Below, one piece after another: positions 1 through 38,539 of a stretch of DNA of 38,539 nucleotides; position 1 is the first letter of the stretch, and each line of letters opens with the position of its first letter. Position numbers and translations under genes: made by a program. Source of the DNA: an uncultured Oscillospiraceae bacterium. GTDB taxonomy: Bacteria; Bacillota; Clostridia; Oscillospirales; Oscillospiraceae. The notes below the pieces were generated by a model. The model did no database searches and was not told the origin of the DNA. It worked only from the letters and a program-made list of their open reading frames with translations. The stretch spans positions 1 through 38,539 of the forward strand of contig CALXDU010000012.1 of NCBI GenBank assembly GCA_944387145.1, given 5' to 3'.

Positions 1-1022
<1,022 letters not shown>

Positions 1023-1868
1023 TTACGAACCGGCGACGATTTCCGTGATCTCCTGGGTAATGGCGGCCTGTCTTGCCCGGTTGAATTTCAGGCTCAGGTC
1101 GGCGATCATCTCGTCGGCGTTTTGGGTAGCGGAGTCCATCGCGGAGCGCCGGGCAGCCTGCTCGGAGGCGCGGCTTTCGCACAATGCGCCGTACAGGATA
1201 CCGCCCAGATATTCCGGAACAATGGCGGAGAATACTTCCTCGCTGCCCCGTTCATAAATGATCTGGCTTTGGGAAGAATTGTCTTGCTCAGATTCGGATT
1301 TGGTCAGAGGCAGCAGAGCCAGACTCTGGGGCTCCTGGGAAAGGACGGAGACGAAAGCGGTATAGGCAACCCGGATCTCGTCATACTCCCCAGCCAGGAA
1401 ACCGCTGCACAGCTGCTTGGCAATAGAGAAGCAATCGCCGATGGAAACATCCGCAGCTTCCCCGTAATGCTCGGTCAGGGCAGGAATCTTCCGGGCACGG
1501 AAGAAATCCACGGCTTTTTTGCCGATGGGAAGCACCACGGCATCCTTTCCCTGAACCTCCGATTGAACCATTTTAAGGATATTGCTGTTATAGCCGCCGG
1601 CAAGACCTCTGTCACCGGCAATGACGATATACAGAACCTTCTTCACAGGCCGCTGCTTCAGGTAAGCAGATTCAAATTCCCGGTTGGTCCGGAGAATCTC
1701 CTGAATGGTGCCGTGGAGAATCTGAAAATAGGGCCGGGAGTTGGCAATCTGAGCCTGGGCACGACGAAGCTTGGAGGCAGCCACCATTTCCATGGCTTTT
1801 GTAATCTGCTTGGTGCTCTCCATGCTTCGGATGCGGTTTTTGATTTCCTTGGTGGAAACGCCAGCCAT
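1023..1868 (-). CDS. atpG: F1 ATP synthase gamma subunit
   Basis: Central rotor shaft of F1, linking c-ring rotation to the catalytic sites. The 281-residue protein has the family N-terminus (MAGVSTKEIKNRIRSMEST, then KAMEMVAASKLRRAQ) and the C-terminal helix with ATQNADEMI...NRARQAAITQEI, the part that enters the alpha3beta3 barrel. The length is normal. It starts 15 bp after the atpA stop, and atpD follows in the same direction. An acidic, Ser/Gln-rich segment (SESEQDNSSQSQ) in the middle is a probable surface loop of variable sequence. No reason to doubt the start. Confidence 0.97.
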   Translation of the reverse strand: MAGVSTKEIKNRIRSMESTKQITKAMEMVAASKLRRAQAQIANSRPYFQILHGTIQEILRTNREFESAYLKQRPVKKVLYIVIAGDRGLAGGYNSNILKMVQSEVQGKDAVVLPIGKKAVDFFRARKIPALTEHYGEAADVSIGDCFSIAKQLCSGFLAGEYDEIRVAYTAFVSVLSQEPQSLALLPLTKSESEQDNSSQSQIIYERGSEEVFSAIVPEYLGGILYGALCESRASEQAARRSAMDSATQNADEMIADLSLKFNRARQAAITQEITEIVAGS

Positions 1869-1883
1869 GGGTAACCGCCTCCC

Positions 1884-3407
<1,524 letters not shown>

Positions 3408-3410
3408 TCA

Positions 3411-3950
3411 TCAGAGTACGGTTTTGTTCAGCAGATCCCGGATGGCGTCCAAACGGTGGGACACGGTATCATCCAGGCGCTGACCGTCATAGTCCAGGCG
3501 CACGCCGCCCAAGACTGCGGGGTCGATCCGGTTTTGCAGCACAATCTGCTTGCCGGTGGTCTGGGACAGCTTCTGGGTAAGTTTGTCAGTCTGGCCGGAG
3601 CTGAGGGCTACGGCGGTGACTGCGGTTACTCTCAGAATGCCGTTATCCTGATCGTAATGTTCGGTATAGGCATCACAGCAGTCGGAAAAATAGCGCATGT
3701 AGCCTTTCTCTGTCAGAATTTTCAGGAAATTCAGGACATACGGATGCACCGAACCGCGAAAGCTGTCATCCAGAATCTGGCACCGCTCCGCTTTGGTCAG
3801 GTTATAGGAGGACAGCAGACGGATAAAATCCGGCTCCTGACGGAAGCTTTGCTGCAGCACAGCAAGCTGCTGTCCGATGAGCTGACTCAAAGACTCTGCT
3901 TTTGCCAACTCGTACAGGGATTCCCCATAAACATTTCCGACTTCCGTCAT
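3411..3950 (-). CDS. atpH: F1 ATP synthase delta subunit
   Basis: Delta (OSCP) subunit, which ties the peripheral stalk to the top of F1. The 179-residue protein starts MTEVGNVYGESLYELAKAE, with the family Y-x-x-x-L-x-x-x-A pattern, and ends with the conserved DPAVLGGVRLDYDGQRLDDTVSHRL stretch that marks the C-terminal domain. Its start codon overlaps the atpF stop by 4 nt (ATGA), consistent with translational coupling of the two stalk subunits. The length is typical. Confidence 0.95.
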   Translation of the reverse strand: MTEVGNVYGESLYELAKAESLSQLIGQQLAVLQQSFRQEPDFIRLLSSYNLTKAERCQILDDSFRGSVHPYVLNFLKILTEKGYMRYFSDCCDAYTEHYDQDNGILRVTAVTAVALSSGQTDKLTQKLSQTTGKQIVLQNRIDPAVLGGVRLDYDGQRLDDTVSHRLDAIRDLLNKTVL

Positions 3951-4453
3951 ACGTTATCACCCAGTTCGTCAATGAAGCGGTCAATCATGCCCGCCTGATC
4001 GGCAGTGGTCAGTTCCCGGGCGACCACCTTGCCGGCAATGGCCATAGCCAGGCCAGAGATTTCGTTTTTGGCGTCGTTGATGGCCTTCTTCTTCTCCAGG
4101 GCAATGTCGGCGGAAGCTTTGGATTTGATCTGTGCGGCGGCAGCCTGTGCCTGGCCGATGATCTCCTCGCTGCGCAGCGTGGCAGTTTTCTGGGCATTCA
4201 TGAGAATGCTGTCTGCCTTCTCCTTGGCCTGGCGCATATTTTCCTCGTAGGTTGCCTTGATGGCGTCTGCCTCGGCATGGGCAGCCTTGGCATCGGAAAT
4301 CTCCTGATCGGCGGCCTGACGGCGCTGATCCAGAATGTTTAGGATTTTATCCCAGAAGAGCTTCTTGAACAGAAACAGCTGGATGAACAGATTGCAGATC
4401 GAGGCAATCAGCGTCACGGGATTCACCGCCACAAGAGACTGATAAAGTTCCAT
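3947..4453 (-). CDS. atpF: F0 ATP synthase subunit b
   Basis: Peripheral stalk subunit. The 168-residue protein has one N-terminal membrane segment (about residues 10-32, LIASICNLFIQLFLFKKLFW), then a long charged, Ala-rich helix predicted to form the right-handed coiled coil of the stator. A strong ribosome site (AAGGAGG) lies just before the ATG. It overlaps atpH by 4 nt and is 44 bp downstream of atpE. Low sequence conservation is normal for subunit b; the topology and operon position make the call secure. Confidence 0.94.
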   Translation of the reverse strand: MELYQSLVAVNPVTLIASICNLFIQLFLFKKLFWDKILNILDQRRQAADQEISDAKAAHAEADAIKATYEENMRQAKEKADSILMNAQKTATLRSEEIIGQAQAAAAQIKSKASADIALEKKKAINDAKNEISGLAMAIAGKVVARELTTADQAGMIDRFIDELGDNV

Positions 4454-4497
4454 GGATTGGCCTCCTTCCGGTCAATACTTTTTTGCGTTGAGCGGAA

Positions 4498-4791
<294 letters not shown>

Positions 4792-4833
4792 CTAAAATAA
4801 GTTACAGTGTGAATATTCAAATGGCGGCTTGGG

Positions 4834-5712
4834 TTAGTCCCCGGCTGCCTGTTTGATGAAGAGGGTGGTCAGGGCGCAGAAGATGAATGCCTGGATGCAG
4901 CCGCCGAACCAGTCGAAGTACAGGCTGGGGATGGCAGGAATGCCCACCGTCAGCCAGGGATAGGTGGCGCCCAGATTGGTGAAAATCGCCAGAACGCCCA
5001 GAATTGCCACAATGGCACCCACAATCAGCAGCTTTTTCTGCTTGCGGGTATAGCCCAGCACAGCCGGAATGGCGCCCAGCACAGTCACCGCAATGGCCAC
5101 ATACATGCTGGAGCCCAGCAGGCCGAACAGAGCGCTGTTGGCTGCGGTGAGTGCGCCGTAAATCAGGGTGCCGATAACGGTGCCGGAGAGAATGTTGCCG
5201 AAGTGACGGCAGGACATGGAAATGGGAGTGAAGCATTCGCTCATCACATTGATGGGAGCCAGCACAAAAATGGGGTCCAGAAAGCCCTTCAGATAGCTGA
5301 GAATGCCGGAGGACTTGATTTTGTGATAGGTAATCAGCACAAAGACCACCAGTGCCCAGGCAAGCTCGGTCATCAGGTCAGCGGTTGGGCTCCATACGCC
5401 CACCAGGCTGATGAGGTTGGACACCACGCTGGTGATGAAGATAGTGCCGATCAGGGGAATGTAGTGGTCAAAACCGGTGCCCATGTTGCCCCGGACAAAC
5501 TTCAGCAGGCTGGTCACAGCCATTTCTGCCACAGCCTGCTTCCGGGAAATATTGGTCACCCGAAGCCCGGAACCCAGCCAGATACAAAGCCCTGTGATGA
5601 TGAGCATCACCAGCCAGCTGGCGGTGAGGGTCTGGGTGATTTGGACGGTTCCGAACAGGGGAACATTTTCAATGGTTGCCAGAACTTTTGCACCGGTAAT
5701 CGAGATTTCCAT
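4834..5712 (-). CDS. atpB: F0 ATP synthase subunit a
   Basis: Membrane stator subunit that forms the ion half-channels against the c ring. The protein has 292 residues and several hydrophobic helices. The essential stator arginine is R169 in ISMSCRHFGNILSG, preceded by the conserved PINVMSE segment. I chose the ATG at 5710-5712 because a GAGGT ribosome site lies 7 nt upstream; the ATG two codons earlier (5718) is too close to that site. The loop with YTRKQKK, followed by an extra hydrophobic pair before the last helix, makes it somewhat longer than the E. coli protein. It follows atpI by 50 bp. Confidence 0.95.
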   Translation of the reverse strand: MEISITGAKVLATIENVPLFGTVQITQTLTASWLVMLIITGLCIWLGSGLRVTNISRKQAVAEMAVTSLLKFVRGNMGTGFDHYIPLIGTIFITSVVSNLISLVGVWSPTADLMTELAWALVVFVLITYHKIKSSGILSYLKGFLDPIFVLAPINVMSECFTPISMSCRHFGNILSGTVIGTLIYGALTAANSALFGLLGSSMYVAIAVTVLGAIPAVLGYTRKQKKLLIVGAIVAILGVLAIFTNLGATYPWLTVGIPAIPSLYFDWFGGCIQAFIFCALTTLFIKQAAGD

Positions 5713-5762
5713 GAACATTACCTCACTTCAATAGGTGGATGACGGATAAAACGGACGATGAA

Positions 5763-6194
5763 TCAGCTTTCAGAGGAAGACTGTTCCTGCTTGGGCATCA
5801 GTCTGCCGGTAGCCTGCAGATAATAAATCACCACATGGGGAAACAGAATCGGAGCTGCAGCGGCGATAAAGTGCAGCTGGGGGATTAAGAATGCAGCCAC
5901 CACCCAGCCGGCCTGGACGATCATGCGGATGTTGTAGCTCAGCTGAAACCGGGCCTTCATCTTCCGCTTGTTTTCCATGCCCACAGCGCTCTGCACCGTC
6001 AGACACAAGATGGCGAAATTCCCGATGGCAATCACGCTGCCGCAGGCGGCGCCCAGAAGAACCGGGACAAGCCGGAAGGTGCCCACACCAACCAAACTCA
6101 GCAAAAACAGGGCGGCAATCAGCCCCACATCGCAAATCAAAGTGCCCAAAGCAATCCGGGCCAGCTCTTTGCGGGATGCAGCTTGTAATTTCAT
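5763..6194 (-). CDS. atpI: ATP synthase subunit I (AtpI-type assembly protein)
   Basis: A 143-residue membrane protein with about four hydrophobic segments (near residues 14-37, 41-66, 90-105 and 108-126) and an N-terminal basic region. Position directly ahead of atpB and this four-helix pattern match the AtpI/subunit I family, which helps c-ring assembly and, in some bacteria, Mg2+ supply. Sequence conservation in this family is low, so the call depends on topology and operon position. The acidic-serine C-terminus (EQSSSES) is unremarkable. Confidence 0.8.
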   Translation of the reverse strand: MKLQAASRKELARIALGTLICDVGLIAALFLLSLVGVGTFRLVPVLLGAACGSVIAIGNFAILCLTVQSAVGMENKRKMKARFQLSYNIRMIVQAGWVVAAFLIPQLHFIAAAAPILFPHVVIYYLQATGRLMPKQEQSSSES

Positions 6195-6219
6195 AGTACA
6201 GATTTCCTTTTCGGGGAGA

Positions 6220-6480
6220 TTATTTGTGGTCGTTGAATGCGGTGGGAGGCGGCTCCTGGGAGGATGCCTCCTGGGCAGCCCTGCACAGAGAGCGCAGACA
6301 GGAACGGGCGGTGCTGATGGACGTCAGTACCCCAAGCAGGCCCATTACCACCACAATCCACATGCCCAGACCGAACTTATTTTGCAGCCACACGGCGATC
6401 AGGAGAAAGAACAGCGTGGGAAAGACAACGGAAAAACCAAACTGGCCCACCCACATCAGCAGATTCAGAAATTTCATCAT
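6220..6480 (-). CDS. AtpZ-like small membrane protein, first gene of atp operon
   Basis: A protein of about 86 residues with two transmembrane helices (roughly residues 8-31 and 36-58) and a polar tail. It occupies the first position of the operon, as AtpZ/AtpI-type two-helix proteins often do. They associate with F0 and may form a cation channel or help assembly. In-frame starts exist at 6507, 6480 and 6477. An AAGGAG site sits 13 nt before 6480, rather far, so the start is uncertain by up to nine residues. The helix pair of this family is usually recognised by the G-rich first helix (here WVGQFGFSVVFP). Confidence 0.68.
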   Translation of the reverse strand: MMKFLNLLMWVGQFGFSVVFPTLFFLLIAVWLQNKFGLGMWIVVVMGLLGVLTSISTARSCLRSLCRAAQEASSQEPPPTAFNDHK

Positions 6481-6527
6481 TGCGCCTGCATCGCTCCTTA
6501 ATGCCATACTCCCAGTAATTACTGGAT

Positions 6528-6556
6528 ATTATACCCTATAACAGCCTTGGATTCAA
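6528..6556 (-). promoter_or_regulatory. Sigma-A promoter of the atp operon
   Basis: On the minus strand TTGAAT (6551-6556) and TATAAT (6528-6533) are separated by exactly 17 bp and point toward atpZ-like. The transcript would start near 6521, giving a leader of about 40 nt. It is the only strong promoter seen upstream of the operon. Confidence 0.8.
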
Positions 6557-6565
6557 GGCTTTTTT
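6543..6565 (+). terminator. Hairpin plus T-run, plus-strand orientation, overlapping the atp promoter
   Basis: AGCCTTG (6543-6549), loop GATT, CAAGGCT (6554-6560), then TTTTT. The perfect 7-bp stem followed by T residues looks like a plus-strand intrinsic terminator, yet no plus-strand gene precedes it here. It covers the minus-strand -35 box. It may stop antisense transcription leaving the atp operon from entering the recD2 operon, or it may be chance. Confidence 0.45.
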
Positions 6566-6713
6566 AGAAAAATGTACAAATCAAGGGGAAAGTTTCCACT
6601 ACCTTGGGGATATTCCGGAAAAAGGCTTTTCTTTTCCCGGAAGGTGTAGTAAAATAAAGAAAACCGGAACAAAGCCCGCCATTTGTGCATATGGTATTCT
6701 GAGGTGATGGGGC

Positions 6714-7022
6714 GTGGCATGGTATTTCCTGGTGGGAACATTGGCGGCGTTTGGGGCTTTGTGCGCTTTGTGGGTGAGCTTTGGCTGGCTGCTGAGCGCT
6801 TGCCGGGACGGCTGCCTGGTGTATCTGGGCAAACGGGGAAAGCCCGGGTTTGTGGGCATCTATCTGTGGCTGCGGAACTTAGGCGTGGTACGCTGCCCCC
6901 TGATTGTGATAGACTGGGGCTTTTCGGAAACGGAGCGGGAGTACCTGGATCAACACGGAATTGAACGATACAGCCTGGCAGAATTGCCGGAAAGGCTTGG
7001 AATTGGAGCGAACACAAATTGA
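6714..7022 (+). CDS. Small single-pass membrane protein of unknown function
   Basis: I do not recognise this 102-residue protein. A GTG start at 6714 follows a GAGGTGAT site. The first 30 residues form a hydrophobic helix, then comes a basic, Cys-containing stretch (CRDGCLVYLGKRGKPG) and a soluble tail with VVRCPLIVIDWGFSETEREYL. The stop overlaps the TTG start of recD2, so the two are probably cotranslated. The tail has the feel of a small alpha/beta fold, with the strand LIVIDWG followed by a helix and HGIERYSLAEL, but I cannot name a family. A weak TAAAAT at 6650-6655 could be its -10. Confidence 0.6.
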   Translation: MAWYFLVGTLAAFGALCALWVSFGWLLSACRDGCLVYLGKRGKPGFVGIYLWLRNLGVVRCPLIVIDWGFSETEREYLDQHGIERYSLAELPERLGIGANTN

Positions 7023-9229
7023 CGGAAGAAATGGAGATTATCCAGGGCGCTATCAGCGCCGTGGTGTATCAGAATTATGAAAACGGCTATGCGGTACTGC
7101 GGCTGAACGTAGGCGGCGGACAGAATGTGACGGTGGTTGGCACTATCCCGCTGCCTGCCGTGGGAGAACGGCTGATGGTCACCGGTCGGTGGAGCAGCCA
7201 TGCCAGTTATGGCCGGCAGTTTGAAGCGGAATTTCTGGAGCGGCTGATGCCTCAGACCGCCATGGAAATTTTGAGCTATCTGAGCAGCCGGGTGATCAAA
7301 GGCATCGGCCCCCGGATGGCGGCCCGGATTGTGGAGCACTTTGGTTCGGAAACATTGCTGATTATGGAGCGGGAACCGGAACGGCTGGCGGAGGTGTCCG
7401 GTATTTCCCGGGAAAAGGCCCGGGCCATCGGAGAAGAATTCAAACTCCAGGTGGGCATGCGGCAGCTGATGGAATTTTTCGCTCTGCACCACCTGCCGGC
7501 GGAGCTGGCGGTGCGTACCTATAAGCTGTATGGAGACAGTACCATCGAGCTGCTTTATGACGATCCCTACCTTTTGATGGACGAAGGTCTGGAGGCCCCC
7601 TTTGGGGCCGTTGACCGGTTTGCCATCGAATTGGGCGTGGCGGGGGATGATCCCCGACGGATTGAGGCGGGAATCCTGTTTGAACTGAGTTACAATTTAA
7701 CCGCCGGACACAGCTTCCTGCCGGAGGATAAGCTGATGGCGGCCACAGGACAGCTGCTGTCGGTGGAACCGGAGCGCGTGGGCCAGGGAATTGCACGGCT
7801 GCTGGAAGTGGACCGACTGAAAAAGCAGCGCCTGGCAGGAATCTCGGTAATCTACCTGCCCAGACTATACGAAGCGGAAAGCTACTGCGCCCGAAGTCTG
7901 GCGGAATTTGCCGCCCTTTCTTTTCCGGCACCCCATGGCCTGGAAAAGAAAATCCGGACGGCAGAGCAGGAAAGCGGCGTGGAATATTCTGACGAACAGC
8001 GCCACGCCATCCGGGAAGCGGCAACCTCCGGACTGCTGCTGATCACCGGCGGCCCGGGTACTGGTAAAACCACCATTCTCAATGGCATTTTGTCCCTTCT
8101 GGGACAGATGCAGCTGCGCTGCCTTCTGGCGGCACCTACGGGACGGGCAGCCAAACGGCTGACGGAAGTCACCGGAGAGGAAGCCTCCACCATCCATCGC
8201 CTGCTGGAAGCGGGGATTGACCCAGGTACCGGAAAAATGTTCTTCGCCCGGGACGAGGATAACCCCTTGAAAGCCGATGCGGTGATCGTGGACGAGATGT
8301 CCATGGTGGATGTGGAGCTGCTATACGCCCTTTTGCAGGCGATTCCCCAAGGGAAACGGCTGATTCTGGTGGGCGACCCGGACCAGCTGCCTCCGGTGGG
8401 GCCGGGATTTCCCTTCAGCGATATGCTCCGCAGCGGTCAGCTGCCCACAGTGCGGCTGACGGAGATTTTCCGCCAGGCCCAGAAAAGTCTGATTGTCATG
8501 AACGCCCACCGGGTCAACCGGGGGGAACTGCCGGATCTGAAAACCGTAAACAGCGATTTCTTTTTCCTGCGCCGGGGCAACGAAGAAGGGGTTGCCCAAC
8601 TGATCCGGGATCTGTGCAGTACCCGACTTCCCAAGAATATGGGCATTCCACCGGAACAAATTCAGGTGCTCAGCCCCACCCGAAAAGGCGGTGTGGGTAC
8701 CATGAATCTGAACCGGCTCCTTCAGGAGACCCTGAACCCCTCTTCACCGGACAAAAAGGAGCGGCAGTTTGGAGAGTTCCTCTTCCGGGAAGGAGATCGG
8801 GTGATGCAGATTCGCAACAACTACGATATCCTCTGGAAAAAGACAGACGGCAGCGCCGTGGGTGCGGGAATCTTCAACGGCGACGTTGGGATTATCCGGG
8901 AAATCAACCCTTCTGCCGAAACCATGACCATTGTCTTTGATGACCGGGAAGCAGAGTATGATTTTACCCAGCTCAATGAACTGGAACCGGCCTACGCCAT
9001 GACGGTGCATAAGAGCCAGGGCAGTGAATACCGGGCGGTGATTCTCACGGCCTGGAACGGTTCGCCGTATTTGCTGACCCGCAGCATTCTCTACACCGCC
9101 ATTACCCGGGCCAGGGAACTGCTGATTGTGGTGGGCAAGGAAGAGACGGTGGCGGCGATGACCCAGAATGCCACCAAAAACCGCCGCTACACCGGCCTGA
9201 AGCTTCGCTTGCAGGGGAAGGTAGAATGA
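7019..9229 (+). CDS. recD2: RecD2-type 5'-3' DNA helicase
   Basis: Superfamily 1B ATP-dependent helicase of the RecBC-independent RecD2 type, implicated in DNA repair and replication-fork maintenance. The 736-residue protein has an N-terminal OB-like region (EIIQGAISAVVYQNYENGYAVLRL), helix-hairpin-helix motifs (IKGIGPRMAARIVEHFG) and the Walker A motif GGPGTGKTT at residues 344-352. Walker B is VIVDEMSMVD, beginning at about 422. GDPDQLPPVG follows, and near the C-terminus is the family motif YAMTVHKSQGSEY. The length is normal for RecD2. The start is TTG at 7019, overlapping the upstream stop, or ATG at 7031. comF overlaps its end by 4 nt. Confidence 0.96.
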   Translation: MTEEMEIIQGAISAVVYQNYENGYAVLRLNVGGGQNVTVVGTIPLPAVGERLMVTGRWSSHASYGRQFEAEFLERLMPQTAMEILSYLSSRVIKGIGPRMAARIVEHFGSETLLIMEREPERLAEVSGISREKARAIGEEFKLQVGMRQLMEFFALHHLPAELAVRTYKLYGDSTIELLYDDPYLLMDEGLEAPFGAVDRFAIELGVAGDDPRRIEAGILFELSYNLTAGHSFLPEDKLMAATGQLLSVEPERVGQGIARLLEVDRLKKQRLAGISVIYLPRLYEAESYCARSLAEFAALSFPAPHGLEKKIRTAEQESGVEYSDEQRHAIREAATSGLLLITGGPGTGKTTILNGILSLLGQMQLRCLLAAPTGRAAKRLTEVTGEEASTIHRLLEAGIDPGTGKMFFARDEDNPLKADAVIVDEMSMVDVELLYALLQAIPQGKRLILVGDPDQLPPVGPGFPFSDMLRSGQLPTVRLTEIFRQAQKSLIVMNAHRVNRGELPDLKTVNSDFFFLRRGNEEGVAQLIRDLCSTRLPKNMGIPPEQIQVLSPTRKGGVGTMNLNRLLQETLNPSSPDKKERQFGEFLFREGDRVMQIRNNYDILWKKTDGSAVGAGIFNGDVGIIREINPSAETMTIVFDDREAEYDFTQLNELEPAYAMTVHKSQGSEYRAVILTAWNGSPYLLTRSILYTAITRARELLIVVGKEETVAAMTQNATKNRRYTGLKLRLQGKVE

Positions 9230-9876
9230 AACTGTATCATGCTCTGATGCAGCTGCTGTTTCCGCCAAAGTGCGTTTTGTGCGGTAATCTTTTGGGAAAA
9301 GAAGCGCTGGACCTGTGCAAAGATTGTCGTTTGGACGCTCCGGAGTACCCAAACCGGAAAAGTAAGCTTCAATTTCTTGACAGTTTCGCCGCTGTCTGGT
9401 ACTATGAAGGGAACGTAAGAAGAAGTTTGCTGCGTTATAAGTTTTATCATGCCCGCTCCTATGCCGATGCTTACGGCCGGCTGCTGGCCATGAAGATCCT
9501 CCGGCTGTATCCGGAGGGCTTCGATGTTCTTACCTGGATTCCGGTCAGTCCCCTGCGGAAACTGTGCCGGGGATACGACCAGGTGGAACTGCTGGCAAAA
9601 GCGGTGGGCAGGGAACTGGAAATGACTCCGGTTCCTGCACTGAAGAAAGTTCGTCATAACCCTCCCCAATCCGGAATTTCCGGAGAAGCCCAACGCCGGG
9701 CCAATGTGCTGGGCGTCTATCGGGTGACAGACCCTGGCGTGGTTTGCGGCAAGCGGGTGCTTGTGCTGGATGATATCCTGACCACAGGAGCCACCGCCGG
9801 AGAAGCGGCCAGAGTTTTGCTGAGCGCCGGGGCCGGGGAAGTACATTGCGCCGCAGTTGCGGCGGCACGAAAGTAA
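9226..9876 (+). CDS. comF: ComF family phosphoribosyltransferase-like protein
   Basis: ComF-family protein, linked to DNA uptake in competent bacteria and thought to work with the ComFA helicase. The 216-residue protein starts with a zinc finger (C16, C19, C31, C34 in CVLCGN...LCKDC). The C-terminal half has the phosphoribosyltransferase PRPP-binding motif VLVLDDILTTGAT. The intermediate segment with WIPVSPLRKLCRGYDQVELLAKAV is typical of the family. The start overlaps the recD2 stop (ATGA). No comFA is visible in the window, so a role in transformation is unproven. ComF homologues are widespread in bacteria not known to be competent. Confidence 0.92.
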   Translation: MKLYHALMQLLFPPKCVLCGNLLGKEALDLCKDCRLDAPEYPNRKSKLQFLDSFAAVWYYEGNVRRSLLRYKFYHARSYADAYGRLLAMKILRLYPEGFDVLTWIPVSPLRKLCRGYDQVELLAKAVGRELEMTPVPALKKVRHNPPQSGISGEAQRRANVLGVYRVTDPGVVCGKRVLVLDDILTTGATAGEAARVLLSAGAGEVHCAAVAAARK

Positions 9877-9886
9877 AGGTGTCATT

Positions 9887-10933
9887 ATGTCTCTGTTTTC
9901 TATGTTTTCCAATGACCTGGGTGTGGACCTGGGTACCTGTAATGTGCTGATTTACGCCGACGGCAAGGGCCTGGTGGTTCGGGAGCCTTCCGTTGTGGCG
10001 GTGGACAAGAATACCGGCAAGATTCTGCAGGTAGGCGCTGCCGCCCGGAATATGCTGGGCCGTACCCCCGGCAACGTGGTTGCCATGCATCCGCTGAAGG
10101 ACGGCATTGTTTCCGACCATGAAATGACCGTTCGTATGCTGCAGGAGATGTTCAAAACCGCTACCAAGGCCGGCCTGTTCACCCCAAAGCCCCGTGTGGT
10201 TGTGTCTGTCCCCTCCGGCGTGTCGGAAGTGGAAGAGCGCAGCGTCATCAACGCCGCCATCGAAGCCGGCGCCCGCCGTGTGTTCCTGATTGAAGAGCCT
10301 CTGGCTGCTGGATTGGGCGCAGGACTGGATATCCGGGGTGCCAGCGGCCACCTGGTGGTGGACGTGGGCGGCGGTACCACGGACATTGCGGTGCTGAGCA
10401 TGAACGGCGTGGCAGTTTCCTCTTCTCTGAAAATTGCTGGCAACTACTTTGACGAAATGATTGCCCGGTACGTCCGCCGCCAGCACGGCATCATCATCGG
10501 ACAGGTAACGGCGGAAAGCATTAAGATTCAGATCGGTCAGGTCTACCCCCGGGATGAAGAGCGCAGCATGAACATCAAGGGCCGGGACTATAAGACCGGC
10601 ATGCCCAAGAATGTAACCCTGACATCCAACGAGATTTATGAGGTTCTGCGCCGCCCTGCCCGGCAGATTGCCGACGAGGTGCTGGCGGTGCTGGAGCAGA
10701 CCAGCCCGGAGCTGGTGTCGGATATCTCCGAGAATGGCATTACCATCACCGGCGGCTGCGGTCAGCTGTGGGGTATGGACTTGCTGCTGATGGAGCGCAC
10801 CGGCATTGCCTGTATCCTGGCAGACGACCCGGATGCCTGCACCGCCTACGGCGCTGGCAAGAGCCTGGCTTGGATCAACAACATGCAGGAAGGTCCCATC
10901 AACATTGCCAGAAAACGGGCCATGCGGGGATAA
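9887..10933 (+). CDS. mreB: MreB/Mbl-family actin-like cell-shape protein
   Basis: Bacterial actin that guides lateral wall synthesis. The 348-residue protein has the phosphate-1 loop GVDLGTCNVLIY near the N-terminus, VDVGGGTTDIAVLS as phosphate-2, and an adenosine motif at residues 288-292 that reads TGGCG instead of the usual TGGGA. The ATG at 9887 fits the family N-terminus (SLFSMFSNDLGVDLGT, with an amphipathic membrane helix) and has an AAAGGTG site; upstream in-frame codons lie inside comF. mreC and mreD are not adjacent, which is more like Mbl or solitary MreB homologues of Firmicutes than the mreBCD operon gene. A bidirectional terminator follows. Confidence 0.93.
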   Translation: MSLFSMFSNDLGVDLGTCNVLIYADGKGLVVREPSVVAVDKNTGKILQVGAAARNMLGRTPGNVVAMHPLKDGIVSDHEMTVRMLQEMFKTATKAGLFTPKPRVVVSVPSGVSEVEERSVINAAIEAGARRVFLIEEPLAAGLGAGLDIRGASGHLVVDVGGGTTDIAVLSMNGVAVSSSLKIAGNYFDEMIARYVRRQHGIIIGQVTAESIKIQIGQVYPRDEERSMNIKGRDYKTGMPKNVTLTSNEIYEVLRRPARQIADEVLAVLEQTSPELVSDISENGITITGGCGQLWGMDLLLMERTGIACILADDPDACTAYGAGKSLAWINNMQEGPINIARKRAMRG

Positions 10934-10945
10934 AAATAAAAAAAT

Positions 10946-10983
10946 ACGGCTGGGAAGCGTTGGATTGCTTCCCAGCCGTTTTG
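10946..10983. terminator. Bidirectional intrinsic terminator between mreB and feo operon
   Basis: A perfect 13-bp stem (10946-10958 with 10967-10979; left arm ACGGCTGGGAAGC) has an 8-nt loop. It is followed by TTTTGTT on the plus strand and a long T-rich run on the minus strand. It serves the convergent mreB and feo transcripts. Confidence 0.9.
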
Positions 10984-11154
10984 TTATCCTTTTTTGCCGT
11001 GGCAGCAGCCGGACATGGAACAGCCGCTGCAAGAGCCGCAGCATCCGCCCTTTTTCCGATCCCGGCGCATGACCGCCACCGCGGCAATCACAGCCAGAAT
11101 CAGTACAGCCAGCACAACTGCGTTGCCCCAGTTGGCGCAGATCCATTGTATCAT
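10984..11154 (-). CDS. FeoB-associated Cys-rich membrane protein
   Basis: A 56-residue protein with one N-terminal transmembrane helix (about residues 10-28, NAVVLAVLILAVIAAVAVM), a basic patch RRDRKK, and a cysteine-rich tail with Cys at six positions in GGCCGSCSGCSMSGCC. This layout matches the small FeoB-associated Cys-rich proteins of Firmicutes. They are thought to assist ferrous iron transport, perhaps as the functional counterpart of FeoC. It begins 17 bp after the feoB stop in the same operon. The ATG is at 11152-11154, and the feo terminator follows the stop directly. Confidence 0.88.
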   Translation of the reverse strand: MIQWICANWGNAVVLAVLILAVIAAVAVMRRDRKKGGCCGSCSGCSMSGCCHGKKG

Positions 11155-11171
11155 AGGGATTTCCTTTCTTT

Positions 11172-13343
11172 TTACACGCCAATTTTCACGGGGATATCCG
11201 CATGGCGGTTTTTCCGGACCACCAGGTATACCAGCCCTGCCAGGACAGCCACTGCCACAACGGTCAGAATGCCGAAGCTGGCTTCCCCGGTGAACAGTCC
11301 GCCGATCTGGTAGACGATCAGAGAGATGGCATAGGCAAAGCCGCACATATAGCCGATGGTGGCCAGGGTCCATTTTCCGCTGTTCATCTCCCGGCGAATG
11401 GCGCCGATGGCAGCAAAGCAGGGAGCGCACAGCAGGTTGAAGATCATAAAGCTGTATGCCCGGACGGGGCCGAAGTCTGCGGCAATCATGGCCCAGATTT
11501 CGCTGCCCTCTTCACTGAGTTCCCCGGCATAGTGGTACAGAGTGCCGAAGGTCATGACTACCTGCTCCTTGGCAATCAGACCGGTGAAGGTGGCAACGGT
11601 TGCCTTCCAGGCCATATCCCCCATCCAGCCCAGGGGGTAGAACAGCCAGGCAATGGCCTTGCCCAGATCTGCCAGCAGGGAGGTGTTGTTGTCCGAAACC
11701 GCCTGGAATACGCCGTTTTCAAAGCCGTAGCTTTGCAGGAACCACAGCACCATGGAGCTGAGCAGCACAATGGTCAGGGCCCGCTTGACGAAATCCCAGC
11801 CCCGCTCACCGGTGGAGCGCAGCACATTCCGGGCAGAGGGCAGGTGGTAGGTGGGCAGTTCCATGACGAAGGGAGCGGGCTTGCCGGCCAGTGCCTTGAA
11901 TTTCTTCAGAATCACGCCGGAGATAACCACAGCCCCCACGCCAATGAAGAAGGCGGAAGTGGCAACCAAGGGAGAGTTTCCAAACACCGCACCGGCGAAC
12001 AGGCCGATAATGGGCATCTTGGCGCCGCAGGGGATGAAACCGGTGGTCATTACGGTGATCTTCCGGTCCCGGTCCTGCTCAATGGTTCGGGAAGCCAGAA
12101 TACCGGGAACGCCGCAGCCGGTAGCCACCAGCATGGGGATGATGGACTTGCCGGACAGGCCGAATTTGCGCAGAATCCGATCCATAATGAAGGCCACCCG
12201 GGACATATAGCCCACATCTTCCAGAATGGACAGCAGGAAAGACAGTACCAGAATCTGGGGAACAAACCCCAGAACCGAGCCAACACCCGCCAGAATGCCG
12301 TCCATCACCAGGCCATACAGCCAGGGGCTGACATGCAGGCTGGTCAGCAGACCGCCCAGCAGATCCGGAATCCACTGACCGAACAGAACATCATTGGCCC
12401 AGTCGGTGCAGATGGTGCCGATGGAGAAGGGGAAGCTGCCCATGGCAATGGCGTACATCAGAAACATGATTCCGGCAAAAATCGGCAGAGCCAGAATCCG
12501 GTGGGTGACGATCCGGTCAATCTTATCCGACAGAGTCAGAGAATACTTGGGAGACTTCTTCACAACCGCCCGGTCCATGACGTGGCCGATATAGGTATAG
12601 CGCTGATCGGCGATGATAGATTCGGCATCGTCGTCCATTTCTTTTTCACAGTCCGCAATGTGCTTTTCCAGATGGGAAATCAGGTCGTTGTCCAGTTTCA
12701 GTTCACTGCGTACCCGCTGATCCCGTTCAAAAAGCTTGATGGCGTACCAGCGAAGGTAATTCTGGGAAACTTTGCCTTCGATGGATTCTTCGATATGGGC
12801 CAAAGCGTGTTCGACGCTGCCGTTGAAAACATGGGGCATTTCCCCATGGGTGTGGTTTCTGGCCAGTTCCACTGCCTTTTCCGCAGCCTCCTGGCAGCCC
12901 AGGCTTTTCAGTGCGCTGATTTCCAGACAGGTGCAGCCCAGGGCCTTGCTTAGTTTTTGCAGATCGATGGTATCTCCGTTTTTGCGAACCAGGTCGATCA
13001 TATTCACGGCAACCACCACCGGGTGGCCCAGTTCAATCAGCTGGGTGGTCAGATAGAGATTTCGCTCAATATTGGTACCGTCGATGATGTTCAAAATGGC
13101 GTCGGGATGCTCGGTCACCAGATACCGGCGGGTAACCACCTCTTCCGGAGAATAGGGAGACAGGGAGTAAATTCCCGGCAGGTCCTGGATAATCACATCG
13201 TCATGGCCTTTCAGGGTTCCCTCTTTTTTCTCCACAGTGACGCCGGGCCAGTTTCCTACATACTGGTTGGAACCGGTCAGTATATTGAATAAGGTTGTCT
13301 TGCCGCAGTTGGGATTGCCGGCAAGGGCAATTTTAATACCCAT
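11172..13343 (-). CDS. feoB: Ferrous iron transporter FeoB
   Basis: Main Fe2+ uptake permease of anaerobes, with a cytosolic N-terminal G domain fused to a membrane channel. The 723-residue protein has G1 AGNPNCGKTTLFN near the N-terminus, G3 DLPGIYSL and G4 VNMIDL. After a helical spacer come the two gate repeats, GCGVPGILASRTI and FIPCGAKMPIIGLFAG in the first half of the membrane domain, and LLCAPCFAAIGAIRREM later. It lacks a fused FeoA or FeoC domain, which are encoded separately on either side. A 51-bp gap separates it from feoA and contains a second DtxR-like inverted repeat. Confidence 0.98.
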   Translation of the reverse strand: MGIKIALAGNPNCGKTTLFNILTGSNQYVGNWPGVTVEKKEGTLKGHDDVIIQDLPGIYSLSPYSPEEVVTRRYLVTEHPDAILNIIDGTNIERNLYLTTQLIELGHPVVVAVNMIDLVRKNGDTIDLQKLSKALGCTCLEISALKSLGCQEAAEKAVELARNHTHGEMPHVFNGSVEHALAHIEESIEGKVSQNYLRWYAIKLFERDQRVRSELKLDNDLISHLEKHIADCEKEMDDDAESIIADQRYTYIGHVMDRAVVKKSPKYSLTLSDKIDRIVTHRILALPIFAGIMFLMYAIAMGSFPFSIGTICTDWANDVLFGQWIPDLLGGLLTSLHVSPWLYGLVMDGILAGVGSVLGFVPQILVLSFLLSILEDVGYMSRVAFIMDRILRKFGLSGKSIIPMLVATGCGVPGILASRTIEQDRDRKITVMTTGFIPCGAKMPIIGLFAGAVFGNSPLVATSAFFIGVGAVVISGVILKKFKALAGKPAPFVMELPTYHLPSARNVLRSTGERGWDFVKRALTIVLLSSMVLWFLQSYGFENGVFQAVSDNNTSLLADLGKAIAWLFYPLGWMGDMAWKATVATFTGLIAKEQVVMTFGTLYHYAGELSEEGSEIWAMIAADFGPVRAYSFMIFNLLCAPCFAAIGAIRREMNSGKWTLATIGYMCGFAYAISLIVYQIGGLFTGEASFGILTVVAVAVLAGLVYLVVRKNRHADIPVKIGV

Positions 13344-13365
13344 AGTTTTCTTCCCTTTCCTATGT

Positions 13366-13383
13366 ACTTAGCCGAGGCTAACT
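13366..13383 (-). promoter_or_regulatory. Second DtxR-like inverted repeat in the feoA-feoB gap
   Basis: TTAGCC, 2 nt, GGCTAA (core 13368-13381) is a perfect 6+6 inverted repeat sharing the TTAGC half-site with the operator in front of feoA. It may be an internal metal-responsive site controlling feoB. It resembles the DtxR/IdeR family half-sites by eye only. Confidence 0.45.
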
Positions 13384-13394
13384 CCTGGCGATAA

Positions 13395-13616
13395 TTAAGC
13401 GATTTCAATCATTTCCGCATCTGCCTTGCGCAGGCTCAGCTCATATCCGCGTACGTTGATTTCAATGGGGTCTCCCAGGGGCGCTACTTTACGCACAAAG
13501 ATTTCCACCCGTTTTGTGATTCCCATATCCATGATCCGCCGCCGCACAGCACCTTCTCCGTGGAGCTTTACCACGGTAACGGTCTGACCGACTTTGGCAT
13601 CTTTCAGTGTTTTCAT
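13395..13616 (-). CDS. feoA: FeoA, SH3-like accessory protein of ferrous iron uptake
   Basis: A 73-residue cytosolic protein that acts with FeoB. The SH3-like fold is recognisable from GEGAVRRRIMDMGITKRVEIFVRKVAPLGDPIEINVRGYELSLRKADAEMIEI, where MGI, APLGDP and VRGYELSLR are family signatures. An AAGGAGG site lies 7 nt before the ATG (13614-13616). It is the first gene of the feo operon, directly behind a promoter overlapped by an operator-like palindrome. Confidence 0.96.
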   Translation of the reverse strand: MKTLKDAKVGQTVTVVKLHGEGAVRRRIMDMGITKRVEIFVRKVAPLGDPIEINVRGYELSLRKADAEMIEIA

Positions 13617-13666
13617 ATGGTTGCCTCCTTACCATCGGCAGAATTCGCAAATTGTATGTCGAAATA

Positions 13667-13686
13667 AAGTTAGCTTTAGCTAACTT
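13667..13686 (-). promoter_or_regulatory. Operator-like palindrome at the feo transcription start
   Basis: AAGTTAGC, TTTA, GCTAACTT is a perfect 8+8 inverted repeat. It begins a few bases after the -10 box of the feo promoter, so a bound protein would block initiation. The half-site GTTAGC resembles DtxR/IdeR-type metal repressor sites (consensus with TTAGGTTAG halves) more than a Fur box. The regulator assignment is inferred. Confidence 0.6.
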
Positions 13687-13690
13687 CTAT

Positions 13691-13719
13691 ATGATAATAC
13701 AGGATACAGAATTTGTCAA
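13691..13719 (-). promoter_or_regulatory. Sigma-A promoter of feoAB
   Basis: On the minus strand a consensus TTGACA (13714-13719) is followed after 17 bp by TATCAT (13691-13696). An overlapping TATTAT three bases upstream would give a 14-bp spacer and is less likely. The start point falls within the adjacent palindrome. Confidence 0.75.
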
Positions 13720-13793
13720 GAAAGGATTGGACAAAAAACTGCCAAAGATTGCACAGAAAAAGGGCAAAGCAATTAGGGAATCTTTCCACAAGG

Positions 13794-13840
13794 AAACTGT
13801 GGTTGGCTGGCAGAAAAACTGTGGTTGGCTGGCAGAAAAA
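13794..13840. repeat. Tandem duplication of a 22-bp unit upstream of the LtaS-like gene
   Basis: Two back-to-back exact copies of a 22-bp unit beginning AAACTGTGGTTGGCTGGCAG (13794-13815 and 13816-13837), followed by a few more A residues. It lies between the divergent feo and ltaS-like promoters. Only two copies are present, so it is not a CRISPR; it may be replication slippage or a doubled protein-binding site. Confidence 0.8.
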
Positions 13841-13845
13841 GAGAG

Positions 13846-13874
13846 TATACATTCCGCAAAAACTGTGCTATAAT
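13846..13874 (+). promoter_or_regulatory. Promoter of the LtaS-like gene
   Basis: TATAAT at 13869-13874 is a consensus -10. At 17 bp upstream is TATACA (13846-13851), a four-of-six match to the -35. The start codon lies about 33 nt downstream of the -10. Confidence 0.6.
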
Positions 13875-13906
13875 GTCGTTTATTATCAAAAAAGGAGTAT
13901 CCCCTC

Positions 13907-15889
13907 ATGGTTTCCACAGCCGGAAAGTATTTGCAAAAGAAAGACACATCGGCGAAACGCGTATCTGCCTGGCTGATTCCCGCTTCCTTTTTTCTGATTG
14001 CGTTATTTGCTTTTGTATTTCTCAAAACAACAGTACAGGAGCAGACCCAAAGCTTGTCATCCCAGCTTTCTTTAGAAGAAGAGACTTCTGCTTTGTTTGC
14101 CTGGTGGCCGCTGGTGTTCGGCGGCGTTTGGACAATTTTGCTGACAGGGCTGATTTCTGCTCTGCCTGGCAAACTTGCCAGAATTGTATACGGCATCAGC
14201 TATTTCCTGTTTCTGATTTATTCCTTCGTCCAAACCGGATATTATCTGCTGTTTCAGGGAATGATCTGGATTTCCGACTTTCGGTATGCTTCTGAAGGAG
14301 CAGATTATCTGGATGTTTTGCTGAGTTATCCGATTTCCTGGTGGATTTGTCTGCCGGTGATGATTGGCATTGGCGTATTCACCCTCTGGAACTTCCCGAA
14401 ACAGCAAAAGTATTGGAAAAACCAGCTGCTCAGCGCAGGCATTGCCGTGATGGCGGCGGTGGGGGCATGGCTTCTGCCCCAGCTGGTATTTCTCAGTGAC
14501 AGCAGCATCCGTTATGCCGAATCGGACTATGGCCGTGTTCAGTCAGCGGAAGCGGCTTATGAAAACATGTTTGACGCCTATCGGCTGTATCAGGTCTGTG
14601 GTATCTACCAGACAGCGGTGAAAGACGTCTATGCCAATTACCTGTATCCCATCACACCGGCCTATGCCCAGGCCCAGCAGGAGGCGGAGCAAACCCTGGA
14701 TGCCTTTTTTGACACCCAGGAAGAAGGGCAGGACAATGCCATGACCGGACTGCTCCAGGGAAAAAATGTAATTCTGGTGCTGATGGAATCTATGGACGAC
14801 TGGATGATCGGAGAGCATACTCCCACCATCGCCCGGCTGATGGCGGAAGGAATGAATTTTACCAGGTTCTATACACCTGGGTATGGCGGCATCCGGACGT
14901 TCAATACGGAATTCTGCATCAATACCGGGTCCTTCCTCAGCAGTTCCGGCGGATATGCCTTTGACTATGTGACCAACTGCTTTGACCAGTCGCTGGCCAA
15001 TGTGCTGGGAGGCCAGGGGTATTCTGCAAAGGTATACCATTATAACGACCCGTCGTTCTACTCCCGGGGGGTGTTCTCTCCGGCCATGGGATATGAAGAG
15101 TACATTTCCTATCAGGATTATGTAACCGAGCAGACGGAGGATCAGCTGTACGATGACCAGTTCCTGTTTGACAACCAGCAGCTGTCTGACAGCTTCTTCC
15201 GGGAAGGGCAGAAGCTCAATTTCATCATTACCCGCTCGGCCCACCTGAGCTATCAGTATAACGAGGTGCTGAGCTATTGGGGACTGAAAAAGTACCCCGA
15301 ATACCGGAATCTGACAGACAATGAAGAAACCAACTGTGCGTACTTAAAAGCGAAACTGGTAGACGACATGTTCGCAAGGCTTCTGGAAGAACTGGAAAAC
15401 CATGGCGAACTGGAAAATACCGTGATTGTGGCGGTAACGGACCACTATACCTACGGGTATAAAAATGAATCGGCCCTTCTGGAACTGTCCGGCGTGCAGC
15501 AGAAACTGCTGCTGGAGCGTACGCCCTGCTTCATCTGGACACCGGGAATGGAGGCTATGGAAGTGGACAAGGTGCTCAACACCTCGGATCTTCTGCCAAC
15601 ATTGCTGAATCTGCTGGGTGTTCACAGTGACTATCCTTACATCGGCAGCGATGCCTTTGATGAAGCGTATGAAGGATTTGTGCCTTTCTCCAACGGCAGC
15701 TGGATCTGCGGCGATACAGCCTACGATGCCAGTACAGGACAGTATTTCTCTGTCAGCGGCGAAGAACTGACGGACACCCCGGAGTTTCGCAGAAGCGTGG
15801 CACAGAAAGTGCAGCAGTTTGTCAGTGTGAATAACCTGATTCTGGAAACGGACTATTATCAGGAAAAGGAAGAAGAATTATCAGAATGA
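13907..15889 (+). CDS. LtaS-like membrane sulfatase-fold phosphoglycerol transferase
   Basis: A 660-residue integral membrane enzyme with the lipoteichoic acid synthase layout: about five N-terminal transmembrane helices (roughly 20-42, 66-88, 93-118, 137-158, 172-194), then an extracellular alkaline-phosphatase-fold domain. Expected active-site features are visible: E294 in LMESMDD, the likely catalytic threonine T331 in IRTFNTEF, and D512-H513 in AVTDHYTYG. The family moves glycerophosphate from phosphatidylglycerol to a growing chain outside the cell. Whether this copy polymerises lipoteichoic acid, primes it, or modifies another polymer cannot be decided from sequence. It has its own promoter, and an AAAGGAG site precedes the ATG. 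It is monocistronic. Confidence 0.87.
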   Translation: MVSTAGKYLQKKDTSAKRVSAWLIPASFFLIALFAFVFLKTTVQEQTQSLSSQLSLEEETSALFAWWPLVFGGVWTILLTGLISALPGKLARIVYGISYFLFLIYSFVQTGYYLLFQGMIWISDFRYASEGADYLDVLLSYPISWWICLPVMIGIGVFTLWNFPKQQKYWKNQLLSAGIAVMAAVGAWLLPQLVFLSDSSIRYAESDYGRVQSAEAAYENMFDAYRLYQVCGIYQTAVKDVYANYLYPITPAYAQAQQEAEQTLDAFFDTQEEGQDNAMTGLLQGKNVILVLMESMDDWMIGEHTPTIARLMAEGMNFTRFYTPGYGGIRTFNTEFCINTGSFLSSSGGYAFDYVTNCFDQSLANVLGGQGYSAKVYHYNDPSFYSRGVFSPAMGYEEYISYQDYVTEQTEDQLYDDQFLFDNQQLSDSFFREGQKLNFIITRSAHLSYQYNEVLSYWGLKKYPEYRNLTDNEETNCAYLKAKLVDDMFARLLEELENHGELENTVIVAVTDHYTYGYKNESALLELSGVQQKLLLERTPCFIWTPGMEAMEVDKVLNTSDLLPTLLNLLGVHSDYPYIGSDAFDEAYEGFVPFSNGSWICGDTAYDASTGQYFSVSGEELTDTPEFRRSVAQKVQQFVSVNNLILETDYYQEKEEELSE

Positions 15890-15891
15890 AC

Positions 15892-15919
15892 GAAGCCGCC
15901 GGGATCTCCCGGCGGCTTC
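15892..15919 (+). terminator. Perfect GC-rich hairpin after the LtaS-like gene
   Basis: A 13-bp perfect stem (left arm GAAGCCGCCGGGA, 15892-15904) meets its complement at 15907-15919, starting 2 bp after the stop codon. No T-run follows, so it may act as a 3' end stabiliser or a factor-assisted terminator. A nearly identical hairpin lies 230 bp away at 16122-16145. Confidence 0.65.
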
Positions 15920-16001
15920 AGCGTATTAAAAAGCCTCGCAGAGTTTGCTGCGGCAGCAGCAAAGAAAGTCAAAATCGTTTTCTGCCGGGGCGCGTACCTG
16001 G

Positions 16002-16121
16002 CAGAAAACACTTTACAGGCTGCAAGTGTGGAATTTGTCCCCTATTGGGGGGACAAATTATGCGCGCAGCAGACTGCTTTCAGTTGTCGGAAAAGCCCGA
16101 AGGGGTTTTTCGACAGTCTCA
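16002..16121 (-). repeat. Interspersed hairpin repeat, copy A
   Basis: About 120 bp that align by eye at roughly nine bases in ten with the sequence at 38421-38539 on the other strand. It contains two conserved hairpins. One is AATTTGTCCCC with its complement (16032-16042 and 16049-16059). The other is an imperfect hairpin around AAAAGCCC...GGGGTTTTT, closed by GTCG/CGAC (about 16086-16114). The segment GCGCGCAGCAGACTGC between them is identical in copies A and B. In gene sense (minus strand) it begins TTGAGACTGTCG right after the exchanger's 3' hairpin. Further hairpins at 15978-16008 (TTTTCTGCC arms) and 15944-15963 (TTTGCTG arms) may belong to the same element; copy B runs off the window before it can show this. 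Confidence 0.85.
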
Positions 16122-16145
16122 AGCCGCCGGGATTTCCCGGCGGCT
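16122..16145 (-). terminator. Perfect hairpin after the exchanger gene, abutting repeat copy A
   Basis: An 11-bp perfect stem (AGCCGCCGGGA with its complement, 2-nt loop) lies 7 bp beyond the stop codon of the minus-strand exchanger. On the minus strand it is followed only by TTGAGACTG, the repeat's first bases, so the T-run is very short. Its sequence is almost the same as the hairpin at 15892-15919. Confidence 0.6.
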
Positions 16146-16152
16146 GTTTGTA

Positions 16153-17118
16153 TTACATGGCGAATTGGCAGATGCAGAAAGCTGCGTAGATGCACAGAAG
16201 GACAATACCCTGCCAGCGATGGAGCTTCTTGCTGGCCAGAGCGGGGAAGGTCAGCAGAACCATGACGGTCAGCATCACCGGAATGTCCATGACCAGGGAG
16301 GCGTTGCGGCCGAAGATCAGGTTGCCTACCGGCACCTCAAAGGGAGCCAGGGTTACCGAGATGCCGGAAACCAACACCAGGTTGAAGATATTGGCACCGA
16401 TTACGTTGCCGATGCCCAGAGAAGCATGGCCCTTGCGCAGGGAAGTGATGGTGGTGACCAGTTCCGGCAGGCTGGTGCCCAGGGCCACAAAGGTCAGGGC
16501 AATGACTGTTTCCGGAACGCCCAGTTCTCTGGCGATGATGGTGCCGTGATCCACCAGAAGATCAGCGCCCAGAGCAATCAGAGCGGCACCCACAACCAGC
16601 CAGAACAGATCCTGCAGGAAGGTTCTGTTTTTGCTGTCCGTCTCTTCTTCCTCTGCCTGGTCCGGGTTTTTCAGTCCCTGACGGACGGTGATAATCATGT
16701 AGACCACAAAAATCGCCAGCAAAATCAAGCCCAGAGGCCGGGTGAACTCTCCCATAATGTAGGCGGCCACACAGTAAATGGCGGCGCTGAAGAAGAAGAA
16801 AATCACCGGCATCTTCATGGATTTGGTGTTGACCGGGCCGGGATTGACCGCAACGGAAATGGCGGCGATCAAAGCGGTGTTGCAGATGATGGAACCGATG
16901 GCGTTGCCGTAAGCCATAGCGCCCTGACCCAGCATAGCGCCGGTGGCGGAAACCATGACCTCAGGCAAGGTGGTGCCGATGGAAACCACTGTGGCGCCGA
17001 CAACGATGTCCGGCAGATGGAACCGACGGGCGATGCCGGTGGCGCCGTCGACAAACCAGTCGCCGCCTTTGATCAGCAGCACCAGTCCCACAGCAAACAA
17101 CAGAACAGAAACAATCAT
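16153..17118 (-). CDS. Calcium/sodium antiporter (CaCA family, YrbG-like)
   Basis: Membrane exchanger of the Ca2+/cation antiporter superfamily. The 321-residue protein has ten or so hydrophobic helices and two inverted alpha-repeat motifs. The first is GATVVSIGTTLPEVMVSATG with GNAIGSIICNTALI; the second is ALTFVALGTSLPELVTTITS with GNVIGANIFNLVLV. The acidic residues in TLPE and SLPE are the ion ligands. I chose the ATG at 17116-17118, which has an AAGGAG site 9 nt upstream; the frame is open further but without support. It is monocistronic and convergent with the LtaS-like gene across the hairpin repeat region. The direction and ion preference (Na+ or H+ against Ca2+) are not decided by sequence. 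Confidence 0.93.
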   Translation of the reverse strand: MIVSVLLFAVGLVLLIKGGDWFVDGATGIARRFHLPDIVVGATVVSIGTTLPEVMVSATGAMLGQGAMAYGNAIGSIICNTALIAAISVAVNPGPVNTKSMKMPVIFFFFSAAIYCVAAYIMGEFTRPLGLILLAIFVVYMIITVRQGLKNPDQAEEEETDSKNRTFLQDLFWLVVGAALIALGADLLVDHGTIIARELGVPETVIALTFVALGTSLPELVTTITSLRKGHASLGIGNVIGANIFNLVLVSGISVTLAPFEVPVGNLIFGRNASLVMDIPVMLTVMVLLTFPALASKKLHRWQGIVLLCIYAAFCICQFAM

Positions 17119-17141
17119 TGGGGTACGCTCCTTCGTAAAAT

Positions 17142-17170
17142 ATATTATGCCGGCACAATTGTGCCAAAAC
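17142..17170 (-). promoter_or_regulatory. Putative exchanger promoter with internal perfect palindrome
   Basis: GGCACAATTGTGCC (17152-17165) is a perfect 14-bp palindrome. A TAATAT (17142-17147, minus strand) lies just downstream as a possible -10, and a T-rich -35-like region (TTTTG) lies upstream. A palindrome in the spacer is a common operator position. The promoter itself is weak by sequence. Confidence 0.4.
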
Positions 17171-17250
17171 AGACAAAAGATCAGAAAAAACCTGTACAAT
17201 TCCCCAAAGGAAATGACAGGCAGCAAGTTTCGGCGAAACACCTCGCCGTT

Positions 17251-17295
17251 GGAAGGAGAGATTTGAAAATGAAATCTTTAATAAATCTTTGCTAA
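17251..17295 (+). other. Strong ribosome site with 8-codon ORF in a 357-bp gap
   Basis: The gap 17119-17475 between the exchanger and spoIID has no standard gene. Within it GGAAGGAGAG (17251-17260) precedes an ATG at 17269 that reads only MKSLINLC before TAA. It could be a leader peptide, the start of a gene lost by deletion, or chance. A short GC hairpin (GGCGAAACACCTCGCC, about 17232-17247) lies just upstream. The rest of the gap holds the exchanger promoter at one end and a possible sigma-E promoter at the other. Confidence 0.3.
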
Positions 17296-17394
17296 CAACC
17301 GAAATAATTTACCATGTCTTAGCCGGAAAGTCAAGACTTTTGACAAATCGTGGCAAGGCGGAATTCGGCTTTTTCTTCCGGCGGAAATCTGACT

Positions 17395-17426
17395 GCATTT
17401 CTTACCCAGACATGCTACCATATACT
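17395..17426 (+). promoter_or_regulatory. Possible sporulation sigma-E-type promoter for spoIID
   Basis: CATATACT (17419-17426) matches seven of the eight fixed and free positions of the sigma-E -10 pattern CATACA-T. GCATTTC (17395-17401) is a loose -35 match. The 17-bp spacer is longer than the usual 14-15. spoIID genes are normally sigma-E controlled, which raises the prior. Confidence 0.35.
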
Positions 17427-17475
17427 CCAAACGGTTCCTGACGGAATCAGGAATACATCCATAGGAGGGATGCCG

Positions 17476-18474
17476 ATGCAATCCATTTGGAAGGATATTC
17501 TGACTGCGCTGTTTATGGGCATGGTTTTGCCGGGGGTGGTGCTTAATGGTGCAGTGATGGCTTTGGATGCTCCGGTTGAAACCCAGCCCCAAACCCAGCC
17601 GGTACAGCAGACGCTTCAGCGGCAAAGGGTTTCCCTGCCGGTGCTGGTTCGCCATACGGACGGTACGGTGGAGCAGATGGACATGGACGATTATCTGACG
17701 GGAGTGGTATTGGCAGAAATGCCCGCTTCTTTTGAAACGGAAGCACTGAAAGCCCAGTCTGTTGCGGCCAGAACCTACGCCTGCAAAGCCTACCAGACTG
17801 GCGGCAAGCACGCAGACGGCAGCGTCTGCACCCAATCCACCTGCTGCCAAGCCTATCTGCCCCAGAAGGAGTATCTGCTCCAAGGCGGGACGGTGGAGAA
17901 TGTGAGCAAAGTCCGTGCCGCGGTGGAAGCCACCTCCGGCTATGTGCTGACCTATGAGGGAGAACTGATTGAGGCCACCTACTTCTCCTGCTCCGGCGGC
18001 AGCACCGAGGATGCAGCGGCGGTTTGGGGTGCAGAGTTTCCTTATCTGCAGGCGGTAGAAAGTCCCGGGGAAGAGGATGCGGCACATTTTTCCGATACCT
18101 TCACCTTCTCTGCGGAAACATTCCAGGAAGCGCTGGGGGTAACATTGGAAGGCTCTCCCAGCGGCTGGTTTGGGGCAGCATCCTTTACCGATGGCGGCGG
18201 CATTGAGAGCATGGACATCGGAGGGAAGCTTTATACCGGTGTTCAGCTGCGTTCGCTGCTGAAGCTGCCCTCTACGGATTTTACCGTATCCGCCGGAGAG
18301 GAGCGAATTGTCATTACAACCTACGGCTATGGCCATCGGGTAGGTATGAGCCAGTACGGCGCCGATGCCATGGCAGTCACAGGAAGCAGCTATGCCGATA
18401 TCCTGGCCTACTACTATCAGGGGACAGAATTGACCCTGATGGACCCTGAGAAGCTGGAGAATAGCGCCTCCTGA
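17476..18474 (+). CDS. spoIID: SpoIID-family peptidoglycan lytic enzyme
   Basis: SpoIID is a lytic transglycosylase that degrades peptidoglycan during engulfment of the forespore. The 332-residue protein has an N-terminal signal anchor (about residues 8-28) and a Pro/Gln-rich linker. The SpoIID domain has the catalytic glutamate region TGVVLAEMPASFETEALKAQSVAARTYA, a Cys-rich zinc-type segment (CTQSTCCQAYLP), SCSGGSTEDAAAVWG and the C-terminal GYGHRVGMSQYGADAMA. The start at 17476 is set by an AGGAGG site 7 nt upstream; the ATG at 17470 is too close to it. It is monocistronic, without spoIIQ or spoIIID nearby. SpoIID/LytB-domain proteins also occur outside sporulation, but its length and the promoter hint fit the sporulation protein. 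Confidence 0.88.
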   Translation: MQSIWKDILTALFMGMVLPGVVLNGAVMALDAPVETQPQTQPVQQTLQRQRVSLPVLVRHTDGTVEQMDMDDYLTGVVLAEMPASFETEALKAQSVAARTYACKAYQTGGKHADGSVCTQSTCCQAYLPQKEYLLQGGTVENVSKVRAAVEATSGYVLTYEGELIEATYFSCSGGSTEDAAAVWGAEFPYLQAVESPGEEDAAHFSDTFTFSAETFQEALGVTLEGSPSGWFGAASFTDGGGIESMDIGGKLYTGVQLRSLLKLPSTDFTVSAGEERIVITTYGYGHRVGMSQYGADAMAVTGSSYADILAYYYQGTELTLMDPEKLENSAS

Positions 18475-18496
18475 CGGGAATCCTGCATACACAAAA

Positions 18497-18533
18497 ACTC
18501 CCCCTGGTGCACAGTACCTGCATCAGGGGGAGT
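18497..18533 (-). terminator. Terminator of the hydrolase gene (convergent with spoIID)
   Basis: A 10-bp perfect stem (ACTCCCCCTG with its complement) extends by a G-T pair and TGCA to about 15 bp, with a 7-nt loop. On the minus strand it is followed by TTTTTG, so it mainly ends the gene at 18574-19695. It may also stop spoIID transcripts. Confidence 0.8.
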
Positions 18534-18573
18534 ATGCTTACCTGTCTGTACCGGTTAAGCCGGGCAGGGGAGG

Positions 18574-19695
18574 TTACACGTCAAAGCCCTCTTCCAGAAG
18601 CTTTTCCGTTTTCCGCTCCGCTTCCAGTTTGGCTCTGGTTTTTTTCGCCGAATCGATCAGACTCAAAAATTCCGTGGACAGCACCCGGCGCATTTTTTCG
18701 TCACCGCTCAGGGCTTTTACGTAGGCATGGATATTTTTGGGCTGGAAAATGTCGATGGCATTGTCAACGCCGCCGGTACCCAGCAGGGCAAACATCACAT
18801 CCACCAGCTGGTTGCGTTCCTGGTTGGTCATTTCTGCAAACCAGGTTTTGATGGTGGTGTCCAGGAAATGGGAGCCTTCGGTGACCTCCTCTGTGGTGAG
18901 GAATTGGCTGCCCATCAGTTCCCAGGAGTAAGGATCGTGCTGCAGCAGTCCCACGGTCTTGCTGCGGATGACCGTGTAGGGTTCTTCATGTTCCAGCAGC
19001 ATGCCGATGACGGAGGATTGGGGAACGTAGGTTTTGATCCGGGGAACCATGGCAAGATATCCGGGGTCACCCATCAGATATTTGGTAAAACCCGGGCCGT
19101 CGTGATTGTATACCTGCAAAATCCGCTGCTGCACCATGGGGGAAGAACGGGCAGCGGCAAATACTGCCAGATTGCCGCCTTTGGAATGGCCCCCCAGTCG
19201 CATGGGGGCTATATACTCCTGGGCTACCGCCAGGGTATATCGCACTGCCAGCCGTTGGGCGGGGATGGTCTGCTGGAAGGTCATGTTGAAATCTTCTTTC
19301 CAGCCTACCAGGGTACTGTCGGTGCCCCGGAATGCCAGGAACATACTTCCGTCGTCCAGCAGGAAGGTAACGGCTGCAAATTGCGTCTCCTGCTCGGGAA
19401 TCAGCTGATCCTGATACATACACAAACGGACGGAACCGAACCGGACAGAGTCGGCTGCCAGACGCAGCAGCGTCAGATCGTTTTTCACCCGCACCAGGGC
19501 CTCACAGTTGTCTCCGGCGAAAAAGTCCTCAGCCGCTTCTTTCAGGGAAATGGAGACGGTGGGCTGAGATTCCACCCTGCCGCCGTAGCGGATGTAAACC
19601 AGCGCCGAGAAAATCAATGCGTCCACAGGATTCGGCGGGTCCTGGGTAAACGTCAGGTCACCACGCCAGCGTATGTAGTCCAGTATGTTTGCCAT
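18574..19695 (-). CDS. Mbeg1-like (DUF2974) alpha/beta hydrolase
   Basis: A 373-residue cytosolic protein with the lipase-like nucleophile elbow GGHSKGGNLAVFAA and an upstream strand-turn FLAFRGTDSTLVGWKEDFNM, both typical of the DUF2974/Mbeg1-like family of Clostridia. The serine in GHSKG is the probable nucleophile. The later segments VYNHDGPGF and SSVIGMLLEH fit the family. No signal peptide is present. The substrate is unknown. The ATG at 19693-19695 has an AGGTG site, and a TATACT at 19719-19724 (minus strand) could be its -10. The C-terminal 80 residues are helical and charged (KKTRAKLEAERKTEKLL). Confidence 0.82.
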   Translation of the reverse strand: MANILDYIRWRGDLTFTQDPPNPVDALIFSALVYIRYGGRVESQPTVSISLKEAAEDFFAGDNCEALVRVKNDLTLLRLAADSVRFGSVRLCMYQDQLIPEQETQFAAVTFLLDDGSMFLAFRGTDSTLVGWKEDFNMTFQQTIPAQRLAVRYTLAVAQEYIAPMRLGGHSKGGNLAVFAAARSSPMVQQRILQVYNHDGPGFTKYLMGDPGYLAMVPRIKTYVPQSSVIGMLLEHEEPYTVIRSKTVGLLQHDPYSWELMGSQFLTTEEVTEGSHFLDTTIKTWFAEMTNQERNQLVDVMFALLGTGGVDNAIDIFQPKNIHAYVKALSGDEKMRRVLSTEFLSLIDSAKKTRAKLEAERKTEKLLEEGFDV

Positions 19696-19807
19696 GAAGG
19701 ACACCTCCCAACAAAACCAGTATAGCACGCAATTGTGAACATCTCTACACCTTTTCAAAAATACCGGGACTTCTTTTCAAAAGCCCAGCCGATATTGCTT
19801 CCTCCGG

Positions 19808-19836
19808 TTGACAAAAAAAGTCGTCAAAGGTAAAAT
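19808..19836 (+). promoter_or_regulatory. Sigma-A promoter of the HD protein gene
   Basis: TTGACA (19808-19813), 17 bp, TAAAAT (19831-19836). The transcript starts some 25 nt before the ATG, and an AGGAGG ribosome site follows. Confidence 0.8.
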
Positions 19837-19868
19837 GATTCCATATTTTGATACAGGAGGCGCATTTC

Positions 19869-20447
19869 ATGGAACTGACAAGAGAGCAGGCTCTGGGCCT
19901 GCTGCAAAAGTATAACAAAGAACCCTTTCACATTCAGCACGCCCTGACGGTGGAAGGGGTTATGGCCTGGTTTGCCCGGGAGATGGGAGAGGACGAAACC
20001 TTCTGGAGCCTGTGCGGACTGCTGCATGATGTGGATTTTGAGCAATACCCGGACCAGCACTGCAAGAAAGCTCCCGAACTTTTGGCCGAGGTGAATGCCA
20101 GCGAGGAAATGGTTCACGCCATCTGCTCCCATGGCTATGGCCTGTGCAGCGATGTGGAGCCGGTTCACCAGATGGAAAAGGTGCTCTTTGCGGTGGATGA
20201 ACTGACCGGTCTGATTGGTGCTGCCGCCCGGATGCGCCCCAGCAAAAGCGTGATGGATATGGAGCTGTCCTCCCTGAAAAAGAAGTTCAAGGACAAGAAG
20301 TTCGCCGCCGGCTGCTCCCGGGACGTGATTCAGGAAGGAGCCCAGCGGCTGGGCTGGAGCCTGGACGAGCTGCTGGAAAAGACGATTCTCGCCATGCGCA
20401 GCTGTGAAGCTTCCGTATCCGCAGAACTGGAGCGGCTTTGCCCCTGA
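19869..20447 (+). CDS. HD-domain phosphohydrolase
   Basis: A 192-residue soluble protein of the HD superfamily. The metal-binding histidines and the HD pair are seen in NKEPFHIQHALTVEGVM, CGLLHDVDFEQYPDQH and AICSHGYG, with a later conserved aspartate in FAVDELTGLI. These are the features of the small HDIG-type proteins that Firmicutes carry in several copies. The substrate is unknown; nucleotides or phosphorylated metabolites are usual for the superfamily. It has its own consensus promoter and an AGGAGG site 8 nt before ATG. It is transcribed alone, convergent with the Na/Pi cotransporter. Confidence 0.85.
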   Translation: MELTREQALGLLQKYNKEPFHIQHALTVEGVMAWFAREMGEDETFWSLCGLLHDVDFEQYPDQHCKKAPELLAEVNASEEMVHAICSHGYGLCSDVEPVHQMEKVLFAVDELTGLIGAAARMRPSKSVMDMELSSLKKKFKDKKFAAGCSRDVIQEGAQRLGWSLDELLEKTILAMRSCEASVSAELERLCP

Positions 20448-20465
20448 GCGCCAAACAAAAAACGC

Positions 20466-20499
20466 ACCCCCGGAAATCCGTCCAGGATTTTCCGGGGGT
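20466..20499 (-). terminator. Terminator of the Na/Pi cotransporter gene
   Basis: A 14-bp stem with one bulged T (ACCCCCGGAAATCC with its complement, loop GTCCA) lies 8 bp beyond the stop codon. It is followed on the minus strand by GCGTTTTTTG. It also lies 18 bp after the HD gene and may serve both. Confidence 0.85.
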
Positions 20500-20506
20500 A
20501 AATGCA

Positions 20507-22309
20507 TTATACCAGTTCTCGCAGGGGCTTGATATATTGACGGCGGCGGCGTTCCTTCTCTGCCATGTAAGCAGCGTCGTTGCCGGCGTGAATTTCCCGC
20601 AGATAGTCATAGTGATTTTGCAGGATCTCTTCGTTGTTTCTTGCCAGCATCATCACGGCGATGGAGGAGCACTGGTCGGAGGTACGCTCCAGATAGGTCA
20701 GCGTCTCCATAAACACCAATCCGGCTCCCACGGAACAAGCACCGGTTTTCAGCCGCTTGGTATGCCGGTCACGGAGAATCATCACCATATCGTCAATGGT
20801 TTCTTCCAGTGGTTCAATGGCCTTGGCAGCTTCGTTATCGCCCTTGGCAAAGGCATCGACGGTGATGGTCAGAATTTCCGTAACGGCGGAGCAGATCAGG
20901 TGCAGTTCCTTCTTGGCTGTCTCGGAGAAAGTGGTGCCTTCCGACTGCAGCCGCTGGGCCAGTTCCACCAAATTGGTGGCGTAGTCACCAATGCGTTCAA
21001 AATTGGGAACCGTCTGCATCAGCATGTCCAGCTGACGATCATCCCACTCGGTTTCCACGTTCTTGGCCAGACCAATCAGGAACCGGTCTGCATGGTCGGT
21101 AAACTGATCGATCACGTCTTCGTCCTCGTCAACCTGGGCAACCAGCACCGGGTCGTATTTGGAAAGAATCCGACAGCCCCGTTCGAAGTTTGTCTTGGCA
21201 ATGGTGCCCATGGCAGCCACGGCCTTTACGGTCTCGGAAACGGCTACGGCAGGGGAGATATACAGCTTTTCGTCCAGGGTGTGCAGTTCCGGATGGCGAT
21301 CTTTGCCGGGCTTGTCATCATGCACCAGCAGCATGGACAGCTTCACCAGAACATCGGCAAAGGGAATCAGCACAATGGCGGTAATCAGGTTGAAAACGGT
21401 TTGGAAGTTGGCAATGTTGCCGCTGTCCACAGCGCGGACCCAGAAGTCCTGACCGAATACGGAAAGGCGCTGCAAAACATTCATAACCACCAGGAACAAA
21501 ATGGTGCCGATGGTATTGAAAGCGATGTGCACAACGCCAGTGCGCTTGGCATCTTTGGAAGAACCGATGGAACAGACCAAAGCCGTGGTCACACAGGTAC
21601 CCAGGTTGATGCCCATAATGATGGGATAGGCCATGGCAAAGGTGATGCCGGAACCGGGCACGGAAGCAACGGTCTGCAGCATACCCACCGTAGCAGAGGA
21701 GCTCTGCACAATGACGGTCAGCACCAGACCGAACAAAATGCCCAGCAGGGGATTCTGCAGGAATTCCACAAAGGCCACAAAAGCATCGGTGCCGATCAGC
21801 GGCCGGACACCGTCGGTCATCAGGCTCAGACCCACAAACAGCACGCCGAAGCCCACAAAAATGTCACCAATGGTTTTGGAGGACTTGGACTTGATGAACA
21901 TCAGCAAGATGATGCCAATCACCAACGCAATGGGAGCCAGCGTGTCCGTATCAAAAAGCATCAGCATCAGATTGTCACCGGCCTCAATGGAGGAAAGACG
22001 GATAATCTGTGCGGTGACCGTCGTGCCGATGTTGGCACCCATGACAATGGATACGGCCTGTCTCAGATTCAGTACTCCCGCGCCGATCAGGGCCACGGTC
22101 AGGACGATGGTTGCGGTGGAACTTTGAATGACTGCGGTAACCAAAGCGCCGGTGAGAACACCAATGACCACATTACCGGTTACTTTCTCCAGAACCCGCT
22201 TCAGCGCGGCTCCGGAACTGTTCTTCAGTCCGTCACCCATGACCTCAATGCCGTAGAGGAACATGGCCAGACCGCCCAAAAGTTGGATAATGGCTCTAAA
22301 GATCTCCAT
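20507..22309 (-). CDS. Na+/Pi cotransporter with PhoU-like C-terminus
   Basis: A 600-residue inner membrane protein of the NptA/YjbB type. The first ~330 residues hold the two QSSxxT repeats of the family (AVIQSSTATIVLTVALIGAG and VIVQSSSATVGMLQT), plus the MGANIGTT and GINLGTCVTT motifs. The last ~220 residues form helical PhoU-like repeats (ERIGDYATNLVELAQRL, YLERTSDQCSSIAVMM). It would take up or release phosphate with Na+. The start ATG at 22307-22309 has a GGAG site 9 nt upstream, and an in-frame TTG lies five codons earlier. It may use a sodium gradient, which fits the Na+-type ATP synthase c subunit in this window. Confidence 0.93.
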   Translation of the reverse strand: MEIFRAIIQLLGGLAMFLYGIEVMGDGLKNSSGAALKRVLEKVTGNVVIGVLTGALVTAVIQSSTATIVLTVALIGAGVLNLRQAVSIVMGANIGTTVTAQIIRLSSIEAGDNLMLMLFDTDTLAPIALVIGIILLMFIKSKSSKTIGDIFVGFGVLFVGLSLMTDGVRPLIGTDAFVAFVEFLQNPLLGILFGLVLTVIVQSSSATVGMLQTVASVPGSGITFAMAYPIIMGINLGTCVTTALVCSIGSSKDAKRTGVVHIAFNTIGTILFLVVMNVLQRLSVFGQDFWVRAVDSGNIANFQTVFNLITAIVLIPFADVLVKLSMLLVHDDKPGKDRHPELHTLDEKLYISPAVAVSETVKAVAAMGTIAKTNFERGCRILSKYDPVLVAQVDEDEDVIDQFTDHADRFLIGLAKNVETEWDDRQLDMLMQTVPNFERIGDYATNLVELAQRLQSEGTTFSETAKKELHLICSAVTEILTITVDAFAKGDNEAAKAIEPLEETIDDMVMILRDRHTKRLKTGACSVGAGLVFMETLTYLERTSDQCSSIAVMMLARNNEEILQNHYDYLREIHAGNDAAYMAEKERRRRQYIKPLRELV

Positions 22310-22341
22310 ATGATGATACTCCAATCGTCATTTCCAGGATC

Positions 22342-22390
22342 GCCCGAACCGGGCATAGTACCATTATAGGGAATTTTCGGAGAAAAGTAC
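22342..22390 (-). promoter_or_regulatory. Promoter region of the Na/Pi cotransporter gene
   Basis: A consensus TATAAT (22363-22368, minus strand) lies about 54 bp before the start codon. The -35 position 17 bp upstream (TGTACT) is poor, so an activator may be needed. A small hairpin GCCCG-AAC-CGGGC (22342-22354) falls at the start of the transcript. Confidence 0.5.
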
Positions 22391-22450
22391 AGTGACAAAA
22401 TACGAGTAAATTTTACAAAAACTTTACATGGATTTTATCAAAAGCACCAA

Positions 22451-22888
22451 TTATTTTCCGGTGGAGCCAAATCCGCCGCAGTTTCTGGCGGTTTCGGACA
22501 GTTCGGAAACCTCCTGATAGGCCGGAGTCAGCACCGGGGTGATGATGAATTGGGCAATCCGGTCGCCGCTGTGGATGGTCTGGGGCAGCGAGCCGTGGTT
22601 GTGCAGGGCTACGGTGATTTCTCCCCGGTAGTCACTGTCCACCACGCCGACTTTGTTGGCCGGTGCCAGTCCCTGCTTGCAGGCAAGACCGCTGCGGGCA
22701 TAGACCAGTCCTGCACAGCCCTGGGGGACTTCCAGCGCAATGCCGGTGGGAAGAAAGGCTGTCTGACCGGGCTGGATGGTCACCGGCTGTGCCAGACAGG
22801 CGTACAAATCGGCGCCGGCAGCACCGGCGGTGCCATAGGTGGGAAGCTTGGCTTCCGGGGATAACCGTTTTACATGAATGGGTTCCAT
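22451..22888 (-). CDS. dut: dUTP diphosphatase
   Basis: Trimeric dUTPase that hydrolyses dUTP to dUMP and pyrophosphate, keeping uracil out of DNA and feeding dTMP synthesis. The 145-residue protein has all five motifs: GTAGAAGADLYA, ARSGLACKQGL, GVVDSDYRGEI with the catalytic aspartate, SGDRIAQFII and the C-terminal arm CGGFGSTGK. Its ATG immediately follows the nrdG stop (TAAATG), so translation is likely coupled. The pairing with a dNTP-synthesis activator makes metabolic sense. Confidence 0.96.
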   Translation of the reverse strand: MEPIHVKRLSPEAKLPTYGTAGAAGADLYACLAQPVTIQPGQTAFLPTGIALEVPQGCAGLVYARSGLACKQGLAPANKVGVVDSDYRGEITVALHNHGSLPQTIHSGDRIAQFIITPVLTPAYQEVSELSETARNCGGFGSTGK

Positions 22889-23428
22889 TTACTGCATTCC
22901 TTTCTTATCGCCTTGCCAATCCTGCCACAGAACGATGTTTCCGGCAGCCAGGGAGGCAGGCACGTCAATCAGCCGCTGATTTTTCGATCCCCGGAAACGC
23001 AGGGACAGATTCTTCTGCGCTTCGATAAAAGGACCGTCCACCAGCACATCCAGATAACTCAGATACTCCCGGGTATCGCCCAGACGCCCGGACAGAATAT
23101 CCCGGTCAAACAGATATCCGGAAAACGCCCAGATGCTTTTTTGGGGCAGCTCCCGTTTTACCTGCCGCAGCAGCTGCACGATGGCGCCCTGGTTTTCCGG
23201 CTCGAAGGGTTCGCCTCCCAGCAAAGTCAGTCCCCGGATATAGTCCGGGCGGAGCATCTGCACAATTTTGTCCATGACCTCCTGGGTAAAGGGCTGGCCG
23301 TAGTGAAAATCCCAGGCCACCTCATTGAAGCAGCCCGGACACCGATGGGTGCAGCCGGAAACAAACAAACTGACCCGGACTCCGGGGCCGTTGGCAATAT
23401 CACAATTTTTAATGGCAGCGTAGTTCAT
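22889..23428 (-). CDS. nrdG: Anaerobic ribonucleotide reductase activating protein
   Basis: Radical-SAM activase that generates the glycyl radical of the class III ribonucleotide reductase NrdD. The 179-residue protein has the iron-sulfur cluster motif C-x3-C-x2-C in GCTHRCPGCFNEVAWDF, the family N-terminus MNYAAIKNCDIANGPGVRVSLFVSG and the SAM-binding GLTLLGGEPFEP. The start at 23426-23428 is set by the family. nrdD is not in the window. The frame is open further upstream but without homology. It is the first gene of an nrdG-dut unit with its own promoter. Confidence 0.95.
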   Translation of the reverse strand: MNYAAIKNCDIANGPGVRVSLFVSGCTHRCPGCFNEVAWDFHYGQPFTQEVMDKIVQMLRPDYIRGLTLLGGEPFEPENQGAIVQLLRQVKRELPQKSIWAFSGYLFDRDILSGRLGDTREYLSYLDVLVDGPFIEAQKNLSLRFRGSKNQRLIDVPASLAAGNIVLWQDWQGDKKGMQ

Positions 23429-23478
23429 AGGTATTCTCCTGATTCTCCGCAGACAGATTTTGCGGATGTTACCCGGAC

Positions 23479-23507
23479 AGTATACCATAGCCCTGCAGGG
23501 AATGCAA
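23479..23507 (-). promoter_or_regulatory. Promoter of nrdG-dut
   Basis: TTGCAT (23502-23507, minus strand), 17 bp, TATACT (23479-23484). The -10 matches five of six positions and the -35 four. It sits between the terminator of the upstream permease and nrdG. Confidence 0.65.
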
Positions 23508-23525
23508 CGCCGGGAAAACATGGAA

Positions 23526-23554
23526 CTGCCCGCCGCAGAAAGTGCGGCGGGCAG
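23526..23554 (-). terminator. Terminator of the AI-2E family permease gene
   Basis: A perfect 12-bp stem (CTGCCCGCCGCA with its complement; 5-nt loop) lies 10 bp after the stop codon, followed on the minus strand by TTCCATGTTTTCC. The T-rich part is interrupted, so termination may be partial and let nrdG-dut be read from upstream. Confidence 0.75.
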
Positions 23555-23564
23555 CAGAATGTAC

Positions 23565-24758
23565 TCATTTTTCGTCGGGGTAATCGGCTTTGTAGTGTTC
23601 CCAGAGATGGATCTGGTCTTTTTTGTCCAGTCCCCGACGGACCAGTTTTTTGACAACATCGTAAAATACGGCAAAAGCAGGCACACACACCAACATTCCT
23701 GCGACACCCCACAGGCCGCCGAACAGCACGATGGCGAACAGAACCCAGAAACTGGAAAGGCCTGTCCGGTCGCCCAGAATCTTGGGGCCGATTACGTTGC
23801 CGTCCAGCTGCTGCAGTCCCAGCACAAACAGGGCAAACCACAGACCCTTGATGGGGTCCTCAATCATAATCAGCAGGGTAGAGGGAATGGCGCCGATGAA
23901 GGGACCGAAGAAGGGGATCACGTTGGTGATTCCCACAAAGGCGGAGACCAACAGCGCATTGGGGAACCGGAAAATCACACAGCCAATGTAGCAGAGCAGA
24001 CCGATGATTGCCGAATCCACCAGCTTTCCGTCGATGAACCCGCCAAACATCCGATCCACAAAGGCCACTTCGTTCAGGAAGAGGTCTGCCCACCGGGGAG
24101 GAAGGGTGCTGCGGATAATGAGCACGCTTTGCCGGGCAAACTTTTTCCGGCTGGCCAGCAGATAGCATGCCACAATCAGACCAATGAGCATGTTGTACAG
24201 GAAGAGCAAAATCTTATATACACTGGAACTCAGGCTGCTGATGAGATTGGTAACATAAGGGGTCAAAATGTTTCGGCCCCAGGTTTCCACTTCGGAGTAC
24301 AGCGTGTTGTATATCTGATTGGCCATCTGTACCAGTTCTTCATCTTCTCCAAAGGTAGCCCTTGCCCAGTCCAGGAAGGCATTGACCTTTGCCGGAAGCG
24401 TGTCCCATAGTGACATAATGCTCCGGTACAGCTGAGGAGCGATCATAATAATCAAGGCATAGACAATCAGAAGGCCGGTAACCAGGCTCAGCCCTACAGC
24501 CAGGGCATTGGACAGTTTCCGCAGACTTTTGGGCAGTGCGTTGGAGAAAAAGCGCTCATAATGGTTGCACAGCGGCCGCAGCAGATACGCCACTACGCTG
24601 CCATAGATAAAGGGAGCCAGAATCTCGGATAAGGTGCGCAGGCCGTCTCCAATGCCCCGAAAACGGTATACCGCAAAAAATACCACAATACTCAAACTGA
24701 TGGCGCCGAAAATCGCCAGCATCAGATATAAATATCGCTTTATGTACGGATCTTTCAT
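23565..24758 (-). CDS. AI-2E family membrane transporter
   Basis: A 397-residue membrane protein of the AI-2 exporter superfamily (PerM/YtvI-like), with about eight helices: two near the N-terminus (10-30, 36-62), one after the charged loop (70-92), and a cluster from about residue 205 on. The C-terminal half has GFIDGKLVDSAIIGLLCYIG, VIPFFGPFIGAIPSTLL, VLGLQQLDGNVIGPKILG and LWGVAGMLVCVPAFAVF, all typical of the family. Members export small molecules or act as Na+/H+ antiporters; the substrate here is unknown. AGGAAGTG precedes the ATG. It is the first gene of a minus-strand run ahead of nrdG. Confidence 0.9.
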   Translation of the reverse strand: MKDPYIKRYLYLMLAIFGAISLSIVVFFAVYRFRGIGDGLRTLSEILAPFIYGSVVAYLLRPLCNHYERFFSNALPKSLRKLSNALAVGLSLVTGLLIVYALIIMIAPQLYRSIMSLWDTLPAKVNAFLDWARATFGEDEELVQMANQIYNTLYSEVETWGRNILTPYVTNLISSLSSSVYKILLFLYNMLIGLIVACYLLASRKKFARQSVLIIRSTLPPRWADLFLNEVAFVDRMFGGFIDGKLVDSAIIGLLCYIGCVIFRFPNALLVSAFVGITNVIPFFGPFIGAIPSTLLIMIEDPIKGLWFALFVLGLQQLDGNVIGPKILGDRTGLSSFWVLFAIVLFGGLWGVAGMLVCVPAFAVFYDVVKKLVRRGLDKKDQIHLWEHYKADYPDEK

Positions 24759-24907
24759 GACATCACTTCCTGTGCAGAACTAAAACAAGTATATCAGGTT
24801 CAGCAGGGAGCAGTATGAATAAAGTGTGAACAATTGTTTCGGCAGTTTTTGGAAGAATTCAGGAAAAAAGTTTACAATTTTCAGGAGGAGAAACGGCTTG
24901 CCGACCC

Positions 24908-24936
24908 TTGCCATTTCCTGCGCAGATGGGTATACT
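24908..24936 (+). promoter_or_regulatory. Promoter of the Zn-peptidase/HD gene pair
   Basis: TTGCCA (24908-24913), 17 bp, TATACT (24931-24936). A small GC hairpin (GCCGG-ATAA-CCGGC, 24947-24960) lies in the untranslated leader, and an AGGAGG site follows before the ATG at 24984. Confidence 0.7.
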
Positions 24937-24983
24937 ATAAAAAATAGCCGGATAACCGGCCATGAAGACAGGAGGAACACACT

Positions 24984-25706
24984 ATGCCGTATTATTATGG
25001 CTTCGGTTTTGATCCCACGTTTTTGACATTGGTGCTTCCGTGCCTGTTGCTGTCACTGTGGGCCAGCAGCAACGTCAATTCCACCTTCCGCAAGTATTCC
25101 AAGCAGCTGTCTGTCCGGAGAATCACCGGAGCGGAAGCCGCTCAGCGGGTTCTGCGCAACAACGGCGTGCAGGGGGTGCGGATTGAACGGGTCAGCGGAA
25201 AGCTGACGGACCATTATGACCCCAGAACCAATGTGATCCGTCTTTCCCAGGATGTTTATGACAATACCTCCACCGCTGCCATCGGCGTTGCCTGCCACGA
25301 GGCAGGACATGCGGTGCAGTATGCGGTGGGATATGCCCCCATCAAGCTCAGAGCGGCCATTATCCCGGTGACCAACTTTGGCTCCCGGCTGGCCATGCCT
25401 CTGATTCTTCTGGGACTATTGTTCTCTGCCTTTGGTCAGATGGCGGAATCTCTGATTTATCTGGGCATTGCCTGCTTTGGACTGTCCCTGGTATTTCAGC
25501 TGGTGACATTGCCGGTGGAGTTCAATGCCAGCCGCCGGGCGCTGCAGGCCATTGAAGACGGAGGAATCCTGACCCCGGAAGAGCAGCAGGGAGCGAAAAA
25601 AACTCTGACCGCGGCGGCGCTGACCTATGTGGCGGCTACTGCGGTGTCTCTGGCGCAGCTGCTGCGTCTGATTGCCATTTTTGGCGGCCGGCGCCGGAAT
25701 GACTGA
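24984..25706 (+). CDS. Membrane zinc metallopeptidase (YugP/Zn_peptidase_2 family)
   Basis: A 240-residue membrane protein with the zincin motif HEAGH at residues 105-109 (VACHEAGHAVQYA), an N-terminal helix (about 12-28) and further hydrophobic helices near 122-165 and 205-235. NVIRLSQDVYDNTSTAAIGVACHEAGH and LVTLPVEFNASRRAL, which may supply the third zinc ligand, are family signatures. The function of the family is not known; the fold suggests membrane proteolysis. The start has an AGGAGG site. Its TGA overlaps the ATG of the next gene. Confidence 0.9.
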   Translation: MPYYYGFGFDPTFLTLVLPCLLLSLWASSNVNSTFRKYSKQLSVRRITGAEAAQRVLRNNGVQGVRIERVSGKLTDHYDPRTNVIRLSQDVYDNTSTAAIGVACHEAGHAVQYAVGYAPIKLRAAIIPVTNFGSRLAMPLILLGLLFSAFGQMAESLIYLGIACFGLSLVFQLVTLPVEFNASRRALQAIEDGGILTPEEQQGAKKTLTAAALTYVAATAVSLAQLLRLIAIFGGRRRND

Positions 25707-26140
25707 TGATCTACACACCGCTGACAAGCAAGGCCATGTGCTTTGCCTACCAGGCCCATCACGGGCAGCTGGATGATAATGGGGTTCCCTATATTTTCCA
25801 CCCCATCCACGTGGCGGAGCAGATGGAGGAAGAAATTTCCTGCTGCGTGGCCTTGCTTCACGATGTTTTGGAGGATACGCCGGTTACCCCTGAGGAAATG
25901 GCCCGGGAATTTCCCCAGCCGGTGGTGGAGGCGGTTTGCCTGCTGACACGACGGGAAGGGGAGGATTACCTTTCCTATATCCGCCGCATTCGGCAAAACC
26001 CGGTGGCGGTTCGGGTCAAGCTGACGGATCTTGCCCACAACCTGGATCAGACCCGCTGCCGGGGGACCGACATTTCCCCGGCCCGGCTGAAAGCCTGGAA
26101 GGAGAAGTATACTGCCGCAATGGCCATACTGACACAATAG
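25706..26140 (+). CDS. Stand-alone RelA/SpoT-type HD hydrolase (small alarmone hydrolase-like)
   Basis: A 144-residue protein consisting only of the RelA/SpoT HD domain. The metal and catalytic positions known from MESH1 and SpoT are in place: H32 in HPIHVA, H52-D53 in LLHDVLEDT, E56-D57, and D108 and N112 in VKLTDLAHNLD. No synthetase, TGS or ACT domain is attached. The likely reaction is removal of pyrophosphate from (p)ppGpp, but MESH1-type proteins can also act on NADPH. Its ATG overlaps the peptidase stop (ATGA-type arrangement), so the two are cotranslated. It ends in a hairpin that also holds the next promoter's -35 box. Confidence 0.82.
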   Translation: MIYTPLTSKAMCFAYQAHHGQLDDNGVPYIFHPIHVAEQMEEEISCCVALLHDVLEDTPVTPEEMAREFPQPVVEAVCLLTRREGEDYLSYIRRIRQNPVAVRVKLTDLAHNLDQTRCRGTDISPARLKAWKEKYTAAMAILTQ

Positions 26141-26148
26141 CCAAATTT

Positions 26149-26184
26149 TTCCGCTTCGGTATTGACAACCGAAGCGGAATTTTG
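26149..26184 (+). terminator. Terminator of the HD gene, with a -35 box in its loop
   Basis: A perfect 12-bp stem (TTCCGCTTCGGT, 26149-26160, with its complement at 26168-26179) has a 7-nt loop ATTGACA and is followed by TTTT. The loop contains the TTGACA of the abrB promoter. Confidence 0.85.
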
Positions 26185-26190
26185 TATAAT
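26162..26190 (+). promoter_or_regulatory. Consensus sigma-A promoter of abrB, nested in the terminator
   Basis: TTGACA (26162-26167), 17 bp, TATAAT (26185-26190). Both hexamers are perfect and the spacing is ideal. It should be strong unless repressed; the direct repeats GTGAAAA/GTGTGAAAA/TGTGA just downstream (26199-26220) could be an operator, perhaps for AbrB itself. Confidence 0.85.
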
Positions 26191-26243
26191 TCGCCGATGT
26201 GAAAAGTGTGAAAAATGTGATTTTCTAAGGAAGAAGGGATGCT

Positions 26244-26483
26244 ATGCCTGGAGGCAAGCACATACTCGGCAAGGGAAAGCCCCAGCGGGTTTTTGGAACA
26301 GCCAAGGTTGGCGATCGGGGGCAGATTGTGATTCCCAAGGAAGCCAGAGAACTTCTGGGCATCAAACCGGGAGACACCCTCCTGCTGGTGGGGGAAGAAG
26401 AGACGGGGCTGATTGTTTCCCGTCCGGAAGTGCTGAATGATTTGGCAACGGAAATTCTGAATACTGTGAAAAAAGAGGATTGA
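26244..26483 (+). CDS. AbrB/SpoVT-type transition-state regulator
   Basis: A 79-residue DNA-binding protein with a swapped-hairpin AbrB domain: VGDRGQIVIPKEARELLGIKPGDTLLLVGEEETGLIVSRPE, about residues 21-63. The glycine-rich basic N-terminus (MPGGKHILGKGKPQRVFG) is longer than in classic AbrB, and the C-terminus is a short helix. It sits 4 bp ahead of the PLP enzyme gene and is likely cotranscribed with it and the exporter, so it may regulate this operon. The start ATG at 26244 has an AAGGAAGAAGGG site. Confidence 0.85.
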   Translation: MPGGKHILGKGKPQRVFGTAKVGDRGQIVIPKEARELLGIKPGDTLLLVGEEETGLIVSRPEVLNDLATEILNTVKKED

Positions 26484-26487
26484 AACC

Positions 26488-27771
26488 ATGGAAGAATTAC
26501 TGGAATTATATCAGACAATGGGCATTTCTCCGGCGGTTTACGCCCGTGGAGAAAAAGTGCTGGAATCGCTCAAAGAACGTTTTGCAGACATCGACCAGGT
26601 GGCAGAGCATAACCAGGCCAAAGTCTTGTGGGCCATGCAGAAAAACCGGGTGTCCGCAGCCTGCTTCGCAGCGACCACCGGTTATGGCTATGACGACTTT
26701 GGCAGGGACAACCTGGAACGGGTCTATGCCGATGTATTTCATACCGAAGCGGCGCTGGTGCGGCCTCAGATCACCTGCGGCACCCACGCATTGACCGTGG
26801 CCCTCAGCGCAAACCTGCTGCCGGGAGATGAGCTGCTGTCCCCTGTGGGTATGCCCTATGATACCTTGCAGGAGGTAATCGGCATCCGCAAAAGCCCCTG
26901 CTCTCTGGCAGAGTATGGCGTAACCTACCGGCAGGTGGATCTGCTCAGCGACGGCAGCTTTGACTACGAAGGCATCCGCAAGGCCATCAACGAAAAGACC
27001 AAGCTGATTACCATTCAGCGTTCCAAAGGCTACGCCACCCGTCCTACCTTCTCCGTGACCCGGATTGGGGAGCTGATTGCCTTCTGCAAGCAGATCAAGC
27101 CAGACGTCCTGGTGATGGTGGACAACTGCTATGGAGAATTTGTGGAGACCCGGGAGCCTTCCGACGTAGGCGCCGACATGACGGTGGGCAGTCTGATTAA
27201 AAATCCCGGCGGCGGACTTGCACCTATCGGCGGCTATATCTGCGGAACCAAGGAATGCGTGGAGCGGTGCGCTTATCGGCTTTCTGCCCCTGGTCTGGGT
27301 CAGGAAGTGGGCGCAAACCTGGGCTTGATGCCCGCACTGTACCAGGGCTTCTTCCTGGCGCCTACGGTGGTAGCCGGTGCGGAAAAGGGCGCGGTGTTTG
27401 CGGCGAATCTTTACGAGCCTCTGGGCGTCCGCCGCGTCCCCAATGCAACGGAGAGCCGGCATGATATCATCCAGGCAGTGGAACTGGGCAGCGAGGAAGG
27501 CATGATTGCCTTCTGCAAGGGCATTCAGGCTGCGGCGCCTGTGGATTCCTTTGCTACGCCCTATCCGTCGGACATGCCCGGCTACAATGACAAGGTGATT
27601 ATGGCAGCCGGTGCCTTCGTTCAGGGAAGCTCCATTGAGCTGTCCGCCGACGGCCCCATCCGTCCGCCTTATGCGGTTTACTTCCAGGGCGGTCTGACCT
27701 GGAATCATGCCAAATTGGGCATTCTCATGAGCCTGCAGAAAATGGTGGACGCGGGACTGGTTACCTTATAA
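26488..27771 (+). CDS. PLP enzyme of the methionine gamma-lyase-like/aluminium-resistance family
   Basis: A 427-residue cytosolic fold-type I PLP enzyme. The N-terminal 100 residues lead to YGYDDFGRDNLERVYADVFHTEAALVRPQITCGTHAL, diagnostic of the family (Met_gamma_lyase, B. subtilis YnbB). The cofactor aspartate is in VMVDNCYGEF and the Schiff-base lysine in GSLIKNPGGGLAPIGGY. The family is annotated for cystathionine beta-lyase or methionine gamma-lyase activity, but the true substrate is not established. It is cotranscribed with the AbrB protein and an EamA exporter (46 bp gap). That pairing hints that the product, or a toxic amino acid, is exported. Confidence 0.93.
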   Translation: MEELLELYQTMGISPAVYARGEKVLESLKERFADIDQVAEHNQAKVLWAMQKNRVSAACFAATTGYGYDDFGRDNLERVYADVFHTEAALVRPQITCGTHALTVALSANLLPGDELLSPVGMPYDTLQEVIGIRKSPCSLAEYGVTYRQVDLLSDGSFDYEGIRKAINEKTKLITIQRSKGYATRPTFSVTRIGELIAFCKQIKPDVLVMVDNCYGEFVETREPSDVGADMTVGSLIKNPGGGLAPIGGYICGTKECVERCAYRLSAPGLGQEVGANLGLMPALYQGFFLAPTVVAGAEKGAVFAANLYEPLGVRRVPNATESRHDIIQAVELGSEEGMIAFCKGIQAAAPVDSFATPYPSDMPGYNDKVIMAAGAFVQGSSIELSADGPIRPPYAVYFQGGLTWNHAKLGILMSLQKMVDAGLVTL

Positions 27772-27817
27772 TTGGGCGATTGCCGTCCTATCCTAGAGAA
27801 ATTTGAGAGGTAAGAAA

Positions 27818-28726
27818 ATGACTTGGTTTTGGTTTTCTATTATCACCCTGCTGTGCTGGTCCGGGTCGGACTTTTTCTCCAAAATCGGCTGCCGGGATGC
27901 CAGAGACAAATACAGCCAGTTCAAGATGGTGATGGCTGTGGGCCTGGTGATGGGCCTGCATGCAGCGTACATGGTCTTTGTCAACGGTGTGGAGATTTCC
28001 TGGAGCGTGATTTTGACCTATCTGCCTGTGAGCCTGCTGTATATCGGCTCCATGACATTGGGCTATGTGGGACTTCGCTATATTGAGCTGTCCATTTCTT
28101 CTCCCATCTGTAACGCTTCCGGCGCTCTGGTTGCCATCATTGCCATTGTCAGCGGCACGGCGGAGCCTATGGAGGCAACCCAGTACCTGGCAATCGTCCT
28201 GGCCTGCGTCGGTGTCATCGGCCTGGGATTCGTGGAGGCAAATGAGGATGAAACCCTCCGGGCGGCCCGTCAGGAAGCATCCAATTATAAGTATGCCAAA
28301 TCCTGGCTGGCCTTGGCTCTGCCCATTGCCTACTGCCTGCTGGATGCCGCCGGTACCTTTGCCGACGATCTGGTTCTGGAAACCATGAACGAGGATTCCG
28401 CCAATGTAGCTTACGAGCTGACTTTCCTGGCGGCAGGCATTGTTTGCTTTGTTTACACGGTCATCATCAGGAAGCAGAAGCTGGTTCCCAAAATGGAACT
28501 GCCCAAATATGTGGGTGCCGGATTTGAAACCGCCGGTCAGCTGACTTACATCTACGCCCTGGCCAGCGGCGAGTCCGCACTGGCAGCGCCCATTATTTCC
28601 TCCTACTGCATGGCTTCCGTCCTGTGGAGCCGCCTGTTCCTGAAGGAAAAGCTGAGCTGGAAGCACTATCTGTGCATCGCCATTACTTTTGCTGGTATTC
28701 TGATTATGGGCATCTACGATATGTAA
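27818..28726 (+). CDS. EamA/DMT-family exporter
   Basis: A 302-residue membrane protein with ten hydrophobic helices in two EamA repeats, as in drug/metabolite transporters. The first is WFWFSIITLLCWSGSDFFSKIG onward; the second runs from about residue 160, ending with ESALAAPIISSYCMASVLWSRLFLKEKLSWKHYLCIAITFAGILIMGI. I use the ATG at 27818, which has a GAGAGGT site; an in-frame TTG at 27803 lacks one. It follows the PLP enzyme gene and probably exports an amino acid or derivative. Its stop is followed by a hairpin and the truncated repeat copy. Confidence 0.9.
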   Translation: MTWFWFSIITLLCWSGSDFFSKIGCRDARDKYSQFKMVMAVGLVMGLHAAYMVFVNGVEISWSVILTYLPVSLLYIGSMTLGYVGLRYIELSISSPICNASGALVAIIAIVSGTAEPMEATQYLAIVLACVGVIGLGFVEANEDETLRAARQEASNYKYAKSWLALALPIAYCLLDAAGTFADDLVLETMNEDSANVAYELTFLAAGIVCFVYTVIIRKQKLVPKMELPKYVGAGFETAGQLTYIYALASGESALAAPIISSYCMASVLWSRLFLKEKLSWKHYLCIAITFAGILIMGIYDM

Positions 28727-28732
28727 ATAAGG

Positions 28733-28762
28733 AAAGCGGCAGCGAATTTTCGCTGCCGCTTT
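28733..28762 (+). terminator. Perfect hairpin after the EamA gene, abutting repeat copy C
   Basis: A perfect 13-bp stem (AAAGCGGCAGCGA with its complement, 4-nt loop) starts 7 bp after the stop codon. The only T residues following it are TTTGA, which begin the repeat. Confidence 0.8.
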
Positions 28763-28803
28763 GAAACTGTGGGAAAACCCCTGCGGGCTTTTCCGACAAA
28801 CTT
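28761..28803 (+). repeat. Interspersed hairpin repeat, truncated copy C
   Basis: About 43 bp beginning TTGAAACTGTGGGAAAAC match the first part of copy B at 38420-38463, with about four differences. Only the GAAAA-CCCC...GGGCTTTTCC hairpin is kept; the GTCCCC hairpin is missing and the eutH stop codon lies 7 bp further on. Confidence 0.75.
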
Positions 28804-28809
28804 TTGCGG

Positions 28810-29892
28810 TTAGGAAGAACATCTTTGTTTTCCTGTAACAATCAAAGCCAAAACAATACCCAGAACGCCGCCCAGCAGTTTGGCAAGCAGCAGCGCCGGA
28901 ATCAGCTCCGGTTCTTCGGCCACGGCAAAGCCCAGATGGGCGGCAAAAGTGGAAGCGCCGCAGACCAGAAACGCCCCGATTACCACTTTCCCACGGTTAT
29001 CCATACGGGGAATCATGGCAAGGGCAGGAACCACACTGACCACGCCTACGAGCAGTCCGGTGGTGCTGGCGGCATTGAGGCCGGTGTGTTTGCCAATCCA
29101 GGCAAAGGGAACCTTCAGCACCTGCTGAATCAGTTCCGCCAAGGGCATGCTGCCCAGCATGGCAATGGCAATGGAGCAGACCACTTCCATGGCTTCTGAC
29201 AACGGGGTGAGACTTTTCAGCAGGGAAGTACCGGTCAGATGCTGAACAGCGCCAAGGGTCAGCCCCAGAATGGCTGCTTTCTGAATCCACTTTGCCAACA
29301 CCTGAAATCCATGAGCGGTTTTTTGCGGGCATCGGAGCAATCCCCAAAACAGCGGCAGACACAGTGCGGCAATGGGTAATATGCTGATAAGTGCGGTGGA
29401 AAAGGGGAGCCCGCAGGCAATGCCGCCAATCAGCAGCGGCAAAGGCATCACCGCCAGCCCCAGCAGAATCCCTTTGATGAACCAGGGCTGATCTTCCGGG
29501 CGCATGGTTCCCAATCCCACAGGAATGGTGAAAATAATGGTGCAGCCAAAGATTGCTGCAACCAGAATCCCGGAAAACCGTCCGATTTGCGCATTATCCG
29601 CCAAATCCATCGCCAGGGGATAACCGCCCATGTCAATGGGAAGAATCCCGCCAAACAAACCGGGGTCCAGCCCCAGCATCCGAAAACAAGGGACAATGAT
29701 TCCCGACAGGCCGGAAGAAATCAGCGGGGCCAGACAGATGATGCCTGCCATGGACAGGGCAATGGGCCCAAGAAGCTGAAAAGCTTCTTCAAACCGTTTC
29801 CCCAGTCCAAACCGGTTTCCCAAAAGATGATCCCCGCCGCCGAGGAGGGCGCCGAAGGCCATGGCCCAGAGAAGAATGGATTGCAGGGTCAT
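28810..29892 (-). CDS. eutH: Orphan ethanolamine permease-like protein EutH
   Basis: A 360-residue membrane protein with about ten helices that matches the EutH family from end to end. The evidence is GALLGGGDHLLGNRFGLGKRFEEAFQLLGPIALSMAGIICLAP, PIDMGGYPLAMDLA, GCTIIFTIPVGLG and the C-terminal GKVVIGAFLVCGASTFAAHLGF. EutH brings ethanolamine into the cell at low concentration and low pH. None of the other ethanolamine genes (eutBC lyase, microcompartment shell, regulator) is nearby. I chose the ATG at 29890-29892, with an AGGTGA site. It is convergent with the EamA gene and separated from it only by the hairpin and repeat. Confidence 0.92.
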   Translation of the reverse strand: MTLQSILLWAMAFGALLGGGDHLLGNRFGLGKRFEEAFQLLGPIALSMAGIICLAPLISSGLSGIIVPCFRMLGLDPGLFGGILPIDMGGYPLAMDLADNAQIGRFSGILVAAIFGCTIIFTIPVGLGTMRPEDQPWFIKGILLGLAVMPLPLLIGGIACGLPFSTALISILPIAALCLPLFWGLLRCPQKTAHGFQVLAKWIQKAAILGLTLGAVQHLTGTSLLKSLTPLSEAMEVVCSIAIAMLGSMPLAELIQQVLKVPFAWIGKHTGLNAASTTGLLVGVVSVVPALAMIPRMDNRGKVVIGAFLVCGASTFAAHLGFAVAEEPELIPALLLAKLLGGVLGIVLALIVTGKQRCSS

Positions 29893-29921
29893 ACTGTCAC
29901 CTGCCCTTTCTGCAAACAATA

Positions 29922-29959
29922 AAAGAAAAACCCGAACTTATCCAGAAGGAAAAGTTCGG
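29922..29959 (-). terminator. Terminator of tRNA-Val
   Basis: An 8-bp stem (CCGAACTT, 29932-29939, with AAGTTCGG, 29952-29959) has a 12-nt loop and is followed on the minus strand by GTTTTTC. It lies about 11 bp beyond the tRNA 3' end and before eutH. Confidence 0.8.
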
Positions 29960-29970
29960 ATTTCAAAGAC

Positions 29971-30046
29971 TGGTGGACGATAACGGACTCGAACCGCTGA
30001 CCCTGCGCACGTCAAGCGCATGCTCTACCAGCTGAGCTAATCGTCC
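29971..30046 (-). tRNA. tRNA-Val (GAC anticodon), CCA encoded
   Basis: The minus strand folds as a full cloverleaf of 76 nt: acceptor GGACGAT with ATCGTCC, D arm GCTC/GAGC with AGCTGGTA loop, anticodon stem TGCGC/GCGCA with loop TTGACGT (anticodon GAC), a 5-nt variable loop, T arm AGCGG/CCGTT with TTCGAGT loop, and encoded ACCA. One G-U pair lies in the T stem. It has its own consensus promoter and terminator. Confidence 0.97.
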
Positions 30047-30079
30047 ATAATTCGGTGCCGTCGCTCAGGCACATGACGC

Positions 30080-30108
30080 ATTATACACGATAGGTCCGGG
30101 TTTGTCAA
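30080..30108 (-). promoter_or_regulatory. Perfect consensus promoter of tRNA-Val
   Basis: TTGACA (30103-30108, minus strand), 17 bp, TATAAT (30080-30085). It is a full match to the sigma-A consensus, as expected for a stable RNA gene. Confidence 0.9.
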
Positions 30109-30135
30109 GCACAATTTTTCCAATTTCCGATGTTT

Positions 30136-30495
30136 TTATCCAACAGCCGCATCCAGCTCCTGCTGACCGGTGAATTGAATGACCAGCTGGTTGGGAAGGC
30201 ATACAATTGGCGTGCCGCCGCTGCAGAATCCACGCTGCATGCAGTGATGATCGGGACAGTTGGCGCTGGTTACCGCAATCTGGCCGCCGGATATGGTGAC
30301 CTCATTTTGCCCGCCCTGGAGTGTTTCCACCGTGAAGGTTTGATCCACATGCAGGTTAACGGTTTTGATCAGGGTACCCTGAGAGCGGATTTCGGCAAAA
30401 TCGGCGCTTTCTCCCGGGGAGAGAACCCACACACTCAGCACTCCGCACACCAGCAGAATCACGGACAACAGGGCAATCCAATACGTTGTTTTCAC
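30136..30495 (-). CDS. NusG domain II-containing small membrane-anchored protein
   Basis: A 119-residue protein with one N-terminal transmembrane helix (about 5-27) and an extracytoplasmic NusG_II (KOW-like barrel) domain. The domain is recognised by the cysteine motif ANCPDHHCMQRGFC and the following GGTPIVCLPNQLVIQF. Firmicutes keep such proteins of unknown role, often beside Gx transporters or ApbE; here it stands alone. I chose the GTG at 30493-30495, which has a perfect AGGAGG site 7 nt upstream. The frame stays open to 30690 but that part has no homology and would overlap the rplU promoter. A TATACT near 30560 is a possible -10. Confidence 0.85.
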   Translation of the reverse strand: MKTTYWIALLSVILLVCGVLSVWVLSPGESADFAEIRSQGTLIKTVNLHVDQTFTVETLQGGQNEVTISGGQIAVTSANCPDHHCMQRGFCSGGTPIVCLPNQLVIQFTGQQELDAAVG

Positions 30496-30607
30496 GAACA
30501 ATCCTCCTACGCCGGCATTTCTCGCATACATCTGCCCATTGCGGGAGGATGCCCAACAAGTATAGCAAAAAACCTGGGAAAACGCAAGAAAAAGTAGGAA
30601 AAACTCC

Positions 30608-30636
30608 TTGACTTTTTCTTCCTGGGGTGCTAAAAT
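30608..30636 (+). promoter_or_regulatory. Sigma-A promoter of the rplU-prp-rpmA operon
   Basis: TTGACT (30608-30613), 17 bp, TAAAAT (30631-30636), giving a leader of about 80 nt before rplU. It is divergent from the NusG_II gene. Confidence 0.8.
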
Positions 30637-30642
30637 AGACGA

Positions 30643-30725
30643 GCCGCATTGAAGGGGCTTAAGTTGGTGCGCCAAAACACCACGCCTCAAAAGCGAGACT
30701 ACACAATATAAAGTAGGTGAAACAA
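30643..30725 (+). ncRNA. Putative L21 leader, structured 5' UTR of rplU
   Basis: The roughly 83-nt untranslated leader carries a small hairpin (TGGTG-loop-CACCA, about 30665-30682) and lies where Firmicutes carry the L21 leader, thought to bind L21 for autoregulation. I recognise the position, not the full covariance pattern, so the call is tentative. The AGGTG ribosome site is at its end. Confidence 0.35.
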
Positions 30726-31037
30726 ATGAAAGCAGTTATCGTAACCGGAGGCAAGCAGTACACCGTGGCTGAGGGCGATGTCCTGTACATCGAGAAGCTG
30801 AACGCTGAGGCCGAATCCACCGTGAAGTTCGATCAGGTTCTGGCTGTCCTGGACGGTGAGAACACCAAGATCGGCGCTCCTGTCGTGGCTGGTGCCGCCG
30901 TGGAAGCCAAGGTTGTCAAGAATGGCAAGGGCAAGAAGATCGACATCATCCGCTACAAGGCTAAGAAGAACGAGAAGAAGCACATCGGTCATCGTCAGCC
31001 TTACACCAAGGTGGAGATCACCAAGATCGCTCTGTAA
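30726..31037 (+). CDS. rplU: 50S ribosomal protein L21
   Basis: Large-subunit protein of 103 residues, with the family N-terminus [18 protein letters not shown] and the C-terminal [21 protein letters not shown]. The ATG at 30726 is preferred over the in-frame GTG three codons earlier because it matches the family and has an AGGTG site. First gene of the L21-Prp-L27 operon. Confidence 0.98.
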
Positions 31038-31040
31038 TTT

Positions 31041-31364
31041 ATGACAAGATGCGAATTTTTTACCGAGAACGACCGGATTACCGGATTTTCCGTCTCGGGT
31101 CACAGCGGCTACGCCGAAGCAGGCAGTGATATTGTCTGTGCCGCCGTTTCTGCCGCAGTTGCCATGGCCGAAGCCACCATCAATGATGTGTGCGGCGCAA
31201 AGGCCAAGGTTCGGGTCAAGGACGAGCAAGCTCGCATTACCCTGACCCTCCCCGTTTCCTGCGATGAAGAGGACAGCGTCCAGGCAGTTCTTGCCGGTAT
31301 GATGCTGTATCTGTGCAGCCTGCGGGATGAATATCCTGATTATATCGAAGTTTTGGAGGTGTAA
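31041..31364 (+). CDS. prp: Ribosomal-processing cysteine protease Prp
   Basis: A 107-residue protease that removes the N-terminal extension of ribosomal protein L27 in Firmicutes and related bacteria. The catalytic pair H21 and C33 lies in [21 protein letters not shown], as in the founding Prp proteins. It is placed between rplU and rpmA, 3 bp after rplU. The neighbouring L27 carries the matching cleavage signal. Confidence 0.95.
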
Positions 31365-31368
31365 CATC

Positions 31369-31650
31369 ATGCTGAAGATTGGTATTCAGTTCTTCGCTCA
31401 CCACAAGGGCGGCGGTTCCACCAAGAACGGCCGTGACTCCGAGTCCAAGCGGCTGGGCGTCAAGCGTGCTGACGGTCAGTTTGTTCTGGCTGGCAACATT
31501 CTGGTTCGCCAGAGAGGCACCCACATCCATCCCGGTGTCAATGTTGGCATCGGCAAGGATGACACCCTGTTCGCTCTGGTTGACGGTACCGTCAAGTTCG
31601 AGCGCAAGGGCAAGGATCGCCGTCAGTGCTCCGTTTACGCTGAGCAGTAA
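31369..31650 (+). CDS. rpmA: 50S ribosomal protein L27 with cleavable N-terminus
   Basis: A 93-residue ribosomal protein near the peptidyl-transferase centre. It starts with the extension [10 protein letters not shown] followed by [20 protein letters not shown]. The FFA motif marks the Prp cleavage site, so the mature protein should begin at HHKGG. The start ATG at 31369 follows a TGGAGGT site; the frame continues upstream into prp without homology. Transcription ends at a perfect 13-bp hairpin 16 bp downstream. Confidence 0.97.
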
Positions 31651-31665
31651 TCGCGCATAAAGCCT

Positions 31666-31700
31666 AAAAGCTGCCGCACACTACCTGCGGCAGCTTTTTT
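31666..31700 (+). terminator. Terminator of rplU-prp-rpmA
   Basis: A perfect 13-bp stem (AAAAGCTGCCGCA with its complement, 7-nt loop) ends in TTTTTT. obgE follows 84 bp later; no clear promoter was found in that gap, so partial read-through is likely. A short hairpin (GCTGG/CCAGC, about 31719-31733) is the only other feature there. Confidence 0.9.
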
Positions 31701-31784
31701 CGTGTGCAGTGCAGAGCGCTGGAGCATCCCAGCACCGTGCAGTGAGCATGTAGGAAACCCTGTTCTTTTCAAGGAGGTATGTTC

Positions 31785-33059
31785 GTGTTTGTAGATAAAG
31801 TGCGGATTACGGTCATTGGCGGTCGTGGCGGTGACGGCGCCGTAGCCTTTCACCGGGAAAAATATGTGGCCTCCGGCGGTCCCGACGGCGGCGACGGCGG
31901 TCATGGCGGCAGTGTGATTCTGCGGGTAAACGACAATCTGTCAACCCTGCTGGATTTCCGGTATAAGCGCAAGTATGCCGCTCAGGCTGGCGTCAATGGT
32001 CTGGGCCGGAAGATGGCCGGCAAGCGGGGCGAAAATCTCATCATCGAGGTTCCCAGAGGTACGGTGGTTCGGGATGCCGAAACCAACCAGATTATTGTGG
32101 ACATGTCCACAGGCGAAGATTTCGTCATTGCCCGGGGCGGCCGCGGCGGCTGGGGCAATGCCCATTACGCAACGCCCACCCGTCAGGTTCCCCGGTTTGC
32201 CAAGGCCGGACTGAAGGGCCAGGAGCGGGATATCATTCTGGAGCTGAAACTGCTGGCAGATGTGGGCCTGGTGGGATTCCCCAACGTAGGCAAATCCACC
32301 TTGCTCAGCGTTACCTCCAATGCCCGGCCCAAAATTGCCAACTATCATTTTACCACCCTGTTTCCCAACCTGGGCGTGATCTATGTGGATGAAGGCGTAT
32401 CCTTTGTCATGGCGGATATCCCTGGCATTATCGAAGGCGCTGCGGAAGGTGCCGGACTGGGCCATGATTTCCTGCGACACATTGACCGCTGCCGTCTGCT
32501 GGTGCATGTGGTGGATGTGTCCGGCAGCGAAGGACGGGACCCGGTGGAGGATTTCCACGCCATCTGCCAGGAGCTGGGCAATTACAGTGTGGACCTGAGC
32601 AACCGTCCCATGATCGTGGCTGCCAATAAGGTAGACCTGCTGCCCCCGGATTCGGACAATCTGGAGCGGCTGCGGAAAGCTGTGGAAGCCGCCGGCTGCG
32701 AGATGTACGAAATCAGCGCCGGTACCACCCAGGGCACCCGGAACCTGATGCGGGTGGTGGCGGAGAAGCTGCGCACGCTGCCTCCTGTGACCATTTACGA
32801 ACCGGAGTATGTGGAGGTTGTGGAGGCACCCAAAGACCCCAGTGCCTTTGAAGTGGAGCATTACGGCAGCACCTGGCTGGTTACCGGTACCTGGCTGGAA
32901 CGGCTGGTGCAGAACATCAATTTCGACGACTATGAGTCCAGAAATTATTTTGACCAGCAGCTGAGAAAGTGCGGCCTGTTCGCCCGTCTGGAGGAAATGG
33001 GCATTCAGGACGGGGATACCGTGGATATTTACGATATCGAATTTGAATACCAGCGATGA
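31785..33059 (+). CDS. obgE: Obg GTPase (ribosome assembly and stress)
   Basis: Essential GTPase in 50S maturation. The 424-residue protein has the glycine-rich Obg domain (residues 1-158, GGRGGDGAVAFHREKYVASGGPDGGDGGHGG), G1 VGFPNVGKSTLL, G3 ADIPGIIEGAAEGAGLGHDFLRHI and G4 AANKVDL, then a C-terminal OCT domain ending in VDIYDIEFEY. The start is GTG at 31785, 6 nt after AAGGAGGT and matching MFVDKVRI of the family; the ATG at 31779 touches the ribosome site and is unlikely. It is downstream of rplU-prp-rpmA, as in many Firmicutes. Confidence 0.97.
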   Translation: MFVDKVRITVIGGRGGDGAVAFHREKYVASGGPDGGDGGHGGSVILRVNDNLSTLLDFRYKRKYAAQAGVNGLGRKMAGKRGENLIIEVPRGTVVRDAETNQIIVDMSTGEDFVIARGGRGGWGNAHYATPTRQVPRFAKAGLKGQERDIILELKLLADVGLVGFPNVGKSTLLSVTSNARPKIANYHFTTLFPNLGVIYVDEGVSFVMADIPGIIEGAAEGAGLGHDFLRHIDRCRLLVHVVDVSGSEGRDPVEDFHAICQELGNYSVDLSNRPMIVAANKVDLLPPDSDNLERLRKAVEAAGCEMYEISAGTTQGTRNLMRVVAEKLRTLPPVTIYEPEYVEVVEAPKDPSAFEVEHYGSTWLVTGTWLERLVQNINFDDYESRNYFDQQLRKCGLFARLEEMGIQDGDTVDIYDIEFEYQR

Positions 33060-33116
33060 AAAGGTTTTTTACTTTTTGTCTATAAAGTATTTGCCATTTT
33101 CGATTTTTTCCGTTAT

Positions 33117-33155
33117 AATAACATACGTCACCAATGTGACGTATGTTATTTTTTT
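33117..33155 (+). terminator. 15-bp perfect palindrome with T-run after obgE
   Basis: AATAACATACGTCAC (33117-33131), loop CAAT, and its exact complement (33136-33150), followed by TTTTT. It is AT-rich for a terminator but long and perfect. It could end obgE transcripts and also be a protein-binding site, as it lies 15-50 bp before the AraC-type regulator gene. Confidence 0.7.
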
Positions 33156-33169
33156 CTGGGGGAAGTGCC

Positions 33170-34321
33170 ATGATCCGGAATTTGAATCAAGTAACCTTTC
33201 AGGGCTTTGGAACGGTACCGCCGGAGCGCAGTCAAGGCAATAAAAACTTTGACAAGGCCGGCGCCGCACTTTGGAACTTATCCCAGTCAGAACCTACGAT
33301 TTATCAGGCCCAGGGAGAAACCTGGCTCATGGGCAACAGCGGCATGAGCGTGCTGTCGGTGGGCACTTCGGCCGACAGCTTTCAGCATTATTATCTGGAC
33401 AAGCCCGTGTGCATCAAAGAAGGGGTCCTGTTCAGTCTCTGCCCCTTTACGGGGGAGGCTTCGGTGCTTCTGTATGCGGCCAATCCCCCGGAGCCGGTAG
33501 GTAAGCGGGCCTCGGATACGTTGCGGGTGGATCATCAGCTGCGAGTGGAATGCATCTACACCTTTTTCTATCAGGAGAAGGAGCAGGGCTTCCTCTTCTC
33601 CGGAGAATCCCACCCCATGGCGGAGCTGACCTATGTGGATCAGGGAGCGCTGCATTCCGTGGCTGACGGACAGGACCTGCTGCTGAAGCAGGGTGACCTG
33701 GTGATTTACGGCCCCAATCAGTGGCATATGCAGTATGCCGATATCGGTGTGGCACCCCGGTATGTGACGCTGTCCTTTGACTTGACCGGCGGGGATATAT
33801 CCCCGCTGCTGAATCGGAAATTCACCGCCCCCCAGCATGCGGTTCTGCTGCTGCAGCGGATGCTTCAGGAGCAGGAGCGGATGGATGCTTACTCCAATGA
33901 TATTATTCTATCCCAGCTGAATCTGCTGCTGCTTCTGCTGCTGCGGGACTCCGCCGCACCCCGGGCGGGGAAACTGCAGACGGTCAATGCAGTTCACTCG
34001 GAAAATGAGATTATCCGCCAGGCTCAGCAGTATATCAGCACCCACATCCGGGAAAAATTGTCAGTGCCGCTGGTGGCCAGACAGGTGGACGTCAGCCCCA
34101 GCTACCTGACGGCCCTGTTCCATAAGAATCTGCAAATCTCCCCCGGTGAGTATATCCGCCGGATCAAGCTGCAGGAGAGCAAGCAGATGATCCGGGAGAA
34201 CAACCTGAACTTTACGGAAATTGCGGCACTGCTGCAATATTCCACGGTTCACCACTTTTCTCGGCAGTTCAAAGAGAAGTTCGGCATCACCCCTACGGAG
34301 TATGCAAAGTCAGTGCGATAA
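33170..34321 (+). CDS. AraC-family transcriptional regulator
   Basis: A 383-residue regulator. The N-terminal and central ~260 residues form a cupin-like ligand domain (HPMAELTYVDQGALHSVADGQDLLLKQGDLVIYGPNQWHMQY). The last ~100 residues hold the two helix-turn-helix motifs (KLSVPLVARQVDVSPSYLTALFHKNLQISPGEYIRRIKL and LNFTEIAALLQYSTVHHFSRQFKEKFGITPTEYAK). The effector is unknown, probably a sugar or small polyol. I chose the ATG at 33170 with a GGGGGAAG site. It has no obvious target gene next to it; ymdB downstream has its own promoter. The long palindrome just upstream may be its site. Confidence 0.92.
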   Translation: MIRNLNQVTFQGFGTVPPERSQGNKNFDKAGAALWNLSQSEPTIYQAQGETWLMGNSGMSVLSVGTSADSFQHYYLDKPVCIKEGVLFSLCPFTGEASVLLYAANPPEPVGKRASDTLRVDHQLRVECIYTFFYQEKEQGFLFSGESHPMAELTYVDQGALHSVADGQDLLLKQGDLVIYGPNQWHMQYADIGVAPRYVTLSFDLTGGDISPLLNRKFTAPQHAVLLLQRMLQEQERMDAYSNDIILSQLNLLLLLLLRDSAAPRAGKLQTVNAVHSENEIIRQAQQYISTHIREKLSVPLVARQVDVSPSYLTALFHKNLQISPGEYIRRIKLQESKQMIRENNLNFTEIAALLQYSTVHHFSRQFKEKFGITPTEYAKSVR

Positions 34322-34325
34322 ATTC

Positions 34326-34360
34326 CGGCTCCCGGGCAGCATTTCCCGGGAGCCGCTTTT
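34326..34360 (+). terminator. Terminator of the AraC-type gene
   Basis: A perfect 11-bp stem (CGGCTCCCGGG, 34326-34336, with its complement at 34345-34355) has an 8-nt loop and is followed by CTTTT. Confidence 0.85.
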
Positions 34361-34381
34361 CTTAAGAAACGTGGATAGCCC

Positions 34382-34410
34382 TTGCGAAAGCGAATATTGT
34401 GTTATATAAT
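34382..34410 (+). promoter_or_regulatory. Promoter of the ymdB-sbcD-yhaN operon
   Basis: TTGCGA (34382-34387), 17 bp, TATAAT (34405-34410). The -10 is perfect, and the ATG follows about 27 nt later, behind a GGAGG site. Confidence 0.75.
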
Positions 34411-34437
34411 TGATAAAAATGTCTGCGGAGGCAAAAA

Positions 34438-35214
34438 ATGGAAATGAAAGTTCTGGCTGTTGGCGATGTGGTAGGCGGACCGGGCATGGAGCGGGTGCGC
34501 CGGAATCTGCGCCGGCTCAAACGCAGGCTTCATGCGGATTTTGTGGTGGTCAATGGAGAAAATGCCGCCGTGGTGGGCATAACGCCGGATCAGGCGGAGG
34601 ACATTCTGGATGCGGGAGCCGACGTGATTACCATGGGCAACCACACCTGGAGCAAACGGGATATTGTTCCTTATATGGATGAATCCAGCCGGATTCTGCG
34701 GCCTGCCAATTTTGCGCCCCAGGTTCCCGGCAGGGGCTGGGGAATCTATGAAACCAACGCCGGCCCCGTGGCAGTGATTGATTTGATCGGACGCTGCGGT
34801 ATGGATTACGGCCCGGACAATCCCTTCCTGCTGGTGGAACGGATTCTCAAGGAAATCCCCTGCAAAATGATTCTGGTGGAGCTTCACGCGGAAGCCACCT
34901 CGGAAAAGCTGGCCATGGGATACCTGCTGGATGGACGGGTCAGCGCCCTTTGGGGCACACACACCCATGTGCCCACAGCGGATGTGCGGATTCTGCCCAA
35001 GGGCACCGGATATGTGACGGACCTGGGCATGACCGGGCCCCGGGACTCGGTTCTGGGGATTCGGCCGGATTTGTCCATTGCCAAGTTCCGGGGAGATCTG
35101 CCGGAGCGCTACCGCTGGGCAGATGGCCCTACCAAAATGGAAGCGGTGCTTTTTACCATTGACAGCGAAACAGGATTATGCCGCAAGGCGGAAAGGGTAG
35201 ACGAATGGGACTGA
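34438..35214 (+). CDS. ymdB: YmdB-family metallophosphoesterase
   Basis: A 258-residue dimetal phosphodiesterase of the YmdB/TIGR00282 type, which hydrolyses cyclic nucleotides in B. subtilis and affects biofilm and motility decisions. Metal ligands and motifs are visible: VLAVGDVVGGPGM near the start, VVNGENAAVVGIT, ITMGNHTW and GTHTHVPTADVRILPKGTGYVTDLGMTGP. HAEATSEKLAMGY is the conserved middle signature, here preceded by VE where VD or DF is more usual. The gene overlaps sbcD by 10 bp, which couples it to a DNA-repair nuclease pair. The link between the two functions is unclear. Confidence 0.92.
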   Translation: MEMKVLAVGDVVGGPGMERVRRNLRRLKRRLHADFVVVNGENAAVVGITPDQAEDILDAGADVITMGNHTWSKRDIVPYMDESSRILRPANFAPQVPGRGWGIYETNAGPVAVIDLIGRCGMDYGPDNPFLLVERILKEIPCKMILVELHAEATSEKLAMGYLLDGRVSALWGTHTHVPTADVRILPKGTGYVTDLGMTGPRDSVLGIRPDLSIAKFRGDLPERYRWADGPTKMEAVLFTIDSETGLCRKAERVDEWD

Positions 35215-36272
35215 AGATTTTACACAGTGCAGACTGGCACTTGGATTCTCCCTTTGCTGGCTTTTCGGAGCAGCAGCGGGAACTTTTGAAGCAGGAGCAG
35301 CGGAAGATTCCCGGGAAGATTGCGGACCTGTGCCGCCGGGAAAACTGTGATCTGGTGCTGCTGGCGGGGGACCTGTTTGACGGTCAGCCCACCCGGGATA
35401 CGGTGGAGCTGGTGAAAAAGGCGCTGCAGCAGTGCGAGGTTCCTGTGATGATTGCGCCGGGCAACCATGATTTCTGCGCACCCGGAAGCCCTTGGATTAC
35501 GGAGAGCTGGCCTTCCAATGTGCATATTTTCACCGGCGCGATGGACAGCGTGGCATTGCCGGAGCTGGATTGCCGGGTATACGGCGCAGGTTTCCAGAGC
35601 ATGGATTGCTCCGGACTGCTGGAAAACTTCCACGCCGAGGGGAAAGAAAAGTATCTTCTGGGCGTGATGCACGGCGACCCCACTCAGAATACCTCGGTGT
35701 ACAACCCCATAACTGCATCCCAGGTGAAAAAGTCCGGACTGATGTATCTGGCGCTGGGACATATTCATAAAGCCGGTGCCTTCCGCAGCGGAAACAGCAT
35801 CTGTGCCTGGCCGGGCTGCCCTATGGGCCGGGGCTGGGATGAGACCGGGGAAAAAGGCGTGTGCATTGTCAAGCTGGAGGCCGAGCCGGATATCCAGGCG
35901 GTGAGCTTGGACACGGTGCGTTTTTACCAGCTGCAGATGGACATTGGCGCAGACGCACTGGCAGCCTTGGAAGCGGTGCTTCCCGGCGCCGGTAGTCAGG
36001 ACTTTTTCCGCATTACCCTGACAGGCTGCGGTGAGGTGGATTTGCCGAAAATCCGCCAGACACTTTGCGCTGCATACCCCAATCTGGAACTGCTGGATCA
36101 GACAGAACCGCCCCTGGATGTGTGGGCAGACGCCGGGGAAGATACCCTGGAAGGGGTTTACTTCCATATGCTGCGCAGTGCCAAGGAACTGAATCCGGAG
36201 CACGCCAAGGAAATTCAGCTGGCGGCGGAAATTTCCCGGAAGCTGCTGAACGGGCGGGAGGTTACCTTATGA
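35205..36272 (+). CDS. SbcD/YhaO-type DNA repair exonuclease
   Basis: A 355-residue calcineurin-fold nuclease of the SbcD/Mre11 family. Metal-binding motifs: LHSADWHLDSPF, LVLLAGDLFDG, MIAPGNHDF and LALGHIHKAGA. It partners with the SMC-like ATPase next door to process DNA ends. I chose the ATG at 35205 because it yields MGLKILHSADWH, the family start; the frame is open a little further back inside ymdB. The stop overlaps the yhaN ATG by 4 nt. The pairing with a YhaN-type ATPase makes YhaO the closer name than SbcD, but both describe the same fold. Confidence 0.93.
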   Translation: MGLKILHSADWHLDSPFAGFSEQQRELLKQEQRKIPGKIADLCRRENCDLVLLAGDLFDGQPTRDTVELVKKALQQCEVPVMIAPGNHDFCAPGSPWITESWPSNVHIFTGAMDSVALPELDCRVYGAGFQSMDCSGLLENFHAEGKEKYLLGVMHGDPTQNTSVYNPITASQVKKSGLMYLALGHIHKAGAFRSGNSICAWPGCPMGRGWDETGEKGVCIVKLEAEPDIQAVSLDTVRFYQLQMDIGADALAALEAVLPGAGSQDFFRITLTGCGEVDLPKIRQTLCAAYPNLELLDQTEPPLDVWADAGEDTLEGVYFHMLRSAKELNPEHAKEIQLAAEISRKLLNGREVTL

Positions 36273-38389
36273 AAATCTACAAAATGACGGCTACCTTCGG
36301 CAAGCTGGAACACCAGAGCTTGACCCTGGAGCCGGGACTGAATATCATCACCGCACCCAATGAGTGGGGAAAGAGCACCTGGTGCGCTTTCCTGATTGCC
36401 ATGTTCTACGGTGTGGATACCCGGGCCAAGTCCACGAAAAATGCCCTGGCTGACAAAGACCACTACACCCCCTGGTCCGGAAGCCCCATGTCCGGCCGGA
36501 TTGATCTGAACTGGCAGGGCAGGGATATCACCATTGAGCGAACCACCAAGCGGCGGATTCCTCTGGGAGAGTTTCGGGCTTACGAAACGGAAACGGGCCT
36601 GACGGTGAAGGAACTGACGGCGGCAAACTGCGGCCAGATGCTGCTGGGGGTAGAGCAAACGGTGTTCCGCCGGGCTGGATTTATCCGCCAGGCAGATCTG
36701 CCGGTGACCCAGGACGAAGCTCTGCGCCGGCGGCTCAATGCCCTGGTTACCACCGGAGATGAAAGCGGGGCTGCCGACCGTCTGGCGGTGCAGCTGAAGG
36801 AACTGAAAAACCGGTGCCGGTACAATCGCTCCGGCTTGCTGCCCCAGGCGGAAGCGGAGCGGGATGCGCTGGAAGAAAAACTGACAGAGATGGAATCTCT
36901 GGAAATCCAGAGCAAGAAAATGAAGCAGCGCATTGAGGAGGTCAAGTCCTGGCTGGAGCAGCTGTATAACCATCAGCAGGCGTTGGCATACCAGGCTGCG
37001 GAAGAAAATGCAGCCCGGGTGGCGCAGGCCCGGGATGTTCTGGAGCAGGCAGAGAAGGAGCTGACACAGCGGGAAGCGGCCTGTGCAAAATTGGCTCCCC
37101 GGGAGGAAGCGGAGCAGAAGCTGCGGGACCTGCGGCTGTTCCGGGACGAATGGAACGCCATGCAGGCAGAGGTGCAGCGGCTTCCCCAGCAGCCCCAGGA
37201 GCCTCAGATGCCTCAGCCTTTCACCGGTATGGAGCCGGATGAGGCCCGAGCCATGGCCCACGCAGATGCAAAGGCGTTTGTAGATGCGAAAACCAGCAAA
37301 ACGCCGGGAATCCTGATGGGAATCGGCATTTTCGGCCTGCTGGCAGCCGGTGTGCTGGTATTGTTGACTGCCTACGTCTTTGCGGGGGTGGCAGGCGGCG
37401 CCGCAGCCATTGCCCTGATTTGGGGAATTTGGGAGGCCATCTCTTCCAAAAAACGGGCAAAATCGTTAGAGCGTAAATATGGCAGCAATCAGTGCAGACA
37501 TTGGGAAGATCCTGTAGATGAGTACGAGCAGGCTCAAGTCATCTATGAAAGCGATCTGCGCAGATTCAAAGAAAGCAGCGGTGACGTGGAAGTGCGCATG
37601 ATGGTGCTGCGGAAAAAGCGGGATTCTCTGTGCGGCGACCAGGAACCGGACGCCCTGCTGGACTTCTGGCAGGATACGGTAAGCCAGTGGGATGGCTACT
37701 ATGCCGCACGCCGGGAAGTTGCCCAGAACCGCAAGCACTTTGAAACCCTGCGGGCCATGGTCAAACCGGCTGAAAAACCGTCAAAGCCCGACCATCTGAC
37801 ACAATCCGAGGCAGAAACCGCCCAGCTGCTGACCGAATGTGCTGTGGAGCAGCAGCGGCTGCAGAACCGTCTGGGCCAGTACCAAGGACGGATGGCAACC
37901 CTGGGGGATAAGCGGGAGATTGCAGCCCAGCTGGAGCAGAAGAATAAGCGCATTTCCCAGCTGGAAGAAACCTACACCGCACTGACCATTGCACTGGAGA
38001 CGCTGAACCAGGCCCGTTCGGAACTGCAGCGCCGGTTTGCTCCCAGAATTACCAAGCGTGCCCAGAAGCTGCTGTCTCAGATGACCGGCGGACGGTACCA
38101 CAGCCTGACGATGCGGGAGGACTTCAGCCTGCAGTCTGGTGCCGGGGAGGAGGATACCCTCCATGACAGCCTCTGGCGCAGCGACGGAACCATCGATCAG
38201 CTGTATCTGGCCCTGCGGCTGGCAGTGGCGGAGGAGCTGACACCGGAAATCCCCCTGGTTCTGGATGACGCACTGGTGCGTTTTGACGATACCCGGATGA
38301 AAGCCGCACTGGACATCCTCCGGGACGTGGCGAAGAATCGACAAGTAATCTGCTTTACCTGTCAGAATCGGGAAAAGCAAGCGCAATAA
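36269..38389 (+). CDS. YhaN-type SMC-like ATPase with internal membrane segments
   Basis: A 706-residue ABC/SMC-like ATPase that pairs with the SbcD-type nuclease. The N-terminal Walker A is APNEWGKST (residues 29-37), with a tryptophan where alanine is usual (NEAGKST). A coiled coil follows (about 170-320), then two hydrophobic helices (about 345-390, TPGILMGIGIFGLLAAGVLVLLTAYVFAGVAGGAAAIALIWGIWEA), then a second coiled coil and the C-terminal half-site: TGGRY, DQLYLALRLAVAE and VLDDALVRFDD (Walker B). No CxxC zinc hook is present. The hydrophobic hairpin at the hook position suggests membrane anchoring, as reported for B. subtilis YhaN-like proteins. It is shorter than B. subtilis YhaN. I use ATG 36269, overlapping the nuclease stop. 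Confidence 0.9.
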   Translation: MKIYKMTATFGKLEHQSLTLEPGLNIITAPNEWGKSTWCAFLIAMFYGVDTRAKSTKNALADKDHYTPWSGSPMSGRIDLNWQGRDITIERTTKRRIPLGEFRAYETETGLTVKELTAANCGQMLLGVEQTVFRRAGFIRQADLPVTQDEALRRRLNALVTTGDESGAADRLAVQLKELKNRCRYNRSGLLPQAEAERDALEEKLTEMESLEIQSKKMKQRIEEVKSWLEQLYNHQQALAYQAAEENAARVAQARDVLEQAEKELTQREAACAKLAPREEAEQKLRDLRLFRDEWNAMQAEVQRLPQQPQEPQMPQPFTGMEPDEARAMAHADAKAFVDAKTSKTPGILMGIGIFGLLAAGVLVLLTAYVFAGVAGGAAAIALIWGIWEAISSKKRAKSLERKYGSNQCRHWEDPVDEYEQAQVIYESDLRRFKESSGDVEVRMMVLRKKRDSLCGDQEPDALLDFWQDTVSQWDGYYAARREVAQNRKHFETLRAMVKPAEKPSKPDHLTQSEAETAQLLTECAVEQQRLQNRLGQYQGRMATLGDKREIAAQLEQKNKRISQLEETYTALTIALETLNQARSELQRRFAPRITKRAQKLLSQMTGGRYHSLTMREDFSLQSGAGEEDTLHDSLWRSDGTIDQLYLALRLAVAEELTPEIPLVLDDALVRFDDTRMKAALDILRDVAKNRQVICFTCQNREKQAQ

Positions 38390-38394
38390 ACACC

Positions 38395-38421
38395 AAAGGC
38401 AGGGGCTTGGCCCCTGCCTTT
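38395..38421 (+). terminator. Perfect hairpin after yhaN, abutting repeat copy B
   Basis: A 12-bp perfect stem (AAAGGCAGGGGC with its complement, 3-nt loop) lies 5 bp after the stop codon. The only following T residues are the TTTGA that begins the repeat. Confidence 0.8.
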
Positions 38422-38539
38422 GAGACTGTCGAAAAACCCCTGCGGGCTTTTCCGACAAACTTTGGCAGTCTGCTGCGCGCATAATTTGTCCCCCGATGGG
38501 GGACAAATTCCACACTTGCAGCCTGAGAAGTGTTTTCTG
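38421..38539 (+). repeat. Interspersed hairpin repeat, copy B (runs off window)
   Basis: Begins TGAGACTGTCGAAAAACC and contains the imperfect GAAAAACCCC...GGGCTTTTCC hairpin, the conserved GCAGTCTGCTGCGCGC stretch and the perfect hairpin AATTTGTCCCCC with GGGGGACAAATT. It matches copy A, reverse-complemented, at roughly nine bases in ten. The last bases (GTTTTCTG) correspond to the edge of a further hairpin in copy A, so the element probably continues past the window. Confidence 0.85.

Follow-up and report, generated by a model that had tools for sequence, protein, structure and literature searches.

A short non-coding repeat of the Oscillospiraceae that duplicates terminator hairpins, probably a MITE moved by IS1182-type transposases

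The window, that is the entire stretch of 38,539 nucleotides analysed here, contains three copies of a repeat that is very probably a non-autonomous, protein-free MITE, mobilised in trans, most likely by a transposase of the IS1182 family, and duplicating a terminator hairpin. The element has defined ends, is dispersed in many genomes and lies 3' of genes, its copies are flanked by hairpin duplications, and orthologous empty sites hold one hairpin only. In the mechanism that we propose, a transposase encoded elsewhere, most likely one of the IS1182 family, would recognise the imperfect inverted ends and attach the element to the stem-loop of an intrinsic terminator at its two outer feet, and repair would then leave one complete hairpin per side. 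Since one hairpin is left on each side, the neighbouring genes would keep a terminator, which suggests how the element can enter terminators with transcription of its neighbours still terminated. Both the identity of the transposase and the cut at the foot of the hairpin are inferences.

Architecture of the element in the window

The repeat unit of about 203 bp comprises four hairpins, an enclosing helix and imperfect terminal inverted repeats (CAGnCTGTCGAAAAA / TTTTTTGACACnCTG). From the left, the inverted end within H1 is followed by P1, which encloses H2, and then by H3, H4, a mini-hairpin and the right end (Table 1). In a preliminary description of the window all three copies had been recognised with their motifs in the correct order, but copy A had been placed at 16002-16121, some 120 bp in place of the actual 203, and the third hairpin, the fourth and the right end had been overlooked. 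Its view of a non-coding repeat family with conserved hairpins holds: the element is short and has no apparent coding capacity, gaps that change the length between copies are not multiples of three, and no gene is needed as an explanation.

Copy A is situated between a gene for a sulfatase-domain protein on one side and one for a sodium/calcium exchanger on the other, and the two hairpins around it have the same stem, their difference being confined to the loop. Copy C is incomplete because the contig ends within the repeat. As contig C105 of the same assembly starts inside an element and carries the same hairpin at its right, copy C and C105 probably join.

Table 1. Parts of the element and adjoining terminator hairpins, in window coordinates.
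Feature	Position	Strand	Basis or remark
Copy A, complete 203-bp element	15918..16120	-	full-length matches and coordinates
H1 hairpin TGTCGAAAAACCCC..GGGCTTTTCCGACA, holds left terminal inverted repeat	16085..16115	-	
P1 helix CAGTCTGC..GCAGCCTG, encloses conserved linkers and H2	16016..16076	-	
H2 hairpin AATTTGTCCCCC..GGGGACAAATT	16032..16059	-	
H3 hairpin TGTTTTCTGCC..GGCAGAAAACG, conserved apical GGTACGCGCC (GGTACACGCC in most copies)	15976..16010	-	
H4 hairpin TTTGCTGC..GCAGCAAA	15944..15963	-	
Right end: CTCTGCGAG mini-hairpin and right terminal inverted repeat	15918..15943	-	
Terminator hairpin AAGCCGCCGGGATCTCCCGGCGGCTT, one of the pair around copy A	15893..15918	.	stem identical to 16121-16145 hairpin
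Second copy of the terminator hairpin of copy A	16121..16145	.	
Terminator hairpin left of copy B	28733..28762	.	
Copy B, 5' fragment of about 45 bp, H1 only	28763..28807	+	
Terminator hairpin left of copy C	38395..38421	.	also present on contig C105, to the right of its element half
Copy C, 118 bp of the left part, truncated at the contig end	38422..38539	+	

The terminator hairpin is the target and is duplicated

We assembled 96 distinct complete copies, nearly all from the host genus, a few of which could derive from named contigs. Eighty of them abut direct repeats that exceed the 99% level of a null distribution obtained by pairing mismatched flanks. These repeats are 18-38 bp long with a median of 28, and 78 of the 80 are stem-loops over most of their length; among random 27-mers drawn from these flanks the share is 4.9%. 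In 38 of the 80 pairs both members are identical, loops included, and the remaining pairs differ mainly in the loop. Outside the genus, the hairpin is duplicated at only 18 of 40 copies. Where both neighbouring genes were called, 52 copies lie between convergent, 35 between tandem and 3 between divergent genes. Note that these gene calls are approximate, having been made by a codon score that agreed with 15 of 17 training genes; simple longest-open-frame calls gave an uninformative strand bias, and codon scoring was used instead.

The flanks of five insertions from two sister species (G003 or G109) were joined and searched in three sister species, yielding seven orthologous empty sites, each with both flanks aligned and with a single hairpin instead of hairpin, element and hairpin. 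The loop differs between empty and filled sites in several cases, and part of the stem in one (L064). From the single hairpin at these seven sites it follows that the hairpin is the target and is duplicated upon insertion, so that target and duplication are one and the same. The flanking hairpins might instead be ordinary convergent terminators that existed beforehand, with the repeat inserted between them and nothing duplicated. The loops of paired hairpins are indeed often unlike, and at the site of copy A both G109 and G003 possess two hairpins separated by a 20-bp spacer and no element, a layout that is perhaps the remnant of a deletion. Against this stand the 38 pairs that are identical down to the loop and the seven empty sites with their single hairpin, which represent five other loci, and we regard pre-existing terminators as already disfavoured and extremely improbable.

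Opposite orientations of the element within one terminator were seen in sister species for L009 (G000:C4) and L054 (G109:C142), and likewise for the copy at window position 38422 with L065 (G003) and L052 (G109:C1). As the elements in opposite orientation (L009/L054 and L052/L065) are only 89-90% identical, independent hits on one target are likely, and for the same reason inversion in place was not preferred. In the flanks of L032 and L065 the stems match and the loops are exact reverse complements of each other (TTTTT/AAAAA and TTG/CAA), as if one hairpin had been flipped.

In certain genera outside the host genus, some copies directly follow a stop codon and have degenerate ends, which, together with the 18 of 40 above, speaks against the mechanism proposed. 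A subtype with the ends TGGCGAAAAA is found in Vescimonas fastidiosa (L354:36848-37045 and 39608-39806), one to two bases past stop codons, and no hairpin duplication was detected at these two copies.

Distribution and the link to IS1182

A 261-base query gave 18 matches in the host genome (G000, a draft of 2.0 Mb in 127 contigs), the best at an E value of 8.6e-134 and sixteen at 4e-8 or better; these are not chance matches. As several of them are halves at contig ends, the draft contains at least 13 elements, halves counted once, and the many matches at contig ends suggest that the repeat interrupted the assembly. The preliminary description had named a scarcity of further copies as an observation that would speak against it, and blastn of the host genome and its relatives returned many additional ones. 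Of 136 genomes of the genus, 42 were found by blastn to carry the element, no more than five candidates being scored in each. The exact 22-base left end was retrieved from only four named contigs, and Candidatus Faecousia accounts for two of these. Of 300 genomes sampled across the family, 172, representing 75 of 106 genera, were matched by the covariance model R1; most of the matches listed are full length, and the weakest genomes depend on matches near E 1e-5. R1 also matches some genomes from four other families of the order. Match counts in two well-assembled genomes were 13 and 20, including a few weak echoes on the opposite strand, and on the 861-kb replicon of Vescimonas fastidiosa 38 places were found by blastn.

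Labelled a plasmid, this 861-kb replicon (NZ_AP023416.1) carries ribosomal protein genes, dnaB and argS and is therefore chromosome-like. A few contigs deposited as viral contain the element as well, namely MT836333.1, three other unannotated fecal phage records and L353 from IMG/VR. The weak model matches in genome G262 (E about 1e-7 to 1e-9) do not have the conserved right-end motif and were not accepted as firm members, although they lie above the counting threshold.

A search of Rfam, both at gathering score and permissively (E up to 1), returned no match to the element, in agreement with the preliminary description, which had known of no named family of this layout. Among the papers searched we found none containing the conserved motifs and, judging by titles and abstracts, no account of the element among those listed for IS1182 and MITEs. 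The element was not found under any name in these searches and seems to be a mobile repeat without a name, very common in a major family of gut bacteria; it probably breaks assemblies too, given the several copies at contig ends of the host draft.

With regard to the transposase, intact IS1182-family ISs of the genus match NF033551 at 386-407 bits, and their ends CAGACTGTCGAAAAAGTCC and CAGACCGTCGAGAAACCCC agree with those of the element at as many as 17 of 19 positions, a level of 13 being reached by 0.04% of random 19-mers. Four of these ISs (L133, L135, L139 and L140) sit between duplicated hairpins of 19 to over 40 bp, and in L162 (G132:C102) a single terminator holds both the repeat and the end of an IS1182 remnant, with one copy of the hairpin between them. 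The ISs of the genus are about 1.5 kb long, contain a transposase gene and have no interior in common with the element that we could see, but the shared ends, the hairpins at the ends and the same duplication of a terminator hairpin point to an IS1182-type transposase acting in trans as the likely mover. The element is not itself an IS1182 IS, as it contains no gene and the host assembly, searched with PF13751 and NF033551, has no IS1182 gene. The host also holds no longer element with the same ends, all matches to the exact terminal-repeat pattern being known copies of the element.

The missing host gene speaks against an IS1182 mover and would suit one from another transposase family with similar ends, as would the family-wide comparison, in which the element does not co-occur with IS1182 beyond expectation among 300 genomes (36/63 vs 136/237, Fisher p = 1), with the caveat that ISs get lost from draft assemblies and that past mobilisation requires no present transposase. 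Such a family nevertheless seems unlikely to us in view of the ends, the hairpins adjoining them and the whole-hairpin duplication that the element and the IS1182 ISs of its genus have in common.

A stem-loop target, reported for some IS1182 members, is found for the element and for the IS1182s of the genus alike. The closest parallel is provided by IS1272/TnSha1 of staphylococci, of the same family, with inverted ends, a stem-loop or terminator target without sequence consensus, insertions downstream of genes and both orientations in one terminator (PMC5678879, PMC4923244). IS1272, however, has a transposase and inserts into terminator hairpins that it deletes or replaces without duplication (PMC4923244, PMC5678879), whereas our element of about 200 bp encodes nothing and the whole stem-loop is duplicated. 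MITEs and hairpin targeting by IS1182 relatives are already known, and duplication of the whole stem-loop is one modelled alternative pathway (PMC5678879). What the empty sites add is sequence evidence that insertion duplicates the terminator hairpin in its entirety, a route drawn only as a possibility in that work (PMC5678879).

Covarying palindromes in the interior

The covariance modelling suggested in the preliminary description was carried out, and the hairpins do covary. Within the genus, 27 pairs show double changes, compared with 10 in shuffles. Between genera double changes occur in 50 of 55 pairs, with 676 cells against 196 and 0 of 500 shuffles reaching this value; note that this comparison leans to structure because the alignment was fitted to the model. 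The linkers GCAGnCTGCnGCGCGCA, CACACTTGCAG and CTCTGCGAGG are conserved.

Such strong covariation and the retention of sequence-specific linkers between genera would both be expected if the repeat were a conserved non-coding RNA, or an element of mRNA 3' ends, that serves a cellular function and is only incidentally mobile, its hairpins being selected as RNA. In tandem gene pairs, moreover, the element is in sense with the upstream gene in 31 cases against 13 (p = 0.01), and some copies stand directly between stop codon and terminator. We nevertheless think a cellular RNA of this kind improbable: the copies are at scattered, unrelated loci and missing from orthologous sites, Rfam has no match, and the base pairs themselves argue otherwise. 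G-U pairs are expected to be tolerated in an RNA helix. In the variable pairs of the element, restricted to columns with at least two Watson-Crick types, G-U accounts for 32 and A-C for 46 of 2704 cells. The corresponding numbers are 48 and 20 of 957 for RNase P RNA from the same bacterial family, a control of one RNA family only with a predicted, not curated, structure. The difference in ratio (Fisher p = 4e-4) is indicative only, as cells are not independent events. G-U is common at just three positions, all in H3, two near the top and one at the base, and otherwise the stems behave as palindromes on both strands. With G-U as rare as A-C, unlike in RNase P RNA, the stems resemble DNA palindromes more than a one-strand RNA, and we read the interior as reflecting selection on, or repair of, DNA hairpins, or the use of both strands as RNA. 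The palindromes are perhaps kept for recognition or folding of the DNA, and hairpins that covary without wobble pairs provide a case in which selection on DNA structure can be tested.

The preliminary description had offered a MITE, a REP-type element and a structured RNA as options. The first is the right one, since the repeat has inverted ends, duplicates its target and is matched by empty sites; of the last, structure is retained and a one-strand RNA is disfavoured, the shortage of G-U pairs favouring DNA palindromes. REPs consist of one short palindrome and are associated with RAYT transposases, and the element resembles REP/BIME repeats in being palindromic, extragenic and 3' of genes, but in the strict sense a REP-type element is rejected because of the two defined ends and the duplicated target. 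With bacterial MITEs the element shares its small size, the absence of coding sequence, inverted ends, target duplication and many copies; it departs from MITEs in general by a long and variable duplication that is itself a hairpin, and by several covarying palindromes kept between genera. A more tentative possibility, to which we give less weight than to the trans-mobilised MITE, is that this multi-palindrome interior is a functional nucleic-acid module in itself, which a dedicated protein would read in the form of folded DNA (or from both strands). The inverted ends would then be only one of several routes of spread, and some genera would keep the interior with ends that have decayed or changed. 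Variation within the interior was seen in the elements L009 and L018, where an insertion of about 44 bp with a hairpin of its own occupies the apical loop of H3.
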